This document shows positions 1 through 64,000 of a stretch of DNA of 64,000 nucleotides, in pieces. The DNA is from Deltaproteobacteria bacterium (lineage in GTDB: Bacteria > Desulfobacterota > DSM-4660 > Desulfatiglandales > Desulfatiglandaceae): NCBI GenBank assembly GCA_019307945.1, contig JAFDIS010000008.1, positions 1-64,000 of the forward strand, given 5' to 3'. The notes under the pieces are model-generated. The model worked only from the letters and a program-made list of their open reading frames with translations, was not told the origin of the DNA and made no database searches. How positions within the stretch are numbered: the first letter of the stretch is position 1; each line of letters starts with the position of its first letter. The position numbers and the translations under genes are program-made.

Positions 1-1
1 G

Positions 2-130
2 TGCAGCGCTCCTGGGGCATCGAGTCTTGCTTGTCTCGGCATGAAAGACTTCTATCATGGAAAAGTAGACTTTGCAAAAAAATATGGAAATGTGAAGTAC
101 GTCCCGCGATTCACGCGCATGGAAATGTGA
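2..130 (+). CDS. possible 3' end of an unidentified gene (partial)
   Basis: An open frame enters from the left edge and stops at TGA 128-130. The stretch after an internal Met at position 41 (residues MKDFYHGKVDFAKKYGNVKY) looks protein-like, with ordinary amino-acid composition. I recognise no family. The frame ends inside the 35-bp direct repeat at 84-149, so the true C-terminus may have been altered by that duplication. If real, it converges with the ABC permease ending at 224. It could equally be chance. Confidence 0.25.
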   Translation, partial: CSAPGASSLACLGMKDFYHGKVDFAKKYGNVKYVPRFTRMEM

Positions 131-149
131 AGTACGTCCCGCTATTCAC
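84..149. repeat. 35-bp period direct repeat (two copies)
   Basis: A 31-bp segment starting atggaaatgtgaagtacgtc at 84 recurs at 119 with one mismatch (g/t), a period of 35 bp. It lies next to the window edge between the possible gene end and the ABC permease. It looks like a single recent tandem duplication. The remainder of 131-223 shows nothing else I can support. Confidence 0.85.
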
Positions 150-223
150 CTATTCACTCATTTTGGATGGCAGCGGAAAAATATCAGATGCAACGATTCG
201 TTCGACATCCCGGGGTACTTTCC

Positions 224-1030
224 TTACAATCCCTTTGCCCGCCACATGTTGTGGAATTTGCAGGAGGCCATGAGAAATGCCAGGGTAAATAAAACCAGCA
301 TGAGCAGGCTCAGCCTGACCGGAAAGAATGCGGGTCGCCCAAAAGCAGTATGAATCAAGGCGGTTACATACGATAACGGCGACAACGGTGCTATCCACCG
401 CACCCAGAAGGGCATTTGTCCGATCGGCATGAATATCCCACTTACGAAAAGCAGTGGGATCCGGATCAAGTTCGACAACAGCATGATGTTTGAGGGACTG
501 CTCGCAGGAGGTGCGGCGAGAAGCACGCCCAGAGAAGCGAAGCTCAACGCGCCCAACACGATTCCGGCGGTGAGTATCGGCCCGCTATCTATGGAGGCAT
601 CCGTAAACAGGAGTCCTATTAATATTGGAACCACTGAAAGACAAATTCCGAAAACCATGCCGCTCATCACGTCCCCCGCCAAGATCGCGCGGAGCGACAC
701 GGGGGTGGAAATGAGGCGTTCGTAGGTTTTGGCGCTCCTTTCCCAGGGAGTCACCAAAGGCCCGACGGCGCTTGCCGTGAACCACAAGGCCATGGCAATC
801 ATGCCTGGGACGATGTTTTCAGCCGCGATGGGACGACCCATCTTGAACGCAAGGAAGAAAAACATGGGACGACCCATCTTGAACGCAAGGAAGAAAAACA
901 CCGGGAAAAGGACCCCGAAGATCAGCACCGGCGGTTTCAGGTAGTACAACCGGGCGTTCTTCTTCAGAATGACCAGCGAACCATGCAACTGCCGCCGCCA
1001 AGCCCGAACCGTTTCCCTCCGGACCGTCAT
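224..1030 (-). CDS. ABC-2 type transporter permease
   Basis: This 268-residue integral membrane protein is the permease of a two-gene ABC exporter. It has an N-terminal cytoplasmic stretch, a first hydrophobic segment and then four to five further hydrophobic segments, the layout of ABC-2/NatB-like permeases. The ATG at 1028-1030 overlaps the TGA of the upstream ATPase gene (ATGA), which decides the start and implies coupled translation. Near residues 45-68 the 12-residue unit MFFFLAFKMGRP occurs twice in a row, from a 36-bp in-frame duplication in the first membrane segment. The substrate cannot be read from sequence. Export of a small molecule, ion or antibiotic are all possible. Confidence 0.85.
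   Translation of the reverse strand: MTVRRETVRAWRRQLHGSLVILKKNARLYYLKPPVLIFGVLFPVFFFLAFKMGRPMFFFLAFKMGRPIAAENIVPGMIAMALWFTASAVGPLVTPWERSAKTYERLISTPVSLRAILAGDVMSGMVFGICLSVVPILIGLLFTDASIDSGPILTAGIVLGALSFASLGVLLAAPPASSPSNIMLLSNLIRIPLLFVSGIFMPIGQMPFWVRWIAPLSPLSYVTALIHTAFGRPAFFPVRLSLLMLVLFTLAFLMASCKFHNMWRAKGL
828..900. repeat. 36-bp perfect tandem duplication inside the ABC permease gene
   Basis: Copy one is 828-863 and copy two 864-899, identical over 36 bp (unit begins atgggacgacccatcttgaa). The match continues one base further. The unit length is a multiple of three, so the permease frame is preserved and 12 residues are repeated. Confidence 0.95.
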
Positions 1031-1971
1031 TTTAAACCCTTCTCCTTGTATCCGCTCGTGAGGTGAACAAAGACGTCCTCCAGGCTGGGTTTGCGGTTGC
1101 AAAGATCCGTGATCTCCACTCCCTTGCTCTCCGCCAATCGGACGACCTCGGTCACCACTTGCCCGGGTAACTTAGTGTACAACCGGAACGTGCGATCGTC
1201 TGCTTCAATCTGTGAGACGCCGGGCAGCGACTCGAGCTCATTATGCTCTGGTGCGGTGCCCTCAAAACGCACTTCGACGTATTGGCGGGAACTTATGGTG
1301 GCGCGCAGCTTTTCCGGAGTGTCTATGGTGGCGATAGATCCTTTCTCGATTATCGCCACACGTGAGCACATCTCGCCGGCCTCCCTCATGTTGTGCGTGG
1401 TCAGGAACACGGTGAGGCCGCGCCGGTTCAGATCCTTCACTATACGGCGTATCAGCCTTGCGCTCTGAACGTCCAGCCCACTGGTGGGTTCATCTAGAAA
1501 CAACACTTCCGGATCCGTCACCAATGCAGCGCACAGCATGAGCCTTTGACGGAGACCCTTGGAGAGCGTACGGGCCTTCTGCTCCCTTTTCTCCGCCAGT
1601 CCCAGAGCGTCAAGCAGACGTTCTGCTTCCTGGAAGCGTCGATGTCGTGGGACACCGTGCAGCTCCGCCATGAGCATAACATTTTGCCAGGCAGAAAGAT
1701 CGAGGTATACGTTTGCCTCTTCGGGCACGACCGCGATGTGCGCCCTGGAAAGCAACGGCTCTTTACGGATATCATGACCTTGTATTGTGGCGGTACCCTC
1801 CGTGGGCTCGATCACACCGGTGAGCATGCGGACGGTGGTGGTCTTGCCGGCTCCGTTCGGCCCCAAGAACCCGAAGATCTCGCCCTGGTGAACCTCGAAC
1901 TCCACGCGGTTCACCGCTACCAAAGAACCAAACTTGCGTGTCAGACCTTTGACCTCGATAGCGGCTTTCAT
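1027..1971 (-). CDS. ABC transporter ATP-binding protein
   Basis: This 314-residue cytoplasmic ATPase energises the permease encoded directly downstream. It carries a Walker A motif (GPNGAGKTT, near residue 40), an ABC signature of the form LSKGLRQR and a Walker B with catalytic Glu (LFLDEPTSGLD). The sequence before the H-loop reads TVFLTTHNM. After the ATPase core there is a C-terminal domain of about 90 residues, as in NatA/DrrA-type exporters. I chose the ATG at 1969-1971 because AGGTGA lies six bases upstream; a TTG two codons earlier is the alternative. Shine-Dalgarno and flank are duplicated as a 10-bp tandem repeat. The stop overlaps the permease start. Confidence 0.9.
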   Translation of the reverse strand: MKAAIEVKGLTRKFGSLVAVNRVEFEVHQGEIFGFLGPNGAGKTTTVRMLTGVIEPTEGTATIQGHDIRKEPLLSRAHIAVVPEEANVYLDLSAWQNVMLMAELHGVPRHRRFQEAERLLDALGLAEKREQKARTLSKGLRQRLMLCAALVTDPEVLFLDEPTSGLDVQSARLIRRIVKDLNRRGLTVFLTTHNMREAGEMCSRVAIIEKGSIATIDTPEKLRATISSRQYVEVRFEGTAPEHNELESLPGVSQIEADDRTFRLYTKLPGQVVTEVVRLAESKGVEITDLCNRKPSLEDVFVHLTSGYKEKGLK

Positions 1972-1977
1972 TTGCAA

Positions 1978-1997
1978 TCACCTAAAATCACCTAAAA
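1978..1997 (-). repeat. 10-bp tandem repeat duplicating the ABC ATPase ribosome binding site
   Basis: On the minus strand the unit ttttaggtga occurs twice in a row, directly before ttgcaaATG. Each copy carries the Shine-Dalgarno core AGGTGA, so the gene has two tandem ribosome-binding sequences. The copy nearest the gene has normal spacing. Confidence 0.85.
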
Positions 1998-2043
1998 TTG
2001 AGCGATTTCCAAAGCTTACCGGCAATGCAAGGCCCGGGCGAGA

Positions 2044-2128
2044 GGATTCCACGAATGAGGCGTACTTGTTAGTACGCCGCAGTGAGTGAATCCGAAGCGC
2101 CTGTCTGCGTGCGGGACACGCACAGGCG
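2044..2128. other. two adjacent palindromic hairpins in the intergenic gap
   Basis: GGCGTACT-tgtt-AGTACGCC (2059-2078) is a perfect 8-bp stem with a 4-base loop. It is nested in outer arms GGATTC (2044-2049) and GAATCC (2088-2093). A second hairpin follows at 2098-2128 (CGCCTGT..GCGTG against CACGC..ACAGGCG, loop cggga). They separate the helicase/ATPase operon from the ABC transporter. There is no T tract, so this may be a REP-like element or a processing site rather than a classical terminator. Confidence 0.6.
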
Positions 2129-2234
2129 GCGCAACGCAGCAGGTCCTGTAAAATCGGAAATCCCGCAGGGTTTCAAGAATCACGTCCCTTGCCGAACGAG
2201 ACCGCATCACCCGGGCAGAACACGTCGATTACCT

Positions 2235-5200
2235 TTACCTTTCAGACGCGTTAAGAAGCTCCTGAAGGTCGAGAAGATGTTTTTCTCTAAATTCGATTTC
2301 ACATTCTTCTCCGCACAGTCTAATTTTCAGTGTCGGACTGATATTACCACCTTCTGCCTTCGTTTTGAAACCATCTATTTGTTCTATGATATTATCCCCT
2401 TCAACAGCACCATGCTGCCATTTGGCAAAGTGATCCGCACATAGACAAAGGGCATTGGCTGGAGTATCTACAAATCGTGCGTGCTTCCTGGGAACAATGT
2501 AGTTGGCTATGAAAAATGGATTTCCATTCCTTTCAGGAAAAGTCTTGCCGCAAATCTGACACTTCCCACCATAAAATTGGGATAAATACTCCCGCACCTG
2601 TTCGTCTGGTCCTTCAAGGATTGTGCGCATCGTTTCCTTGCGTCTTTTCTCCGGGCTTGGTTCAGCATGCAAACGTTTTTTATGTTGTTCATAACTTTTC
2701 CCCCGACGACCGTCAGGATTTCTTACAACGCCTGAATCCCTCTCTGAAAATTCTATCTGGGTTTTGCCAGGCTTGTTAAAAGCATTTTTAAACTCAGAAA
2801 TGTAATCGAAAGGCCTTTCAACGAAATCATTTTTCGATGACTTGTTTCTCTGGTTCCCTAATAATCCTTGAGAACCTTCTTTTTCCATCTTGTCATTGTC
2901 CCTTACGTCACCAACCTGGTTATCCGTTTCTACATAGATATTCTCCGCAATTGCACTAGATGACGTTTCGGCCATATCAGTCTTCTCGATTCCTTCCCTA
3001 TTATTTTCCGCTGATTTCACCTTGACTTGGTTATCTCGAATCAATGCTTCTCCCTTATTACTAGGTTCAATGACAACATCAACCATACTATTTACTTCAT
3101 CAGGAATGCTCCAGCCCTTCTGCTCAATCCTCCATCGCCAATCTTCTTCGCCTAACGTTAATTCGATCCAATCCGATAACTCCTTGTATGCACGGTTTGG
3201 CATCAATGCACGCGCCAGCGTCCTTGATATAGCGTTCTTCTTGTAGGCATCAGCATTTTCCGAAATGATCAATTTCCGATTTCGCTTGTCCCAAAAGCAA
3301 TCAGCATTTCTCCTTTTCATTTTGTTATCAAGGCGGTATTCAAGTTGGAGATATGGAGCATACGCCTCCTTTGTTTCAAAAAGTGCCTGTATAGAATTAT
3401 TCTCAAAAAGCCGTCTAAAATCTGTGGGCTTCTTTTCTCTAATCCACGTCGTGATGAGTATCTTCGCTGACTCTGTGATGAATTCGGGATTATCATGTGT
3501 GAGATAACCACTATTTTCCAAAAGGGAGATATTAATGCTTTCAGATAAATAAGGAAGTCCAAGTGCCCGGTATAACGGCTCCCAATCAGAGAAAGCATCT
3601 TTCGGAGGCCGCCATGCAAAGTAAACATTTTCTCCATTAAAAATCTTCTTCAACTCCCCGTCATCCGGTACATATACGGACGAAGGCTTTTGAAAATTCT
3701 TGCTTTGAGTCCATATCCTCGCATCTGAGACAAATCCTTCCCACCACGAAGGGCGCTCATCTTCGTTCATATTGAAAATAGGCAACAGCTCTCGGTAAAC
3801 TCTTGCAAGGACATTTTCGATTTCGTCGGGTTGTCTATTGGTATCCTTCTGTAGCGTTAACCATCGCTGCGCAAAGGTTTCTTTGTCAACATTCTCTTTC
3901 ACTCCTAATTGATCGACAAAAAATTCTTTGAGGTGGGCACCATATTTTTTCTCCAGATAGACAAAATCGTCGCAAAGGGTATCACTAAGGTCTTTCCAAA
4001 TCGCACCTTTTGTTGAAACCCAGTGCTGCCCTGAAGCACCTGGTACAAAAATTAACTTTGCTTGCTGAAAACGCTTAAGGATATCATCAGAAAGCTCTCG
4101 GGAGCCGAGTGTTCGATATATTCGCTCTGCAAGATTTTTATTACCGTTATCCTTCCTCTCTGAATATTCTTCCAATAAAGACACAAGCTTCTCAGAGGTC
4201 ACTTCGGTTTGAATGCCAAGCAATTTGATTATATCTTCAGGAAGCTGATCTTCAAAATATGGAACGAAATCGCCAAGAATTTCCTTAATGCTTTCCTTCG
4301 CTAAAAAGGCTTGCCGAGGCTTACGTAAGCCCTTTGTCGTTGGGAGCCATTGCCTTTCTCGTAAATATTTCAAAAAATCAGAATGCCAGACTTTGAATTG
4401 ATATTTCCCCGTTCGGACTCTATATGCTTGGCCGTCTTGTTCATAATATTTCATTTTGTTTGCCCATTTATATTTTTCCTCACATTTCCCTATGAAATCA
4501 GATCGCCAAGCCCCTTTGGGCCAAGCCACAGGGGTATCTCTGTCACTTTGATATTTCAGCCACGCAATCATTGCACGTGCCTCGCCAGGCAATTTATTTG
4601 GTGCAAGATAATTCTCCTCAATTTTTGTCACACTGAAAGGAGTATCTTTTGATTCACTTCTTCGAGGAAGGGGATATTTATCAATGCAACCGATCTCAAG
4701 GAGACGGTTGATACACTCTTTACTGTAAGCATCGGATAACCATACAAAATGTCCCCGATCATCATCCGTTTGCCATATCAGCTGCCATCCTGTTTTAGGA
4801 TCGAAACCCTCGGGTGTCACTACAGCCTGTATACCGGATAAATTCCGAGCTTCTGCTAACAACATCTTCCCGCCATCTGAAAGCAGCACAGGAAGGTCGT
4901 CGAAGTGAGAGCCTGTATCAGCGAATCGGCAAAGAAAAGTCGTTGCCGCAACCAGATCTGAGTTTGTAATGCTGTTATAGTTATGACCTAACCAATTCAA
5001 AATATCGATAGCATAGTTCTTCTTTGTGAAAGGATAAATGTTAAGCATCTTAGTCATCCATTCACGGATATCACGATCATCCTTTAGTCTATCGAAAAAG
5101 TCACTATCCAGGAATCCTAAAGATATTTCTCTTAGGCATTCTGGAATTTTTTGAAATAGTTGTTGACATTCCTCATCACATTCAAAGTAGATCGGCCGCT

Positions 5201-6716
5201 CTTTATCACAGGACCATCGTATTCCATTTCCTAATTTGATTGGAACAATTGGGCAAGCCAGTAGTTCTTCCGAAAAGTTTTGGCTTGATAGGTATCGGTA
5301 ACACTTCAGCAGCCAATCATAATCATGTTGCATAATCCATTGTTTTTCCTGAAAACATTCTTCAACCAGATCCAAAGTTAGTGATCCGATCCCAATTGCC
5401 TCCAATTGATCCCGGTACTTTTCAATTTCACTCAGGACTATCCTCTGCCTTTTCAGTAGGGCCTTAGGATATGGGTTTCCTGATAGCAGATTTCGAAATT
5501 TACTGGGGGCCCTAATAGCCTTTTCAGGTTTGCATTTCCTGCCATCAGGTTCGGTCGGGATGATGGTCCGATTTTTCAATTCATCATGAATGGATTTCAC
5601 TATAGAATCAAAAAAACTATAATCTGCTTCGAGAGGAATATAGCCAAAAATCAGCGAGCGGTATTCCTTAATTTCCAACCAGCTCTCAAAAGCGGTCACA
5701 AACACCTCGCATATACAGTCTCGAAGCCATTCATTCCACGATAGCCCTTCCAAAATCCCCTCGCGGGAACTTGTTAAAATGAAATCAGCGTTGATTAAAA
5801 AAGGAAGCCCTGTATCGTAGCGTACAGGCAGATAGGCAAAAACCTTTCCTGCATTCTCCTCGTTATCACCTAGCGGAAATGCTATAGAGACATCCCGTTT
5901 ATCGATATCTTTTCTTTTTTCATGGGTGATACCTTCCGGCTTGTTAATTGTTTTGGTGTACAATAAGAACTCATTTATCTCGGATAAGGGATTTCCTTGC
6001 CGTTCGCCCTCAATCAAAATTTGCACCAAAGGCGCCTTGGAGTCGTCTTTCAGAATAGTGAATTTGCCTTCTTTTTCTATTATTATCTGAAGTTCCTTTA
6101 GTTTTGATAAAAAAAGAATAGTTTCCGGTTCAATATCCTGTAACATTTTCTTTATTTTTTCGTACGTGAAATCAGGTTTGTCTAGCGGCAGGATTATAGT
6201 GGTCAAATGAAGGTCTATATCTTCAGGGGGCGCTTTAACCCATCTCGGAACAATATAACCAAGCCCCGTCTCTTCATCCTTTTCGGGCAGACAAAAATAA
6301 TACCCACCAGAAAATATATAGGGAGTACTCGTAACTCGAAAGACGGCTTTGAAACCTATCCCTTTCTCGCCGATATAACCCTGAATTTTGCTCTTAGTCG
6401 TTATACCTATTGCACAAATTGCATCCACATTAGCAGGCGAAAAGCCGATCTCGTTGTTTTGAATAATCAATGCGCCAGTAGTCTTTGGAGTTGCGGTTGG
6501 ATCATTCTTTACTAACTGAAAAGATAATGAAGGATTCGCATCATTATATATGTTGTCTTCAGCATTTTGAATCAGTTCCAAAATAAAATGAGTTTCTTTG
6601 CTATAAAGGTCGTGCGCAAGAGCCTGAATCGAATTATTAAGGCTGTCCTTAATACGTTGGCTTGCCTCACATTCTTTGCGGATCCTTTCAATATGCTTGA
6701 ACTGATCACTCGGCAT
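2235..6716 (-). CDS. sacsin-like GHKL ATPase with C-terminal HNH-like zinc module
   Basis: This protein of 1493 residues opens with a Hsp90/sacsin-type ATPase: N-box ELIQNAEDN (47-55), G1-like segment IQNNEIGF (85-92) and G2 box GEKGIGFKAVF (116-126). A long central region without a recognised domain follows. The last 110 residues form a zinc/HNH-like module, with CQIC near 1386, then ANYIVP, TPANALCLCADH and WQHG. The usual first HNH histidine pair is replaced by NY, so nuclease activity is uncertain. The start at 6714-6716 is chosen because GGAGG sits eight bases upstream, inside the preceding gene, and the two frames overlap by 11 bp. Such ATPases occur in phage-defence loci, but I cannot assign a named system. 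Its base composition is A+T-rich against the flanks. Confidence 0.75.
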   Translation of the reverse strand: MPSDQFKHIERIRKECEASQRIKDSLNNSIQALAHDLYSKETHFILELIQNAEDNIYNDANPSLSFQLVKNDPTATPKTTGALIIQNNEIGFSPANVDAICAIGITTKSKIQGYIGEKGIGFKAVFRVTSTPYIFSGGYYFCLPEKDEETGLGYIVPRWVKAPPEDIDLHLTTIILPLDKPDFTYEKIKKMLQDIEPETILFLSKLKELQIIIEKEGKFTILKDDSKAPLVQILIEGERQGNPLSEINEFLLYTKTINKPEGITHEKRKDIDKRDVSIAFPLGDNEENAGKVFAYLPVRYDTGLPFLINADFILTSSREGILEGLSWNEWLRDCICEVFVTAFESWLEIKEYRSLIFGYIPLEADYSFFDSIVKSIHDELKNRTIIPTEPDGRKCKPEKAIRAPSKFRNLLSGNPYPKALLKRQRIVLSEIEKYRDQLEAIGIGSLTLDLVEECFQEKQWIMQHDYDWLLKCYRYLSSQNFSEELLACPIVPIKLGNGIRWSCDKERPIYFECDEECQQLFQKIPECLREISLGFLDSDFFDRLKDDRDIREWMTKMLNIYPFTKKNYAIDILNWLGHNYNSITNSDLVAATTFLCRFADTGSHFDDLPVLLSDGGKMLLAEARNLSGIQAVVTPEGFDPKTGWQLIWQTDDDRGHFVWLSDAYSKECINRLLEIGCIDKYPLPRRSESKDTPFSVTKIEENYLAPNKLPGEARAMIAWLKYQSDRDTPVAWPKGAWRSDFIGKCEEKYKWANKMKYYEQDGQAYRVRTGKYQFKVWHSDFLKYLRERQWLPTTKGLRKPRQAFLAKESIKEILGDFVPYFEDQLPEDIIKLLGIQTEVTSEKLVSLLEEYSERKDNGNKNLAERIYRTLGSRELSDDILKRFQQAKLIFVPGASGQHWVSTKGAIWKDLSDTLCDDFVYLEKKYGAHLKEFFVDQLGVKENVDKETFAQRWLTLQKDTNRQPDEIENVLARVYRELLPIFNMNEDERPSWWEGFVSDARIWTQSKNFQKPSSVYVPDDGELKKIFNGENVYFAWRPPKDAFSDWEPLYRALGLPYLSESINISLLENSGYLTHDNPEFITESAKILITTWIREKKPTDFRRLFENNSIQALFETKEAYAPYLQLEYRLDNKMKRRNADCFWDKRNRKLIISENADAYKKNAISRTLARALMPNRAYKELSDWIELTLGEEDWRWRIEQKGWSIPDEVNSMVDVVIEPSNKGEALIRDNQVKVKSAENNREGIEKTDMAETSSSAIAENIYVETDNQVGDVRDNDKMEKEGSQGLLGNQRNKSSKNDFVERPFDYISEFKNAFNKPGKTQIEFSERDSGVVRNPDGRRGKSYEQHKKRLHAEPSPEKRRKETMRTILEGPDEQVREYLSQFYGGKCQICGKTFPERNGNPFFIANYIVPRKHARFVDTPANALCLCADHFAKWQHGAVEGDNIIEQIDGFKTKAEGGNISPTLKIRLCGEECEIEFREKHLLDLQELLNASER

Positions 6717-7065
6717 CCGACAACCCTCCATCGATGTGGATTACCCCATAGGCCACCGGCTGGGCGGTAATATCGGCCCGTTCCATAGCAATATCCAATT
6801 CCTGAATGCGACGCGCATAATCCGCTTCAGCTGTATCTATCTGTGACTGACGCATCCGTCTTATTTTTTCGTCTGCTGCCTGCGCAAGTTGGTCTTTCAG
6901 CAAAGCGATCCTTGCATTATGGCTGGTTGTCAGACTTTCACGTCGATATTGTGCAAGTTCCCGGGTCCGGCGCTGGTGTTTTTCGCGCGCCTCCGACCAG
7001 AGCTTATAGTGGTGAACATCAAGCTCGTCCCAGAAGCTCGTCCCAGGCTGAGGATTCAGGAACAT
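6706..7065 (-). pseudogene. severed C-terminal tail of the HEPN-SNF2 helicase
   Basis: The reading frame from the duplication to 6706 encodes a charged helical tail of about 105 residues (begins DVHHYKLWSEAREKHQRR). It is continuous with the helicase if one 13-bp copy at 7021-7046 is removed: the helicase would then read WDEL-DVHHYKLW without interruption. It has no ribosome binding site of its own at 7065. Its stop overlaps the start of the sacsin-like gene by 11 bp, as expected of the intact operon. Confidence 0.8.
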
Positions 7066-10000
7066 TATCTACACTGATATGATTTTCTTCGGCTTTTTCA
7101 AGAAGTTTTCCCAAATGGGCGGTGATCCGCTCCGAACTCGCAACCGGACACAGGACCAGGTCTTCTCTGATACCGTGAAATTGCCACTGATAAATAGCAA
7201 ACAGGTAATCTCCGCCAGGGACAGACCGATCCCGCACCTTTAGTGTTGCAACAACCCGTTTTGTGGTATCGAATGCCCTGGATGCCTGCCTTACCAGGGG
7301 GTGCAAGGGCATGATGAACGCCGCGTCGGGATTCTGGGAGGCGCAAGCAGCATCAAATGTTAAAGCCAGGTGAGGGGCGCCACCCTTCAACCAGTTTTCC
7401 CATTCCCTGTACGAAGATGTGTTCTGCCTAGGGAGCTTCTGAAAATCCTTCAATAACTGATTACGAGCCTCCTGGGAGAGGCGTAGCGTCTTGAGCGGCT
7501 TTTCGCCAAGAATGAATTCTTGCTCTTTGCCGCAGGTATTCTGTAGGTAATTCGTAATAAGATTACGAATCGCTTCGGGAGAAAGCCAAAAGCTCGATGC
7601 CTCGTTAATCTCTTTCTTCAACTGATCTTCAGGCAGGCGAATGCCAAACAGCTCAACCTGCTTCTGTTCGAGCTCTTCCTGCTCTTGCATGAGGCGGATC
7701 TGATTATCTGCCAATTGCTGGAGCTTTTCACGGCGTTCCGCATCACTCAGGTTGAAATTCTCAGCAATGTCTCGAATTTCTCTGCTGATTTCACCAAGTA
7801 TCTCTTCGCTGCCCCCCAGAGCGTTATTGAAAACTCCTATGCGCAGCAAGCACCGTTCATAAATATCTGCGTCAACCGTCCCCGGCGTAATTAGATTGAA
7901 AATGGCGATACTTTCACTTTTTTGTCCCCAACGGTCAATACGTCCTATTCTCTGTTCGATTCTCATGGGGTTCCAAGGTAAGTCATAATTTATTATGCAG
8001 TCGCAAAATTGATAATCCAGTCCTTCACTGCCGACCTCAGAAAATAGCATTATATCTATCGCATTTTCACTTTCGTTATTTAATTCAAAACGATTACGTA
8101 ACTCCGCACGATCCTCATCATGTATATCTCCATGGACAAGTCCGACGCGGAAACCATCCGCCTTCAGGTGTCGATGAAGATAGTGGAGGGTATGTCGAAA
8201 GCTGCTGAACAGCATGACTTTCTTATTGGGCAGATCTTGTTTGTTCCTAAGTATTTTCCTGAGCGCCTCGAGCTTTGGGTCTTCGGGATCGAGATTACGC
8301 GCTTGTTCCAGAATCATTTTGATTCTTGTTTCTATGGCTTCGACAGTTTCCGCAGTTGGAGCCTTTCCCGTATTGTCGGCTTCTTCCCACGCCAATTCGT
8401 CGATGTGACGATTTAGTATCTCCTCGAGAAACGGGACAAGACCATATAAACAACTCGCCGCCTGCCGCCTGATTGTTGTCATCATGAATTTGACATTGGT
8501 GTCTCCATGAATCTGGCTTAATATTTCCGCTTGAATTTGAAGCAGATCATTATGGAGCTTCTTTTGGGCCGGGGTGAATTCAATGACGACCGTTTCCGGT
8601 TTCCTTATCGTGAAGTCGCCGATATCCCTCCTACGGGTTCTGTTAATTATTCCAGCGAATGTATGTAGCGCTTCGAGGTCAGTAATAAGTTGCACGCGTT
8701 CTCCCGATGGAATATCACCACGGGAGAGTTGATCGCGTATTCGGGAGAATTCCGGGCTGTTTCGCAGCAAGACCCGTCCCCACGAAGTCGCGGCGGCTTC
8801 ATCAAGCGCCTCAACAGCTTTTTCGGCCCATCCCGCCCCCTGACCGCGTGCCAGGTCTACGGCGCGATTTATGAACGGATTCGGCTCTGCCATGTGTGCA
8901 AAGCTCTCCTGATCGATAATGAGATCAGGGCGAAGCACATTGAGCAAAACAAAGAGGTCGTTATTACCCATCTGTATCGGTGTGGCAGTCAGAAACACGA
9001 CTGCCTCAGCGTGGTCGCAAAAGAACCTCACCGCCTTGTGGCTATACGTATCCGAATTCCGGATGTGATGAGCCTCGTCCACAATAACTAGGTCAAACCG
9101 GGGTGGCGGGTCCAGGTCCAGCAGCCCTGTCTTGCGTTTTCGCCTGCCATCCGGGCTTGTCCCGTAAAGAAGAGTTTCGTCAAACAAGGAATAGGGTATG
9201 ATGGCTTTCTGGTATTGCTCGGGCCAAACACCCTCCAGGTCCATCTCGTTAATGCAGAAGCGAAGCGTCCCGCCGTCAAGATGAGCGAAACGCTCTTCAA
9301 AACGCTTCATCTCAATTTGCCATTTGCGTTCAGTTACCAGTGGGCGAGGGCAGACGATAAGAACAGAGCGGACATCACGCCTGGCCTGGAGTTCACGCAG
9401 AATCAACCCCGCTTCAATGGTTTTCCCCACTCCAACACCATCGGCAATGAGTAATCGCGGTCGGTCGGATCGAATAAATTTCAGGACTGGCCTGAACTGG
9501 TATGGGATGAAATCAACGCGAGCCGCATTAAGAGAATAAAGCGTAGATAATCCTGGATGTTGAATTTGGAGAGCGGTAAGGTAGGAATGGAACTTATGAC
9601 AAGGCAAAACGATAGGGTCCTTGTCTTTCCGATCTTCAGCCTGTATCTGGGAGGCATAGAATATGCGGGTCTCACCATCAATGAACACTTTGTAGCGATT
9701 TTCCGGCTTACCCGGCATAATTGAAACAATTGCTCCCTTTATTTCAGGATTCGACTTCAAAAAGACAATCTGGCCAGGCTTAAACTCGGTTTTTTCTCTT
9801 CCTTCCCCAGGAGTCGGTTGCTCTCCGCTTGCAGGGGCTTTGGAAATAGAGGTCAAGCGCGTTTCGAGCAACGATGTTTTTGCCGCTCGAATCTCCTGAA
9901 TAAAACCCTCTTCGGCCTCAATCACTGTGGCGAACCGCTGCAGCGTATCCAGGTCTCGGTATACATCCTCCAGCGGGAGCCCCTCTGCGCCCACATGAGC

Positions 10001-10297
10001 CCATCTGTTCCGGACAGTTTGCATCTCCTTGACAAAATGGCGAGCCTCCGGGAGCAGATTCATCTTCATTGAAATCTGGTACCAATTCTGATCCAACACC
10101 CGAAGCAGCGCGGCAAGATCCAATGATGAGAGGGAGACAATCCCTTGCTGTTCGATTCGTCGCTGTTGCTGGAAAGACAGATTGTCCACCACAGCTTCTT
10201 TCCACCAGTTTTCGAAAAGTGAAGGCAATAGCCGCTCAAGGTAACTTGCAAGGGCCTCAGCCGCTTGTCTTAGCAAGATGCTCAACTCGTGATCCAT
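7019..10297 (-). CDS. HEPN-domain SNF2-family helicase, frameshifted near its end
   Basis: The first 125 residues resemble a Swt1-type HEPN domain with the RX4H motif RNRWAH (96-101), the motif used by HEPN ribonucleases. A SWI2/SNF2 helicase follows: Walker A DGVGVGKT (286-293), DEAH (407-410), motif III TATP (437-440) and C-terminal motif VI QRIGRIDRWGQ. The ATG at 10295-10297 has AAGGAA upstream; a longer frame to 10378 lacks support. The protein now ends at WDELLGRA because a 13-bp tandem duplication shifts the frame, removing about 105 residues. Comparable helicases occur in DISARM-like defence loci, but no DISARM methylase, drmA, drmB or drmC is present here. The gene sits between a small unknown gene and the sacsin-like ATPase on the same strand. 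Confidence 0.82.
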   Translation of the reverse strand: MDHELSILLRQAAEALASYLERLLPSLFENWWKEAVVDNLSFQQQRRIEQQGIVSLSSLDLAALLRVLDQNWYQISMKMNLLPEARHFVKEMQTVRNRWAHVGAEGLPLEDVYRDLDTLQRFATVIEAEEGFIQEIRAAKTSLLETRLTSISKAPASGEQPTPGEGREKTEFKPGQIVFLKSNPEIKGAIVSIMPGKPENRYKVFIDGETRIFYASQIQAEDRKDKDPIVLPCHKFHSYLTALQIQHPGLSTLYSLNAARVDFIPYQFRPVLKFIRSDRPRLLIADGVGVGKTIEAGLILRELQARRDVRSVLIVCPRPLVTERKWQIEMKRFEERFAHLDGGTLRFCINEMDLEGVWPEQYQKAIIPYSLFDETLLYGTSPDGRRKRKTGLLDLDPPPRFDLVIVDEAHHIRNSDTYSHKAVRFFCDHAEAVVFLTATPIQMGNNDLFVLLNVLRPDLIIDQESFAHMAEPNPFINRAVDLARGQGAGWAEKAVEALDEAAATSWGRVLLRNSPEFSRIRDQLSRGDIPSGERVQLITDLEALHTFAGIINRTRRRDIGDFTIRKPETVVIEFTPAQKKLHNDLLQIQAEILSQIHGDTNVKFMMTTIRRQAASCLYGLVPFLEEILNRHIDELAWEEADNTGKAPTAETVEAIETRIKMILEQARNLDPEDPKLEALRKILRNKQDLPNKKVMLFSSFRHTLHYLHRHLKADGFRVGLVHGDIHDEDRAELRNRFELNNESENAIDIMLFSEVGSEGLDYQFCDCIINYDLPWNPMRIEQRIGRIDRWGQKSESIAIFNLITPGTVDADIYERCLLRIGVFNNALGGSEEILGEISREIRDIAENFNLSDAERREKLQQLADNQIRLMQEQEELEQKQVELFGIRLPEDQLKKEINEASSFWLSPEAIRNLITNYLQNTCGKEQEFILGEKPLKTLRLSQEARNQLLKDFQKLPRQNTSSYREWENWLKGGAPHLALTFDAACASQNPDAAFIMPLHPLVRQASRAFDTTKRVVATLKVRDRSVPGGDYLFAIYQWQFHGIREDLVLCPVASSERITAHLGKLLEKAEENHISVDNVPESSAWDELLGRA
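7021..7046. repeat. 13-bp perfect tandem duplication causing a frameshift
   Basis: The unit aagctcgtcccag occurs at 7021-7033 and again at 7034-7046. Thirteen is not a multiple of three, so the helicase frame is broken. Deleting one copy rejoins the two parts exactly. Confidence 0.95.
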
Positions 10298-10398
10298 TGT
10301 TTTCCTTCTGGCTAACGGGCCCGGTGAGGACCTCTCCCACGGATTCGGGCTGATAGCGTCAGGGGGACCCCGAATCACCCTAGTTGGTAAAAAGGCTG

Positions 10399-11124
10399 CT
10401 AAATTTGGATTTCATGAGCAAACACATTTATTGGAAGAAGAATAGGTGCCTTTTTGACGCTTAAGGTCCCAAACTTTGGATGCTCAAACAAAAAAGCGAT
10501 CCGAAATTCTCTTTCTTCTTTAAACTTTGAGTCCTTTGTAAAAAGAAAACGGCTAATAGGATCTAGATCCTCGGTATCAATCTGAAATTTGCTATTGGAA
10601 ATAATTTCGCTTTTGACTCGCCAATATTTTATAAATCTATTGAGTATGCGCACAGAAATTGATTTTATATCTCCTAATGTAAGCCTTTGTTCTTTATTCT
10701 GGCTTCCCAAATTCAAATGTTCCAAGGTGATATTCTCAACAAGAATATTGGCAAGCTTAATAGAGAATGTATCTATATCCGTTATTTTATAGTATGAATT
10801 ATATTCCGGCGAAAATGTTTTCCCCATTTCTAAATAGTTTTTACCTATATCTGCGGATAAACAAAAAATATAACAATTAGGAAAAGTGTGCATCATTATT
10901 ACATTGCCTAAGCGAGCATGAATAGGCACGAATTGCGAAGTTCCTGTCTCTTGACCCTTTACCGGATCATAATCTTCGATAATAAACGAATATTTCCCTT
11001 CATTAGGATCAGCAATGGTAAAAGAAGGGTCCAGCTCACGATAATATTGTAAGGTGCCCAACTGAATAGTTGGGCAACCTTTCGCTATATTGTACTTTTC
11101 ATTGCAATATTTCACTAATGACAT
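10399..11124 (-). CDS. unidentified protein, first gene of the helicase/ATPase operon
   Basis: The 241-residue soluble protein has no family I can name firmly. The N-terminal part (residues around TIQLGTLQYYRELDPSFTI) and the C-terminal segment with F-x-E-E-R-E-F-R-I-A-F recall DUF2971-like proteins of defence regions, which is only a resemblance. It is very A+T-rich and uses codons unlike the housekeeping genes to its right. It lies about 100 bp upstream of the helicase on the same strand, so it may belong to the same transcript. No clear Shine-Dalgarno precedes the ATG at 11124. Confidence 0.5.
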   Translation of the reverse strand: MSLVKYCNEKYNIAKGCPTIQLGTLQYYRELDPSFTIADPNEGKYSFIIEDYDPVKGQETGTSQFVPIHARLGNVIMMHTFPNCYIFCLSADIGKNYLEMGKTFSPEYNSYYKITDIDTFSIKLANILVENITLEHLNLGSQNKEQRLTLGDIKSISVRILNRFIKYWRVKSEIISNSKFQIDTEDLDPISRFLFTKDSKFKEEREFRIAFLFEHPKFGTLSVKKAPILLPINVFAHEIQI

Positions 11125-11321
11125 GATTTTTTATCGAATTGTGAATCACGGAGCACGGGGGCAGCCTGTCTTTCTGCCGGTTGTAACGGCCCGGAAATCG
11201 GGAGGGGCGGATTCGGCAATTCCGCCTGCGAATTGGCGGTGGGGCCTGTTTTCCAACGGGGATGAGACGAACAGTGTTACTTACGTGCCTCATGAGCATA
11301 TTTAATATAATTTAACATAAA
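11125..11321. other. A+T-rich intergenic stretch at the island edge
   Basis: No gene is supported here. The segment has short inverted repeats (GGCGGA and TCCGCC near 11207-11227) and a degenerate 10-bp tandem repeat, tttaatataa/tttaacataa, at 11301-11320. It is probably island debris between the operon and the recombinase remnant. Confidence 0.4.
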
Positions 11322-11527
11322 ATGGAAGAGAGATCAAGAAACAACAGGCCGTGCATGAAAGGAGCTTATGGACTCATGGCCGGGTTGCTCTATGGGACGG
11401 GCAGCGGCTTACGCAGTATCTGAGTCTCAGGGTCAAGGATGCAGTCAAAGGGATTTCTTGTGCGCAACGCCCCGCACTTGTGTTCCTTCGATCACATTAC
11501 GGGGCGCTGAACAGAAATACGGGCTAA
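11322..11527 (+). pseudogene. decayed tyrosine recombinase (integron-type integrase) fragment
   Basis: From the ATG at 11322 one frame reads GAYGLMAGLLYGTGSGLR and stops at 11423. The +1 frame from 11414 continues QYLSLRVKDAVKG to a stop at 11525-11527. Joined, they match the box I region of integron/phage integrases (consensus like LMAGLLYGTGLRL-x4-LRVKD), with exactly eight residues between TG and LRVKD as in IntI. One base is missing at the junction, and the catalytic Arg position reads Gly. Everything downstream of this box is lost or replaced by era. It marks the right edge of the A+T-rich island and suggests how the island arrived. Confidence 0.6.
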
Positions 11528-12408
11528 TAGCCGAGCCTTCGCAGGGCCCTTGTGTCACGGCTCCAGTTCTTCTCCACCGCCACCTGAAGTTCCAGGTGGA
11601 CCGGGACCCCGAACCGTTCCTGGAGTTCGAGCCTCGCGGAACGGCCGATCTTCTTGATCATGCGTCCTCCCCTTCCGATGAGGATGCCTTTCTGGGAATT
11701 GGTCTCCACGTAGACATATGCCAGGACCCGCAGGCGGCCCGATTCGGGGTCCTCATCCATTTTCTTCACCGTTACGGCGGTAGCATAAGGGAGTTCATCT
11801 CTCGTGAACCGAAAGATCTTTTCCCTGATGATCTCGGAGATGAAAAAAGACTCCGTCTGATCGGTCTCCATGTCCGGAGGGAAAAAAGCAGGGCCCGGCT
11901 GCAGTCTGGCTGCAAGGGACTCCAGAAGGGCATCCACGCCCTCTCCCTTGAGGGCGGAGATCGGAATGATCTCGTCGAAAATCCCCTCCCTGGCAAAATC
12001 ATCGATGATGGGCAAGAGACGTTCGCGCGGCCCCGTGTCGATCTTGTTGATGGCAAGAATCCGGGGTTTCTTGAGATTTCTGAGGTTTCGCAGGGCCGGC
12101 TGGAGGCGGGGATCCCGCGGCCTTCCCACTTCCGCGAGCAGGAGCACCTGGTCCACTTCCCGGGCGCTCGCCATGGCCGATTCAACCATGCTCCTGTGAA
12201 GGGCCGTGCGCGTTTCATGGATCCCCGGGGTATCCATGAAGATCATCTGATTCTCGGCTCCGTGTCGAATGCCCAGGATACGGTTACGGGTGGTTTGGGG
12301 TTTGGGGGAGACGATGGCAACCTTTCTGCCCAGGATCCTGTTGAGAAGCGTGGACTTTCCCACGTTCGGCGGGCCCAGAATTGCAATGAAACCCGAGCAG
12401 TAGGTCAT
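11524..12408 (-). CDS. era: GTPase Era
   Basis: Era (294 residues) is an essential GTPase that binds 16S rRNA and checks 30S subunit maturation. Visible motifs are G1 GPPNVGKS (12-19), the switch region PQTTRN, G3 DTPG, G4 NKID and a C-terminal KH domain with GRGG (about 245). The start ATG overlaps the stop of the radical SAM gene (ATGA), so it is the last gene of an rnc-radical SAM-era operon. Length and motifs are normal. Confidence 0.97.
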   Translation of the reverse strand: MTYCSGFIAILGPPNVGKSTLLNRILGRKVAIVSPKPQTTRNRILGIRHGAENQMIFMDTPGIHETRTALHRSMVESAMASAREVDQVLLLAEVGRPRDPRLQPALRNLRNLKKPRILAINKIDTGPRERLLPIIDDFAREGIFDEIIPISALKGEGVDALLESLAARLQPGPAFFPPDMETDQTESFFISEIIREKIFRFTRDELPYATAVTVKKMDEDPESGRLRVLAYVYVETNSQKGILIGRGGRMIKKIGRSARLELQERFGVPVHLELQVAVEKNWSRDTRALRRLGY

Positions 12409-13439
12409 GGTGTCAGGATCTCCATTCCGCCCGGGGGCAGGGTTTCGTCCGGCTCCACGGCGACGACGTCGGCTCCCGTGCGTTCCTTGATAAAACGGAG
12501 CCCCTCGTTACGGTAGCCTCGTACCAGGGGGATCTCCCTTTCCGGTACCCGGATCGTGATCATTCCACCCGCACGGCGGCCGGGCAGGCGCTCCAAAAGC
12601 CGCTTCCGGTACAGGCGGGCGCGCACGAGGAACCCGAAGGCCGGATGCCACGGCCCCGCCACGATCCGGTTTCCGTTCACCAGGTCCGAGGAAGGCAACA
12701 GGCCGATCTTGATCACCCGAATTCCGGCCTCCTCCAGGGTCCGGCAGGCCCCCTCGCAAGAGGCAAGGGCCTCCTCCAGGGCCAAGGGACGATATGTCCC
12801 GGCCTCCGTCCACCGCGCAAGGGGCGTTCCCTCCAAGACCAGCACGGGGTAAAGCCGCGCCATGTGCGGCCGTAAAGCAATGAGTTCCTCCACGGTTCGA
12901 TTCAGGCTTTGTGCCGAATCACCGGGTAGCCCCACCATGACCTGGACCACCACCCGCAGCCCCCGGCGCCGCAGGAGCCCCACCGCGGCCCGGGTATGGG
13001 CTGCCGTATGCCCCCGGCGGGATCGCTCGAGCACACCGTCGTCCATGGAATGGGCGCCCACCTCGACGGTGCCCACGCCCAGTGTACGGAGCAATCGGAC
13101 CCTTTCCTCGTCCAGGGCGTCGGGTCGGGTCGAAACCCTGATTGCGTGTACCAGGCCGTTGTCGAGAAAGGGCCGTACGGGCTCAAGGAGCCCCCGGATC
13201 TTTTCTTCGGGAAGCCCGGTCAGTGTGCCTCCGTAAAAGGCGACCTCCACGGGCCTCTTTCCGCGAGGTGATCTTTTCTCCAGGGCCTCGGCAACCGCCC
13301 GACGGATCCTTTCACGGCCGGGCAGTGCGGCCGGACGTCCCGTTATGCCTGCCTGGTCACAGAATACGCACCGGTGGGGACACCCTTGCTCCGGGATGAA
13401 AACAGGGATGATGGAAGGGCTCACGGGCTCTTGAGACAA
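12405..13439 (-). CDS. radical SAM protein, Elp3-like
   Basis: The 344-residue enzyme has the [4Fe-4S]/SAM motif CPHRCVFC (CX3CX2C) at about residues 20-27. A radical SAM barrel follows (EVAFYGGT near residue 70, a VEVGAHSMDD segment mid-protein). It resembles the N-terminal half of Elp3/COG1243 but lacks the acetyltransferase domain, so tRNA modification is an inference only. It overlaps rnc upstream by 19 bp and era downstream by 4 bp, a co-translated trio. The substrate is unknown. Confidence 0.85.
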   Translation of the reverse strand: MSQEPVSPSIIPVFIPEQGCPHRCVFCDQAGITGRPAALPGRERIRRAVAEALEKRSPRGKRPVEVAFYGGTLTGLPEEKIRGLLEPVRPFLDNGLVHAIRVSTRPDALDEERVRLLRTLGVGTVEVGAHSMDDGVLERSRRGHTAAHTRAAVGLLRRRGLRVVVQVMVGLPGDSAQSLNRTVEELIALRPHMARLYPVLVLEGTPLARWTEAGTYRPLALEEALASCEGACRTLEEAGIRVIKIGLLPSSDLVNGNRIVAGPWHPAFGFLVRARLYRKRLLERLPGRRAGGMITIRVPEREIPLVRGYRNEGLRFIKERTGADVVAVEPDETLPPGGMEILTP

Positions 13440-14164
13440 AAGAAGGCCTCCTTTGCGGCTTGCTGTTCGGCCTCTTTCTTGGTCTTTCCTTGACCCTCCG
13501 AGAGGACCTCTCCCCGTAGGATGAGGGCCACCCGAAAGGTGCGGTCATGGGGAGGTCCGCTCTCTTCCAACAACCGATACTCGGGCGTGACCTTATGCAT
13601 GGCCTGCGTGTACTCCTGGAGCAGGCTCTTGTAATCGTGCACCATCTCCCGGGTGCCCAGTCGGGAAAAGGCGTCTGAAAACAGATCGCGGATGACGCCC
13701 AGGGCCCTTTCAAACCCGGCATCCAGATACACCGCTCCCAGCACGGCCTCCATGACATCGGCCAGGATCGAAGGCTTTTCCCTGCCCCCCGACTGTTCTT
13801 CCCCCTTTCCCAGCAGGAGATAGTCTCCAAGCCCAAGGCGGACGGCCACCCTGCTCAGAGCCGCTTCATCCACCATTACCGACCTGAACTTGGAAAGATC
13901 CCCCTCGGTGGCCTCCGGAAAGCGTTCCATCAGGATGTGGCTCACCGCGAGGTCCAGCACGGCGTCCCCGAGGAATTCGAGCCTTTCATTGTCCTTCAGG
14001 CCCAGGTGAGGATGTTCGTTGACGTAGGATGCATGTTGGAAGGCCTGCGCCAGGAGTGCAGGTTCCCGGAAATGATAGCCCAGAAGCCTGCTCAGGCCTT
14101 CGGGGGCGTCGACCCCTGCCTGCTCTTTGTTCATAGACCGTTCTAACTTTCTGTTTTTTTTCAT
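13421..14164 (-). CDS. rnc: ribonuclease III
   Basis: RNase III cleaves double-stranded RNA in rRNA and mRNA processing. The signature NERLEFLGDAVLD (about 59-71) and the second acidic site ADVMEAVLGAVYLDAG (about 135) are intact. A C-terminal double-stranded RNA-binding domain ends at residue 247. The ATG at 14164 has no ribosome site and lies four bases below a TATAGA box. The in-frame ATG at 14134 (MNKEQAG) is a serious alternative start. It heads the rnc-radical SAM-era operon. Confidence 0.96.
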   Translation of the reverse strand: MKKNRKLERSMNKEQAGVDAPEGLSRLLGYHFREPALLAQAFQHASYVNEHPHLGLKDNERLEFLGDAVLDLAVSHILMERFPEATEGDLSKFRSVMVDEAALSRVAVRLGLGDYLLLGKGEEQSGGREKPSILADVMEAVLGAVYLDAGFERALGVIRDLFSDAFSRLGTREMVHDYKSLLQEYTQAMHKVTPEYRLLEESGPPHDRTFRVALILRGEVLSEGQGKTKKEAEQQAAKEAFFCLKSP

Positions 14165-14258
14165 TGATTCTATAGGAACCCGATTTTCATTTCAAGGGGG
14201 GAATAGGGATCGGAAGTGGAGTGGCTAACGAAACCTCCCGAAATTACCGATAATTTGT

Positions 14259-14287
14259 TTGACACGACAGCATTCATTTGGTAAAAG
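14259..14287 (+). promoter_or_regulatory. candidate sigma-70 promoter of pyrR
   Basis: TTGACA (14259-14264), a 17-bp spacer and TAAAAG (14282-14287, four of six). Predicted transcription begins near 14294, about 30 bases before the preferred pyrR start. Confidence 0.45.
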
Positions 14288-14325
14288 AAAAACTTTTCAT
14301 TGTCCTAATGAAGTTGGTGCAGTCC

Positions 14326-14874
14326 ATGGAAAAGACCGTGATTCTTCAAGAACAGGAGATCCGGGAAAACCTCGAGCGCATGGCCCGGGAAATCCTGGAA
14401 CACAACCCCCCTGGGAATCCATTCGCCCTGGTTGGGATCCGGACCGGCGGGGCATTCCTCGCCCACCGTCTTCAGAAGATCATCGGGGGGATGAGCGGGA
14501 GGACGCCCGAGCTGGGGATCCTGGACATTACGCTTTACCGGGACGACTGGACGAGGATAGGGCCCACCCCCGTGGTAGGGAAGACCGAAATCCCCTTTTC
14601 CGTTGACGACAAGACCATCATACTCGTGGACGATGTCCTCTTCACGGGCCGCACGGTCCGGGCGGCCATGGACGCCCTAATGGACCTGGGACGCCCCCGT
14701 AAGATCGAGCTGGCCATTCTCGTGGACCGTGGCAACGGGCACCGGGAACTGCCCATCACCGCCAACTACGTGGGAGGCATGTGGAAGACGGAGCCTCAGG
14801 AAACCATCAACGTCTACTTGCAAGAGGGCGGCCACCCCGACCATGTGGTCATTGAGCCCAAAGAGGCTGCCTGA
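14326..14874 (+). CDS. pyrR: PyrR: pyrimidine regulator / uracil phosphoribosyltransferase
   Basis: PyrR binds pyr mRNA in response to UMP in many bacteria and makes UMP from uracil and PRPP. The 182-residue protein shows the PRPP-binding loop IILVDDVLFTGRT (about 103-115) and the family's LVGIRTGG and WKTEPQE segments. I chose ATG 14326 (MEKTVILQEQEI), matching the usual PyrR N-terminus; ATG 14308 and TTG 14278 are earlier in frame. No pyr biosynthesis genes are nearby, so its regulatory target lies elsewhere. The next gene starts two bases after its stop. Confidence 0.93.
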   Translation: MEKTVILQEQEIRENLERMAREILEHNPPGNPFALVGIRTGGAFLAHRLQKIIGGMSGRTPELGILDITLYRDDWTRIGPTPVVGKTEIPFSVDDKTIILVDDVLFTGRTVRAAMDALMDLGRPRKIELAILVDRGNGHRELPITANYVGGMWKTEPQETINVYLQEGGHPDHVVIEPKEAA

Positions 14875-14876
14875 GG

Positions 14877-16046
14877 ATGAAGCGTAAGAAGCGGTCCAAG
14901 AAGAAGTCTCCCACATTGACGGCGGAGCAGGAGGCAGAGGTCCGCCTCCTTATCCAGGCCCACGCTACCGAGGACCCTTCCCTGCTAGCCAAAAAGGCTG
15001 CCCACCCCCTTGTAGCCCGGGCATTCATCGAACGACTACCACTGGAAACACCTGCCCTGCCTGCGATCCTGGAGGCCTTCGGCCGGGTCTTCGAGGACAA
15101 GAAGGTTCAAAAGGCGATCCGCAAAGCGGCCTTCAGGCTGAAGTCCCGGGGCCTTTCCGTTCCGGCGTGGGATCAGACCACCGAGGCGGACGACGTCCCG
15201 GCGCTGAAACCTGTCGAGACGATGAAAACCCAATCCTTCCTGGGGCCGATCGATCCAAGCGGCAGCCGAGGCATTTTCATAGCCATGCCCGAAGGAGCCC
15301 GGGGTCTCACACTGGGCCTCGGGGTGGTAAACGATCGCCAGGGTTTCATCGAATTTCACTCGGGTCTTTTCAGCAGGAAAAAGACTCGAGAAATCAGGGA
15401 GATTTTCTTCCAGGATCTGGGCGGATTGGAAGAAACGGTCCTTTCCCATGCCGCATTGATCCTGGAGGAGGCCTATGTCGCGAGCCGCGAATCAGGAAGG
15501 GCGATCCCGTCCGATTACGTCTCACTGCGGCCGAAGCTCCTGGCGGCAGCCGGGACCCCGAAGCGCCCTCCTCTTGTGAGCCTCCGGGCCTCACCCTCCG
15601 CCGATGCTCCCCCTTTGACGGAATCGGCCCTGGAAAAGCTCTTCGACCATGAATTGACGGCCGGATGGGTCGTGGACCCCGAAAAGTACCGTCCGCTCTT
15701 GGAGCGGATGAAAGAAGCGGAGGAAAGCCCCTTGCTTTTGAGCGGGGCCCAGCAGGCCGACCGGGCAAGGACGAAAAGGGAGGCGTGGATGGAGGAGCAT
15801 TTTTCCGTCTCCGAGAGAAGGCTCCTTAGCCGCAGATTGGAGGAGACGGCTTGGTTCCTGCAAAAGAGGGGTGAGGAGGAACTGGCGGCCATCGCTCTTC
15901 AGGCTGCCGACGGGCTGAAAAACGGGGATGTCCCGGCTCCCGCCGATCCCTTTCTCCGGTTTTTCACGGACAGGAGCATCCGGTTCTACCGGCGTGCCGA
16001 CGAGGCCCGGGAACCTGAGACCGAAAGCCCTTTGCTGATTCTTTGA
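14877..16046 (+). CDS. conserved hypothetical protein with Lys/Arg-rich N-terminus
   Basis: I do not recognise this 389-residue soluble protein. It begins with a basic stretch (MKRKKRSKKKSP), then a mostly helical region. A central part has a beta-rich look (GIFIAMPEGARGLTLGLGVV), and a charged C-terminal half with many Glu and Arg follows. No signal peptide or membrane segment is visible. It starts two bases after pyrR and is presumably co-transcribed. The basic start could bind nucleic acid, which is only a guess. Confidence 0.7.
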   Translation: MKRKKRSKKKSPTLTAEQEAEVRLLIQAHATEDPSLLAKKAAHPLVARAFIERLPLETPALPAILEAFGRVFEDKKVQKAIRKAAFRLKSRGLSVPAWDQTTEADDVPALKPVETMKTQSFLGPIDPSGSRGIFIAMPEGARGLTLGLGVVNDRQGFIEFHSGLFSRKKTREIREIFFQDLGGLEETVLSHAALILEEAYVASRESGRAIPSDYVSLRPKLLAAAGTPKRPPLVSLRASPSADAPPLTESALEKLFDHELTAGWVVDPEKYRPLLERMKEAEESPLLLSGAQQADRARTKREAWMEEHFSVSERRLLSRRLEETAWFLQKRGEEELAAIALQAADGLKNGDVPAPADPFLRFFTDRSIRFYRRADEAREPETESPLLIL

Positions 16047-16090
16047 CCCCGACCCCGGCCCGGCTCCCAGGCCCATGGGCAGAATTTTCC

Positions 16091-16128
16091 ATACCGCCGG
16101 GGCCTTTTCTCTAGATGCCCCGGCGTAT
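16091..16128. other. hairpin before yjbQ
   Basis: Arms CGCCGGGGC (16095-16103) and GCCCCGGCG (16117-16125) with a 13-base loop, and flanking ATA/TAT that almost extends the stem. No T tract follows on the plus strand. It could be a weak terminator of the pyrR transcript or an mRNA processing hairpin. Confidence 0.4.
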
Positions 16129-16170
16129 TGCAAACCCTCTCCATCCTCGAGATGAAAGGAGGCGAAAATC

Positions 16171-16563
16171 ATGCCCCTATCATTGAACGTCAGGACCAAA
16201 AGTCGTAACGAGATGGTGGATATCACCCGGTCCGTCGCGGAACAGGTAACCGCCTCCGGGATATCGGAGGGCCTTTGTGTCGTTTACGTTCCCCACACCA
16301 CGGCAGGGGTCACCATCAACGAGGGAGCCGACCCGGCCGTGTGCGAGGACATAGTGCGCAAACTCGGTGAACTTGTCCCCGCCGGGGACCGGTACAGGCA
16401 CCTGGAGGGAAACGCCGACAGTCATGTGAAGGCGACCCTGGTGGGCAGCTCAGTTACCGTCCTGGTGGAAGGTGGGAATCTGGTCCTCGGGACCTGGCAA
16501 AAGATCTTTTTCTGTGAATTCGACGGCCCCCGCACCAGACGGGTATATGTAAGAGTCGTTTAG
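16171..16563 (+). CDS. yjbQ: YjbQ family protein (UPF0047)
   Basis: The 130-residue protein matches the YjbQ/UPF0047 family. It has VPHTTAGVTINEGAD (about 35-49), the histidine-rich middle H-L-E-G-N-A-D-S-H (about 76-84) and the C-terminal GTWQKIFFCEFDGPR. Members are small trimeric enzymes with secondary thiamine-phosphate synthase activity in vitro; the main role is unsettled. A good ribosome site (AAAGGAGG) precedes the ATG. No thiamine genes are adjacent. Confidence 0.92.
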   Translation: MPLSLNVRTKSRNEMVDITRSVAEQVTASGISEGLCVVYVPHTTAGVTINEGADPAVCEDIVRKLGELVPAGDRYRHLEGNADSHVKATLVGSSVTVLVEGGNLVLGTWQKIFFCEFDGPRTRRVYVRVV

Positions 16564-16740
16564 CCCGCTTTTCTCATCGGCCTTGGTCGCGACCCGGGCG
16601 GGGAGTTTTCCGGGGCACAAGGCGTTGGGCAAAATACGGCCTAAGCCTTCCAGTGGTTGACGGCCTGTGCGGGAGCTTTTTCCGGCAAAGCGCAGTACAC
16701 AGGGACGGGTTGATGGTGAGAAATACGTGCCCGCCGCCCC

Positions 16741-16770
16741 CCTTTGCTACAGCAGCCTTTGCTACAGCAG
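16741..16770. repeat. 15-bp perfect tandem duplication at the end of the ATP-grasp gene
   Basis: The unit cctttgctacagcag occurs at 16741-16755 and 16756-16770. On the minus strand it contains the stop codon of the ATP-grasp gene, so the duplication repeats the last codons and the stop without changing the protein. Confidence 0.9.
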
Positions 16771-17625
16771 CTTGACCGCACCAGGATCCAGCCCCCTTTC
16801 TTGAAGCCATCGCCTTACTTGCTCATAGAGGAGGCGGTAGAATGCCTCGGTGCCCCCGAGGCCTCTCCTACCGAAAAAGTAATTTATCTCCAACAGAAGG
16901 GGTTCCCGCCCCTCGCCCTCCCTGCCCGGAGAAAAGACGAAATCCATGGCGGCCAGGTTGATGCCGGTCTTGTGCCCCAGGGACCGGGTCAGGGTCCGGC
17001 CTTTTTCCCGCAGTTCAGGGCTTCCTTCATGGTCGATGACCGCCCCCCGCCCCACGGTGGTGATGACCTGCGAAGGATCGGCCGGCCGCTTCCAGTAATC
17101 CACCATCCTTTCACCCATCAGTACCACCCTGAGCACCTCCGCACCGGTGGGGACATACTCCTGGGTGATGAACCCCTCCAGGCCCGAGCGCTCTTTCCGC
17201 TCCAGGGCCTCCAGGGCCGCCTCAAGTGATCGGCCGTCTTCCACGAAAAAGACACCCCGTCCTTCGTGCTCCTGATCTTGCTTGGCCATGAAAGGAAGGC
17301 CGTGAGGAAGCGCGCCCCGATTCTCCTGAACGGCCCGGAAATGAGCCACGGAGTCCCACCGCCTGGTGTGTGGATGAGGGAGATCATAGCGCTCGAAGAG
17401 CAGGCTCTGGCCCCTTTTTCCGGGATACCGAAAGCGCATGTCATAAAAAGGGAACACGGGGGGACCGGCGCGCACAGAGGCCTCCCACAGATCCCGGGAG
17501 CAGCCCTGGGGGAGGATCACCGCCTCTGCCCGTTCCATGAGCCGCACGTCCTCCTCGGACACCTTCCGCGAGCCCAGCACCACCTGCACATCGGCCTCAA
17601 GGCATGGATGAAACGAAAGGATCAT
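16762..17625 (-). CDS. ATP-grasp domain protein
   Basis: The 287-residue protein has the look of an ATP-grasp ligase. It has a Rossmann-like N-terminal part, a central FMAKQDQEHEGRGVFFV loop, then VPTGAEVLRVVLMG and the metal-binding end LLLEINYFFGRRGLGG with the Glu/Asn pair of RimK/glutathione synthetase relatives. The ligation substrate is unknown. It is convergent with yjbQ and divergent from the FmdB-like gene. Its stop lies inside a 15-bp duplication. Confidence 0.75.
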   Translation of the reverse strand: MILSFHPCLEADVQVVLGSRKVSEEDVRLMERAEAVILPQGCSRDLWEASVRAGPPVFPFYDMRFRYPGKRGQSLLFERYDLPHPHTRRWDSVAHFRAVQENRGALPHGLPFMAKQDQEHEGRGVFFVEDGRSLEAALEALERKERSGLEGFITQEYVPTGAEVLRVVLMGERMVDYWKRPADPSQVITTVGRGAVIDHEGSPELREKGRTLTRSLGHKTGINLAAMDFVFSPGREGEGREPLLLEINYFFGRRGLGGTEAFYRLLYEQVRRWLQERGLDPGAVKLL

Positions 17626-17686
17626 TCGCGCCCTCCGGTCTTTCGAGCCTACCGGCCCCTTCTGATCCTCCCCGAGATGGGCTTCA

Positions 17687-17715
17687 TTGACTTTGCCGGG
17701 GACAGCAACTATACT
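17687..17715 (+). promoter_or_regulatory. sigma-70 promoter of the FmdB-like gene
   Basis: TTGACT (17687-17692), a 17-bp spacer and TATACT (17710-17715), each five of six to consensus. Transcription would begin about 30 bases before the ATG at 17751, which has GGAG upstream. Confidence 0.7.
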
Positions 17716-17750
17716 GTCTGCATTTTAGTCAAGGAACGGAGTGAATCTCA

Positions 17751-17996
17751 ATGCCCATTTATGAGTTCAAATGCCTCGAGTGCGGTGAAATCATCGAAAA
17801 ACTTTTCCTGAACCCGGAAGATCCGGTGGAATTGAAGTGCCCCAAGTGCTCTTCGGAATCCTTCGAGCGGGTCCTGAGTACCACCAGTTATGCCATGGGA
17901 GCGGGGCCCGGTGGCAACCAGCCCAAGCTCACGACGAAATCCTGCGGTTCTTCAAGCCAATGCATGACACTCGAGATTCCGGGTCCGGCCAAGTGA
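17751..17996 (+). CDS. FmdB-family zinc-ribbon protein
   Basis: This is an 81-residue protein with the FmdB/CxxC_CxxC_SSSS start MPIYEFKCLECGEIIE and a second pair CPKC at about 35-38, which together make a zinc ribbon. The C-terminal half is Gly/Ser-rich. The family was named for a putative regulator of formamidase, but its general function is unknown. It has its own promoter, and the short gene beginning near 18039 follows on the same strand. Confidence 0.9.
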   Translation: MPIYEFKCLECGEIIEKLFLNPEDPVELKCPKCSSESFERVLSTTSYAMGAGPGGNQPKLTTKSCGSSSQCMTLEIPGPAK

Positions 17997-18038
17997 TTTC
18001 GGACCCCGGCAGACGGTTTGAGACGATCCCCCGGTCAA

Positions 18039-18296
18039 ATGGATGATCATGATGGACAAACAGCCGGTCCCATGGACCTCACCGAAGAGGACATGGCCAG
18101 GATTCGGGATGCCTTTTCCGAGCGCATCGAACCCAAGTTGAAGCGGATCCATGCACGGGTAGGGACCCTTTGTTGCGATTTCGCCGGTCCCCGGTACAAA
18201 AACTGGATGATACACTTTTCTTCCAGAGGAGACGGTTTCGAAATAGTGGATTTCGAGTACGACGAGGACGGCACGGCCATCGACCTCGACCTGTAA
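18039..18296 (+). CDS. small conserved hypothetical acidic protein
   Basis: I recognise no family in this roughly 85-residue protein. It has an acidic helical start (MDLTEEDMARIRDAFSERIE), then a compact domain with a CC pair (GTLCCDFAGPRYKNWMIHF) and an acidic tail. Starts at 18039 (MDDHDG) and 18072 (MDLTEED) are both possible; the family-like part begins at the second. It follows the FmdB-like gene on the same strand and may be co-transcribed. Confidence 0.55.
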   Translation: MDDHDGQTAGPMDLTEEDMARIRDAFSERIEPKLKRIHARVGTLCCDFAGPRYKNWMIHFSSRGDGFEIVDFEYDEDGTAIDLDL

Positions 18297-18359
18297 TCGC
18301 ACCGACCCCTGGTGCCCGCCTTACCGCTTCGCCACGGAACCCGTGAATCCTACAAACAG

Positions 18360-18506
18360 AGACCTTTGAAAAGCGTCCAGGTTTGTTCAAGTGCCACCAA
18401 GGCGAAAATTTTGGCCACAGGAATACTTAAAGCCCCTGACCTATCTGCCTTCACGGCGCAGGCGGGCGCCGCAATTGGGTGAAAAGGGGACACTTTTCAA
18501 AGGTCT
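18360..18506. repeat. 147-bp element bounded by 19-bp inverted repeats
   Basis: agacctttgaaaagcgtcc at 18360-18378 is the inverse of 18488-18506 with one mismatch. Between the arms lie 109 bp without an open frame, including a G+C-rich GGCGCAGGCGGGCGCC palindrome-like core. Terminal inverted repeats around a short non-coding core suggest a MITE-like element or a structured RNA. It ends 18 bp before the next gene. Confidence 0.65.
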
Positions 18507-18524
18507 TAAACAAGGAACCTTAAA

Positions 18525-19625
18525 ATGAGCCCTGTTGTCGGAAGATTTCAAGGAAGAGATGTCATCGCCGTGCCCCAGTGCCCCTTTTGCGAACAGACCT
18601 TCTCCCCGCCGACCGAAGAGGCGGCCGAAACCCCGAGGGAAATGCCGGTGGGTCGGTGTCTATGCGGTGCGGCGTACGCCTATGACGCCACGGGACACAA
18701 CCTGGGAAGCGCCATGATCGAGGCATTGGTCTGCGCCTGCCACGGAGACTGGGACCATGCCTGGGATCTCCTGCCCGGGGAGGACTATCTGGAAAGACAA
18801 CTTGAGCACTATGACCTGGAAACCCACAAGGTCATTTCGGGAGGGGTGTACGAGGGGCGGCGCATCGCCGGTACGCTGTATTTCATCAGGCTTCACGAAC
18901 CGCTTCGGAAACAAGATGCCTCTCCGGCGAGGAATCGAGAGTACCCAGTCAAAAACCGGGCCTCTCATTCAAGCCCAAGGAAAGGACGCAAATCCTTCTC
19001 CAAACGCGAGGTGGAATCTCTGGTTCGCGACTACCGACTGGACGCTGTGGTGGAGATCGCCCGGACGGATGCCAGGGTAATCGCATCCCTCAAGCGTCTC
19101 CTCTATGCCGTGGACAGGATTCTGGCCCGGCGTGCGGCCGAGGCCTTGGGCCTGGCAGGCCATGTCATCGCCCGGGAGGATCCCTCAAGAATCGCTCGCC
19201 TCTTGCAGGGGCTCATATCTTCGCTGACCGACTCCGCCGCTTCGGCCTGGGGATCCCTGGACGCCATCGGAGAAATCATCTACCACTCTCCAAACGAGTT
19301 TGCAGGCTATATCCCCCAACTTTACGCCCTGAGCCGGGATCGGGCCCTGCTGCCCGAAATCCTCCGTTCCCTGGAAATGATTTCCCGCTCCCGAAGTCCC
19401 GTAATCAGAAAAACGGCCTTCCAGTTCGTGCAACTTCTCCGGGACGAGGACCCGCGAGTGGTGGCTTACGCGGCCATGCTCCTGGGAAACCTGGGGGCGA
19501 CAGAGGCGCGTGAGGAACTGGAAAGACTGAAGGATGCGACCGACCCTGTGGAGGTGTACGAAAAAGGCCGCCTCATCGAGAAGACCTTAGGACTTCTGGC
19601 CTCCGAGGCGCTGGACAAGCTATGA
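18525..19625 (+). CDS. zinc-finger and HEAT-repeat protein (DVU0298-like)
   Basis: The 366-residue protein has an N-terminal zinc-binding segment (CPFC at about 19-22, then CLCG at about 45). A helical region with CACHGDWDHAWDLLPGEDY follows, and the C-terminal half holds HEAT/PBS-lyase-like repeats (RRAAEALG, VIRKTAFQF, VVAYAAMLLGNLG). It resembles DVU0298-type proteins of sulfate reducers, by memory and unverified. A scaffold or adaptor role is the usual inference for HEAT repeats. It starts after AAGGAACC and overlaps the next gene by ATGA, so the pair is translationally coupled. Confidence 0.65.
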   Translation: MSPVVGRFQGRDVIAVPQCPFCEQTFSPPTEEAAETPREMPVGRCLCGAAYAYDATGHNLGSAMIEALVCACHGDWDHAWDLLPGEDYLERQLEHYDLETHKVISGGVYEGRRIAGTLYFIRLHEPLRKQDASPARNREYPVKNRASHSSPRKGRKSFSKREVESLVRDYRLDAVVEIARTDARVIASLKRLLYAVDRILARRAAEALGLAGHVIAREDPSRIARLLQGLISSLTDSAASAWGSLDAIGEIIYHSPNEFAGYIPQLYALSRDRALLPEILRSLEMISRSRSPVIRKTAFQFVQLLRDEDPRVVAYAAMLLGNLGATEAREELERLKDATDPVEVYEKGRLIEKTLGLLASEALDKL

Positions 19626-20761
19626 ATGTTCGCTATTTCCTGGCCTCCCCGGCCGGGGATATTCTTCTGGGACCCGCCGAACTGGACCGACCATTCAAGA
19701 CGGCCCCCCGGAAAGATCATCCATTTCTGACCCTTGGCGACTACTTCAATGCCCTCAGGGACTTTCTCCTGGACGGGCACCGCCTCCCGGATCTCCTTCG
19801 CACCGCGTCGTGCGGAACGGAGGCCGCCCCCACCCCCGACCGCCTGCTCATCCGCTCCGAAAAGCATGGCGCCTTCTATCATATCGCGTCGCTCGAAATT
19901 CCAGGCTCCCCAAGCCTCACGAGATTGGCCCTTAGCACCGCGCTTTCACCCGAGGCCCGCTCCGTCCAGGCCAGGGAATGTATGGTACTCAATCGGCTGC
20001 ACGAAAAATTCAGGCTCCCTTATCTGCCCCGGGTTCTTTCGCACGGAGAGGCTCAGGCGGGATCAGGCGAACGCACGGCAAAGATATCCATCCTGGTGAC
20101 CGAATGGTTTGAAGGATTTCACGAATGGCACGTGTCCGGCAATCAGGCTCAAAGCCCCGGAAAGGTACTTATATGGGACGACCGGCAAGGAAGGCGACCC
20201 GCCGGGCGGGCCGAAATGCGGCGAATCATCCATGAGGCCGCCCGAATCCTCACCCTCTATTACGACCCGGCGCGTTTCCACCAGATCCTGTTCTGGCACC
20301 ATGGCGCCGGCGACTTCATCGTGGGGCCCGGAGGAAGGGAGGCGGAGGTGCGTCTTACCACGGCCCGGGACTACGGTCCCAGTCCGATCCTGCGGGAACG
20401 AAAAGACGCGGACCCCATGACGGCCCTTGTATATTTCTTTCTCGAAATGACCGCCCGAATCCGGGTGGACCGGGCCGACGGGGTGGGTGAACCGGCATTC
20501 CTGGAGGACTCGGTGCTGGAGGAGGCGGTGGGAGGATTCCTGGAGGCCCTGCAAATCGTCAAGAACCGGGCGTGTTGTCCCGACTCCGACTCGGTCCTGT
20601 CGCTGCTGTGCGCCTTCACTCACGAGGAGCTTTGCCGCCTCATGGAGCCCCTCGTGTCGCTCTGGCGAAACACGGACCCTGGCGCCTGGCTCATGATGGT
20701 ACGGCACGGAGAGTCCCACCTGGCTAGACTCCGCCTGGTTCTGAAAGGGCTACGATCCTGA
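19622..20761 (+). CDS. conserved hypothetical protein coupled to the HEAT-repeat gene
   Basis: This is a 379-residue soluble protein that I cannot name. Segments such as ISILVTEWFEGFHEW and FHQILFWHHGAGDFIV recall the hinge and catalytic-loop layout of kinase-like phosphotransferases, but no complete kinase motif is present, so no function is assigned. Its ATG overlaps the TGA of the HEAT-repeat gene. Its end overlaps the convergent YkgJ-like gene by 12 bp. Confidence 0.6.
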   Translation: MNVRYFLASPAGDILLGPAELDRPFKTAPRKDHPFLTLGDYFNALRDFLLDGHRLPDLLRTASCGTEAAPTPDRLLIRSEKHGAFYHIASLEIPGSPSLTRLALSTALSPEARSVQARECMVLNRLHEKFRLPYLPRVLSHGEAQAGSGERTAKISILVTEWFEGFHEWHVSGNQAQSPGKVLIWDDRQGRRPAGRAEMRRIIHEAARILTLYYDPARFHQILFWHHGAGDFIVGPGGREAEVRLTTARDYGPSPILRERKDADPMTALVYFFLEMTARIRVDRADGVGEPAFLEDSVLEEAVGGFLEALQIVKNRACCPDSDSVLSLLCAFTHEELCRLMEPLVSLWRNTDPGAWLMMVRHGESHLARLRLVLKGLRS

Positions 20762-21361
20762 GATTCCCGCATTTTCCAGAATCACCCATGCAACGCTCAC
20801 CAGGAGATCGGCCGAGCGCGGCACCCCTTCTGGGGGAATACCCTGTTCCAGCAGGATACGTGAGAGCCCGTAAAGCTCTTGCTGGACCCGATCCATGTCA
20901 AAGGCCTCGTAGGAGGTCCCCTCCCTGAACCCGCTCTTCCAGCAGACCCTGGCCTTGCCCTGAATACGGAGGGGTATTCCGTACACACGGCATGTGATGG
21001 GGCGATGGGCGTAGAGGATGCAGCGCTTTTCCTCGTCCAGAAGGGGGCATGGAATCCGCTCGTCCGAAAGGTCCCCTGAGATCCCTTCCATCTCCCATCT
21101 TTCCTGAAGCCTGTCCATGATCTGCCGGGCACGCCTGGCCCGCCTCACGGCCGGCCTGCGCACTTTTCTGTCCAGTTGATCGAAATGAAGACGCAGGTAA
21201 GCCGCTTCCACGGGAAACAGGCCGAACACGGCGTGGCAGCAATCCGCGCACTGGGGGATGCACCTCACCAGGTCTGCGTGGCGTTCCGCCAAACGGCGAA
21301 ACGCTGCGTCCGCGAGGCCGGCGATCTCTTCATAACGCCGGAAGATTCCCGATGAAATCAT
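20750..21361 (-). CDS. YkgJ-family cysteine cluster protein
   Basis: The 203-residue protein carries the YkgJ/UPF0153 pattern of clustered cysteines: CIPQCADCCH (about 34-43), then CPLLDEEKRCILYAHRP and TCRVYGIP. The cysteines probably bind zinc or an Fe-S cluster. The family's role is unknown. Its ATG overlaps the stop of the TPR gene (ATGA), so it is the second gene of a TPR-ykgJ pair downstream of dsrD. Confidence 0.85.
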   Translation of the reverse strand: MISSGIFRRYEEIAGLADAAFRRLAERHADLVRCIPQCADCCHAVFGLFPVEAAYLRLHFDQLDRKVRRPAVRRARRARQIMDRLQERWEMEGISGDLSDERIPCPLLDEEKRCILYAHRPITCRVYGIPLRIQGKARVCWKSGFREGTSYEAFDMDRVQQELYGLSRILLEQGIPPEGVPRSADLLVSVAWVILENAGISGS

Positions 21362-21984
21362 GACTTGCGGTGAGGCTCGAGGGCTTTCAGAAACTCCGGG
21401 TGCGCGTCAAAGCCCAGGGCCACGGCCCGGTCCAGGTGCTCGACCGCCTTGCCGTAATCGCCCCGATTGTAATATGCAGAGGCCAGGTTGTTGTGGCCCA
21501 ACGCGAAATCAGGGGCCTTGTCCACGAGGCGTTCGCCCACTTCCACGGCCCGGTCCACGTCTCCCTGTTGCAGATATGCATTGACCAGGTTGCTCAGGGC
21601 CTGGACGATATCCGGGTTGAGTTCCAGGGCCTTTTCCAGCGCCTCGATGGCCTCTTCCGTTTTCATCATCTGCAGATACGCGAAGCCCAGGTTGGCGTAC
21701 CCCCGCGCATAACGCGGCTCGATCTCCACTGCATGGAGGTTTGCCTGGACCACGCTTTCCATGTCTCCTTTGCGGAAATAGATGTAGCCCAGGTTGACCC
21801 ATGCCTCGAACATGCGGCCGCTGTTGCCGATGGCTTCCCGGAAGGCGGCTTCGGCTTCCTCCAGTTTTCCCTCCTGAAGGAGCGCAACCCCCAGGTTATA
21901 GGACGAGGTCGCGCACTCCGGGTTTTCCTGGAGCCTTTGTTTCTGCTCTGCTATGAATTCTTCCGAATCCTGTGGTGTTTTCAT
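21358..21984 (-). CDS. TPR-repeat protein
   Basis: The 208-residue protein is made almost entirely of tetratricopeptide repeats, about five (SSYNLGVALLQEGKLEEAEA, AWVNLGYIYFRKGD, GYANLGFAYLQ, ALSNLVNAYLQQGD, GHNNLASAYYNRGD). Such repeats bind partner proteins. No signal peptide or membrane anchor is present. The start MKTPQDSEEF at 21984 has GAGG nine bases upstream; the longer frame to 22203 is unlikely because it runs through the terminator at 22064-22116. Location next to dsrABD is suggestive but proves nothing. Confidence 0.88.
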   Translation of the reverse strand: MKTPQDSEEFIAEQKQRLQENPECATSSYNLGVALLQEGKLEEAEAAFREAIGNSGRMFEAWVNLGYIYFRKGDMESVVQANLHAVEIEPRYARGYANLGFAYLQMMKTEEAIEALEKALELNPDIVQALSNLVNAYLQQGDVDRAVEVGERLVDKAPDFALGHNNLASAYYNRGDYGKAVEHLDRAVALGFDAHPEFLKALEPHRKS

Positions 21985-22063
21985 AGGATCCTCGATGTGC
22001 TGCTGGTTGTAAGACGCCCGTCGCTTCTTGCGGGCTCCCCCTGCCCTGCTCCGCATCAACGGA

Positions 22064-22116
22064 CAAAGAAGAAAAGAGGTCGCCGCCCCGCTCTCACCAG
22101 GGGGCTGCGACCTCTT
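22064..22116 (-). terminator. intrinsic terminator of dsrABD
   Basis: On the minus strand AAGAGGTCGC ... GCGACCTCTT (22107-22116 and 22074-22083) form a 10-bp perfect stem, extended by CCCC/GGGG pairing inside. The tract TTTTCTTCTTTG follows. It lies about 180 bp after dsrD. The rest of the 309-bp gap 21985-22293 holds nothing else I can support. Confidence 0.75.
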
Positions 22117-22293
22117 GTTTCCAGGCCATTTCCGCGCGCTCCGACCGCGACAGGCCGGGCTTTGAAAGGGCGGCCCCTCCCCCCCACACACCCCTGGGCT
22201 CACCGTCAGAGGTACGATGTGGCTGGAACACTTCCGGCCGACACCCGCGGGTGAGGCCGAAAAGGACCGTTGGGGGGCCGTGCAGCCGGGGTC

Positions 22294-22524
22294 TTAGTGA
22301 TCCTCGGTCTGCCCCCTGCCTTTCAGGCCGTACATGGTGCTGCTTCCCGTGGAAAAATAAATGAGTTTTTCCTCGTTGATCAGGGCCGTGGCGGCCTTCT
22401 TGATCATCCGGGTCTTGGCATCGGGCAGTACCTTGTGCACCGCCTTTTCCATGTCGCTGAAGTAGAACTTCGTCTTTTTGCTGTTTTCAGCAAAATCCAA
22501 AATGGCCTTTTTGATATCTTCCAT
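22294..22524 (-). CDS. dsrD: DsrD
   Basis: DsrD is a small winged-helix protein encoded with dsrAB in sulfate reducers and reported to stimulate DsrAB activity. The 76-residue sequence matches the family (AILDFAENSKKTKFYFSDME, then KTRMIKKAATALINEEKLIY). It lies 32 bp after dsrB on the same strand. Presence of dsrD indicates the reductive type of Dsr pathway rather than sulfur oxidation. Confidence 0.96.
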   Translation of the reverse strand: MEDIKKAILDFAENSKKTKFYFSDMEKAVHKVLPDAKTRMIKKAATALINEEKLIYFSTGSSTMYGLKGRGQTEDH

Positions 22525-22556
22525 TACGAGACTCCTTGTCTTTTCGAGAGGGTCGG

Positions 22557-23744
22557 CTATTCAACGCCACCCACGGCCTTGGATACATTCCAGGCCGCTT
22601 CCGTGTACTTGAACTGGGACGTGGTCCGGTAGGTGTCATACGCCAGCCGGTAGTCGTCGATCAGATGCTCCGTGAAGGGAAGCCCGCATTTCTCAAAGAA
22701 CTTCTCCCATCCGATACGCTCGGCCCAGTCGCCCAAACGTTCATACTTGTTGGCGCCTTCGGCATAGGCCTCGATGATCCTGCGCACCGATTCGCACACT
22801 TCCGGAAACCTGGGGAAGTTGTTGGGCAAGGCCGGTATGATCACCTTGGAGAATTTAGGGGGGCTGATCCTGTTGGACACCTTGCCGCCCGCCATGACGG
22901 TAACGCAGTCGCCCTCTTTGTCCGAAAGGGGCAGCGCCATGCACATGGTATAGCAGTTTCCGCAGAACATGCAGCGTTCTTCCTTGATCTTGACGCTCTT
23001 CTTCCCGGATTCCGTCTTGGTGGGCGAAATGGCCGCCGTCGGGCACGCCGCGATGACCAGCGGGATTTCACAGACCGATTCCATCACCTCGTTGTCCACG
23101 ATGGGGGGCTTGCGGTGATAACCCAGCAGGGCGATGTCCGAACAATGCACCGCGCCGCACATGTTGAGGCAACAGGCCATGGAGACCCGCAGCTGGGCGG
23201 GCAGGGTCATGCCCTGAAAATAGTCGAAGAGTTCGTCCATCACCGACTTGACCATGGAGGATGCGTCCGTGGCCGGTGTGTGGCAGTGGATGTAGCCCTG
23301 GGTGTGCACGATGTTGGTGACGCCTGCGCCCGTGCCGCCCAGGGGAAACTTGTAGCTCCCGCTCACGTGTTTGCGGCTTTGGAGGTCCTTCTTCAGGGCC
23401 TCCATCTTGTCCTGGCTGTCCACCATGAACTCGATGTTGTTCCGGGTGGTGAAACGCACGTAACCGTCACAATGCTTGTCGGCGATTTCACAGATCTCGC
23501 GCACATGTTCAACGGTCATGAAACGGCAGCCGCCCACGCGTATCGTGAAGACCTTGTCACCGGTTTCGGAGACGTGGACCAGGACACCCGGCTCCAGGAT
23601 CTCATGGTATTTCCATTTGCCGTAGTTGTTCTGGATAATAGGCGGAAAATACTGCCAAAAATGTCTCGGACCCAAATCCGTGATCCGATTTTCCATGGGT
23701 TTTTCAGGATTATAAAGACCCAACCTCTCAGTCGATAGTCCCAT
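22557..23744 (-). CDS. dsrB: dissimilatory sulfite reductase beta subunit
   Basis: DsrB carries the catalytic sirohaem-[4Fe-4S] site of the DsrAB heterotetramer that reduces sulfite in the cytoplasm. The cysteine cluster near [13 protein letters not shown] and the inserted ferredoxin domain (CPTAAISP, then [11 protein letters not shown]) are present in the 395-residue protein. AGGAGG precedes the ATG. It is 18 bp behind dsrA and 32 bp ahead of dsrD. No missing residue is evident. Confidence 0.97.
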
Positions 23745-23762
23745 TCTGCGTACCTCCTATCT

Positions 23763-25184
23763 CTATCTCGCGTGTCTGGCACGGTAGTCTTCGATCTTCC
23801 TCTTCCATCCGCCGGGCACATCTTCTTCTTTCCAGAAGATGTAGGGGTTGGACCGGGGCTCTTTCACCATCTGCGGCATGGGTGGAATATTCAATACCTC
23901 AAGCAACTTAGAAACACCCTGCCGTTGAATCAACTCGCCCAGACGCTCACGGTTCTTGCCCTCTTCCATCCACCAATCCCACAGTGGCTCGATAACGTTC
24001 TCCTTGATGTTGTCGTAAGGAGGCTCACATTTCATGAACGGGATGGTCAACAGGGACATCTGGGCACCCTCGAGGATCGGAGCCTTGGCCCCGAAAAGGA
24101 TACTCACGCCCGTGTCTTCACCCGGCCTGAGGGCCCGGGGCATCACGTTGATACAGTGCATGCAGCGGGTACATTCTTTGTTGTCGATCATGAGTTTGCC
24201 GTCTTCCAACCACATACACTTGGTCGGGCACAAATCGATGACTTCTTTCTGGATATCGAACGGGCCCCAGTCCCTGCCTTTGTGGGCGCCGCCGTTGGGT
24301 GCGATTTCACCGCCCATGTAGGCCTTGACCGCTTCCTGATCGATACGAATCTCGTCGCGCCAGGTCCCGATATAGGACATATCCGCACGTGCTATGGAGG
24401 CCACGCAACAATTGGGGCACCCGTCGAACTTGAATTTGAACTTGTAGGGAAACGCAGGCCTGTGAAGCTCGTCCTGATAGTAATGCGTCAACTCGTAGCA
24501 CATGTCTTGCGTATCTATACAGGACCACTCACAGCGGGCCCTGCCGATGCAGCAGGAGGGCGTACGCAGGTTGGACCCGGAGCCTCCCAGGTCCTGCTGA
24601 AGGATGTGGGTCAGATCGTAGAAAATGGGTTCCAGCTGCTCGGTGAATGTCCCCAGGAAGATGATGTCTCCCGTGGAACCGTGCATATTCATCATCCCGC
24701 TTCCCCGGTATTCCCAGAGGTCACAAAGAGACCGGAGATAATCCGTGTGGTAAAACTTGCTGGCGGGCTGGTTGACTCTCATGGTATGAAAATGCGCGAT
24801 GGAGGGGAACTTGTCGGGCAGGTCCGAATACCTGCCGATAACGCCGCCACCATACCCGAACACACCCACAATTCCGCCGTGCTTCCAGTGGGTTTCGCCG
24901 TCCTTGAAGGAGATTTGCAACTGGCCCAGCATGTCCTCGATGACGTCGCGCTCGATCAGCATTCTGTCATCGGCCAATTTCCTGCGGTGCAATGCGCCCC
25001 TCTTGGCGTCGGCGATGAAGCTCGGCCATGGTCCGGATTCCAGATCTTCCAGCATGGAGATATCATGCTTGACCTTGAAATTCTTGAGTTCCTCCTCGGT
25101 GTAGTTATTCAACTCCTCGTCGGAGTAGATCCTGAGCTCGTCGTATTTTAGCTCTTTTTGATCCTCTCTAGGTTCGAAAGCCAT
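23763..25184 (-). CDS. dsrA: dissimilatory sulfite reductase alpha subunit
   Basis: DsrA pairs with DsrB to reduce sulfite with electrons delivered through DsrC. The cofactor-binding region (TPSCCIGRARCEWSC and DGCPNCCVA) and the ferredoxin domain (LCPTKCMW, then CTRCMHC) are intact. The 473-residue protein has an acidic N-terminal extension of about 40 residues (YDELRIYSDEELNNYTEEEL) ahead of the usual LESGPWPSF start, longer than the forms I know. GAGGAGG precedes the ATG, so the extension is likely translated. It is the first gene of dsrABD, with a promoter at 25437-25466. Confidence 0.97.
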   Translation of the reverse strand: MAFEPREDQKELKYDELRIYSDEELNNYTEEELKNFKVKHDISMLEDLESGPWPSFIADAKRGALHRRKLADDRMLIERDVIEDMLGQLQISFKDGETHWKHGGIVGVFGYGGGVIGRYSDLPDKFPSIAHFHTMRVNQPASKFYHTDYLRSLCDLWEYRGSGMMNMHGSTGDIIFLGTFTEQLEPIFYDLTHILQQDLGGSGSNLRTPSCCIGRARCEWSCIDTQDMCYELTHYYQDELHRPAFPYKFKFKFDGCPNCCVASIARADMSYIGTWRDEIRIDQEAVKAYMGGEIAPNGGAHKGRDWGPFDIQKEVIDLCPTKCMWLEDGKLMIDNKECTRCMHCINVMPRALRPGEDTGVSILFGAKAPILEGAQMSLLTIPFMKCEPPYDNIKENVIEPLWDWWMEEGKNRERLGELIQRQGVSKLLEVLNIPPMPQMVKEPRSNPYIFWKEEDVPGGWKRKIEDYRARHAR

Positions 25185-25430
25185 TCTTTCTGCCTCCTCG
25201 GATTAAGTGTAAAAAGCGATCTCGGTCCTAAAACGCATTTCAGGAGCTAAGAAACTTGAACTTGATCTCCTACGGTCACCTCCTCCCTCATGAAACCTCG
25301 AAATTTTTCGCAGGCACCCCTCGGCCTTACCGACTTCCCGCAACGTGCGGCAAGGCCGCCCGCGGTGCTGAATCGGATCGGCTTAACTATTTGTGAATAT
25401 TAGAATTAGTTTATTTTTCAAATAGTTAAG
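25185..25430 (-). other. dsrA 5' leader region with internal hairpin and orphan Shine-Dalgarno
   Basis: About 245 bases separate the predicted dsrA transcript start from its ATG. Besides the 5' stem-loop there is a nested hairpin at 25322-25358 (outer arms CGGCCTT/AAGGCCG, inner CCGCA/TGCGG). A perfect AGGAGGTGA lies near 25278-25286 without a start codon at normal distance. No open frame of convincing length is present. The leader could affect mRNA stability or ribosome loading. Confidence 0.5.
25382..25430 (-). promoter_or_regulatory. 12-bp perfect inverted repeat at the dsrA transcription start
   Basis: CTTAACTATTTG (25382-25393) and CAAATAGTTAAG (25419-25430) are exact inverses 25 bp apart in an A+T-rich stretch. 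The repeat begins about seven bases downstream of the dsrA -10 box. It would therefore lie at the very 5' end of the mRNA as a stem-loop, or serve as a downstream operator. Confidence 0.8.
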
Positions 25431-25436
25431 GTTTGA

Positions 25437-25466
25437 CTTATAATCCGAAATCACGTAGATTGTCAA
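25437..25466 (-). promoter_or_regulatory. sigma-70 promoter of dsrABD
   Basis: On the minus strand, TTGACA (complement of 25461-25466), an 18-bp spacer and TATAAG (complement of 25437-25442, five of six). Transcription is predicted to start near 25430. Confidence 0.75.
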
Positions 25467-25488
25467 TAAAAAAAAGCGTGGTTTTTCC

Positions 25489-25518
25489 TTGACACATCGG
25501 GCTCCAATGAATTATACG
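25489..25518 (+). promoter_or_regulatory. candidate sigma-70 promoter of dsrN
   Basis: TTGACA (25489-25494), an 18-bp spacer and TATACG (25513-25518, four of six). It lies 22 bp from the divergent dsrA promoter, giving a long 5' leader of about 175 bases before dsrN. I see no B12-box or other riboswitch signature in that leader. Confidence 0.5.
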
Positions 25519-25701
25519 CCGCCCTCGTCGAACCAGGGGGGGCCGGAGCTCCGCAGAGCGCCCCAAAGGCATTGGCACCGTTCTCCGAAAAACCGGCCAT
25601 CTCTTACAGGGTTTGAAGGTTTTCCCGCAAGACTTCAAGACATTACCCATTTGCCGCAGGGTTCCGTCCGCGTCGAATTGAAACGCCCCTTGGAGATACG
25701 A

Positions 25702-27138
25702 ATGAATTCAACGGCCGCATCCATCCCCCGGATCATCATCTCCGCCCTGAGGGGCGGCTCGGGGAAGACCATTCTGTCGCTGGGGTTGACGTCCCTCTGG
25801 ATGGAACAAGGTCTCAAGGTCGCCCCTTTCAAGAAGGGGCCGGATTTCATCGACGCGGGATGGCTGACTTTCGCAGCCGGCACCCCTTGTTACAACCTGG
25901 ATGCCTTTCTCATGACGGCCCCTCAGATCCTTTCCTCCTTCCTGGACCATGCAGAGGGTTCGGACATCTCCATTATCGAAGGAAACCGCGGTCTCTTTGA
26001 CGGCCTCGACGTAGAAGGGTGCTCCAGCACGGCGGAGTTGGCCAAGCTTCTCAAAACGCCTGTAATCCTGGTGGTTGACGTTAGCATGGCGACCCGCACC
26101 GTGGCGGCGCTCGTAAAGGGATGCCAGGCCTTTGACCCGGCCCTCGGGCTGGGAGGAGTGATCCTCAACCGTGTGGCGGGTCCTCGCCAGGAGTCCCTGG
26201 TCAGGGAGGCGGTGGAGACCTACTGCGGCATTCCCGTGCTGGGCGCCATCCCCAAGCTCAAGGGCAACCCTTTTCCCGAGCGCCACATGGGACTGGTACC
26301 CACGCATGAGAGGGAAGAAAGCATCTCCGCTCTCCGCTGGGCGCGGGAAACCGTGGACCGCTATCTTGATATGGAAAGGATCCTGGATCTTGCCCGCCGC
26401 GCGGGAAAGCTGGCAGGCTCACCCGAGGCGCCGGTGGTGGAAACCCGCCAACCCCCCGAGGCCCCCTCTTTGCGTATCGGTTATATCCTGGATCCCTCTT
26501 TTTGGTTCTATTACCCGGAAAACCTGGAATCGTTGCAGGGCTTCGGGGCACGCCTCGTTCAGATCAATTCCTTCGAGGATGCGCGCCTCCCCGAGGACAT
26601 CGACGCCCTTTACATCGGCGGCGGCTTCCCCGAAACCCAGGCCCGCTACCTGGCCGATAACGTTCCCTTCAGGGAATCGCTCCGGAAGGCCGTTGAAGGG
26701 GGGCTTCCCGTGTACGCGGAATGTGGAGGCCTCATGTACCTGGGTAAAATGCTTCATTATGAGGGGACATCCTATCCCATGGTGGGAGCCCTGCCCATGG
26801 AGCTGATCCTCGAAAAAAGGCCCCAGGGTCACGGGTACACCATCCTGGAGGCGGAACATGCCAACCCCTATTTTTCGCCCGGTGAAGTCATCAGGGGGCA
26901 TGAATTCCATTATTCCCGGCCTGTCTTCGACCGGGGGCAGACGCCGGACTTTGTCTTCAAGGTGCGCAGGGGCCATGGGATCGACGGTCGAAGAGATGGA
27001 ATTTTAAAGAAAAATCTCCTCGCCACCTATACACACGTCCATGCGGGGGGCTTTCCCGATTGGGGAAAAGGGCTTATTCGAACGGCCCTTGCGCGGCGTG
27101 GGGGCGGTTTTCTTCCACGAAATCAAATCAAGGATTGA
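25702..27138 (+). CDS. dsrN: DsrN: cobyrinate a,c-diamide synthase-like amidotransferase
   Basis: The 478-residue protein is a CbiA/CobB homologue. In dsr loci (dsrN) it is thought to amidate sirohaem for DsrAB. It has a P-loop-like ATP site near the N-terminus (SALRGGSGKT, about 14-23). The C-terminal glutamine amidotransferase domain has the nucleophile in VYAECGGLMYL and the His in THVHAGGFP. I chose ATG 25702 with GGAG ten bases upstream; the frame is open back to 25489, but that part has low protein character and contains the promoter. No other cobalamin genes are adjacent, which supports the sirohaem role. Confidence 0.9.
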   Translation: MNSTAASIPRIIISALRGGSGKTILSLGLTSLWMEQGLKVAPFKKGPDFIDAGWLTFAAGTPCYNLDAFLMTAPQILSSFLDHAEGSDISIIEGNRGLFDGLDVEGCSSTAELAKLLKTPVILVVDVSMATRTVAALVKGCQAFDPALGLGGVILNRVAGPRQESLVREAVETYCGIPVLGAIPKLKGNPFPERHMGLVPTHEREESISALRWARETVDRYLDMERILDLARRAGKLAGSPEAPVVETRQPPEAPSLRIGYILDPSFWFYYPENLESLQGFGARLVQINSFEDARLPEDIDALYIGGGFPETQARYLADNVPFRESLRKAVEGGLPVYAECGGLMYLGKMLHYEGTSYPMVGALPMELILEKRPQGHGYTILEAEHANPYFSPGEVIRGHEFHYSRPVFDRGQTPDFVFKVRRGHGIDGRRDGILKKNLLATYTHVHAGGFPDWGKGLIRTALARRGGGFLPRNQIKD

Positions 27139-27163
27139 CAAGAGTCTGAAAGTAATTTATAGT
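27135..27163 (+). promoter_or_regulatory. sigma-70 promoter of dsrC
   Basis: TTGACA (27135-27140), a 17-bp spacer and TATAGT (27158-27163, five of six). The -35 box overlaps the dsrN stop codon. Transcription would start about 50 bases before the dsrC ATG. Confidence 0.75.
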
Positions 27164-27221
27164 TCCACATTTCATTTTTCATCCAAGTCGACAAACCAAA
27201 AGAAGGAGGAGGATTGAGGAT

Positions 27222-27539
27222 ATGCCGACGGTAGAGTTTGAAGGCGAGACCTTTAACGTTGATGAAGACGGTTTCATCGATGACTTCAACAACTGGAACG
27301 AGAAATGGGTCGCATATGTAAAGAGCACTGAGGGCATCGAGGAACTAACGGACGAACATTGGAAAGTGATCAATGTTCTCCAGGAATACTACAAGAAAAA
27401 CGGCATCGCCCCCATGGTGAGAATTCTGTCCAAGGTCACGGGCTACAAGCTGAAGTACATCTACGAACTGTTTCCATCGGGACCGGGGAAAGGTGCCTGC
27501 AAAATGGCCGGACTGCCCAAACCCACGGGGTGCGTGTAA
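27222..27539 (+). CDS. dsrC: DsrC, sulfur-trafficking co-substrate of sulfite reductase
   Basis: DsrC accepts the sulfur from DsrAB as a trisulfide between its two conserved cysteines, which the membrane complex DsrMKJOP then reduces. This 105-residue protein has both: Cys93 (ACKMAG) and the penultimate Cys104 (TGCV), eleven residues apart as in functional DsrC rather than in TusE, which keeps only one. A very strong ribosome site (AAGGAGGAGG) precedes the ATG. The gene has its own promoter and terminator, fitting the high level of DsrC in cells. Confidence 0.97.
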   Translation: MPTVEFEGETFNVDEDGFIDDFNNWNEKWVAYVKSTEGIEELTDEHWKVINVLQEYYKKNGIAPMVRILSKVTGYKLKYIYELFPSGPGKGACKMAGLPKPTGCV

Positions 27540-27607
27540 CAAAATCGCGTCCTTTTTCGGAGCATCGGTTCTCCGGACGAGGACCGGCCCAGCCCAGAAC
27601 ATGGATC

Positions 27608-27641
27608 GGGCGCAGGGGATAAGAGTCTCCTGCGCCCTTTT
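27608..27641 (+). terminator. intrinsic terminator of dsrC
   Basis: GGGCGCAGG (27608-27616) and CCTGCGCCC (27629-27637) form a 9-bp stem with a 12-base loop, followed by TTTT. It ends at the stop codon of the convergent hydrolase gene. Confidence 0.85.
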
Positions 27642-28476
27642 ATTGGGACCGCCTGCGTCTGCAGAGCGGGCCGTACAATTCGGGGCTTCGGCCACCCAGG
27701 AAGTAACGCATGGGATGCCGCCTCAGGCGGGAAACCCGCAGGGGATCCACATCCACCATGAGAATGTGGTCCTCCTCTGCGGCGTAACTGCCCACGACCC
27801 GTCCATCCGGATCCACCGCCACGGCCACAGCGGGGAATGAGAGCCCTTCGGCCGTCTCACCGGCCTGATTGCAGGCCACGGCATAGGCCGTATTGTCGAA
27901 GGCCCTGGCGGGCAGGTGCCGGAGCCAGCTTGAAAGTTTCTCCTCAGGGGTTCCGCGGGGTGAGGCATGAGGGAAGAGGAGGAGGGTGGCGCCTTTGAGG
28001 GCCATCAACGTGCTGATCTCAGGAAAGTGGGCTTCCCAGCAAAGTTGCATCCCGAAAACGATTCCCCGGTACGAATGGACCTCCAAGGCCTTCCCGGGCG
28101 TGTACGCATCCGACTCAGGGGGTGACAGATGGGTCTTGCGATGAAGGCCCAGCAAGCCGCCCGGTCCCGCCGCCAGGTGGGTGATGTAGGGCCGGCCTTC
28201 CCGTGATCTTTCCGCATAACCGGCCAGGATCGCAAGGTTCCATCGCCTTGCCATCCCTGCCAGCCTTTCAGCCACCCGGCCCCGATGGGCGGCCCTGGCC
28301 AAATCTTTCGCCCGCCTCAGACTGTAACCGGTCACACAGAGTTCGGGAAAGCAGAGAAGTTCGGCCCCTCGCCGGGAACCTTCTTCCACAAGGGACTCCA
28401 TCCGGCCCAGGTTCTCCTCCACCGATTCCAGGGTGGAGCGCATGCACACGGCCCCGACTCTCAATACAATCTCCAA
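27640..28476 (-). CDS. carbon-nitrogen hydrolase (nitrilase superfamily)
   Basis: The 278-residue enzyme has the full catalytic triad of the nitrilase superfamily: Glu in FPELCVTGY (about 45), Lys in LHRKTHL (about 114) and Cys in MQLCWEAHFPE (about 146). These hydrolyse amides or nitriles; the exact substrate cannot be read. It overlaps the end of leuD by 16 bp on the same strand, so it is the last gene of the cimA-leu cluster. Why a C-N hydrolase is coupled to leucine synthesis is unclear. Confidence 0.88.
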   Translation of the reverse strand: MEIVLRVGAVCMRSTLESVEENLGRMESLVEEGSRRGAELLCFPELCVTGYSLRRAKDLARAAHRGRVAERLAGMARRWNLAILAGYAERSREGRPYITHLAAGPGGLLGLHRKTHLSPPESDAYTPGKALEVHSYRGIVFGMQLCWEAHFPEISTLMALKGATLLLFPHASPRGTPEEKLSSWLRHLPARAFDNTAYAVACNQAGETAEGLSFPAVAVAVDPDGRVVGSYAAEEDHILMVDVDPLRVSRLRRHPMRYFLGGRSPELYGPLCRRRRSQ

Positions 28477-28982
28477 TTCCCTTCGGCACGCGCACGGCCC
28501 TTGACATAGGGCACCAGTCCCCCGGCACGAATGATTTCGCGCATGAACGGAGGGATCGGCCTCACGCGGTAGCTCCTGCCTGATTCCAGATCCCGTAGAC
28601 GTCCCGACTCCAGGGAGACCGACACACGGATCCGGTCCCGGAGCCCTTCCAGGGGCTCCTCGGCTTCAAGGGCGGGGAGACCGATATTAAAGGCGTTTCG
28701 ATAAAAAATCCTCGCATAGCTCTGCGCCACGATGAGGCGGATCCCTGAAGCCTTGATGGCCAGGGGGGCATGTTCCCGGGAAGAACCGCACCCGAAATTC
28801 GTCCCTGCCACCAGGATGTCTCCCTGCTTCACTTCCTCGGCAAAATCGGGGCGCAATTCGGAAAAGCAGTGTCCTGCGAGTATGGTCTCATCCGATTCGT
28901 TGAGGAACCTTGCGGGGATGATCAGATCCGTGTCCACGTTGTCCCCGAATTTCCAAACCCTGCCCTCATAATCCATGCTCAA
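28461..28982 (-). CDS. leuD: 3-isopropylmalate dehydratase small subunit
   Basis: LeuD is the swivelling-domain subunit that, with LeuC, isomerises 2-isopropylmalate to 3-isopropylmalate. The 173-residue sequence shows NVDTDLIIPARFL (about 15-27) and NFGCGSSREHAP (about 62-73). It may also act on citramalate for isoleucine synthesis, since cimA is in the same cluster. It lies 126 bp behind leuC. Confidence 0.95.
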   Translation of the reverse strand: MSMDYEGRVWKFGDNVDTDLIIPARFLNESDETILAGHCFSELRPDFAEEVKQGDILVAGTNFGCGSSREHAPLAIKASGIRLIVAQSYARIFYRNAFNIGLPALEAEEPLEGLRDRIRVSVSLESGRLRDLESGRSYRVRPIPPFMREIIRAGGLVPYVKGRARAEGNWRLY

Positions 28983-29108
28983 CGCCTCGTGCCCCGCATT
29001 CTCCGTGGTTTATGGTGTAGGGACGAGCCCCGGTATTTCCGCCGGCCGCGACCGGCTTGTCCCGACCCCCGAAGACCGCACGCACTGGAGGACGGTACCA
29101 AGACCTGC

Positions 29109-30383
29109 TCAAAGCTCCGCCGGGGAACCTATGCGTCCAAGGACCGCCGATGCCGCCGCCACGGCCGGGTTGGCAAGATAAACACGGCTTTCGGTATGCC
29201 CCATCCGCCCCACAAAGTTGCGGTTCGTGGTGGAAAGGGCGGTCTCTCCCCGGCCCAGTACTCCCATATGCCCTCCCAGGCAGGGCCCGCAGCAGGGAGG
29301 ACCCAAAACCGCCCCCGCCTTCAGAAAGCCTTCCACCATACCCTCCCGCACCGCTTCGAGATACACCCTGGGGGAACCCGGGATCATGATGAGACGGGTG
29401 CCGCGGGCCACCTTCCTATCCTTGAGCACCTCAAACGCTTCACGAAGATCCCCCAGGCGCCCGTTGGTGCAGGAACCGATGAATACCTGATCCAGCCTCA
29501 CGGGATCCACGGCGGAGATGGGAGCCACGTTGTCCGGGGAGTTGGGAAGCGCCACCTGCGGCTCCATGTCGCTCACGTCAAAGTGTTCCACTCTCAGGTA
29601 TCGGGCCTCGTCATCGCTCTTGAAAAGTTCGCCTGACCGCGAAGCGTGCTCCCGTACATAATCCCGGGCAACCGCGTCGGCGTGGAAGATACCGTTCTTG
29701 GCCCCCGCCTCCACGGCCATGTTGGCCATGGTGAAGCGGTGGTGCATGGGAAGTCCCTCAAGTGCTCCGCCACGAAACTCCAGGGCCTTGTAGGAGGCGC
29801 CGTCCACTCCGAGGCGCCCGATGACCGAAAGGATGTAATCCTTGCCGCCCACCCACCGGGGTCTTTGTCCTTCGAAGACCAGCAGAATCGTCTCCGGGAC
29901 CCTGAGCCAGGTTTTCCCCGTGGCCCATATCACCCCCAGATCCGTGCTCCCGACCCCCGCCGCGAAGGCCCCCAGGGCCCCATAGGTACAGGTGTGGCTG
30001 TCCGCACCGATCACAAGGTCCCCCGGAACCACCAGTCCCCGTTCCGGCAGGATCACATGCTCGATGCCCGCCTCACCCAGGTCGAAATAATGGCTGATCC
30101 CCAGGGCCTCGGCAAATTCGGCCATCATCTTGACCTGGGCCGCACTTGCAATGTCCTTGTTGGGAACAAAGTGATCCTGAACCAGGACCACCTTTTCAGG
30201 GTCGAAGACACGCTCTGCTTCCAACTCATGAAAGACGCGGATGGCCAGGGGCGCCGTGATGTCATTGGCAAGGGCCAGGTCCACCTCCACCTCCACGAGA
30301 TCACCGGGCCGTACGCTCCTGTTTCCCGCGTGGCGAGCCAGGATCTTTTCCGTGATGGTCATGGGTAACGCATGTCGCTCCAT
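29109..30383 (-). CDS. leuC: 3-isopropylmalate dehydratase large subunit
   Basis: LeuC (424 residues) holds the [4Fe-4S] cluster of isopropylmalate isomerase. It shows VIGADSHTCTYGA, the cluster cysteines in FIGSCTNGR and GPPCCGPCLGG, and the C-terminal NRNFVGRMGH typical of the family. An in-frame Met eight codons in (MTITEKILARH) matches the usual LeuC start and is a good alternative. It lies downstream of leuA and upstream of leuD. Confidence 0.96.
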   Translation of the reverse strand: MERHALPMTITEKILARHAGNRSVRPGDLVEVEVDLALANDITAPLAIRVFHELEAERVFDPEKVVLVQDHFVPNKDIASAAQVKMMAEFAEALGISHYFDLGEAGIEHVILPERGLVVPGDLVIGADSHTCTYGALGAFAAGVGSTDLGVIWATGKTWLRVPETILLVFEGQRPRWVGGKDYILSVIGRLGVDGASYKALEFRGGALEGLPMHHRFTMANMAVEAGAKNGIFHADAVARDYVREHASRSGELFKSDDEARYLRVEHFDVSDMEPQVALPNSPDNVAPISAVDPVRLDQVFIGSCTNGRLGDLREAFEVLKDRKVARGTRLIMIPGSPRVYLEAVREGMVEGFLKAGAVLGPPCCGPCLGGHMGVLGRGETALSTTNRNFVGRMGHTESRVYLANPAVAAASAVLGRIGSPAEL

Positions 30384-30437
30384 GATCGGCTCCCCTGCTC
30401 CACCCGCCCCCGGACAGGGGGCAGGCGGAATTTCCTC

Positions 30438-31979
30438 TCACAAGGTGATCTCTCCCGTCCGAGATGGGTTTCGCTTCATGTATTCGATCCGGTTGAGGCC
30501 GTTGACGAATGCCTTGGCGCTGGCCGTGATGATGTCGGGATCCGCCCCGCGCCCCAGGGCCACGAGGCCGTTTTCCTGGAGTCTCACCGTCACCTCACCC
30601 TGGGCGTCCATGCCGCCGCTGATGGCATTTACCGAGAAACGAAGCAGCCTGGATCGACTCCCGGCCAACTTGGCGATGGTATTGAACGTGGCATCGATGG
30701 GCCCGATCCCGAAGCCCGCTCCCTGCCGTTCCTCTCCCCTGACCCTCAGCTTGACCGTGGCCGTGGGCACCGCCACGGTCCCGCTCACCACGTTGAGGTA
30801 ATCCAGCTCGAACTGGTCCGGGCAGCGCAGGATCTCCTCGGCCACGAGCACCTCGATATCCTCGTCCAGGATCTCCTTCCTCTTGTCGGCCAGTTCCTTG
30901 AAGCGTTTGAAGAGGCGGTTGAGTTCCTTTTCGGTAAGGTCGTAACCCAGTTCCTCGAGCCGCCGCTTCAAGGCATGCCGCCCCGAGTGCTTGCCCAGGA
31001 CCAGGCTGTTGCTGGTCAGGCCCACCATTTCGGGTTCCATGATCTCATAGGTCATCTTGTTCTTCAAGACACCGTCCTGATGAATCCCCGCTTCATGGGC
31101 GAAAGCATTGGCCCCCACGACAGCCTTGTTGGGCTGGACTACGATCCCGGTCACGGTTTTCACCAGACGGCTGGTGGGGTGTATCTCGGCGGTCCGGATC
31201 CCGGTGTGCAGGCCCATGATGTCCCTGCGCGTGTGGAGACTCATGGCCACTTCTTCCAATGCCGTGTTTCCCGCCCGCTCACCGATCCCGTTCATGGTCA
31301 CCTCCACCTGCCGGGCCCCCGCCTTGAGACCTGCCAGGGTGTTCGCCGTGGCGAGCCCCAAATCGTTGTGGCAGTGCACGCTCAACACGGCGCGGCCGAT
31401 GCCGGGGGTCTTTTTCCGCACGTAACGGACGAGTTCCTCGAACTCGTCGGGCAGGGCATACCCCACCGTGTCGGGGAGATTCACCGTCGTGGCCCCGGCT
31501 TCCACCGCGGCCCCGAACACGCGGCACAGAAAATCTCTGTCGCTTCGGCTCCCGTCTTCTGCAGAGAACTCCACGTTTTCGGTGAATTGCTTGGCGTAGC
31601 GCACCGCCTCCGCCGCCTCCCGGAGCACCTCCTCCCGCGTCATGCGCAGTTTGTGTTCCAGGTGAATGTCCGATGTGGCTATGAAGACATGGATCCTAGG
31701 ATCCTGCGCTTCTTTGACGGCGCTCCAGGCCGCGTCGATATCCTCTTTCGACGTCCTGGCCAGGGCGGCCACTTCAAGGCGCCTCACCTTCTCAGCAATT
31801 GATCTTACGGCCTCCAGGTCGCCCGGGGATGACGCCGGAAAACCCGCTTCCAGCACGTCCACGCCCAGTTTTTCCAGTTGCACGGCCAGCCTCAGTTTCT
31901 CCTGCGCGTTCATGCCGGCCCCGGGGGACTGCTCACCGTCACGCAGGGTCGTATCGAAAATAATAACACGATCTTCCAT
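30438..31979 (-). CDS. leuA: 2-isopropylmalate synthase
   Basis: LeuA condenses acetyl-CoA with 2-ketoisovalerate, the first step to leucine. The DRE-TIM barrel has DTTLRDGEQSPGAG (9-22), the metal-binding HCHNDLG and the GIGERAGNT segment. A communication region and a complete C-terminal allosteric LeuA dimer domain (from about residue 390) follow, so feedback inhibition by leucine is expected. The 513-residue length is normal. Two intercistronic hairpins lie between cimA and this gene. GGAGAAG precedes the ATG. Confidence 0.96.
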   Translation of the reverse strand: MEDRVIIFDTTLRDGEQSPGAGMNAQEKLRLAVQLEKLGVDVLEAGFPASSPGDLEAVRSIAEKVRRLEVAALARTSKEDIDAAWSAVKEAQDPRIHVFIATSDIHLEHKLRMTREEVLREAAEAVRYAKQFTENVEFSAEDGSRSDRDFLCRVFGAAVEAGATTVNLPDTVGYALPDEFEELVRYVRKKTPGIGRAVLSVHCHNDLGLATANTLAGLKAGARQVEVTMNGIGERAGNTALEEVAMSLHTRRDIMGLHTGIRTAEIHPTSRLVKTVTGIVVQPNKAVVGANAFAHEAGIHQDGVLKNKMTYEIMEPEMVGLTSNSLVLGKHSGRHALKRRLEELGYDLTEKELNRLFKRFKELADKRKEILDEDIEVLVAEEILRCPDQFELDYLNVVSGTVAVPTATVKLRVRGEERQGAGFGIGPIDATFNTIAKLAGSRSRLLRFSVNAISGGMDAQGEVTVRLQENGLVALGRGADPDIITASAKAFVNGLNRIEYMKRNPSRTGEITL

Positions 31980-32043
31980 GGGAACTTCTCCTTTTCATAT
32001 CCAGTGGTATGTACGGCGTTTCCATCTCAAACCCGCCCGTCCG

Positions 32044-32097
32044 GGGGCCTCGAAAAGGCCCCGCCGCAGGTGATCACTGGCCCGTGCACCTGCGGCG
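32044..32097 (-). other. two hairpins between cimA and leuA
   Basis: GGGGCCT-cgaaa-AGGCCCC (32044-32062) and CGCCGCAGGTG (32062-32072) with CACCTGCGGCG (32087-32097) are perfect stems lying end to end in the 155-bp gap. Neither has a T tract on the minus strand. RNA processing or segmental mRNA stability is more likely than termination. Confidence 0.6.
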
Positions 32098-32134
32098 AAC
32101 TCCTCCACGGATGAAAAAGTGCGATCCCACATGC

Positions 32135-33709
32135 TCAACATCTCTTTGTTTCCTTCGACAGTTTGTACTGCACGCTGTCGGCCAATGCCTGCCAACTGGC
32201 CTCGATGATGTTCTCCGAAACGCCGATGGTCGACCAGATCTCCTTTGAATCTCGCGATTCGATCCGAACCCGCACCTTGGCCGCCGTACCGTCCCGTCCA
32301 TCTATGACCCGCACCTTGAAATCCACCAGACGCATCTCTTCCACCTCGGGATAGAACTTGGCCAGGGCCTTCCTCAGGGCGTTGTCCAGGGCGTTGACCG
32401 GCCCTTCTCCTTCCGCTGCGGTGATTTCTTGGTCCCCACCCACGGAGATCTTTATGGTCACCTGGGAGGTACTGGCTCCGGCCCGGTTCTTTTCGATGTT
32501 CACCCGAAATGATTCAAGGGTGAAAGGATCCTCGAACTGCCCCGTCACCTTCTTGATCAAGAGATCCAGGGAGCCTTCAGCCGCCTCGAACTGGTAGCCT
32601 GCGTCCTCCAGTTCCTTGATTCGGTTTACGATCTTCTGGCTGTCGTATCCGTTTCCCCCGAGCCTGATCCCCAGTTCTCGAGTCTTGTATTCAATGTTGC
32701 TTCTCCCGGCCAAGTCGGAGACGAGGACCCTGCGGCGATTTCCCACCACCTCGGGTGCCAGGTGTTCGTAGGCCCGGGGGTTCTTCATGATGGCGCTCAC
32801 ATGAACCCCCCCCTTGTGGGCGAAAGCGCTCTTGCCCACAAAGGGCCGCTGGTTGTGCGGCGGGATGTTGGCCACCTCGCTCACGAACCTGGAAAGTTCC
32901 GTCATCTGTCGAATCCGGTCCTCGGGCACGCAGGGCACACCCAACTTGAGCTGGAGGTTTCCCACCACGGCCAGCAGATCCACGTTACCGCACCGCTCTC
33001 CATACCCGTTGATGGTCCCCTGAACCATCCGCGCCCCGGCCTTTACGGCCGCAAGGCTGTTGGCCAGGGCCAGGCCGCAATCGTCATGGGCGTGGATTCC
33101 CACGTCCACGGTCAGACGCGAGACCAACCCCTCCACGACTTCACGCACTTCATCGGGCATGGCACCTCCGTTCGTGTCACACAACACCACCAGATCCGCG
33201 CCTGCCTCTGCGGCAGTCTCCACGGTTCTCACCGCGTAGTCCGGATTTTCCTTGAACCCGTCGAAGAAATGCTCCGCGTCATAGATCACGCGCTTCCCGC
33301 ATCTCTTTAGATAGGACACCGAGTCGCGGATCATGGCTGCGTTCTCTTCCAGGGAGACCTCCAGGATCTCCGTGGCGTGAAGCTCCCAGCTCTTGCCGAA
33401 CAGCGTGACCGTGTCCGTTCCCGCCTCCAGGAGGGCCCTCATGTTTTCATCCTCCTCGGGCCTCGTCCCGGCTCTGCGCGTGCTCCCAAAGGCCGTGATG
33501 CGCGCGTTCTTAAAGGCCACTTCCGCCGCCATGGAGAAAAAACGTTCATCCTTCGGGCTGGCCCCGGGCCAACCTCCCTCCACGTAGTGAATGCCGAAAT
33601 CGTCCAGCTTTCCGGCGATACGCAGTTTGTCCTCAGCCGAAAGGTTGACCTGTTCCCCTTGGGTGCCGTCTCGAAGCGTGGTGTCGTAAAGTATGATCCC
33701 GTTTCCCAT
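32135..33709 (-). CDS. cimA: citramalate synthase
   Basis: CimA makes citramalate from pyruvate and acetyl-CoA, the threonine-independent route to isoleucine. The 524-residue protein begins with a DRE-TIM barrel (YDTTLRDGTQGEQV, 8-21), has HAHDDCGLALAN and NGYGERCGNVD, and ends in a LeuA-like dimer domain. The features EGGWPGASPKD and ERCGNVDL separate CimA from LeuA. It is the first gene of the cimA-leuA-leuC-leuD cluster. An intrinsic terminator ends only 15 bases before its ATG, part of the attenuator described separately. Confidence 0.95.
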   Translation of the reverse strand: MGNGIILYDTTLRDGTQGEQVNLSAEDKLRIAGKLDDFGIHYVEGGWPGASPKDERFFSMAAEVAFKNARITAFGSTRRAGTRPEEDENMRALLEAGTDTVTLFGKSWELHATEILEVSLEENAAMIRDSVSYLKRCGKRVIYDAEHFFDGFKENPDYAVRTVETAAEAGADLVVLCDTNGGAMPDEVREVVEGLVSRLTVDVGIHAHDDCGLALANSLAAVKAGARMVQGTINGYGERCGNVDLLAVVGNLQLKLGVPCVPEDRIRQMTELSRFVSEVANIPPHNQRPFVGKSAFAHKGGVHVSAIMKNPRAYEHLAPEVVGNRRRVLVSDLAGRSNIEYKTRELGIRLGGNGYDSQKIVNRIKELEDAGYQFEAAEGSLDLLIKKVTGQFEDPFTLESFRVNIEKNRAGASTSQVTIKISVGGDQEITAAEGEGPVNALDNALRKALAKFYPEVEEMRLVDFKVRVIDGRDGTAAKVRVRIESRDSKEIWSTIGVSENIIEASWQALADSVQYKLSKETKRC

Positions 33710-33724
33710 GGCATTTCTCCGGTC

Positions 33725-33766
33725 AAAAAAATCCGTTATCAGGTCCCGGCCTGATAACGGATTTTT
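33725..33766 (-). terminator. attenuator terminator directly upstream of cimA
   Basis: AAAAATCCGTTATCAGG and its exact inverse CCTGATAACGGATTTTT (17-bp arms, 33750-33766 and 33727-33743) enclose a 6-base loop. The minus-strand transcript then runs through seven U residues. It lies inside the cimA leader, 15 bases before the start codon, so it can only act as a conditional terminator. Confidence 0.92.
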
Positions 33767-33807
33767 GAGGACTTATGCCGGACTCAACTCGCCATCATCA
33801 GACCGGG
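33745..33807 (-). promoter_or_regulatory. antiterminator pairing in the cimA leader
   Basis: The transcript segment CCCGGUCUGAUGAUGG (33807 to 33792) can pair with CCGUUAUCAGGCCGGG (33760 to 33745) over 16 consecutive positions, three of them G-U. The second segment is the first arm and loop of the terminator, so the two structures exclude each other. The first segment lies in the last codons of the leader peptide and would be covered by a ribosome reaching the stop codon. Confidence 0.8.
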
Positions 33808-33903
33808 CGCACGGGGCCGGAGCCCCAGGCCGAGGAGCAATAGGGGCAGAAGCGCCCCTATTGCGCTGATAATGCCGATCAAATCGAGTACCTTCAAATC
33901 CAT
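33784..33903 (-). CDS. 39-residue Leu/Ile-rich leader peptide of the cimA-leu cluster
   Basis: The short frame starts MDLKVLDLIGIISAIGALLP, continues LLLLGLGLRPR and ends before the terminator. It holds 12 leucines, 4 isoleucines and one valine in 39 codons, with nine Leu between codons 18 and 28. GGAAG lies about ten bases upstream of the ATG. It is a regulatory peptide by its position: promoter, then leader, then antiterminator, terminator and cimA. Slow translation at Leu or Ile codons would leave the antiterminator free. It belongs to no family I know; such peptides are recognised by composition and context only. Confidence 0.85.
   Translation of the reverse strand: MDLKVLDLIGIISAIGALLPLLLLGLGLRPRAPGLMMAS
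33837..33864 (-). promoter_or_regulatory. pause-type hairpin inside the leader peptide gene
   Basis: GCAATAGGGGC (33837-33847) and GCCCCTATTGC (33854-33864) are exact inverses with a 6-base loop. The hairpin covers codons 14-22 of the leader peptide, across the first Leu codons. In known attenuators a hairpin in this place makes polymerase wait for the ribosome. Confidence 0.75.
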
Positions 33904-33948
33904 CGAGTTGTGTCTTCCGTGGATTTTCTAAAATGATGTTATCAAAAA

Positions 33949-33978
33949 ATTTTATTCGGAAGCTGTTTTACGTGTCAA
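33949..33978 (-). promoter_or_regulatory. sigma-70 promoter of the cimA-leuACD cluster
   Basis: On the minus strand, TTGACA (complement of 33973-33978), an 18-bp spacer and TAAAAT (complement of 33949-33954, five of six). Transcription would start near 33942, about 40 bases before the leader peptide ATG. Confidence 0.75.
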
Positions 33979-34039
33979 GAAGTTTTTTCTCCTTTTCATG
34001 AACTCCTTGGCAAATCCTGAATAAGACAGGCCCGAACAT

Positions 34040-34702
34040 TCAGAAGATCCTGACTTCCCGGCAAGCCCCCCCGCCGAACCGGCTGACGGCTTCGCCCGCC
34101 AGCGCCAATCCGGTCTCCAGGTGCTGCGCGTCGATACCTGGTACGGCATAGGCGTAAAAAAGCACGTCTTGCGTCCTTTCGGTGACACGGGTCTTTTCAT
34201 CCGCACCCTGGCAGAGCACGCAGACGATTTCCTTCTCATCCCTCAGCACGATCTCCCCGGCGCGAGTGGTCATGGTCCGACCGCCCATGCCTTCGCAGGT
34301 CTCACTCCCCTCGGACACATCCAATGTGAGCCCGCCGTCGAACCGTTGGAAATCGGCTGCCGCCACCAGGATCCCGGCGCACATCTCGGCCATGAAATGG
34401 GCGTCCACCATGATGTTGTAGCGGGGAAAGCCGCTGTTCACGGTCCTCTTCAGATGGCCTGGAAGAGGGCAGGCATACCCGAACCCTCGAAAAAACCGAT
34501 CATAGACGCCTATGCGCGCCTCGATCTCGGCCAGGGTCGCACGGCTCCTCATGCGCCTGAGTTTCTTGCGCTTATACTGGTCGAACCCCGGGGGATTCAC
34601 GGGGTTCTGACAGCCCGTGACCAGGACGAAACCGAAGGGCACCTCCGGGTAACGTTCGCGGTAGGGGCGCGATTTGGAAAACCGCACGTCGGGCATCTCC
34701 AT
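34040..34702 (-). CDS. B3/B4 tRNA-binding domain protein
   Basis: The 220-residue protein resembles the free-standing B3/B4 domain family (COG3382), related to the editing domain of phenylalanyl-tRNA synthetase beta chain. Typical segments are NPVNPPGFDQYKRKKLRR, NIMVDAHFMAEMCAGILVA and DEKEIVCVLCQGADEK. Editing or deacylation of mischarged tRNA is an inference for the family. Its stop lies about 60 bp upstream of the cimA promoter on the same strand. It is divergent from suhB. Confidence 0.82.
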   Translation of the reverse strand: MEMPDVRFSKSRPYRERYPEVPFGFVLVTGCQNPVNPPGFDQYKRKKLRRMRSRATLAEIEARIGVYDRFFRGFGYACPLPGHLKRTVNSGFPRYNIMVDAHFMAEMCAGILVAAADFQRFDGGLTLDVSEGSETCEGMGGRTMTTRAGEIVLRDEKEIVCVLCQGADEKTRVTERTQDVLFYAYAVPGIDAQHLETGLALAGEAVSRFGGGACREVRIF

Positions 34703-34901
34703 CCCTCCTTCCCTCCGACCGCTTCCGGACCCTGGGCCCCGACGCGGAGAGCAGGGTTTTTCAAAAGTCCATGGACAACTCCCTTATCATGAATTACCTT
34801 CTGGGGCAATGGCGGGGACGGGGACATCTTCAGGAAAAACGGGTGTCGCCCACACGACTTCTCCAGGGGGCAAAAACCAGCGAGGGGAGGGATAGGGGTT
34901 C

Positions 34902-35723
34902 ATGTGGGAAAGAGAAAAGGAAATCGCCCATGAGGCGGCAAGGGCGGCCGGGGCCTTCCTGGCTGACAGGTTCGGCGGGCGCAACACCATCATGAAAAAG
35001 GGGCTGATCGATCTGGTGACGGACGCGGATCTCGGCTCCGAGGAGATGATTCTTGAGATCATCTCCAGCTCCTTTCCGGCGGACACGATCCTGTCCGAAG
35101 AGGCAGGCGCCCGGGACCAGGCCTCCGGCCGGACATGGATCGTCGATCCCCTGGACGGCACCACCAATTTCGCCCACGGATTCCCCTTTTTCGCCGTATC
35201 CATCGCCCTGGAGGAAAAAGGAGATCTCGTCCTGGGCCTTGTATTTGATCCCATCGGAGAAGAATGTTTCGAGGCGGTCAAGGGACAGGGGGCGCTTCTC
35301 AACGGACGTCCCGTACGGGTGTCCGAAACGGATCGCATGACAGACGCCCTCCTCGGGACGGGATTCCCGTACGATGTGCACGAAAAACCCCACCGCGTCA
35401 TGGAACGCTTCACCCGCATGATCACCCGCGCCCAGGGGGTGCGCAGACCGGGCTCGGCGGCCCTGGATCTGTGCTACGTGGCATCGGGACGTTTCGACGG
35501 ATTCTGGGAAGAGAAATTGAAGCCCTGGGACACGGCCGGAGGGGCCCTCATCGTGAAGGAGGCCGGAGGCGTGGTCACGGACTTCCATGGAAACCCTTAT
35601 TCCCCCTTCGGCCGTTCGATCCTCGCGGCCAACCGCCCCATTCATGCCGAAATGCTGCGCATTCTGGCCTCCCGCGAGACCGGGAACGATCCCCCGAAGC
35701 CCGGGCCAAGAGCCTCAGGATGA
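34902..35723 (+). CDS. suhB: inositol monophosphatase family protein
   Basis: The 273-residue enzyme belongs to the SuhB/inositol monophosphatase family of Mg-dependent sugar phosphatases. The metal-binding motifs are VTDADLGSE (about 40), WIVDPLDGTTNFAHG (about 78-92) and the C-terminal KPWDTAGGALIVKEAGG (about 205). The substrate could be inositol phosphate, fructose bisphosphate or, as for SuhB, a role in rRNA antitermination. GGGAGGGATAGGGG precedes the ATG. Its stop overlaps that of the convergent YggU-like gene by 9 bp. Confidence 0.92.
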   Translation: MWEREKEIAHEAARAAGAFLADRFGGRNTIMKKGLIDLVTDADLGSEEMILEIISSSFPADTILSEEAGARDQASGRTWIVDPLDGTTNFAHGFPFFAVSIALEEKGDLVLGLVFDPIGEECFEAVKGQGALLNGRPVRVSETDRMTDALLGTGFPYDVHEKPHRVMERFTRMITRAQGVRRPGSAALDLCYVASGRFDGFWEEKLKPWDTAGGALIVKEAGGVVTDFHGNPYSPFGRSILAANRPIHAEMLRILASRETGNDPPKPGPRASG

Positions 35724-36008
35724 CAAGATGGCGTCCACCTGGGCCGGTGTAAGACCCGCCACACGGATCCGTTTCGTCCTGGCGCGCTCACCGGAGACGA
35801 TCTCCACGTCCCTTTTTGCCAGGCCCAGCCTTCCGGCGAGAAAATCCCGCAAGGCCCTGTTGGCTGCTCCCTCCACGGGGGCGGCGGTGATTTTTATGCG
35901 GTAGACGCCGCCCTCTTTCCCCGAAACCTTGTTCCTTGAAGACCGGGGAATGACGCGAACCTGAATGATGCAGGATCGCTCCGTTCTCTTGCCGGGCATG
36001 GCAGGCAT
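35715..36008 (-). CDS. DUF167/YggU family protein
   Basis: The 97-residue protein matches DUF167: IQVRVIPRSSRNKVSG, IKITAAPVEGAANRALRDFLA and DVEIVSGERARTKRIRV. Its function is unknown. It commonly lies with yggT, as here, where yggT is 33 bp upstream on the same strand. An in-frame Met four codons in is an alternative start. Confidence 0.92.
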   Translation of the reverse strand: MPAMPGKRTERSCIIQVRVIPRSSRNKVSGKEGGVYRIKITAAPVEGAANRALRDFLAGRLGLAKRDVEIVSGERARTKRIRVAGLTPAQVDAILSS

Positions 36009-36041
36009 GGGCGGCTTCCGTTTCTCGACGGGGTCTGGGGG

Positions 36042-36344
36042 CTATCCTCCCATCCTGGATGCTAGTTGGTAGAGGCTTTGCACCAGGAAGGACTGGATGA
36101 ATACGATGGCCAGGATCACCAGGATAGGCGAAAAATCGATCCCGCCCAAGTTCAGGGGGACTCTCCGCCGAATGGGCCCCAGGACCGGTTCCGTGGCCCC
36201 TGCCAGGAACCGTACTATGGGGTTGAATGGGTCAGGATTGACCCAAGATATGATGGCTCTTCCGATAATGATCCACATATATATGCTCAGGCCGATGTCA
36301 ATGATCTTGGCAACGGCCACCAGGAAATTGGCTATCACGAACAT
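36042..36344 (-). CDS. yggT: YggT family membrane protein
   Basis: The 100-residue integral membrane protein has two hydrophobic blocks around the loop WVNPDPFNPIVRFLAGATEPVLGPIRR, the YggT signature. The family is linked to osmotic tolerance and, in some lineages, cell division or membrane organisation. The start at 36344 (MFVIANFLVAV) has GGAGA upstream; the longer frame to 36428 overlaps the neighbouring gene and is unlikely. Confidence 0.93.
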   Translation of the reverse strand: MFVIANFLVAVAKIIDIGLSIYMWIIIGRAIISWVNPDPFNPIVRFLAGATEPVLGPIRRRVPLNLGGIDFSPILVILAIVFIQSFLVQSLYQLASRMGG

Positions 36345-37069
36345 GTCTTCTCCTTGTCTTGAGGTCCCGGACGCGCGGGAACGGCCTTGTGAGGCACGAA
36401 GCGGAAGGCCGTGACAATCCCGTGGCACTTACAGGCCGTGGCCAGAAGCCGATGGCCCTCCCCGCCGGAGACCAGCGCGTGCTTCAGTGCTTTCAAATCC
36501 CCCGCCCGATACCCGCCCACCCCCGGTGCCACCTGCCGGCTTCGCAGGACCAGGGCCTTGCGGCCCCAGGCCGTCAACTCGCCGAGCAACTCGTAAAGCG
36601 GACGGCGCCGCTCCCCCGTGACCGTGCAGGCGTCGGGTTCCGGGCAGTCATCCGGGCAAAGAAAATCCGCGTAGCTTACCAGCAGCGATCCCTCGCTGCC
36701 CGCCCATGTGTGGGGCAGAGTCTCCTTCAAGGATTCAGGCACGGGGCTCTGTTCAAGGTCAAACTGCCCGCGCAGCGTGGCCTTGAGCCAGAGGTAGGCC
36801 AGGTGCACGGGGACGGCCGGAATAATGAGGTCCTTTTCGGCCAGATCCTCGAAACGGCCCACCAAAAAATCGATCCCGTCCGCTCGGACGCGCTGGACGG
36901 GCAGGTGCCTGATCTCCTCCAGGCCCTGCAACTCCCTATCCACGACCACCACGGGTCCCTTGCTGTCTCTCGACGTCAGCCGGGCCGCGCGGGCCCCGAA
37001 GTGTCCCGCGCCGATGACATATGTGAAAATCCGGCCGGATCTGTCTCCGGCCTCTCCACCTTGAGCCAA
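36335..37069 (-). CDS. NAD(P)-binding (TrkA-N-like) protein
   Basis: The protein opens with a Rossmann fold, TYVIGAGHFGARAARL followed by VVVVDRE, as in TrkA-N domains. The rest is unfamiliar, with cysteines in YADFLCPDDCPEPDACTV and TACKCHG that could bind a metal. No ATG fits: the frame runs into the RNase P RNA gene, so I place the start at TTG 37069, which has GAGG upstream (244 residues). It overlaps yggT by 10 bp. The link to potassium transport is not shown by any neighbour. Confidence 0.65.
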   Translation of the reverse strand: MAQGGEAGDRSGRIFTYVIGAGHFGARAARLTSRDSKGPVVVVDRELQGLEEIRHLPVQRVRADGIDFLVGRFEDLAEKDLIIPAVPVHLAYLWLKATLRGQFDLEQSPVPESLKETLPHTWAGSEGSLLVSYADFLCPDDCPEPDACTVTGERRRPLYELLGELTAWGRKALVLRSRQVAPGVGGYRAGDLKALKHALVSGGEGHRLLATACKCHGIVTAFRFVPHKAVPARPGPQDKEKTCS

Positions 37070-37119
37070 GATCCTCAGCCTTTCCGGTCCCGTGAACCCG
37101 GTCCCCCGGGGAGGAATCA

Positions 37120-37531
37120 GGCATGTCGGAGCAGTCCGTAAGCCGGGTTCTGTTTCCCCGAAGCGGTCACCCGTTTCAGGGACGACGACCATTCATCTAG
37201 CCCCGCCGTTACCGACGGGGTCAAGCGACCTACCCGGGAACTCGGGCGGACCACCCTCAGACGTTCCCCTATTTGGTCTTGCTCCGGGTGGGGTTTGCCT
37301 AGCTCCCGCCGTCACCGGCGGGACTGGTGAGCTCTTACCTCACCGTTTCACCCTTACCCCGGAGTGCACGGCGCGAGGCCGGTACTCCGGGGCGGTTTGC
37401 TTTCTGTGGCACTTTCCTTCCCGTCGCCGGGACTGGGCGTTACCCAGCACCCTGTCCTGTGGAGCCCGGACTTTCCTCCCCCCCGCCACGAAGGGCGGGG
37501 CAGCGGCCGTCCGTCCTACTCCGACATGCCC
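37120..37531 (-). ncRNA. rnpB: RNase P RNA (class A)
   Basis: RNase P RNA is the ribozyme that matures tRNA 5' ends. On the minus strand the 5' part has the conserved GAGGAAAGTCCGGGCTCC and ACAGGACAGGGTGCTGGGTAACGCC. The 3' part ends in AACCCGGCTTACGGACTGCTCC. The ends GGCATGTCGGAG and CTCCGACATGCC pair to form P1, which sets the limits at about 37531 and 37120, roughly 410 nt. It lies 70 bp downstream of the zinc-ribbon gene. Confidence 0.95.
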
Positions 37532-37601
37532 GTTTCTCTCATCCCGCCCTCCGGTTGGGAGTGCCGAATCACCCAGGGGGGACAGGACCTTTGAGGGGCG
37601 A

Positions 37602-38345
37602 TCAGTCCCCTTCGCCCTCCCGGTAATAAGCATCTTCTCCCCAGTAGATGATACGGTGGCAGTTGGGGCAGGCCATCAATTCCATACCGCCGATCAATTC
37701 ATTGTACCTTTGGGGTGGGAGGGCCATGTTGCAGGTCTGGCAGATCCCCTTGAGCACCGGGCTTACGGCGATGCCGTCCTTTCTTTCCCGGATCAAGTCA
37801 TATCGCTTGAGCAGGTCTTCCTCCACCCCCCCGCAGATCCGCTCCCGCTCCTTCCTGAGCCTCTCCAGTTCCTGGTCGAGGGTAGTGAGCTCTTCCTGGA
37901 TCTCCAGCTTTTTCCTGGCGCCCTCCGCGTTGATCTCCTCCCGTTCCTCCTCAACGCTCCGGCATTTTTCTTCCAGCTCCTCGATGGCTTCCATCATCTC
38001 GAGAACCCGATCTTCCAGGCCGGCTTTCCGGAATTTGAGGTCGTCGAGTTCCTTGAGCGCGGCACGGTACTCTTTGTTGGACTTGATGCTGTCCAGCTTT
38101 GTTTGACTCTTGGCCGCCCTGGTCTCCAATTCCTCGATTTCGCGCTCGGCCTCACGCCTCTGCCGCTTGCGGTCTTCCAGATCCCGGGAGGTCTCCTCCC
38201 ACCGCTCTTCCACCTCCTGAAGCTGCGATTCGATGCTTTGCATCTTTGCCGGTGCCGCCATCTTCTTTTCCAGGATGCTCTTTATCCTGGAATCGCAATC
38301 CTGAAGGAGAATCAGTGATCGCATCGTGTCCTTCAACTCAACCAT
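37602..38345 (-). CDS. coiled-coil C4-type zinc-ribbon protein (COG1579)
   Basis: The 247-residue protein is a long charged coiled coil (about 1-180, rich in Glu, Lys and Arg heptads) with a C-terminal zinc ribbon: CQTCNMALPPQRYNEL and CPNCHRIIYW. This is the COG1579 family, of unsettled function, probably nucleic-acid binding. It is co-directional with rnpB and with the Nif3-like gene. Confidence 0.9.
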   Translation of the reverse strand: MVELKDTMRSLILLQDCDSRIKSILEKKMAAPAKMQSIESQLQEVEERWEETSRDLEDRKRQRREAEREIEELETRAAKSQTKLDSIKSNKEYRAALKELDDLKFRKAGLEDRVLEMMEAIEELEEKCRSVEEEREEINAEGARKKLEIQEELTTLDQELERLRKERERICGGVEEDLLKRYDLIRERKDGIAVSPVLKGICQTCNMALPPQRYNELIGGMELMACPNCHRIIYWGEDAYYREGEGD

Positions 38346-38398
38346 TTCGCAGGATTCAACCTCCCCTTCTTGCTTTACGCCACGGATGTCACCGTGTG

Positions 38399-39262
38399 CT
38401 ACAAATCATCGACCTCAGAGTCCGGGGGTCTCATGGAGGGACCGTCCCCTTTTCTCCCGGACCACCGCTCTATGGGATCCTTCTCGTCGCGGTCGAAATG
38501 GACCGGGATGTGCCATCCCTCCCGCAAAAAAGCATCTCCGAGGCGCCGGGAAAAAACCTCCATGGCGCACCTTTCGGTCCGGTAGTGGCCCGCGTCCACC
38601 ACGCAGAGCCCCGAAGCACCCGCTTCCAGGGCATGGTGATGGCCGATGTCTCCCGTCACCAGGACCTGGGCGCGCTTTTCGGCACTCACCCGAAGGAGCC
38701 CCCCGCCGGAACCGCCCACCACGGCCACACGCCTCACGGGATCGCGCGGGGGGTTGACAACCCCGAGGTGCCGGGCCCCCATGATCTCACCTATCCGCCC
38801 CAGGAATTCGGAGGCGGGCACGGGTGCGGGAAGATTCCCGACCCTTCCGATCCCGGCGCCGGCCGCGGATTCGGATTCCTCCAGGACCTCCACATCCGTG
38901 AGGCCCAGCAACTCGGCAAGGATATCATTGATTCCGCCGGGTGCCGCATCCAGGTTCGTGTGCATTGCCACCACGGCCACCTCGTGCCTCACGGCCTCCT
39001 TCACCACCTCGCCCGGATAGATATCGGTTTCCACCCTGGCCAACGGCCTGAAGAGGAGGGGGTGGTGAGTCAGCAGGACGCCGCAACCACTCTCCACGGC
39101 GCCCTTGAGGGCCCGGATACCGGGATCGAGGGCCACGTGGACGCCCCTTGCCTCCCACGAGGCGGATCCCACCTGAAGGCCGGAGTTGTCCCATGTTTCC
39201 GCCAGCCGGAACGGGGCCATACGGTCGAGGAGATGCAAGAGATCCTTGAGGGTCGGTCTCAT
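38399..39262 (-). CDS. Nif3-like dinuclear metal-centre protein
   Basis: The 287-residue protein belongs to the Nif3/YbgI family. It has AETWDNSGLQVG (about 21-32), THHPLLF with the metal-binding histidines, HTNLDAAPGGIND and the C-terminal TGDIGHHHALEA and VDAGHYRTE. These proteins form hexamer rings with a two-metal site; a GTP cyclohydrolase I type 2 role is often annotated but is not general. The next gene downstream is the zinc-ribbon coiled-coil gene, about 50 bp away. Confidence 0.92.
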   Translation of the reverse strand: MRPTLKDLLHLLDRMAPFRLAETWDNSGLQVGSASWEARGVHVALDPGIRALKGAVESGCGVLLTHHPLLFRPLARVETDIYPGEVVKEAVRHEVAVVAMHTNLDAAPGGINDILAELLGLTDVEVLEESESAAGAGIGRVGNLPAPVPASEFLGRIGEIMGARHLGVVNPPRDPVRRVAVVGGSGGGLLRVSAEKRAQVLVTGDIGHHHALEAGASGLCVVDAGHYRTERCAMEVFSRRLGDAFLREGWHIPVHFDRDEKDPIERWSGRKGDGPSMRPPDSEVDDL

Positions 39263-39291
39263 CCGTTGCGTCTCCCTGTCCCCGCATCAAA

Positions 39292-39329
39292 CTGAAGGGG
39301 CGCACCCTCTAAAGGGTGCGCCCCTTCAG
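39292..39329 (-). terminator. strong hairpin after tRNA-Met/rpoD
   Basis: CTGAAGGGGCGCACCCT and its exact inverse (17-bp arms, 39292-39308 and 39313-39329) with loop ctaa. On the minus strand only TTT follows, so termination may be imperfect. It separates the rpoD-tRNA unit from the Nif3-like gene. Confidence 0.65.
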
Positions 39330-39397
39330 CGGGTCGCGCGTGGGGTCGCCCGGGGGATCTATTGTCTTTTTTTCCTTTGCCTGCGCTCATCTTCTCG

Positions 39398-39473
39398 TGG
39401 TGGGCCCACCTGGATTCGAACCAGGGACCTACCGGTTATGAGCCGGTGGCTCTTCCAACTGAGCTATAGGCCC
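39398..39473 (-). tRNA. tRNA-Met (anticodon CAT)
   Basis: The minus strand folds as a tRNA: acceptor GGGCCTA/TGGGCCC, D arm TAGCTCAGTTGGAAGAGCC, anticodon stem-loop ACCGGCTCATAACCGGT with anticodon CAT, T arm CCTGGTTCGAATCCAGG, and an encoded CCA. The 5' end lacks the mismatch of initiator tRNA, so it is elongator Met. A lysidine-modified tRNA-Ile (also CAT) cannot be excluded by eye. Confidence 0.92.
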
Positions 39474-39559
39474 GTTCAAACCGTCATTTAAATTCTTAGC
39501 ATGCGAACTCGCCCCTGGATTGTCAAGCACATTTGTCAACTCCCCGGGGGTGCGCGGCA

Positions 39560-41326
39560 TCAATTGTCCACAAAGCTCTTCAGTTTCTTGCTCCGGCTGG
39601 GGTGCCGCAACTTGCGAAGTGCCTTGGCTTCGATCTGGCGGATCCGTTCCCGGGTCACGTCAAAGTCCCTTCCCACCTCTTCCAGGGTGTGGTCGGCCTT
39701 TTCACCGATGCCGAACCGCATTCGAAGCACCTTCTCTTCCCTCGGAGTAAGGGTGGTGAGCACCTTGCGCGTTTGCTCGGAGAGGTTGTAACTGATGATG
39801 GCGTCTGCGGGCGACATCACCTTCTTGTCCTCGATGAAATCCCCGAGATGGCTGTCCTCCTCCTCCCCGATGGGGGTTTCCAGGGAGATCGGCTCCTTGG
39901 CGATCTTCAGGACCTTGCGCACCTTTTCCAGAGGGAACTCCATCTTTTCGGCGATCTCTTCAGGCGTAGGCTCCCGGCCGTGTTCCTGCACCAGATACCG
40001 TGAGGTGCGGATCAGCTTGTTGATGGTCTCAATCATGTGAACCGGGATCCTGATGGTCCTCGCCTGGTCCGCGATGGCCCTGGTTATGGCCTGACGAATC
40101 CACCACGTCGCATAGGTGCTGAACTTATAGCCCCGCTGGTACTCGAACTTGTCCACCGCCTTCATCAGGCCGATGTTTCCTTCCTGAATCAGGTCCAAGA
40201 ACTGAAGTCCCCGGTTGGTATATTTTTTCGCGATGCTCACCACCAGTCGGAGATTGGCCTCAATGAGATCGCATTTGGCCTTCTTTGCCTTTTCCAGGCT
40301 CCTCTCCACGCGTTCCAAGGTCTTTCTGAGCTCCCGGGGCGTGCGGTCGGTTCTTTCCCGGAATTGCTTCAGGGTCTTTTGGGCCTGGTCGATACGGCCC
40401 TTCATTTCCTGCAGCTCCGCCTTGGTGAGCCCCAGGGGAGGGACGACGCGGTCGGGGCCTGCGTTCTTGGGGATCTTGGAAAAACACTTCTTGATCTGCG
40501 AAATCGGCTTTCCCCCCGCCCGGAGCATGCACTCGGCAATGGCCTTTTCGGATTCGTTCACTTCCGCCACCGCCTGCTGGAGCTTCTTGACCATCTCTTC
40601 GAGTTGACGCTTTTCCAGTCGGAATGAACTGACCAGCTCGGAGATCCGTTTCTGGTTCGCACGGATCTCCCGGGTCAGGGTCTTCTTCTTGGTCTCGGAG
40701 CAACGCGCCTTGGAACGCTCCCTCCTCGCATTGCACACGCACTGGTGGCATGCCTGGATCTCATCGATGAGATTGAGCAGGGAGTCCTTTCGTTCCCCCA
40801 GTTGCGTGTAATTCTCCTCATCGTCCAGGTCGTTGATCACGTCCTTGAGCTTCATCTCCCCTTCCCGGAGTTCTCGTCCGAGATCGATGATGTGCTCGAT
40901 ACCGATGGAGCAGTCCAGAAGGGCCGCCAGGGCCTCCTTTTCTCCGGACTCGATCCGCTTGGCGATCTCCACCTCCCCTTCCCGGGTCAGCAACGAGATG
41001 CAGCCCATCTCCTTCAAATACATCTTGACCGGGTCCGATACCCGCGACCCGCTCTCGGCCACCTCCATGCGGAGATTTTCCTTCACTTGCGCCTTGGCCT
41101 GTTTTTTCTTAATGCGCTTGGACTTTTCGATCTCTTCCCGTGCCGACTCGTCGATGACCAGGATGTCCAGCTCCTGAAACATCATCATCAAGTCGTCGAT
41201 CTGTTCCTCGGAAGAAACCAGATCATCGGGAAGGTCGTCGTTGAGCTCCTCGTAGGTAATGTAGCCCTTGTCCTTGCCGATATCGATCAACCGTTTCAAA
41301 CTTATCATGTCGGGATTTTTAGTCAT
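39560..41326 (-). CDS. rpoD: RNA polymerase primary sigma factor
   Basis: RpoD directs RNA polymerase to housekeeping promoters, consistent with the TTGACA/TATAAT-like boxes seen across this window. The 588-residue protein has region 1.1 at the start and 1.2 at [11 protein letters not shown]. Region 2 holds [27 protein letters not shown] and the -10 reading helix [10 protein letters not shown]. Region 3 is [11 protein letters not shown], and region 4 holds [29 protein letters not shown]. It follows dnaG by 21 bp, the classical dnaG-rpoD order, and the tRNA lies downstream. Confidence 0.97.
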
Positions 41327-41347
41327 TCCGTGCTCCCTCCCACACCA

Positions 41348-43138
41348 TTACGGTTCCCCGAAGGGGCCTTGGGGTCCATGAGACATCTGTTTCAACAGCT
41401 GATTCATGCCCTCCATGTCTCCGCGGGCCCGCGCTTCTCGGTAGGCTCGGGCCAGCTTTGTTTTTCTAATCTTCTTCTGAAAATCCGCGGCCGCCTCCTG
41501 GGCCAGCTCCACGGAATAAAACGGGGGCAGGAGCAACGCTTCCCTGAGGCGCTTCCGGCAATCTTCCTCTTCCAGTTGTTCCAGAAGGCTTTCCGGAGCA
41601 AATGCTCCATCCCGGGCATACCGCTCAAAAAAAATCTCGACGACCCGCACGATCCAGTCCTCTGAAACAAGGACCTTCCAGTCGCTTTCCATCAGTGGTC
41701 CGGCCGCATCAGGGTAATGGATCAGCAGGTTCAACAGGTGGATGCCGTCCAGCCCCGCCCGCTGCCCGCGCAAGGGGGTGCCCACCGCGTCCTGGAATTT
41801 CCCCCCCGTAGGCGCAGGCCCCCGCCTGCCGGCGCGGAGTTCTTCCCATACCAGGTTTTCTCGGATGCCGAGCTTTTCGGCCAAGTGCCCGGCGTAAAGG
41901 GCCCGTTGGGGGGCGTCGTGGAACTCCGAGAGAATCGGCGCCACCTGTTTCAAGACCCTGGCCTTAGCGTCCAGGTCCATCTCCTTTTCGGAACAGGCCC
42001 TTTCCAGATAAAAATCGAACAGGGGCAGAGCCCCTTCCACCAGTTCCCGGAACCGTTCAAGACCCCATTGATTCACAAAGCTGTCCGGATCCTCTCCTTT
42101 GGGTAATTGAACCGCCTTGGCGGAAACCCCTTCGTTCAGGAACAGGGGAAGGCTCTTGAGCACGGCTGCGTCACCCGCCTCGTCCGCATCGAAGACCAGC
42201 ACCACAATGGGCGCATAGCCCCTCAGCTTCCGGATATGATCCGCCGTCAGGGCGGTCCCCAGGGTGGCCACCACGTGCGCCAGGCCATGATTTCTCAGGG
42301 CAAGGAAATCCATGTACCCTTCCACCACCACGGCGCTTCCCTCGCCCCGGATGGCCCGGTACGCGGCATGCAACCCGTAAAGACAGCGCCCTTTTTGAAA
42401 GACCGGTGTCTCGGGGGTGTTGAGATACTTGGGCATGCCGTCGTCTAGGACCCTGCCGCCGAACCCCAGGACCCTTCCCCCCAGGTCGAAAATGGGGAAG
42501 ATGAGGCGCCCGCGGAACCGGTCGTAGTATCCCCCGCTTTTTCGCGGGGCCACCAGGCCCGCCTTGGCGGCGGTATCCAGGCTCAGGCCCTCCCTCTTGA
42601 GGAATTCCACCAGTCCGTCCCACCGGTCCGGCGCAAATCCCAGCCTAAATTCCTCTATGATCTCGCGGGAAATGCCGCGCTCCTCAACGTACCGGAGGGC
42701 GGCCAGGCCCCTGCGGTCCTCATTCAGGAGCCGTGCAAAATAGCTCATCGCCCGCTCGTTGACCCTGAAGATCTCCTCCCTTTCTTCGGCGCGGTGCCTT
42801 TGGGCCGGGGAAAGGGGCTTTTCGGGGATGTTCACCCCGAACTTTTGTGCCAGCTCCCGCAGGGCTTCCGGGAACGAGGCATTGTGGTACTCCATCCAGA
42901 ATGCGAATACGTCCCCCCCCTTCTTGCACCCGAAACAATGGAACATCTGCTTCGAGGGGCTCACCGTAAAAGAGGGCGCCTTCTCCGAATGAAAGGGACA
43001 AAGACCCACGTAATTCTGCCCGGCCTTCCGAAGCTGCACATACCGGCCCACCACCTCCACGATGTCCGCGGCCCTCTTGACCTCCTCCTTGGCCGAATGC
43101 ATCGCATCCATGCTCCCGGATCCCTGCCCCGCGTCCAT
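41348..43138 (-). CDS. dnaG: DNA primase
   Basis: DnaG synthesises RNA primers at the replication fork. The N-terminal zinc finger (CPFHSEKAPSF and CFGCKKGGD, about 46-75), the TOPRIM core (VVVEGYMDFLAL, VLVFDADEAGDAA) and a C-terminal helicase-interaction region are visible in 596 residues. The first ATG overlaps the mutS2 stop by one base; MHSAKEEVK, twelve codons in, is another possible start. It lies between mutS2 and rpoD in one transcription unit. Confidence 0.97.
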   Translation of the reverse strand: MDAGQGSGSMDAMHSAKEEVKRAADIVEVVGRYVQLRKAGQNYVGLCPFHSEKAPSFTVSPSKQMFHCFGCKKGGDVFAFWMEYHNASFPEALRELAQKFGVNIPEKPLSPAQRHRAEEREEIFRVNERAMSYFARLLNEDRRGLAALRYVEERGISREIIEEFRLGFAPDRWDGLVEFLKREGLSLDTAAKAGLVAPRKSGGYYDRFRGRLIFPIFDLGGRVLGFGGRVLDDGMPKYLNTPETPVFQKGRCLYGLHAAYRAIRGEGSAVVVEGYMDFLALRNHGLAHVVATLGTALTADHIRKLRGYAPIVVLVFDADEAGDAAVLKSLPLFLNEGVSAKAVQLPKGEDPDSFVNQWGLERFRELVEGALPLFDFYLERACSEKEMDLDAKARVLKQVAPILSEFHDAPQRALYAGHLAEKLGIRENLVWEELRAGRRGPAPTGGKFQDAVGTPLRGQRAGLDGIHLLNLLIHYPDAAGPLMESDWKVLVSEDWIVRVVEIFFERYARDGAFAPESLLEQLEEEDCRKRLREALLLPPFYSVELAQEAAADFQKKIRKTKLARAYREARARGDMEGMNQLLKQMSHGPQGPFGEP

Positions 43139-45510
43139 CAGGTGAGCTCCACCACGGTTATGGCGTCACCGCCGTACCGGGGATCCGCACTAGATACGCG
43201 TCTCACATGGGGAACCCCTTCCAGGTGTGCCCGTATGGCCCCCCGCAACCGGCCCGTGCCGTACCCGTGAATGATCCTGAGGGACCTCTCGCCCTCCACC
43301 AGGGCCTGATCCAGCGTCCGGTCGATGAGGGGCAGGGCGTCGGAGACTCGGTATCCGATGACGTTTACCTCCATGGGCACCCGTTCCCTCATGGTCCAGG
43401 AGATGCCGCCTCCACCTCCGGATCTTTGTGGGGAGGCGCCGGTTTGCGCCGCTTCCAGGTCGGTCAGGGAGGCAGTGACCTTGACATTGCCCACCATTAT
43501 CTCCGCGCGTCCCCGCTCGGGATCAAGGGAATGCACGATCCCCTCGCCACCCAGCTTTTTGAGACGAACCCTGGTGCCCGGCCGCAGCGACAAGGCCCTG
43601 TCGTCACCATACTCGGCGGCTGACCCCCCGAGACGGGCCTTGAGTTTCTCTTGCACCCTGTCCAGAGTCCGTGCCGTCTCGGATTGGGATGATTCTTTTC
43701 GTTTCAGGGCGTTTATCGTCTTTCGCAGCTCCTCACGCGCGTCGGCCAGCAAGGCCTCCCCTCCCGCCTGGAGGCTCTCAAGGAGACGGGCCCGCTCCTC
43801 TTCCTCTTGTATTGCATGCTGCCTGGCGGCCGCTTCGGCCGCCTCGAAACGACGTCGGGCTTCTTCGGCCTCATCTTCCCGACGCGATGCCTCCCGCAGC
43901 CTGCCGTTGAGTTTTTCGATCAAATGATTCAGCCTGACCTCGTCCCGGTCCAGGTATTGGGCCGCCCGCGCCAGAACGCCCTCGGGAAGGCCCACGTTTC
44001 GGGCCACTTCCAATCCGCGGCTCACCCCGGGGGAACCGTACCGCAATTCAAAGGTGGGCCGATTCTCCGCCTCGTCGAAAAAGACCGATGCGTTCACCGC
44101 CCGCTCGTGCAAAATTCCATATGCCTTCAACCGGTTGTAATGGGTGGAGACGGCCACGAAGGCCTCTCTTTCCATCAGTTCATCCAGGACGGCCATCGCC
44201 AGAGCGGCCCCCTCGTCCGGGTCCGTGCCCATGCCCGGCTCGTCGATCAGGACCAGGGTGTGAGGGCCCGCATTCTCCAGGATGTACTTCAGGTGCCCGG
44301 CATGGGCTGAAAAGGTGCTTGCGCCCGCTTCCAGGTCCTGGTCGTCCCCGATTTCAGCCAGAATCCCGTCAAAAACCGGAAGCCTGCTCCCTTCCCGGGC
44401 CGGTATGTGAAGGCCCGCCTGCGTCATGAGTCCCAGAAGACCGATGGTCTTGAGGGTAACGGTCTTGCCGCCCCTGTTGGGTCCCGACACGATGAGCAGC
44501 CGCTTTCCTCCCTCCACGCGCACATCCACCGGGACCACCCGGGTGCATTTCGATTCGCGCCGGACCATGGCCATGGCCACAAGCAGCGGATTTCTGGCTT
44601 CCAGGAGCCTGATTCCTCCACCCGCCCCCAGCAACGGGCTCACACATCCGAACTCCTCGGCAAACCGCGCCCTCGCGCGGAGGGAATCCAGCCGCGCCAT
44701 CAGAAACTGGGAGAAACGCAAATCCGGGATCCGCGATGCCACTTCACGGGTGAGTCCCGCCAGGATCCGAATCACCTCCGCCCGTTCATCCTGTTCGAGC
44801 TCGGCCATCCGGTTGTTGTCCGCGATCACCTCCACCGGCTCGAAGAAACAAGTGGCCCGGGAATTGGAATAGCCATGGACGATTCCCCCGAACCTGGATT
44901 TGAGGTCGGAGCGAAGTGAGACGACATAACGCCCTTCCCTGACCGAGACCACGCTCTGCCGATCCCGCTCCGAGAGTCCGTGGGAGAGACGGAACCCCTC
45001 CAGACGCCGCTCCACTTGTTCCCGGAGGCCCTTCTTCTTCCGCCTGATCCTCCGCAGTTCCGAACTCGCTTCGTCCTTCACCGCCCCCTGGGGGGAAACA
45101 CACCGGAGGATTTCCCGGGCCAGTCCGTCAAGGGCCGGCAATTTCCCGGCGATCCCCGACAGACCCGGGAAAAGGAGTTTCCTCCTGCGAAGCCTTTTCC
45201 GAACATCTTCGGCCGCCTCCACGGTCCGGGCCACGGTGAGGCATTCGCCTCCCTCCAGATACGCCCCCTCCACTTGAGCCCGCTCCAACAAGGGAGAAAG
45301 ATCCTCCACCCCCGAGAAGGAGGCGAATCCTTCCGCCTTGAGCAGGAGTCTCATCTCCGATACCAGATTGAGTTCACTTTCGATGCGGTCTAGGTCATGT
45401 GACGGTTTGAGGGCCAGGCAGAATGCCCTGCCCGGCGGACAGGTCGCATATGTAGACAAAATTTCCAACAGGCGGTGAAAGCCCAGCACCTGATAGGTTT
45501 GCTCAATCAT
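43138..45510 (-). CDS. mutS2: MutS2 family protein
   Basis: MutS2 is a MutS-like ATPase without mismatch-recognition domain; family members suppress recombination or rescue collided ribosomes. The 790-residue protein has Walker A GPNRGGKT (about 338-345), Walker B LVLIDEPGMGTDPDEG, a long coiled coil and a C-terminal Smr domain (VNVIGYRVSDAL, HGYGTGRLRGAI). It overlaps dnaG by one base and follows yqeY by 20 bp. Confidence 0.95.
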   Translation of the reverse strand: MIEQTYQVLGFHRLLEILSTYATCPPGRAFCLALKPSHDLDRIESELNLVSEMRLLLKAEGFASFSGVEDLSPLLERAQVEGAYLEGGECLTVARTVEAAEDVRKRLRRRKLLFPGLSGIAGKLPALDGLAREILRCVSPQGAVKDEASSELRRIRRKKKGLREQVERRLEGFRLSHGLSERDRQSVVSVREGRYVVSLRSDLKSRFGGIVHGYSNSRATCFFEPVEVIADNNRMAELEQDERAEVIRILAGLTREVASRIPDLRFSQFLMARLDSLRARARFAEEFGCVSPLLGAGGGIRLLEARNPLLVAMAMVRRESKCTRVVPVDVRVEGGKRLLIVSGPNRGGKTVTLKTIGLLGLMTQAGLHIPAREGSRLPVFDGILAEIGDDQDLEAGASTFSAHAGHLKYILENAGPHTLVLIDEPGMGTDPDEGAALAMAVLDELMEREAFVAVSTHYNRLKAYGILHERAVNASVFFDEAENRPTFELRYGSPGVSRGLEVARNVGLPEGVLARAAQYLDRDEVRLNHLIEKLNGRLREASRREDEAEEARRRFEAAEAAARQHAIQEEEERARLLESLQAGGEALLADAREELRKTINALKRKESSQSETARTLDRVQEKLKARLGGSAAEYGDDRALSLRPGTRVRLKKLGGEGIVHSLDPERGRAEIMVGNVKVTASLTDLEAAQTGASPQRSGGGGGISWTMRERVPMEVNVIGYRVSDALPLIDRTLDQALVEGERSLRIIHGYGTGRLRGAIRAHLEGVPHVRRVSSADPRYGGDAITVVELT

Positions 45511-45530
45511 GCAGGCTCTTTTTCGGACAC

Positions 45531-45974
45531 CTATCCGAGGAGTTTTCTGGCGATTTCGTTGACCTCTTTTCCCTGCACGCGCCCAGCCATTCGGGCCATG
45601 GCCGCCTTCATGACCTTTCCTAGGTCCTTGGGGCCGCCGGCGGAAAGCTCTGCAATGATCTCTTTGAGTTGCGTCTCAATCTCTTCGGGCGTGAGTTGCT
45701 GGGGCAGGTAACCATACAGAATCCGGATCTCTTCCTCTTCCTTTTCCGCCAGGTCCTCCCGGCCGCCCTTCCTGAACTCCCCGACGGCCTCCCGGCCTTT
45801 CCTTACGAGGGATGAAAGGATCGTCATGGACTCCTCGTCCGAGAGCTCCCCCCGCTTTTCCTTCTCAGCGTTCGTCAAGGAGGTCTTGAGCATTCTCAGG
45901 CATGAGACCCTGACGCCGTCTTTGGCCCTCATGGCGGCCTTGAGGTCGTCTTCGATTTTTTGCTTCAGGGACAT
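45531..45974 (-). CDS. yqeY: GatB/YqeY domain protein
   Basis: The 147-residue helical protein matches YqeY, related to the C-terminal tRNA-binding domain of GatB: MSLKQKIEDDLKAAMRAKD, RVSCLRMLKTSLTNAEK and the end RVQGKEVNEIARKLLG. Its role is unknown, possibly tRNA-linked. I start at 45974 because the family begins there; the frame is open to 46088. It is upstream of mutS2, a frequent neighbour pattern. Confidence 0.93.
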   Translation of the reverse strand: MSLKQKIEDDLKAAMRAKDGVRVSCLRMLKTSLTNAEKEKRGELSDEESMTILSSLVRKGREAVGEFRKGGREDLAEKEEEEIRILYGYLPQQLTPEEIETQLKEIIAELSAGGPKDLGKVMKAAMARMAGRVQGKEVNEIARKLLG

Positions 45975-46084
45975 GGCTAATTTCCAGGGATAAACTTTTA
46001 GTTTACAAGAATTTTTCCTTTTGTCAAGTGAAAAATCTTCTTCGGCGTCACTTCCTTCCTTTTCCCGAGGCATGGCCTCATGTT

Positions 46085-46822
46085 TCAACCTTCAGAACCC
46101 TGACGAGCCGCGCGGATGGCCTCGGCCAGGTCAAGACTGCCATCGTAAAGCGCACGCCCCGTGATCATACCCACGACACCTTCGACCTCCAGCTCCTTGA
46201 CACGCAGGACGTCCGCCAGATCCGATATCCCGCCCGAGGCGATCACGGGAATCTTCACGGCCCGCGCCAACTGCCGGGTTCCTTCCACGTTGGGTCCGGT
46301 GCGCATGCCGTCTCGCTGGATATCCGTGTAGATGACCGCCGCCACCCCCGCCTCTTCGAACCGCTTGGCGAGTTCCACGGGCCCCACCGTGGTCTCCTCG
46401 GTCCATCCCTCCACGGCCACTCGCCCCTTCCGTGCATCAATACCCAGGATCACGCGGCCCGGGTGCCGCTCGCAGGCCTGCGCCACGAATCCGGGGTCCT
46501 TGTGCACGGCGGTCCCCAGGATCGCGTACTGAACCCCCAGTTCCAGATAGGCCTCCAGGGTCTCCATGTCCCTGATGCCTCCCCCGATTTGCACCGGGAT
46601 AGGTGCGGCGGCCGCAATCTTTCGAATCACATCGCGATTCACGGGTCTTCCGCCCACGGCGCCGTCCAGGTCCACCACGTGCAGTCGTTGAGCGCCCTTT
46701 GCATACCACTGCTCCGCCATCCTTTCCGGGGACTCGGAAAAGACCGTCTCCCGGGACATCCGCCCCTGCTCCAAACGAACGCACCGGCCGTCCTTGATGT
46801 CTACGGCGGGAATCACCAGCAC
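46085..46822 (-). CDS. hisA: HisA, ProFAR isomerase
   Basis: HisA opens the ribose ring of ProFAR in the fourth step of histidine synthesis. The 245-residue TIM barrel has the catalytic Asp in VIPAVDIKDGRCVRL (Asp8), the phosphate-binding GGGIRD and a second acid in VIYTDIQRDGMRTGPN. The normal length argues for histidine only rather than the bifunctional PriA. It follows a lipoprotein gene and hisB on the same strand. Other his genes are not in the window. Confidence 0.95.
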   Translation of the reverse strand: MLVIPAVDIKDGRCVRLEQGRMSRETVFSESPERMAEQWYAKGAQRLHVVDLDGAVGGRPVNRDVIRKIAAAAPIPVQIGGGIRDMETLEAYLELGVQYAILGTAVHKDPGFVAQACERHPGRVILGIDARKGRVAVEGWTEETTVGPVELAKRFEEAGVAAVIYTDIQRDGMRTGPNVEGTRQLARAVKIPVIASGGISDLADVLRVKELEVEGVVGMITGRALYDGSLDLAEAIRAARQGSEG

Positions 46823-46825
46823 CGA

Positions 46826-47563
46826 CTATTCCTCCCTCCCCTTATCAGGATCAGGCCCCGGCATGCGGGAGAGGACTCTGCCCAGACCCATCAGGACCAG
46901 TTCCTCGGCGGTCATCCACTTGCCGCCCCCCCGGAAAAAGGTGGAAAAATCCAGGATGTTTTCCGACAGGGATCGCTGGGTCTTGTCATATTTGTCGCGC
47001 CACAGGACCCTGCCGTCCCGGGTCCTCACCAGCAAAAGATCAAAGGCAACGCTGGCGGGCCGGTTCACCGCGTAGTCCGTGCCCGCCCGATCCTTCCATC
47101 GGTAAACGTGGCCCACCAGGATCCCGTCCGCCCGTAGTGCCCTTCCCACCGCCTGGAGCATCTGGCGGCTGTTCAAAGACAGGCCCCGATCCTCTCCCAC
47201 CACAGCGGAAATGACTCCTCTGACCTGGCCCGGGGGTAGCCATACAAAGCCGCCGCGCTGCGTGAGTCGATCCATGAGGGCGCGTGTCATCCGCCGGACC
47301 ACACGTTCGGGAACCGGCTCCGCATGAAAAATTGACCCCGTCAAGGGGTCTCTGACGACTCCCGAGGGTTCCCCCGGGGAAAGGGCCGACCGAAAACCCA
47401 CCACGGCAACGCGTTCCATGTCGCCCGTCGTGATGGCGGCGCCCGGACCTCTCGCTGCCCCCGGCGTACACCCCGCCATGGCCAGGAACAGGGCCGACAG
47501 CACGGCGCCCGCGCCCAGCAGGACCCATTCTTTCCGCTTCGGCTTCAGCATGGGCATTTCCAA
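46826..47563 (-). CDS. putative outer-membrane lipoprotein
   Basis: The 245-residue protein has a lipoprotein signal: positive start (KPKRKEW), hydrophobic stretch and lipobox LAMAGC with Cys at about 32. The mature part (RVAVVGFRSALSPGEP, DGILVGHVYRWKDRAGTDYAV, RVLWRDKYDKTQRSLSEN) resembles the assembly lipoproteins that share an alpha/beta fold with TolB N-domains or LpoB-like regulators. No family is assigned. It is tucked between hisB and hisA, 3 bp before hisA, an unexpected place for an envelope protein. Confidence 0.75.
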   Translation of the reverse strand: MEMPMLKPKRKEWVLLGAGAVLSALFLAMAGCTPGAARGPGAAITTGDMERVAVVGFRSALSPGEPSGVVRDPLTGSIFHAEPVPERVVRRMTRALMDRLTQRGGFVWLPPGQVRGVISAVVGEDRGLSLNSRQMLQAVGRALRADGILVGHVYRWKDRAGTDYAVNRPASVAFDLLLVRTRDGRVLWRDKYDKTQRSLSENILDFSTFFRGGGKWMTAEELVLMGLGRVLSRMPGPDPDKGREE

Positions 47564-47574
47564 GGGCGCGGCAT

Positions 47575-48162
47575 CTACAATACGCCCTTCGTGGACGGGA
47601 CCCCTCTCCGGCGGTCTTCAAGACCCACCGCCCGGTCCAGTGCTCTTGCAAAGGCCTTGAATATGGCCTCGGCCGCGTGATGGGGGTCTTCACCGGTAAT
47701 CAGATCGATGTGAATGGTCATTCCAGCATGGAGGGCAAACGCCCGGAAGAACTCCTTGACCAGGCCCACGTCGAAGGTGCCCGTCCAGCTGTTTCGGAGT
47801 GAGACGCGATACGCCAAAAAGGATCGGTTGGAGATGTCCAGAACCACACGCGCCAGGGCCTCATCCATGGGAATGGCGGCTTCCCCGTAACGTCTGATCC
47901 CTTCCATGGAACCCAGGGCCTTCCGCACGGCCATGCCGAGACATATCCCCAGGTCCTCCACGGTATGGTGGTCGTCGATCTCCGTGTCCCCCCTGGCCGA
48001 GATCTCGAGGTCCACGAACCCGTGACCCGGCAGAAAGGAGAGCATATGGTCCATGAAAGGGATCCCGGTCTCCACCCGGCACTTTCCCGTACCCTCCAGG
48101 CCCAGCCGCACCCGGATCTCCGTCTCCTTGGTCTTGCGTTCCACTTCCGCCTGTCGCGTCAT
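47575..48162 (-). CDS. hisB: imidazoleglycerol-phosphate dehydratase
   Basis: HisB removes water from imidazoleglycerol phosphate in histidine synthesis, using manganese. The 195-residue protein is the single-domain form: GIPFMDHMLSFLPGHG (about 34-49), DDHHTVEDLGI (about 63-73) and GEDPHHAAEAIFKA with the metal-binding histidines. It is the first gene of a hisB-lipoprotein-hisA unit. A weak TTGACA lies near 48265-48270 on the minus strand, without a convincing -10. Confidence 0.96.
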   Translation of the reverse strand: MTRQAEVERKTKETEIRVRLGLEGTGKCRVETGIPFMDHMLSFLPGHGFVDLEISARGDTEIDDHHTVEDLGICLGMAVRKALGSMEGIRRYGEAAIPMDEALARVVLDISNRSFLAYRVSLRNSWTGTFDVGLVKEFFRAFALHAGMTIHIDLITGEDPHHAAEAIFKAFARALDRAVGLEDRRRGVPSTKGVL

Positions 48163-48309
48163 GCCGGCCTTCCCATGTCTTCAAACGGGCACCGGGCCCT
48201 TTGTTTCCGCCCCATGCCGTGGCTTCCCACAGCACATGGCATAAATTTACCATCAAAGGAGAGATGTCAAGAGAATCATTCAATTTAGGGCGGGGCGGAT
48301 CCCTTGCTT

Positions 48310-50034
48310 TTAGCCACCCTTGGCCGAAGCCCTCAACCTTGCCGTCTCCTCGGAGTCCAGTGCGAGGGTCTCGGGGTCCAGGACCACGCCGTAGTCGGCC
48401 CTTGCCGCCTCCAGGCTCACATAGCCTTCACGCACATCCCTTTGCACCGCCTCCGGGTCCCGCTCCATGGGGTCCCCGTAACCACCCCCCCCTGCAGCGT
48501 CCATCACCACTTCGTCACCGGGTTTGAGCAGGGTCAACCCGTAAGGATTTCCCGGCCTCCCGTTGACCAAAAAGCGGGCCCCGGCCCCCGGTCCTCCCCC
48601 GAAAAGACCTTCAGGCGGGTAGCGGTACCTACCCGCCTGGATCCCCAGGTGAATCGGCGGGATCGGAGCGGAATCATCGTCCGGGATCCTGATGACCACC
48701 CGTCTGCCCAGCCCCCCCTTCATCCTCCCCGGACCGCCCGAATCCGTGATCAGTTCCCGCTTTTCCACGATCAGGGGCGTGTCGCTCTCAAAAATTTCCA
48801 CGGGGGTGTTGGCGCCGTTTGCAGGGAAGATGTAGCAGTATTCCCCGTCCCGGTCCCGCCCGGCCCCCATACCTCCCCCCCGGATCCTCACGGAATGGAA
48901 CGGGGTCCCGTCGTGCCTTCGGCCGTACATTACGTTCATGGTGGCAGGCGTGCCTCCGCTCCCCGCAATGACCCGACCGGGCAGGGCTTCGGCCATGGCC
49001 CGGTAGATGATCTCCGTGATGAAGTGTCCGATCTGCATCCGCGCGGCAACTGCGGCAGGAAACTTACAGTTCACCACGCTGCCCTCCGGGGCCTTCATGG
49101 CGATGGGCGCGGCGCAACCGTCGTTGTTGGGGATGTCCGGGTCGAACATGCTCTTCATTGCCATGAAGACGTAGGCATAGGTGAAATTGTAGACCACGTT
49201 CCCTCCCCAGTCCACCTGGTCCGAGGATCCTTCCAGATCCACGGTGATGGAATCCCCCCGCACCTCAACGGCCACCCGGATCACCAGGTCATCCTTGCCC
49301 TCCATCTGTTCGATGATGCCTTGAGCCCTGTAAATACCGTCGGGGACCTCTTGGATGGAAGTGCGCATACTGCGCTCCGTGCGCCCGATGATCTCGTCGG
49401 CCAGTTCATCGAGGCCCTCCATGCCGTAGTCGTCCAGCATCTGCCGGATCTTCTCGGAGCAGACATGGTTGGCCGCGATCTGGGAACGGATGTCGCCGAT
49501 GACCTCCTCGGGGGTACGCACGTTCCAGCGGATCATCTCCATGAGAGCCTCGTTCATGACGCCCCCGTCATAGAGTTTGACGAGTGGGATGAAGAGACCG
49601 TCTTCAAAGACATCATGGTTGTCAGAGGACACACGCCCGCCGATGTCTGCGTGGTGGAACACGCAGGCTGTAAACCCAACGTGCCTTCCCCGGTGGTAGA
49701 TGGGACTCATGACACAGACATCGTTGAGGTGCCCTGCCAGGGCCCAGGGATCGTTGGTGATGAACACGTCGCCCGGCCCGAAGCCTTCGGGGGTCAGATT
49801 TTCCACCATTCGCTTTATCCCCAGGGCCATGGCACCCGACTGCCCGGGCGTGGCGAATGTGCCCTGGGCCAGTTCCCTGCCCTTTCGATCCGTGAACATG
49901 CAGGTGTAGTCGTGGGCGTCCCGAAGGAGGCTCGAAAAGGCGGTCCGCGCAACAGTAGTGTCCGCCTCGTCCACGATGGAGATCAGCCTTCGCCAGAGAA
50001 TCTCTAAGGTGACGGGATCAAACTTGCCGCCCAT
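48310..50034 (-). CDS. HyuB-type hydantoinase/oxoprolinase beta subunit
   Basis: This 574-residue protein is the HyuB half of the ATP-dependent hydantoinase/oxoprolinase/acetone-carboxylase family. The family signature segments are DPVTLEILWRRL, DAHDYTCMFTDRKG, NDPWALAGHLNDV, the metal-binding-like HHADIGG and the glycine-rich GGPGRMKGGLGRR. Together with HyuA it should hydrolyse a cyclic amide or carboxylate a ketone at the cost of ATP. The start at 50034 has GGAGGA upstream and overlaps hyuA by 17 bp. It is the last gene of the long catabolic operon. Confidence 0.9.
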   Translation of the reverse strand: MGGKFDPVTLEILWRRLISIVDEADTTVARTAFSSLLRDAHDYTCMFTDRKGRELAQGTFATPGQSGAMALGIKRMVENLTPEGFGPGDVFITNDPWALAGHLNDVCVMSPIYHRGRHVGFTACVFHHADIGGRVSSDNHDVFEDGLFIPLVKLYDGGVMNEALMEMIRWNVRTPEEVIGDIRSQIAANHVCSEKIRQMLDDYGMEGLDELADEIIGRTERSMRTSIQEVPDGIYRAQGIIEQMEGKDDLVIRVAVEVRGDSITVDLEGSSDQVDWGGNVVYNFTYAYVFMAMKSMFDPDIPNNDGCAAPIAMKAPEGSVVNCKFPAAVAARMQIGHFITEIIYRAMAEALPGRVIAGSGGTPATMNVMYGRRHDGTPFHSVRIRGGGMGAGRDRDGEYCYIFPANGANTPVEIFESDTPLIVEKRELITDSGGPGRMKGGLGRRVVIRIPDDDSAPIPPIHLGIQAGRYRYPPEGLFGGGPGAGARFLVNGRPGNPYGLTLLKPGDEVVMDAAGGGGYGDPMERDPEAVQRDVREGYVSLEAARADYGVVLDPETLALDSEETARLRASAKGG

Positions 50035-52171
50035 CTGCTCCTCCTTTCTCGGCTCGGGCCGAATTTTCAGCGCCAGGCGCATCGCCCATGTCGATCCACA
50101 AGAACCCATATTCGTCAACCCGGACTTCGGCACCCTCCCCCACCACTACGGTGGATTCCCTCTCCTCGACAATGGCGGGCCCTTCGAAGGCGGCACCCGG
50201 AAACAGGCCATAGCGGTCGTAGACCCGGTGGGGCACGAAGTCGCGGGCCGCGCCAGAATAGGCTTGGCGCACCCCCTTTTCCGCGTCCCGCACACGACCC
50301 CCGCTCGCCTTGAGCCTGGGCAGTTTCAGGAGTTTGTGGGGGAGTGTGGCCCGAACCTTGAAGTTGATGAATTCCACGGGCGAATCTGGATAGGTCCTGC
50401 CGTAGAGATTTTCATAGATTGCATCGAAGAGGTCTCTCACCTCTTCCTTGGCCATACCCGTGAGGGGCCCCGGAGGCAGGGGGACATGAGTCTCCGATCC
50501 CTGCCCCACGAAGCGCATATCCACGGACCGCTCGAAAAGAAGCCCGTCCACTGCGCCCGCCTTGCGCAGGGCCGCGGCGCCTTGCGCTTCCAGCTCGCGG
50601 AATATGTTTTCCACTTCCTCCATGTCGGCGGCTGCAAGGCTCTTCTTGTGGCTCCTTACCAGATCGAATGCACGTGGGGCGGTGAAAAAACCCAGGGCCG
50701 AACCCACTCCTGCATTGGGCGGCACAAGCAGTCTGGGGGCCCCCAGCTTCCTGGCCAGACCGTAGGCATGCACCGGACCCGCGCCTCCGAATGCGGCCAC
50801 CGTGACGACTTTGGGGTTTCCGCCTCTTTCAGCGATGTGCGTCTTGGCCGCTGCGGCCATGGTCTCGTTTATCAGGTCATGGATCCCCCACACCGCATCC
50901 ATGAATTCCACGCCGAGAGGTCGGGCGATGCGTTCCAGGATCCCATGTTCGGCCGCCTTGCGATCCAGTTTCATCTCCCCGCCCAGGAAGTAATTCTCGT
51001 CCAGGTAGCCCAGGAGCAGGTCGGCGTCCGTCACGCACGGCTCCGTGCCACCCAGCCCGTAGCATATGGGTCCGGGTGAGGCGCCGGCGCTCTGAGGCCC
51101 CACCTGGAGGGTGCCCATCTTGCTCACCCTGGCGATACTTCCCCCCCCTGCCCCGATCTCCATCAGGTCCACCACCGGCACCTGGATCGTCAGGCCGCTG
51201 CCCTTCATGAAGCGCTGAACTCGTCCCACTTCGAACGTGGGCACCACGCCCGCCTCTCCACCTTGAATAAGGCATGACTTCGCCGTGGTGCCCCCCATGT
51301 CGAAACAGAACATATCGGGGATCTGGAAATGCCTTCCATAGTACTGTCCGGAAATCACGGCGGCGGTGGGTCCCGATTCAATAATCCTCACGGGGAACGT
51401 GGCCGCCGTCTCCACGGAGGTAATGCCCCCGCTGGAGAGCATGATGAAGAGTCTGCCGCCGAATCCCAGGGACCTGAGCCTGTCGGAGAGCCGTTCCAGG
51501 TAACGGCCCGTCAGCGGCTTTACGTAGGCGTTGGTAACCGTTGTACTGGTCCGCTCGTATTCCCGGATCTGGGGCAGGACTTCGTAGGATATGGAAACGG
51601 AAAGACCCGGTGCCTCTTCCCGAATGATCCGCTGCAGGGCCAGCTCATGATCCGGGTTCTCGAAGGAATTGATGAGGCACACGGCGATGGACTCGACGCC
51701 CTCCGCGATCAGGCGACGCACCGTGTTCCTGGCCTGAGCCTCGTCCAGCGGCCGGAGTACCTTGCCGTCGCTCCGGATGCGCTCGTCAACCTCCAGGCGA
51801 AGCCGCCTGGGCACCAGTGGTTCGGGAAATTCGGCAAAGATGTCGTAAGGTGCATAGCGGATCTCCCGCCCCAGCTCCAGCACGTCCCGAAAGCCGCGGG
51901 TGGTGATGAGCCCCGTCTTGGCACCCTTTCTCTCGATGATGGCGTTGATCACCAGCGTGGTTCCGTGAATCACCTCGTCCATTCCCGCCGCGGCCCCTGC
52001 AACGGCCTTTCCAAGTTCACGGATACCCTGCTCCACGGCGTCAGACGGATCTTTTGGGGTGGTGAGGCACTTATGGATCCGCACCTGCCCCGTCTCGTCG
52101 TCGAGCAGGACGAAGTCCGTGAAGGTCCCTCCTATGTCGCAACCCAACCGATAGCGTCTTTCCGCAGGCAC
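50018..52171 (-). CDS. HyuA-type hydantoinase/oxoprolinase alpha subunit
   Basis: HyuA (717 residues) is the actin-like ATPase half of the pair: phosphate-binding CDIGGTFTDFVLLDDE (10-25), HGTTLVINAIIERKG, FDMGGTTAKSCLI and AAFGGAGPVHAYGLA. Family members act on hydantoins, 5-oxoproline or N-methylhydantoin, or carboxylate acetone or acetophenone. The absence of a gamma subunit gene argues for the hydrolase type over acetone carboxylase. The start is GTG at 52171. It follows the molybdenum subunit gene by 41 bp. Confidence 0.92.
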   Translation of the reverse strand: MPAERRYRLGCDIGGTFTDFVLLDDETGQVRIHKCLTTPKDPSDAVEQGIRELGKAVAGAAAGMDEVIHGTTLVINAIIERKGAKTGLITTRGFRDVLELGREIRYAPYDIFAEFPEPLVPRRLRLEVDERIRSDGKVLRPLDEAQARNTVRRLIAEGVESIAVCLINSFENPDHELALQRIIREEAPGLSVSISYEVLPQIREYERTSTTVTNAYVKPLTGRYLERLSDRLRSLGFGGRLFIMLSSGGITSVETAATFPVRIIESGPTAAVISGQYYGRHFQIPDMFCFDMGGTTAKSCLIQGGEAGVVPTFEVGRVQRFMKGSGLTIQVPVVDLMEIGAGGGSIARVSKMGTLQVGPQSAGASPGPICYGLGGTEPCVTDADLLLGYLDENYFLGGEMKLDRKAAEHGILERIARPLGVEFMDAVWGIHDLINETMAAAAKTHIAERGGNPKVVTVAAFGGAGPVHAYGLARKLGAPRLLVPPNAGVGSALGFFTAPRAFDLVRSHKKSLAAADMEEVENIFRELEAQGAAALRKAGAVDGLLFERSVDMRFVGQGSETHVPLPPGPLTGMAKEEVRDLFDAIYENLYGRTYPDSPVEFINFKVRATLPHKLLKLPRLKASGGRVRDAEKGVRQAYSGAARDFVPHRVYDRYGLFPGAAFEGPAIVEERESTVVVGEGAEVRVDEYGFLWIDMGDAPGAENSARAEKGGADGRQV

Positions 52172-52212
52172 GCCCTAACCCTCCCTTTTCGGCCCCTTCG
52201 GCGGACCCCTGC

Positions 52213-54606
52213 TCAGGGCCGCTCCTTTTTTCGTTTCAGCGCGGCCAGGACCTTTTCCGGCGTGATGGGCAGATCCGTGATCCGCACCCCCACGGCATCG
52301 TAAACGGCATTGGCCACCGCCGGGGCCGTGGCCACCAGGCCCGGCTCTCCCACCCCTTTGGCCCCGAAAGGACCCTCCAGGTCATGGGTTTCGATGCATT
52401 CGATCTCGATGGGAAAATCCAGGTCCGGAGCCGAAAGGATCTTGTAGTCGAGGAAATTGGGATTGAGGTTTCGCCCTTCACGACTCTTGTACTCCTCGCA
52501 CAGGGCGTACCCCAGTCCCTGGACCACACCGCCGTAGATCTGGCCCTTGATGGTCTGCTGGTTGATCACGCGTCCCACGTCATGGGCCGCTACGAATTTC
52601 AGTATCCGCACCCGGCCCGTCTCCGTATCCACCTCCACCTCCGCGCCCTGGGTACCAAAGATATAGGTGGCGGACATGTTACCCCGGCAGGTCCTCGCAT
52701 CCAGCATCTGGTTGCAGGGATCGTAGAAGGCTTCGGTCACTATCATGGTCCCCTGCTCCTTGTAATGTGCGGCGCGCAGGATCTCCTCCAGCGGGACCCG
52801 GAGCATGGGGTTTTCCGGCTCTTCCTTGAGAAAAACCACGTTCTCACGAAGCTCGAACTCGGATGGATCGCATAGTCTCTCATAGTTGAAGTCTGGCAAT
52901 TCAAAGTCGGGGTCCCTCTTCCGCCGCCTCTTGAGATTGGCATGCACCCTGGGCATGAAGTGTTCCGAGGCGAGCTGAAAGATTTGCTCCCGTGCCTTGC
53001 GCGCGGCCATGATGGCGGCGTTTCCAGCCGTAAACGCGCCTCGACTCGCATGGGTCCCTACGTCCCAGGGACAGGTGGCCGTATCACCCGTGAGCACCGA
53101 GACGCGATCGGGTGTCACGCCCAGGGCCTCGGCCGCCGTAAGGCTCAGGGCCGAGATGAAGCCCTGGCCCATTTCAACCCCGCCCGCCAGGACGGAGACA
53201 CAGCCGAAGTCGTCCAACTTCATGATGACGCCGGTGCCGTCCGACCGATAGACCCTGCCGGATCCTCCAACATGAAACAGGCTGGCCATACCCACCCCGC
53301 GGGCCCCGCCCTTGCCGCGCTTCCTTTTCCAATCGAGCTTTTCCGCCACCGTGTCCAGACAGCGATCCAGACCGCAGGTGGTGATCTGAAGCCCCATGGG
53401 GGTTATCTCGTCCGGCACGTTCGCGTTCCTTTGCCTGAACTCGTATGGATCAATGCCCGCCGTCTCTGCAAGTTGGTCGATATTGCACTCAAGAGCCCAG
53501 GCCGCCTGGGGGTTCCCGTACCCTCGCATGGCCTGGCAGTACGTATTGTTGGTGTAAACGATCTTGGCTTCGTAAAATACGTTGGGCACCCGGTAGAGGG
53601 AGGAAATGGGCAGCATCATCACGCTGGGCGTGGTGGCGCCCCATGAGGTATAGGCCCCGTTGTCCAGGAGCATGCGGACCTCCCGGAAGGCGAGCCTGCC
53701 CGCCGCGTCACATCCCTGGATGATGTGGGTGCGGGTGGGCTGTCGTGGAGAAAGGGCCGTGAACTCCTCCTCGCGTGTCAGAACGATCTTGACGGGCCTT
53801 CCGCTCTTGTAGGCCAGCAGGATGGCGATGTATTCATAGCCGTGGGTGTCCAGGCCCGTCCCGAAAGAGCCCCCCAGCGTGGGCACTATCACACGCGTCC
53901 TCTTGCCCCTCAGCCCCATGGCGGCAAGAGCTTGATTGAAATCGTTCTGGGCCAGAAACGGGATCTGGGTCTTGGTGTGGATGATCAGATTGTTCTGCAG
54001 ATCGAACTCCGCAATACAGCCCGCCGTGCCCATGCAGGACTGCTGGATGAGGGGCGTCTCATACCGGCCTTCCGCAATGAAGGCCGCAGACCGCTTTGCC
54101 GACTCGAGGTCCCCGGCCTCGAACTTCCAGGGGACCGGAACCATGTTGTCAACCTTGGGCCTGCCCCTGGGATCCGTTTCGTGCACCAGGGGGGCCCCTT
54201 CGGCCATGGCTTCCTCGGGATCGAAAACGCCGGGGAGTTCTTCATATTCCACCCGGATGAGATCCACGGCCTCCTGGGCCACATCCGGATCCACGGCCGC
54301 CACGGCGGCCACCTCGTCGCGGTACTGGCGCACCTTGCCCTTCTTCAGAGCGAAGTTGTCCTTTATGAAACCGATCCGGATTTCCGGGGTATTGTAGCCG
54401 GTCACCACGGCCCGCACACCGGCCAGGCGCTCCGCTCTGGACGTGTCGATATGGATGATGCGTGCGTGGGCGTGGTCGCTGAACTTGATCTTACCGTAGA
54501 GCATACCAGGCCGAATCAGGTCATGGATGTATAGGGCCTTTCCGGCCGCCTTGTCCGGAGCGTCAGGCCTGGGCACGCTCCCGCCCACAAATCGTGTATC
54601 ATACAT
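52213..54606 (-). CDS. molybdenum hydroxylase, molybdopterin-binding subunit
   Basis: This 797-residue protein is the large subunit of a xanthine dehydrogenase/4-hydroxybenzoyl-CoA reductase-family enzyme. Two cofactor-binding domains are visible: GGSFGTGLDTHGYEY where most members have GGGFGGK, MRGYGNPQ, GGVEMGQGF, and the catalytic Glu near the end in GAKGVGEPGLVA. It hydroxylates or reduces a ring or CoA ester; which one is not clear. I start at ATG 54606 (MYDTRFVGGS); the frame runs open to 54744 across the iron-sulfur gene. It completes a set with the next two genes. Confidence 0.9.
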   Translation of the reverse strand: MYDTRFVGGSVPRPDAPDKAAGKALYIHDLIRPGMLYGKIKFSDHAHARIIHIDTSRAERLAGVRAVVTGYNTPEIRIGFIKDNFALKKGKVRQYRDEVAAVAAVDPDVAQEAVDLIRVEYEELPGVFDPEEAMAEGAPLVHETDPRGRPKVDNMVPVPWKFEAGDLESAKRSAAFIAEGRYETPLIQQSCMGTAGCIAEFDLQNNLIIHTKTQIPFLAQNDFNQALAAMGLRGKRTRVIVPTLGGSFGTGLDTHGYEYIAILLAYKSGRPVKIVLTREEEFTALSPRQPTRTHIIQGCDAAGRLAFREVRMLLDNGAYTSWGATTPSVMMLPISSLYRVPNVFYEAKIVYTNNTYCQAMRGYGNPQAAWALECNIDQLAETAGIDPYEFRQRNANVPDEITPMGLQITTCGLDRCLDTVAEKLDWKRKRGKGGARGVGMASLFHVGGSGRVYRSDGTGVIMKLDDFGCVSVLAGGVEMGQGFISALSLTAAEALGVTPDRVSVLTGDTATCPWDVGTHASRGAFTAGNAAIMAARKAREQIFQLASEHFMPRVHANLKRRRKRDPDFELPDFNYERLCDPSEFELRENVVFLKEEPENPMLRVPLEEILRAAHYKEQGTMIVTEAFYDPCNQMLDARTCRGNMSATYIFGTQGAEVEVDTETGRVRILKFVAAHDVGRVINQQTIKGQIYGGVVQGLGYALCEEYKSREGRNLNPNFLDYKILSAPDLDFPIEIECIETHDLEGPFGAKGVGEPGLVATAPAVANAVYDAVGVRITDLPITPEKVLAALKRKKERP

Positions 54607-54656
54607 GGGGCACTCCGCTAAGTTGCTGAATCTCTCCCGAGCCTCTTTCGGCTGGA

Positions 54657-55148
54657 TCAAGAATCCCTTTCGCCCTGCGCCGCCATCTTTTCGGCGGCCC
54701 TGCGGATCGACTCCACGATCTGCACATACCCTGTGCAGCGGCACAGATGACCGCCGATCCCGCGGCGGATCCGGGCCTCGTCGGGCAGGGGAATTTCATC
54801 CAGAAGCGCCTTGGCGGACATGACTATCCCGGGCGTGCAGAACCCGCACTGGATCCCGCCGTTTTCCACCATGGCCTCCTGTATGGGATGGAGCCGGTTT
54901 CCCTCCCCAAGGAGCCCTTCCACGGTGGTCACGCTCCTGCCCTCCACTTCCAGGATGGGGTAAAGGCACGAATTTACACTGAGCCCGTCCACCAGCACGG
55001 TACAGGCACCGCACTCCCCCTGGCCGCACCCTTCCTTCGCGCCCGTGAGCTGGAAGCCCTCCCGAAGCACTTCCAGGAGCATCTTGTGTGCCGCGACCTC
55101 GGCCGTGACCTCGTAACCGTTCAGGACGAATCGGATCGTCTTTTTCAT
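54657..55148 (-). CDS. molybdenum hydroxylase, [2Fe-2S] subunit
   Basis: The 163-residue electron-transfer subunit has both [2Fe-2S] sites of this family: the plant-type set in GCGQGECGACTVLVDG (about 41-56) with a later SCLYP cysteine, and the second set CGFCTPG and CRCTGY. It carries electrons between the molybdenum centre and the FAD subunit. It lies 50 bp from each neighbour in the same operon. The cysteines are complete. Confidence 0.95.
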   Translation of the reverse strand: MKKTIRFVLNGYEVTAEVAAHKMLLEVLREGFQLTGAKEGCGQGECGACTVLVDGLSVNSCLYPILEVEGRSVTTVEGLLGEGNRLHPIQEAMVENGGIQCGFCTPGIVMSAKALLDEIPLPDEARIRRGIGGHLCRCTGYVQIVESIRRAAEKMAAQGERDS

Positions 55149-55197
55149 GATTCAGCCTCTCCTCGTCTCAGCCCCCCGCCTTCACGCCGGCCTCCTT

Positions 55198-56052
55198 TCA
55201 GCGGACGTCCCGTACGGCCTGCTCAAGGGCCCGTCTGAGCAACACGCCCGAGACTTCCCTGCGGTATTCCTCGGTGGAGCGCACATCGGTGATGGGGTTG
55301 ACCTCGCCGCGGACCCCTCTTTCCACCTCCGCCAGGAGTTCGGGGTCGGGCCTCCTTCCCTCGACGAGACGCTCCACTCCCCTGAGTCTCAGGGGAGTGG
55401 GGGCCACGGCGCCCACGGCAAGCCTGCAGGTACGGCACACACCCCCTTCCATGATCACCAGTGCCGCCGCATTGATGACGGCGATATCCTGGCTCACCCG
55501 GCCCAGTTTCAGAAAAGCCGATCCGGTGCCGGGGACCCTTTCGGGAATCGCAATGCCCGTCAGGATCTCCTCTCTACGAAGGACGGTGCGGCCGGGCCCC
55601 TCAAAAAAATCCTCCACCGGAAGAGTCCTTTCCCCGCCGGGCCCGCCGATGGTCAGGGTCGCCCCCAGGACCATGAGGGGAGGAGCGCAGTCGGCCGACG
55701 GTGCGGCGTTACAGAGGTTTCCCCCCACGGTGGCAACGTTCCGGATCTGCGGATTGGCAAGGGACCCCACCGCCTGGGAAAGACACGGATAGGAGGCGGC
55801 GATCTCCTCGCTTTTCTCCAGGGCCCTCAGAGGCGTCATGCTCCCCAGCAGGAGCCCTCGATCCCGGCCCATTCGCGCCAGTTCCTCGATGCGGCGAAGT
55901 GAGATCAGGGCCGGGGGGGCAATGATCTTCTGCTTCATCCGCACCAGGATATCGGTGCCCCCGGCGATATACCCGGCCTCAGCGCCCAGGGTCTCCATGA
56001 GACCGTAGGCCTCTTCCAAGCGACCAGGTTGAAAATAGTCAAACCCCTTCAT
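55198..56052 (-). CDS. molybdenum hydroxylase, FAD-binding subunit
   Basis: The 284-residue subunit binds FAD through YIAGGTDILVRMK (about 28-40) and NVATVGGNLCNAAPSADC (about 105-122), the two motifs of the CoxM/HcrB family. The C-terminal CO-dehydrogenase-flavoprotein domain is complete. No extra [4Fe-4S] loop, which would mark 4-hydroxybenzoyl-CoA reductase, is visible. That favours an ordinary hydroxylase. Confidence 0.94.
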   Translation of the reverse strand: MKGFDYFQPGRLEEAYGLMETLGAEAGYIAGGTDILVRMKQKIIAPPALISLRRIEELARMGRDRGLLLGSMTPLRALEKSEEIAASYPCLSQAVGSLANPQIRNVATVGGNLCNAAPSADCAPPLMVLGATLTIGGPGGERTLPVEDFFEGPGRTVLRREEILTGIAIPERVPGTGSAFLKLGRVSQDIAVINAAALVIMEGGVCRTCRLAVGAVAPTPLRLRGVERLVEGRRPDPELLAEVERGVRGEVNPITDVRSTEEYRREVSGVLLRRALEQAVRDVR

Positions 56053-56100
56053 CGGCTACCTCTTGAGCCCTTCACAGGGCGGGGTTTTCCGAAACCCGTT

Positions 56101-57393
56101 TCACGGCTCCCTGTCGTCAAACACGCGCTTGCTCTTTCGCTCGGAGCGCGGCAGGCTTCCGTAATCCACCAATTCCACCTCGGGGCTCACCAGGATCTTG
56201 GTCTTGAACGCATTCATCACCTCTACGATCAGCTCCCGATCCCCGGCGGCATCCCCGGCCGGGTCCCGCTCCACCTTGACCCGCATGGTGTCGCGGCCGT
56301 CGGATCTTCTTTCCAGGTGCACCTGGTACTCGCTTCCCAGTCCGGGGATGCCGGACAACACATGGTCGATCTGTCCAGGATAGATGTTCACGGCCCTGAA
56401 GATGATCATGTCGTCGGAACGGCCCAGGATGCGGTCGTGACGCGGCAGCACGGAGCCGCAGGGACAATCCCCCGGCACCAGACGACTCAGATCCCTTGTG
56501 CGGTACCGGATCAGGGGAACCGCCTCCTTTCTGAGAGTTGTCACCACCATTTCTCCGGTCTCCCCTTCGGGCAGGGGATCGAGAGTTTCCGGATCGATGA
56601 TCTCCAGGATATAATAGTCGGCCCAGTAGTGAATGCCGGTATGGTACACGCAGTCGAGCCCCGTTCCCGGACCGTAGAGTTCGGTCATACCGGGGATATC
56701 GAACAGGTGTTCCAGGCCCAGCAGCTCCTGGATCCTGCGCCTCATGGCATCTCCCGATCGCTCGGACCCGAAAATCATCTTCTTGAGACGGATCTTGTCC
56801 CGCAGTCCCCGCCGGTTGACTTCCTCGGCCAGCAGGAGTCCCATGGAGGCGGTGCAGCAAATCACGGTACTCTGAAAGTCCACCAGGAATTCACATTGCA
56901 TGTCCAGGTTGCCGGGGCCTGCCGGAACGGCCATGGCGCCGTAGGCCTCACAGGCCATCTGGAAACTTATGCCGGCCGTCCATACGCCGTAGCCTACGGC
57001 GATCTGCACCCTGTCCTCCGGCGTCAACTGCGCCATTTCGTAACACCGGGCGAAAAAATGGGTCCAGTCGTCCACGTCCTTCCGGGTGTAGCAGAGCACC
57101 TTTCTCTTCCCGGTGGTGCCCGAGGAGGCATGGATCCGGGTCACCTTCTCGAAGGGCACGCAGAGGAGGGGAAAAGGGTAGCCCTCTCTGAGGTCGTCGG
57201 CCGTGGTGAACGGAAGCCGCGTGAGATCTTCCAGGGAACGGATGTCCTCCGGCCTCACACCGGCATCGTCCATCTTCTTGCGGTAGGCCTCCGATCCCCG
57301 GTAGGCATGGGCAACGGTCCACTGAAGGCCCCGCAATTGCAGTTCCCGCAGTCCCGGGACGTCGGTGACCTCCGGCATAAAGGTCTTGGGCAT
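56101..57393 (-). CDS. PaaK-like phenylacetate-CoA ligase family enzyme
   Basis: The 430-residue adenylate-forming enzyme is of the PaaK type. It has the P-loop IHASSGTTGKRK (about 91-102), GYGVWTAG, the A5-like PGMTELYGPG and the C-terminal RAVNIYPGQID segment. It would activate an aromatic or other organic acid to its CoA ester with ATP. The start at 57393 has GGAGGTGAAG directly upstream. Between the TRAP transporter and the molybdenum hydroxylase, it probably activates the imported acid. Phenylacetate itself is not implied. Confidence 0.9.
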   Translation of the reverse strand: MPKTFMPEVTDVPGLRELQLRGLQWTVAHAYRGSEAYRKKMDDAGVRPEDIRSLEDLTRLPFTTADDLREGYPFPLLCVPFEKVTRIHASSGTTGKRKVLCYTRKDVDDWTHFFARCYEMAQLTPEDRVQIAVGYGVWTAGISFQMACEAYGAMAVPAGPGNLDMQCEFLVDFQSTVICCTASMGLLLAEEVNRRGLRDKIRLKKMIFGSERSGDAMRRRIQELLGLEHLFDIPGMTELYGPGTGLDCVYHTGIHYWADYYILEIIDPETLDPLPEGETGEMVVTTLRKEAVPLIRYRTRDLSRLVPGDCPCGSVLPRHDRILGRSDDMIIFRAVNIYPGQIDHVLSGIPGLGSEYQVHLERRSDGRDTMRVKVERDPAGDAAGDRELIVEVMNAFKTKILVSPEVELVDYGSLPRSERKSKRVFDDREP

Positions 57394-57460
57394 CTTCACC
57401 TCCGTTTTCACAACAGTTTCGCCCGTCCCCCCCGTCGGGGGGGGAGACAAAATTCCGCCC

Positions 57461-58765
57461 CTATCCGGCCATTCCGGGTATTATCAATACGATTCCCGGG
57501 AATGCGATCAGGATCACGATGCACACCACACAGGCGAGTAGGAAAAAACTCACGCTCTTGAATATGGTGCTCAATTCGATCTCCGGAGCCAGGGCCTTGA
57601 CCACATAGATGTTTACGCCCACCGGCGGTGTGATGGCCCCCATGGTGGTGATCATGGTGAGGATGATGGCATACCAGACCGGGTCGAATCCGAGGGCCAT
57701 TCCCAGCGGAAAGAAGATGGGGATGGTCAGTACCAGGAATCCCAGGGAATCCACGAAACAGCCTCCCACCAGGTAGATCATCAAGACCATGGCAAGGATC
57801 ACATAAGGGGATACCGGGAGACCGGCTGCAAATTCCGCCACCATGAAAGGCAGCCTCGTCACCGCTAGAAACCGCCCGAAGATGATGGCCCCTGTCACCA
57901 GGAAAAAGACCATGGCCGAGATCTTGAGCGTGTCCCGCACCGAGTCCACCAGCCCCTTCCACCCCAGCCGTCCGAAGGGAACCGTGAAGCACAATGTGAA
58001 AAAGACGCCCACGGCCCCGGCCTCGGTGGGGGTGAACCAGCCCAGGTAGAGCCCGCCGATCACCAGCAGGAAAATGGCCACCGCCTCCAGCGTGCCCGCC
58101 AGGGCCTTGAACCTCTCCGTCCAGGTGCTCCGGGGACCCGCCGGTCCGTAATGGGGATGAACCCTGCACAGTATGACTATGGTCAGGACGAAAAGCAGGC
58201 CCAGCAGGATCGCCGGCAGGATCCCCCCGAGGAACAGTTTGATGATGGATTGCTTCGTCTGAAGCCCTATGATGATGAGCACCACGCTGGGAGGCATGAC
58301 CGTACCCAGCGTGCCCCCGGTGACCACGGTCCCGCTGCTCAGCATGGTGTGATAGCCGTACTTTTTCATCTGCGGCAGGGCCACGGTGCCCATGGTTGCC
58401 GCCGTGGCCGTGTTGGAACCACAGATGGCGGCGAAGAGTTCGTCCGCACCGATGGTGGCCACGGCCAGGCCACCCCGCCAGTGACCGAACCAGCGGTAGG
58501 CTGCATTGTAAAGCCTTTCCGCGATGCCTGAATTGAAGGCCAGGTAGCCCAGGAAGATGAACAGGGGCACCACCGTGAGCCCGTACTTGGAAAAGGTGGC
58601 CCAGACGTCGTTGCCGACCATGCTCACGGCCGCCTTGAAAGAGACCACGTACCAGAAACCGCAAAATCCCACCAGGCCCATGGCGAATCCCACGGGCATG
58701 CCCAGAAAAAACATGGCCAGCAGGAGCAGCAGGATTCCCAGGACACCCACCAGGGTCAGGCTCAC
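57461..58765 (-). CDS. TRAP transporter large membrane subunit (DctM)
   Basis: The 434-residue integral membrane protein has about twelve hydrophobic segments and DctM signatures (GMPVGFAMGLVGFCG at the start, AAICGSNTATAATMG, ITPPVGVNIYVV near the end). It is the ion-coupled channel of a tripartite organic-acid importer. The GTG start overlaps the dctQ stop (GTGA). The substrate is read only from context. Confidence 0.93.
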   Translation of the reverse strand: MSLTLVGVLGILLLLLAMFFLGMPVGFAMGLVGFCGFWYVVSFKAAVSMVGNDVWATFSKYGLTVVPLFIFLGYLAFNSGIAERLYNAAYRWFGHWRGGLAVATIGADELFAAICGSNTATAATMGTVALPQMKKYGYHTMLSSGTVVTGGTLGTVMPPSVVLIIIGLQTKQSIIKLFLGGILPAILLGLLFVLTIVILCRVHPHYGPAGPRSTWTERFKALAGTLEAVAIFLLVIGGLYLGWFTPTEAGAVGVFFTLCFTVPFGRLGWKGLVDSVRDTLKISAMVFFLVTGAIIFGRFLAVTRLPFMVAEFAAGLPVSPYVILAMVLMIYLVGGCFVDSLGFLVLTIPIFFPLGMALGFDPVWYAIILTMITTMGAITPPVGVNIYVVKALAPEIELSTIFKSVSFFLLACVVCIVILIAFPGIVLIIPGMAG

Positions 58766-59253
58766 GGCTCGCTATCCCCTTTTTCCAAAAACGATTTCAG
58801 CAGTTCCACGAGAAACACCAGGGAGAGGGCGGCACATCCCACGGACACGGCCCAGGTGAAAGGGTAATAGACGATCCTGAGGGTTTCGGTGACCTCACCC
58901 GTCTCGTGAAGATTCATGGCGTAAGCCCCTATGCGCCAGGCGGCCAGCGCAAAAAAGGCCATACAGAGGAGGGCGTTGACCCCCCTGAGGGCCCTCCGTG
59001 TGCCGGCTGAAAAACGCTGTACCACTATGTCCACGGCAATGTGGCCCTTCCGGATCTGTGTATATCCCAGGGCGAATGCAGTGGCAACGGCCCCGAAATA
59101 GCCCATCAGTTCGAAGGTCCCCCGGAGCGGGAGCCACACCAGTCGCATAAAGATATTGGCGCAGGTGAGCAAAATCATACCGGCCAGGAAGAATCCCGCA
59201 ATCCCCAGCAGGACGCGGTTCACCCACAGACTCATCTTCTCCAGGAATGCCAC
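58762..59253 (-). CDS. TRAP transporter small membrane subunit (DctQ)
   Basis: The 163-residue protein has four hydrophobic segments (NRVLLGIAGFFLAGMILL, GYFGAVATAFALGYTQI, LLCMAFFALAAW, FTWAVSVGCAALSLVFL), the DctQ layout. It links the large subunit and binding protein. I prefer GTG 59253 with GAGGAGAC upstream over the longer frame to 59313. It overlaps dctM by 4 bp. Confidence 0.9.
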   Translation of the reverse strand: MAFLEKMSLWVNRVLLGIAGFFLAGMILLTCANIFMRLVWLPLRGTFELMGYFGAVATAFALGYTQIRKGHIAVDIVVQRFSAGTRRALRGVNALLCMAFFALAAWRIGAYAMNLHETGEVTETLRIVYYPFTWAVSVGCAALSLVFLVELLKSFLEKGDSEP

Positions 59254-59322
59254 GGTCCGTCTCCTCGGCCCGCAAAACGGGAGCGGGGCCCAACCTCCCC
59301 GCTCCCGCCCCACGAGGACCCG

Positions 59323-60348
59323 TTACAGGCCGGAATACATCTTGCCGAATGCCAGGATATCCTCCACGATGGCTTTGGAGGGATACCCCTTGGCGCCTGT
59401 CTCCTTGACCCATTTTTCCGTGATGGGCTTCAGGCGTGCGTCCCATTCGGCCTTTTGCGCCGCGGACAGCTCGATGAATTCCACGCCCTGCACCTTCTTG
59501 GACCACGCCACGGATTCGGCCGCGTGATTGTCCATGTAGGTACCGGTCCATGCCGATTGCTGGGTGCCCAGCATCTCCAGGACCTTTTGCACATCGGGGG
59601 GCAGGGAATTCCACTTCTCCATGTTCATGACCACGGCAAAAGGGTAGACGGCCGTGTTGGTGAGAGTGGCGTACTTGCACAGTTCGGCGAACTTGAAATC
59701 CTTCATCACCTCGAGGGAGGAAAACAGGCCCTTCACCACACCCTTCTGAAGGGCCTCCGGAGTGGCCGGCATGGGCATGCCCACGGGGTTGGCCCCCCAG
59801 AACTTGAGAATCTGCGCGGCGCCGCCCGAGGCGCGAAGGTCAACCCCCCTGATGTCTCCCAGGCTGCGGATGGGAATCCTGGACATGATGTTGGAAGGCG
59901 CCGTCGTGAACATGGTGAGGACCTTGACCTTGGAGAAGGCCTTGGGACGGTACTTCTTGTAAAGATCCCACAACATCAGGCTTCCCACCCTGGAGTTGGG
60001 AATCCCCAAGGGGAGGCTCGTGGCGTTGGTGATAACGAAACGGCCCGGCTGATAGGCCATGCAGAGACACCCGATGTCAGCCTGCCCGGCGATAACGCCG
60101 TCCATCATGTTCTTGGCGCCCAGAAGGGTTCCGCCCGGATAGGTATCAACCACCACCTTGCCCCCGGTCCGCCGTTCCACTTCCCTTTTCCAGCGCTCCA
60201 TCTGGATGCAGGGAAAAGTAGGCGCGGGCGGAAAGTTGGCGTAGCTCAGCTTGATGGGGCCCGCCGCCGCAGGACCCAGGCCCGGGCCCGTGAAGAGCAG
60301 GGCCGCCAGGAAAAACGCCCCGAAAATGACAACCAGCTTCTGTCTCAT
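59323..60348 (-). CDS. TRAP transporter solute-binding protein (DctP)
   Basis: The 341-residue periplasmic binding protein begins with a Sec signal peptide (MRQKLVVIFGAFFLAALL, cleavage near AAAGP). The DctP fold shows TYPGGTLLGAKNMMDGVIAGQADIG (substrate-side segment) and ADITSMP-like loops. It delivers an organic acid to DctQM. AGGAGG precedes the ATG. In this operon it probably binds the acid later activated by the PaaK-like ligase. Confidence 0.93.
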   Translation of the reverse strand: MRQKLVVIFGAFFLAALLFTGPGLGPAAAGPIKLSYANFPPAPTFPCIQMERWKREVERRTGGKVVVDTYPGGTLLGAKNMMDGVIAGQADIGCLCMAYQPGRFVITNATSLPLGIPNSRVGSLMLWDLYKKYRPKAFSKVKVLTMFTTAPSNIMSRIPIRSLGDIRGVDLRASGGAAQILKFWGANPVGMPMPATPEALQKGVVKGLFSSLEVMKDFKFAELCKYATLTNTAVYPFAVVMNMEKWNSLPPDVQKVLEMLGTQQSAWTGTYMDNHAAESVAWSKKVQGVEFIELSAAQKAEWDARLKPITEKWVKETGAKGYPSKAIVEDILAFGKMYSGL

Positions 60349-60463
60349 GGTTCGACCTCCTTATTTGGTTGAGCAGATCAATGGTCCGTTCCCCGTTCCC
60401 CCTGTCTCTTGATTTCACCCCCTTCCGGTGATGGTGTCCCTGTCCCGGTCTCTGTGTAGTGAT

Positions 60464-62125
60464 TCAAAAAATCCCGGGTTCCACGTACTCGCCGAATACT
60501 TCCCGGAAGACACCCGCCATCTCGCCCAGCGTGGCATACTCCTTACTGCATGTGACCAGGTAAGGCATTACGTTTAGGCCTTCCCGCGCGGCATTTTCCA
60601 GGGCCTTCAGGGACCGGCCCACGGCCCGGCCGTCCCTGTTCTTTTTCAACTCACGAAGCCGCTCGACCTGGAGACTCGCCCAGGCCTCGTTATACTCGTG
60701 CAGTTCCACCTCCATGTCAACGCCCTCTGTATAGCGATTCACGCCCACCTTGGTGACCTGTCCTTCCTGGAGCCGCTTCTCATACTCGTAGGCCTGCCGG
60801 GCCACTTCCCGCTGGACGTATCCGGAGGCCACGGCCTCCACCATGCCCCCCACCTTCTCCACCTTTTCCATCTCCTCCAGGATCTTTTCTTCCATCTGTT
60901 TCGTGATGGTCTCGATGAAGTAGGATCCCGCCAGGGGATCCACCGTGTCCCGGAGGCCGATCTCGTCCATCAGAATCTGGAAGGTGCGCAGGGAGAGGAG
61001 GGCCGCGCGCTCCGTTGGAATGGTATAGGCCTCGTCAAATGAGCACAGGGCCGTGGTCTGGGCGCCCGAAAGGGCCGCGGCCAGGGCGTAATAGGCCCCC
61101 CGCACAATGTTGTTTTCAGGCTGCTGCTTCGTCATGCCGGAGCCTCCTCCGCCGAAGATCCCTCGGAGGAACAGGGCCTTCTTGTCCTTCACACCGTACC
61201 TTTCCCTCAACAGCCGGGCCCACAGCTTGCGCGCCGCCCGAAACTTGGCCACGGTTTCCCAGAGGTTTCCGAACACGTTCAGGTTGAAGGAAAAGCGTCC
61301 CACGAAGTCCTCTGCCCGGTAGCCCCTGGCAACCACGTTGTCGATGTATGCAAAGGCGATTAAAAAAGCGTAGGAGATCTCCTGGGCGGGCGTACAGCCA
61401 GACTCCCGGATGTGGTACCCGCACACGGAGACGGGGTTGCACCGGGGCAGTTCCTTCATGGCGTATTCGATCACGTCCCCGATCAACCTCACGGCCGGCT
61501 CCACCGGGTAGACCCAGGCCCCCCTCCCCACGATCTCCTTCAGGATATCGTTCTGGGGTGTTGCGGATATGCGCTTGCGGTCATAGCCGAAATTCTCCGC
61601 CATGGCCTGATACATGGCCAGCATGACCGAAGCCACCGCATTGATGGTGAGTCCCGTGCCTATGCGGTCCAACCGTATGTCCTTGAAAGCCACTTCCAGA
61701 TCCTTGAGGGAATCCACGGCCATGCCCACACGGCCCACTTCTCCCTCGGCCATGGGATCGTCGGAATCATAACCCATCTGGGTGGGCAGATCGAAGGCCA
61801 CGTTGAGACCCGTCTGGCCGTGGGAGATCATGAGCTTGAAGCGCTCGTTGGTTTGCTCGGGGGTCCCGAACCCGGTATACTGCCTCGTGGTCCAGTTCCT
61901 GCTCCGGTATCCCAGGGGGTGGAGACTCCGGGTGAAGGGAAATTCCCCGGGGTCCCCCAGATCCTTTTCATAGTCGAATCCCACGGCCTCCAGGTCCTCC
62001 GGGGTGTAGACCGGCTTGACCTTAATGCCCGACTGGAGGATCACCTCCTGGATGGCGTCTTTTTCGTCCTTTACGTACGTGGCTACGCCCATTTTCTTTG
62101 CCCTCTCTTCCCGCAGGGGATTCAT
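60464..62125 (-). CDS. methylmalonyl-CoA mutase-type large subunit
   Basis: The 553-residue TIM-barrel subunit belongs to B12-dependent acyl-CoA mutases with the B12 domain on a separate chain. Residues diagnostic for methylmalonyl-CoA are kept: Tyr83 (RQYTGF), Arg201 (EIVGRGAWVYP) and His238 (GYHIRESG). The spacings of 118 and 37 equal those of Tyr89, Arg207 and His244 in the Propionibacterium enzyme. Isobutyryl-CoA mutase would have Phe and Gln instead. So it probably interconverts methylmalonyl- and succinyl-CoA or a close dicarboxylic analogue. Its ATG overlaps the B12-subunit stop. Confidence 0.9.
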   Translation of the reverse strand: MNPLREERAKKMGVATYVKDEKDAIQEVILQSGIKVKPVYTPEDLEAVGFDYEKDLGDPGEFPFTRSLHPLGYRSRNWTTRQYTGFGTPEQTNERFKLMISHGQTGLNVAFDLPTQMGYDSDDPMAEGEVGRVGMAVDSLKDLEVAFKDIRLDRIGTGLTINAVASVMLAMYQAMAENFGYDRKRISATPQNDILKEIVGRGAWVYPVEPAVRLIGDVIEYAMKELPRCNPVSVCGYHIRESGCTPAQEISYAFLIAFAYIDNVVARGYRAEDFVGRFSFNLNVFGNLWETVAKFRAARKLWARLLRERYGVKDKKALFLRGIFGGGGSGMTKQQPENNIVRGAYYALAAALSGAQTTALCSFDEAYTIPTERAALLSLRTFQILMDEIGLRDTVDPLAGSYFIETITKQMEEKILEEMEKVEKVGGMVEAVASGYVQREVARQAYEYEKRLQEGQVTKVGVNRYTEGVDMEVELHEYNEAWASLQVERLRELKKNRDGRAVGRSLKALENAAREGLNVMPYLVTCSKEYATLGEMAGVFREVFGEYVEPGIF

Positions 62126-62523
62126 CCCCCATTTGCGTTCTCTTCGATGAACCGAATAATCTCCCGAAAAGGGGTCCCACCGGGAAAGACCCCGCTCACC
62201 CCCATCTGCTCGAGTACCGGGATGTCGCGGTTGGGAATGACGCCTCCCACCACCACTATTTTGTCCGTGACGCCCTCCGCCTTGAGCAGTTGCGTGAGTT
62301 TCCTGCAGATGGGCACATGGGCGCCCGACATGATGGACAGGCCGATGACGTCGACGCCTTCCTGCACGGCCTGGTTCACGATCCCCGCCACGGTCTGATG
62401 AAGCCCCGTGTAGATCACTTCCATTCCCGCCTCGCGCAGGGCATGGGCGACCACCTTGGCCCCGCGATCATGCCCGTCCAGGCCGGGCTTTGCCAGCAGC
62501 ACTCTGATCCTTTTCCTGTCCAT
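62122..62523 (-). CDS. methylmalonyl-CoA mutase-type B12-binding subunit
   Basis: The 133-residue cobalamin-binding domain has the DGHDRG motif (16-21) with the lower cobalt ligand His18, then GLSIMSGAH and VVVGGVIPNRD. It completes the mutase with the large subunit encoded directly downstream (ATGA overlap). Its separate chain is typical of clostridial, archaeal and Desulfobacterota mutases. Confidence 0.95.
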   Translation of the reverse strand: MDRKRIRVLLAKPGLDGHDRGAKVVAHALREAGMEVIYTGLHQTVAGIVNQAVQEGVDVIGLSIMSGAHVPICRKLTQLLKAEGVTDKIVVVGGVIPNRDIPVLEQMGVSGVFPGGTPFREIIRFIEENANGG

Positions 62524-62545
62524 GCCTTATCCCATCCCTTCAAGA

Positions 62546-63277
62546 TCAGTCATTGCGGTGTTCCTCGTCGAATTCGGCCAGCACCGCGTCCCGACCCCGC
62601 CGGATATGCTCGCGCACCACGCGCTCCACGCCCTCTTCGTCCCGCTCCCGCATCAGGCGGAGCATCTCCCGGTGATCCTCGTTGCTCCTCCGGGCCAGGT
62701 CCGTCCGCTTGAGGATGATCCTGCGGAAGCGATAGATCGGATCCCTGAGATCGTTGATCATCTTGACGAGCCTGGGACTTCCACTCAGGGCGTAGAGCAG
62801 GTCATGGAATTCCGTGTTGATGGTCGAAAGCGCATCGAGCCTTCCCGCGTCCAGGTGCATCTGATAGGTCTCGATCCGTTCTTCCAGCGACCGGAGATCC
62901 CTCTGCCGATGCCTCGCCGCCGCCAGCCTGGCCGCATAGCTCTCAAGGATGCCGCGTATTCCGAAGGTCTCCACGATTTCTTCGCGCGAAAGCGCGGTCA
63001 CGGCATATCCCGTATTTCCCGTGCGGGTCAGAAGGCCCTCCCGGTCCAGCATGTGAATGGCCTCACGGACCGGCGTCCTGCTGATTCCCAGGGCCGCGGC
63101 CACGCGGCTCTCCACCACCCGACGCCCCTCGGGCAATTCCCCCGTCACGATGGCCTCCTTGAGGGTCTCGTAGACGTATTTGCCCAGGGAACGCCTCCTG
63201 GGGGGCACCCAAAAGGCCCTCAATTCCCGCCATTCAGCCCCTTCGCCCTCGTCCATCATTCGCGCCCCGTCGATCAC
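62546..63277 (-). CDS. GntR-family transcriptional regulator, FCD type
   Basis: The 243-residue repressor-type protein has a GntR winged helix (YVYETLKEAIVTGELPEGRRV, ALGISRTPVREAIHMLDREGLL, about 34-86). An all-helical FCD domain follows, with metal-binding residues in NTEFHDLLY and EDHREMLR. FCD regulators bind organic-acid or acyl ligands, so it probably controls the catabolic operon that contains it. GTG 63277 overlaps the upstream acyl-CoA dehydrogenase stop (GTGA); ATG 63259 is an alternative. Confidence 0.9.
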   Translation of the reverse strand: MIDGARMMDEGEGAEWRELRAFWVPPRRRSLGKYVYETLKEAIVTGELPEGRRVVESRVAAALGISRTPVREAIHMLDREGLLTRTGNTGYAVTALSREEIVETFGIRGILESYAARLAAARHRQRDLRSLEERIETYQMHLDAGRLDALSTINTEFHDLLYALSGSPRLVKMINDLRDPIYRFRRIILKRTDLARRSNEDHREMLRLMRERDEEGVERVVREHIRRGRDAVLAEFDEEHRND

Positions 63278-64000
63278 AGGCCCGCCCAGCGGGCGATGTT
63301 CTGCCTGAGAATTTCATGCGTTCCCCCGCCGTAGAGCAGGAAACGGTTGTCGCGGTAGTAGCGCTGGGCCGAATATTCCATGGAATAACCATAGGCCCCC
63401 AGGATCCGGGTGACCTTGTCGCCCGCCCTGCATGCGGCCTCCGTGGCGAAATACTTTGCCATGGAAGCCTCCTTGATGCAGGAGATCTTTTCGTCGATCA
63501 TGCGGGTGGCCCGGTACGTGAGCAGCCTGCTGGCGTCCAGGTCCGTGGCCATGTCGGCGATTTTTCCCTGGATCATCTGGTATCGACCGATGGTGCTTCC
63601 GAACTGTGCCCGCTCGTGTGCGTAACGAATGGAATCGTTCAATGCCGCCTGCTGAAGCCCCACCGCCAGAGCGGCAGTCATGCACCTAATCTCGGCCAGG
63701 ATGGACATGAGGTTTCGCATGCCCTGTCCTTCGCCCCCGAGCATGTATCGGCGGGGGATGCGCACATCGGTGAAGGCCAGCTCGGAGATCTTCGTGGTGC
63801 GGGTGCCCAGCAGGTCGAAGGGCTTGCTCACGGATACGCCGGCCGTGTCCCGGGGAATGAAAAAGAAGTTCACCCCTTTCAGTCTTTTCGCTGGATCCGT
63901 CTGACACAAAACCGTAAAGAAATCCGCCACGGGCCCGTTGGTGACCCAGGTTTTCATGCCGTCGATCCGGTACCCGTCCCCGTCGGGCACGGCCCGCGTA
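63274..64000 (-). CDS. acyl-CoA dehydrogenase (partial, 5' end beyond the window)
   Basis: Only the C-terminal 240 or so residues are inside the window. They show the acyl-CoA dehydrogenase middle and C-terminal domains: KTWVTNGPVADFFTVLCQT, RAQFGSTIGRYQMIQGKIAD, RILGAYGYSMEYSAQRYYRD and the end GGGTHEILRQNIARW. The usual catalytic Glu position near YGGGTHEI is Gly-Gly-Thr, with no Glu immediately before it, so the base may lie elsewhere as in some subfamilies. It is the first visible gene of the operon and overlaps the GntR gene by 4 bp. Confidence 0.93.
   Translation of the reverse strand, partial: TRAVPDGDGYRIDGMKTWVTNGPVADFFTVLCQTDPAKRLKGVNFFFIPRDTAGVSVSKPFDLLGTRTTKISELAFTDVRIPRRYMLGGEGQGMRNLMSILAEIRCMTAALAVGLQQAALNDSIRYAHERAQFGSTIGRYQMIQGKIADMATDLDASRLLTYRATRMIDEKISCIKEASMAKYFATEAACRAGDKVTRILGAYGYSMEYSAQRYYRDNRFLLYGGGTHEILRQNIARWAGL

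Follow-up and report, generated by a model that had tools for sequence, protein, structure and literature searches.

What controls transcription of cimA-leuACD in this genome, where a short reading frame rich in leucine and isoleucine codons and a strong terminator lie between the promoter and cimA? We propose that the operon is controlled by a ribosome-mediated transcription attenuator that responds to the supply of charged isoleucine and leucine tRNA, a reading to which we assign a probability of about 0.93. The parts of the element and their pairings, the extent to which these are conserved and covary, and the conservation of the reading frame were computed from the window, by which we mean the whole stretch of 64,000 nucleotides that was analyzed, and from related genomes.

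The four structural genes are all encoded on the minus strand. The genes for citramalate synthase (cimA, 32135-33709; TIGR00977, 741 bits, cut-off 450), 2-isopropylmalate synthase (leuA, 30438-31979; NF002086, 784 bits, cut-off 532) and the LEU2-type large subunit of 3-isopropylmalate dehydratase (leuC, 29109-30383; TIGR02083, 623 bits, cut-off 611) all exceed the NCBIfam equivalog cut-offs. The gene for the small subunit of the dehydratase (leuD, 28461-28982) exceeds a subfamily cut-off (TIGR02087, 201 bits, cut-off 109) and falls under the leuD equivalog cut-off (209.5 versus 245.9).

Parts and pairings of the cimA leader

The leader is also on the minus strand, and its coordinates are given here in the direction of transcription. 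It starts from a sigma-70-type promoter, TTGACA-18-TAAAAT (33978-33949), that matches the consensus at 11 of 12 bases; one such promoter was found in 2 kb, as compared to 0.5 expected. Of 31 cimA relatives, 30 have the -35 motif TTGAC ahead of the leader and 19 have a matching -10 motif. The leader peptide reading frame spans 39 codons plus TGA (33903-33784), is translated as MDLKVLDLIGIISAIGALLPLLLLGLGLRPRAPGLMMAS and contains 12 Leu, 4 Ile and 1 Val codons. Its ribosome-binding site is only a weak GGAAG located 10 nt 5' of the ATG, and clear conservation of this site was not observed in the relatives.

Four segments account for the alternative structures. Segment 1, GGCATTATCAG (33876-33866), contains the in-frame Ile codons ATT ATC and pairs with segment 2 in the minimum free energy (MFE) fold. 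Still within the leader peptide frame, sequence and folding reveal a perfect hairpin of 11 bp, GCAATAGGGGC-GCTTCT-GCCCCTATTGC (33864-33837), and a control block made up of Leu codons 18, 19, 21-24, 26 and 28 (33852-33820). Segment 2, the antiterminator strand CCCGGTCTGATGATGG (33807-33792), overlaps leader codons 33-38 and forms 16 pairs with segment 3; the leader stop codon is at 33786-33784. Segment 3 (33766-33745; CCGTTATCAGGCCGGG in the four-segment layout) includes both the 5' arm of the terminator (33766-33750) and the partner of the antiterminator strand (33760-33745). Segment 4 is the 3' arm of the terminator, CCTGATAACGGATTTTT (33742-33726; CCTGATAACGG in the four-segment layout), and completes the 3:4 helix. 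A run of seven T (33731-33725) marks the expected termination point, and the 17-bp terminator stem with this run (33766-33725) ends 15 nt before the start of cimA. The 2:3 duplex of 16 pairs has a calculated energy of -29.0 kcal/mol, which was equalled in 1 of 2000 dinucleotide shuffles, and the whole leader RNA folds with a z-score of -6.6 relative to shuffles. Segment 1 resembles segment 3, and segment 2 resembles segment 4.

The promoter, the 39-codon leader with its 12 Leu and 4 Ile codons, the 16-position antiterminator and the 17-bp terminator with seven T before cimA had all been described in the initial annotation, and each was confirmed at the positions listed above. That account claimed to contain all parts, and its boundaries agree with ours almost to the base, but it had missed segment 1, which completes a textbook 1:2 / 2:3 / 3:4 attenuator. 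The 11-bp hairpin, which it had interpreted as a pause hairpin, is indeed present; it may serve as such, although in this leader we would rather regard it as the inner portion of the 1:2 structure.

From this arrangement we infer translation of the leader in the cell, a response to amino acids, and termination itself. The leader peptide would be translated while the leader RNA is being synthesized. With ample amino acids, the ribosome would reach the stop codon and cover segment 2, the 3:4 helix would form and transcription would stop before cimA. If charged Ile or Leu tRNA is scarce, the ribosome would stall at the Ile codons in segment 1 or in the run of Leu codons just after it and disrupt 1:2, so that segment 2 would pair with segment 3, no terminator would form and the operon would be transcribed. 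If the leader is not translated at all, 1:2 should trap segment 2 and favour termination. Since the Ile codons are located within segment 1 itself, sensing of Ile would be built into the pairing alongside the sensing of Leu. The masking of segment 2 by a ribosome at the stop codon and its release upon stalling, as originally suggested for this locus, is supported by the geometry of the leader and by its conservation.

We folded the RNA in the state that precedes synthesis of segment 4, and assumed a ribosome footprint of approximately 31 nt. The 2:3 helix formed with the ribosome at Ile11, Ile12, Leu18, Leu21, Leu24 and Leu28, but not with the ribosome at the stop codon. In MFE folding of the full-length RNA, the terminator was the most stable structure in every ribosome state. 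Thus, the choice must be kinetic and fall while the RNA is being transcribed, as it does in known attenuators. When the truncated RNA of this one sequence was folded without a ribosome, 2:3 was more stable than 1:2, contrary to the proposed 1:2 trap.

Conservation of the helices and of the reading frame

The conservation of the helices was analyzed in an alignment of 35 elements from the order (A1). Helix 3:4 was 99.8% paired, helix 1:2 had 91.9% standard pairs and helix 2:3 was 91.4% paired, with changes on both sides at 4 pairs. The inner hairpin was 93.0% paired over the 9 pairs counted, 4 of which had changed on both sides. For helix 1:2, both-side changes were observed in 10 cells, as compared to 2.5 in shuffles, and none of 500 shuffles reached this number. 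More generally, the number of cells with both-side changes in each of 1:2, the inner hairpin, 2:3 and 3:4 was higher than in any of the 500 shuffles, and the pairing was lost when the partner was slid by 1-3 columns. Because the shuffles ignore the relatedness of the sequences, a swap test was added, using 24 elements nearly all of which come from different lineages. The mean energy was -20.2 kcal/mol when each leader was paired with its own terminator arm, as compared to -15.8 kcal/mol for swapped arms, and none of 20,000 permutations was as good.

Individual loci depart from the common pattern. At two of these (L039:2287-2426 and L048:1067-1223), segment 3 reads TTACCAG and is altered in step with segments 1 and 2, and segment 4 is unaltered, which leaves a mismatch in the terminator stem. 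At a third (L033:1182-1326, genome G014) the RNA segments are the same, but a different frame is used through segment 1 (CTGTTATCAGG), which there encodes Leu-Leu-Ser; judging from the sequence, the control codons appear to have switched from Ile to Leu with the RNA core kept.

Conserved terminators are common in the leaders of many operons, and the element could consist of an ordinary terminator, or of a terminator and antiterminator regulated by a small RNA, by a protein or by uncharged tRNA (T-box), and the short reading frame would then be present by chance. The strong conservation of the CCGTTATCAGG arms could in that case suggest a bound factor. We consider this explanation very improbable. 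Pairing with the in-frame Ile codons of segment 1 can account for the conserved arm sequence: these codons would fix segment 1, and the pairing would then fix segments 2, 3 and 4, which is why the terminator arms would be so conserved. In distant versions the arm sequence changes in step with the leader, and both the leader frame and its Ile, Leu and Val codons are conserved. Neither the T-box nor any other relevant Rfam family was matched: a search of 33600-34100 with the T-box covariance model gave no match at E-values up to 5, and a scan of the window and 14 related loci against Rfam 15 (cmscan) returned tRNAs and chance matches only, with no leader family. The T-box, riboswitches and known leader families were ruled out based on these absent Rfam matches.

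The attenuation model predicts a translated leader, and the alignment bears the marks of one. The leader frame is open in all 32 aligned cimA relatives, whereas stop codons interrupt the two alternative frames in 32 and 23 of them. Within the coding part, 33 of 35 aligned elements differ in length by multiples of three, whereas the spacer that follows the stop codon does not keep the frame. At the core Leu columns (alignment codons 16-18), Leu is encoded by 31, 30 and 31 of the 31 sequences, with codons that vary synonymously, and the end of the leader falls within or just 3' of segment 2. Taken together, the open frame, the multiple-of-three lengths and the synonymous Leu codons suggest that the leader is translated in the cell. 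The initial annotation had staked its interpretation on conservation of the leader frame and of the alternative stems in close relatives, and both are conserved.

A translated leader could also be a functional small membrane protein, with a terminator that merely limits transcription of the downstream operon. The 39-residue peptide is hydrophobic, its sequence (NIIVIISATGILxSLLLLLLVVRLK) is conserved, and the positive charge at its end is reminiscent of a membrane-spanning segment. However, the hydrophobic block varies with the downstream gene, being rich in Val before ilvB and in Leu before cimA and leuA, the end of the peptide overlaps the strand that covaries with the terminator, and the peptide sequence, unlike the RNA segments, is not retained in the distant homologues. 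A protein function for the leader is thus highly unlikely, and attenuation is the preferred reading of the conserved frame.

Distribution and downstream operons

To search for the element we used a covariance model (R1), which replaced a strict fixed-terminator pattern that had found only 12 of 395 genomes. Model R1 matches 71 of the 85 genomes of the order, representing 45 of 47 genera. In the genomes analyzed, the class is represented by this order alone, and a search of the whole class therefore yielded no further elements. No R1 match was obtained in the other 14 of the 85, many, though not all, of which are incomplete assemblies. Within the same family, cimA or one of its paralogues was matched in 44 of 46 genomes, and almost every complete cimA locus examined carries the element. 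Across the phylum, R1 matched 40 of 395 genomes at E <= 1e-4. Among the 25 matching genomes outside the order, 24 have the element before ilvD (13), cimA (10) or ilvB (2; one genome has both a cimA and an ilvB copy), and in one the match is at a contig end. The identity of ilvB and ilvD was confirmed on representatives using NCBIfam.

We examined 96 elements, of which approximately 67 are located before cimA (seven of these from outside the order or from named records), 11 before leuA, 6 before ilvB and 7 before a gene for an acyl-CoA dehydrogenase. Another two are placed in tandem before one 2-oxoacid oxidoreductase operon, and three have no assigned target. The placement before citramalate synthase claimed in the initial annotation is therefore correct but not unique to cimA, since a paralogue of the element precedes ilvB in this genome, and homologues of it precede leuA, ilvD and other operons.

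Some matches to the model were rejected. One (L253, G176:C61) is a plain terminator behind another gene, another (L199/L216, G443:C1:473497) has no branched-chain gene and was not accepted as an attenuator, and reverse-strand matches are shadows of the palindromic terminator.

The genome from which the window is taken carries a second copy (L127:1492-1661, minus strand; G000:C127:9617-9786) before ilvB (TIGR00118, 730 bits). The leader of this copy, MQRHDHIISIIGTIGRLVEVALLVVVCVVVGIPPGGLIM, contains 8 Val and 4 Leu, whereas that of cimA contains 12 Leu and a single Val. In each of the six genomes in which leaders of both kinds were compared, the ilvB leader had more Val codons than that of cimA or leuA, which suggests that the control codons follow the pathway, with Val used for acetolactate synthase and Leu for the leucine operon, and Ile present throughout.

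The acyl-CoA dehydrogenase targets are found in seven genomes of two families, and the dehydrogenase gene is followed by EtfB and then EtfA in the five loci with enough downstream sequence. The best NCBIfam matches in these operons are to acryloyl-CoA reductase subunits and an Etf subunit, all under the cut-offs. The tandem pair precedes an operon in genome G432 that encodes a VorB-type 2-oxoacid:ferredoxin oxidoreductase (NF005507, above cut-off). If these are real targets, a shortage of Ile or Leu would switch on the operons, which suggests a role in synthesis. The prediction is thus that certain acyl-CoA dehydrogenase-Etf and VorB-type operons are induced by Ile or Leu shortage and probably serve synthesis rather than breakdown.

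A broader scenario, which we put forward tentatively and at somewhat less than even odds, is that an ancient cassette of the phylum has been copied onto several operons, with a constant RNA core anchored by two Ile codons, whereas the codons located between segments 1 and 2 were retuned to Leu or Val according to the target. The acyl-CoA dehydrogenase-EtfBA and VorB-type operons, which are normally read as catabolic, would then work towards the synthesis of branched-chain amino acids; the reductive carboxylation of branched acyl-CoA is one way in which they could do so.

The acyl-CoA dehydrogenases preceded by the element are of two types, which are approximately 50% identical. They were observed at loci L210, L211, L212, L213, L214 and L217 (genomes G443, G003, G352, G441, G444 and G001, respectively) and at L177 (G442). 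The tandem elements (L215, G432:C13) are located at contig positions 6037-6200 and 5267-5430 on the minus strand, and their operon also encodes a P-loop-like protein of 245 aa without an NCBIfam match.

Relation to known attenuators and gene neighbourhood

The leu and ilv attenuators of enterobacteria have a leader rich in codons of the pathway, mutually exclusive 1:2, 2:3 and 3:4 helices and a terminator before the structural genes, and the attenuator of ilvGMEDA senses several amino acids. The new element is similar to those of leu, ilvGMEDA and ilvBN in its pathway-codon leader, its exclusive helices and its intrinsic terminator just before the genes. It differs in that cimA is the first gene, that Ile codons are located inside segment 1 and that one RNA core is found before several operons; no sequence relationship to the enterobacterial attenuators, which are listed in PMC1183508, was detected (no Rfam match).

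Leader reading frames with branched-chain codons have been described before ilvB in the ilvB-II motif of Corynebacterium and in the ilvB-OMG and Leptospira ilvB motifs, and ilvB-II has a strong terminator stem (PMC10272879). The new element shares with these three motifs an upstream reading frame rich in branched-chain codons before a branched-chain operon, but unlike it they have been described only before ilvB (PMC10272879). Leaders of the ilvB-OMG and Leptospira motifs contain many Thr codons as well (PMC10272879). In Actinobacteria, branched-chain leader reading frames precede ilvB and leuA (PMC1262725). The LEU element of this group resembles the new element in having a run of Leu codons upstream of leuA, but it contains a pseudoknot, its Leu codons pair with the Shine-Dalgarno box, and classical attenuation was judged unlikely there (PMC1262725).

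The mechanism that we propose is known, namely classical attenuation as in the trp, his, leu and ilv operons of enterobacteria (PMC1183508), whereas the RNA family is apparently undescribed by the Rfam test and occurs on branched-chain operons across the phylum. The initial annotation knew of no description for this lineage; our literature searches, which returned no cimA attenuator and no branched-chain attenuators in this phylum, are consistent with that claim but do not prove it. An earlier prediction in a large survey is possible, and Lopatovskaya 2010, cited in PMC4833913, is reportedly a large attenuator survey.

The element would extend classical attenuation to citramalate synthase and give little-studied sulfate reducers a readable circuit for amino-acid control. 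The RNA model marks branched-chain amino acid operons across the phylum and, because the leader names the amino acids that are sensed, the element can help to assign gene functions.

The genes surrounding the operon were also inspected. The end of leuD is overlapped by a gene for a nitrilase-family amidase (27640-28476, minus strand), with which the cimA-leuACD operon may close. Upstream of the attenuator, a gene for a protein of 220 aa (34040-34702, minus strand) has no convincing NCBIfam match. A gene of the DsrC/TusE family is located at 27222-27539 on the plus strand, and dsrA (560 bits) and a dsrB-like gene are located near the leucine operon, at 22665-25052 on the minus strand. Based on the latter two genes it is reasonable to consider the host a probable sulfate reducer, in support of the initial annotation.
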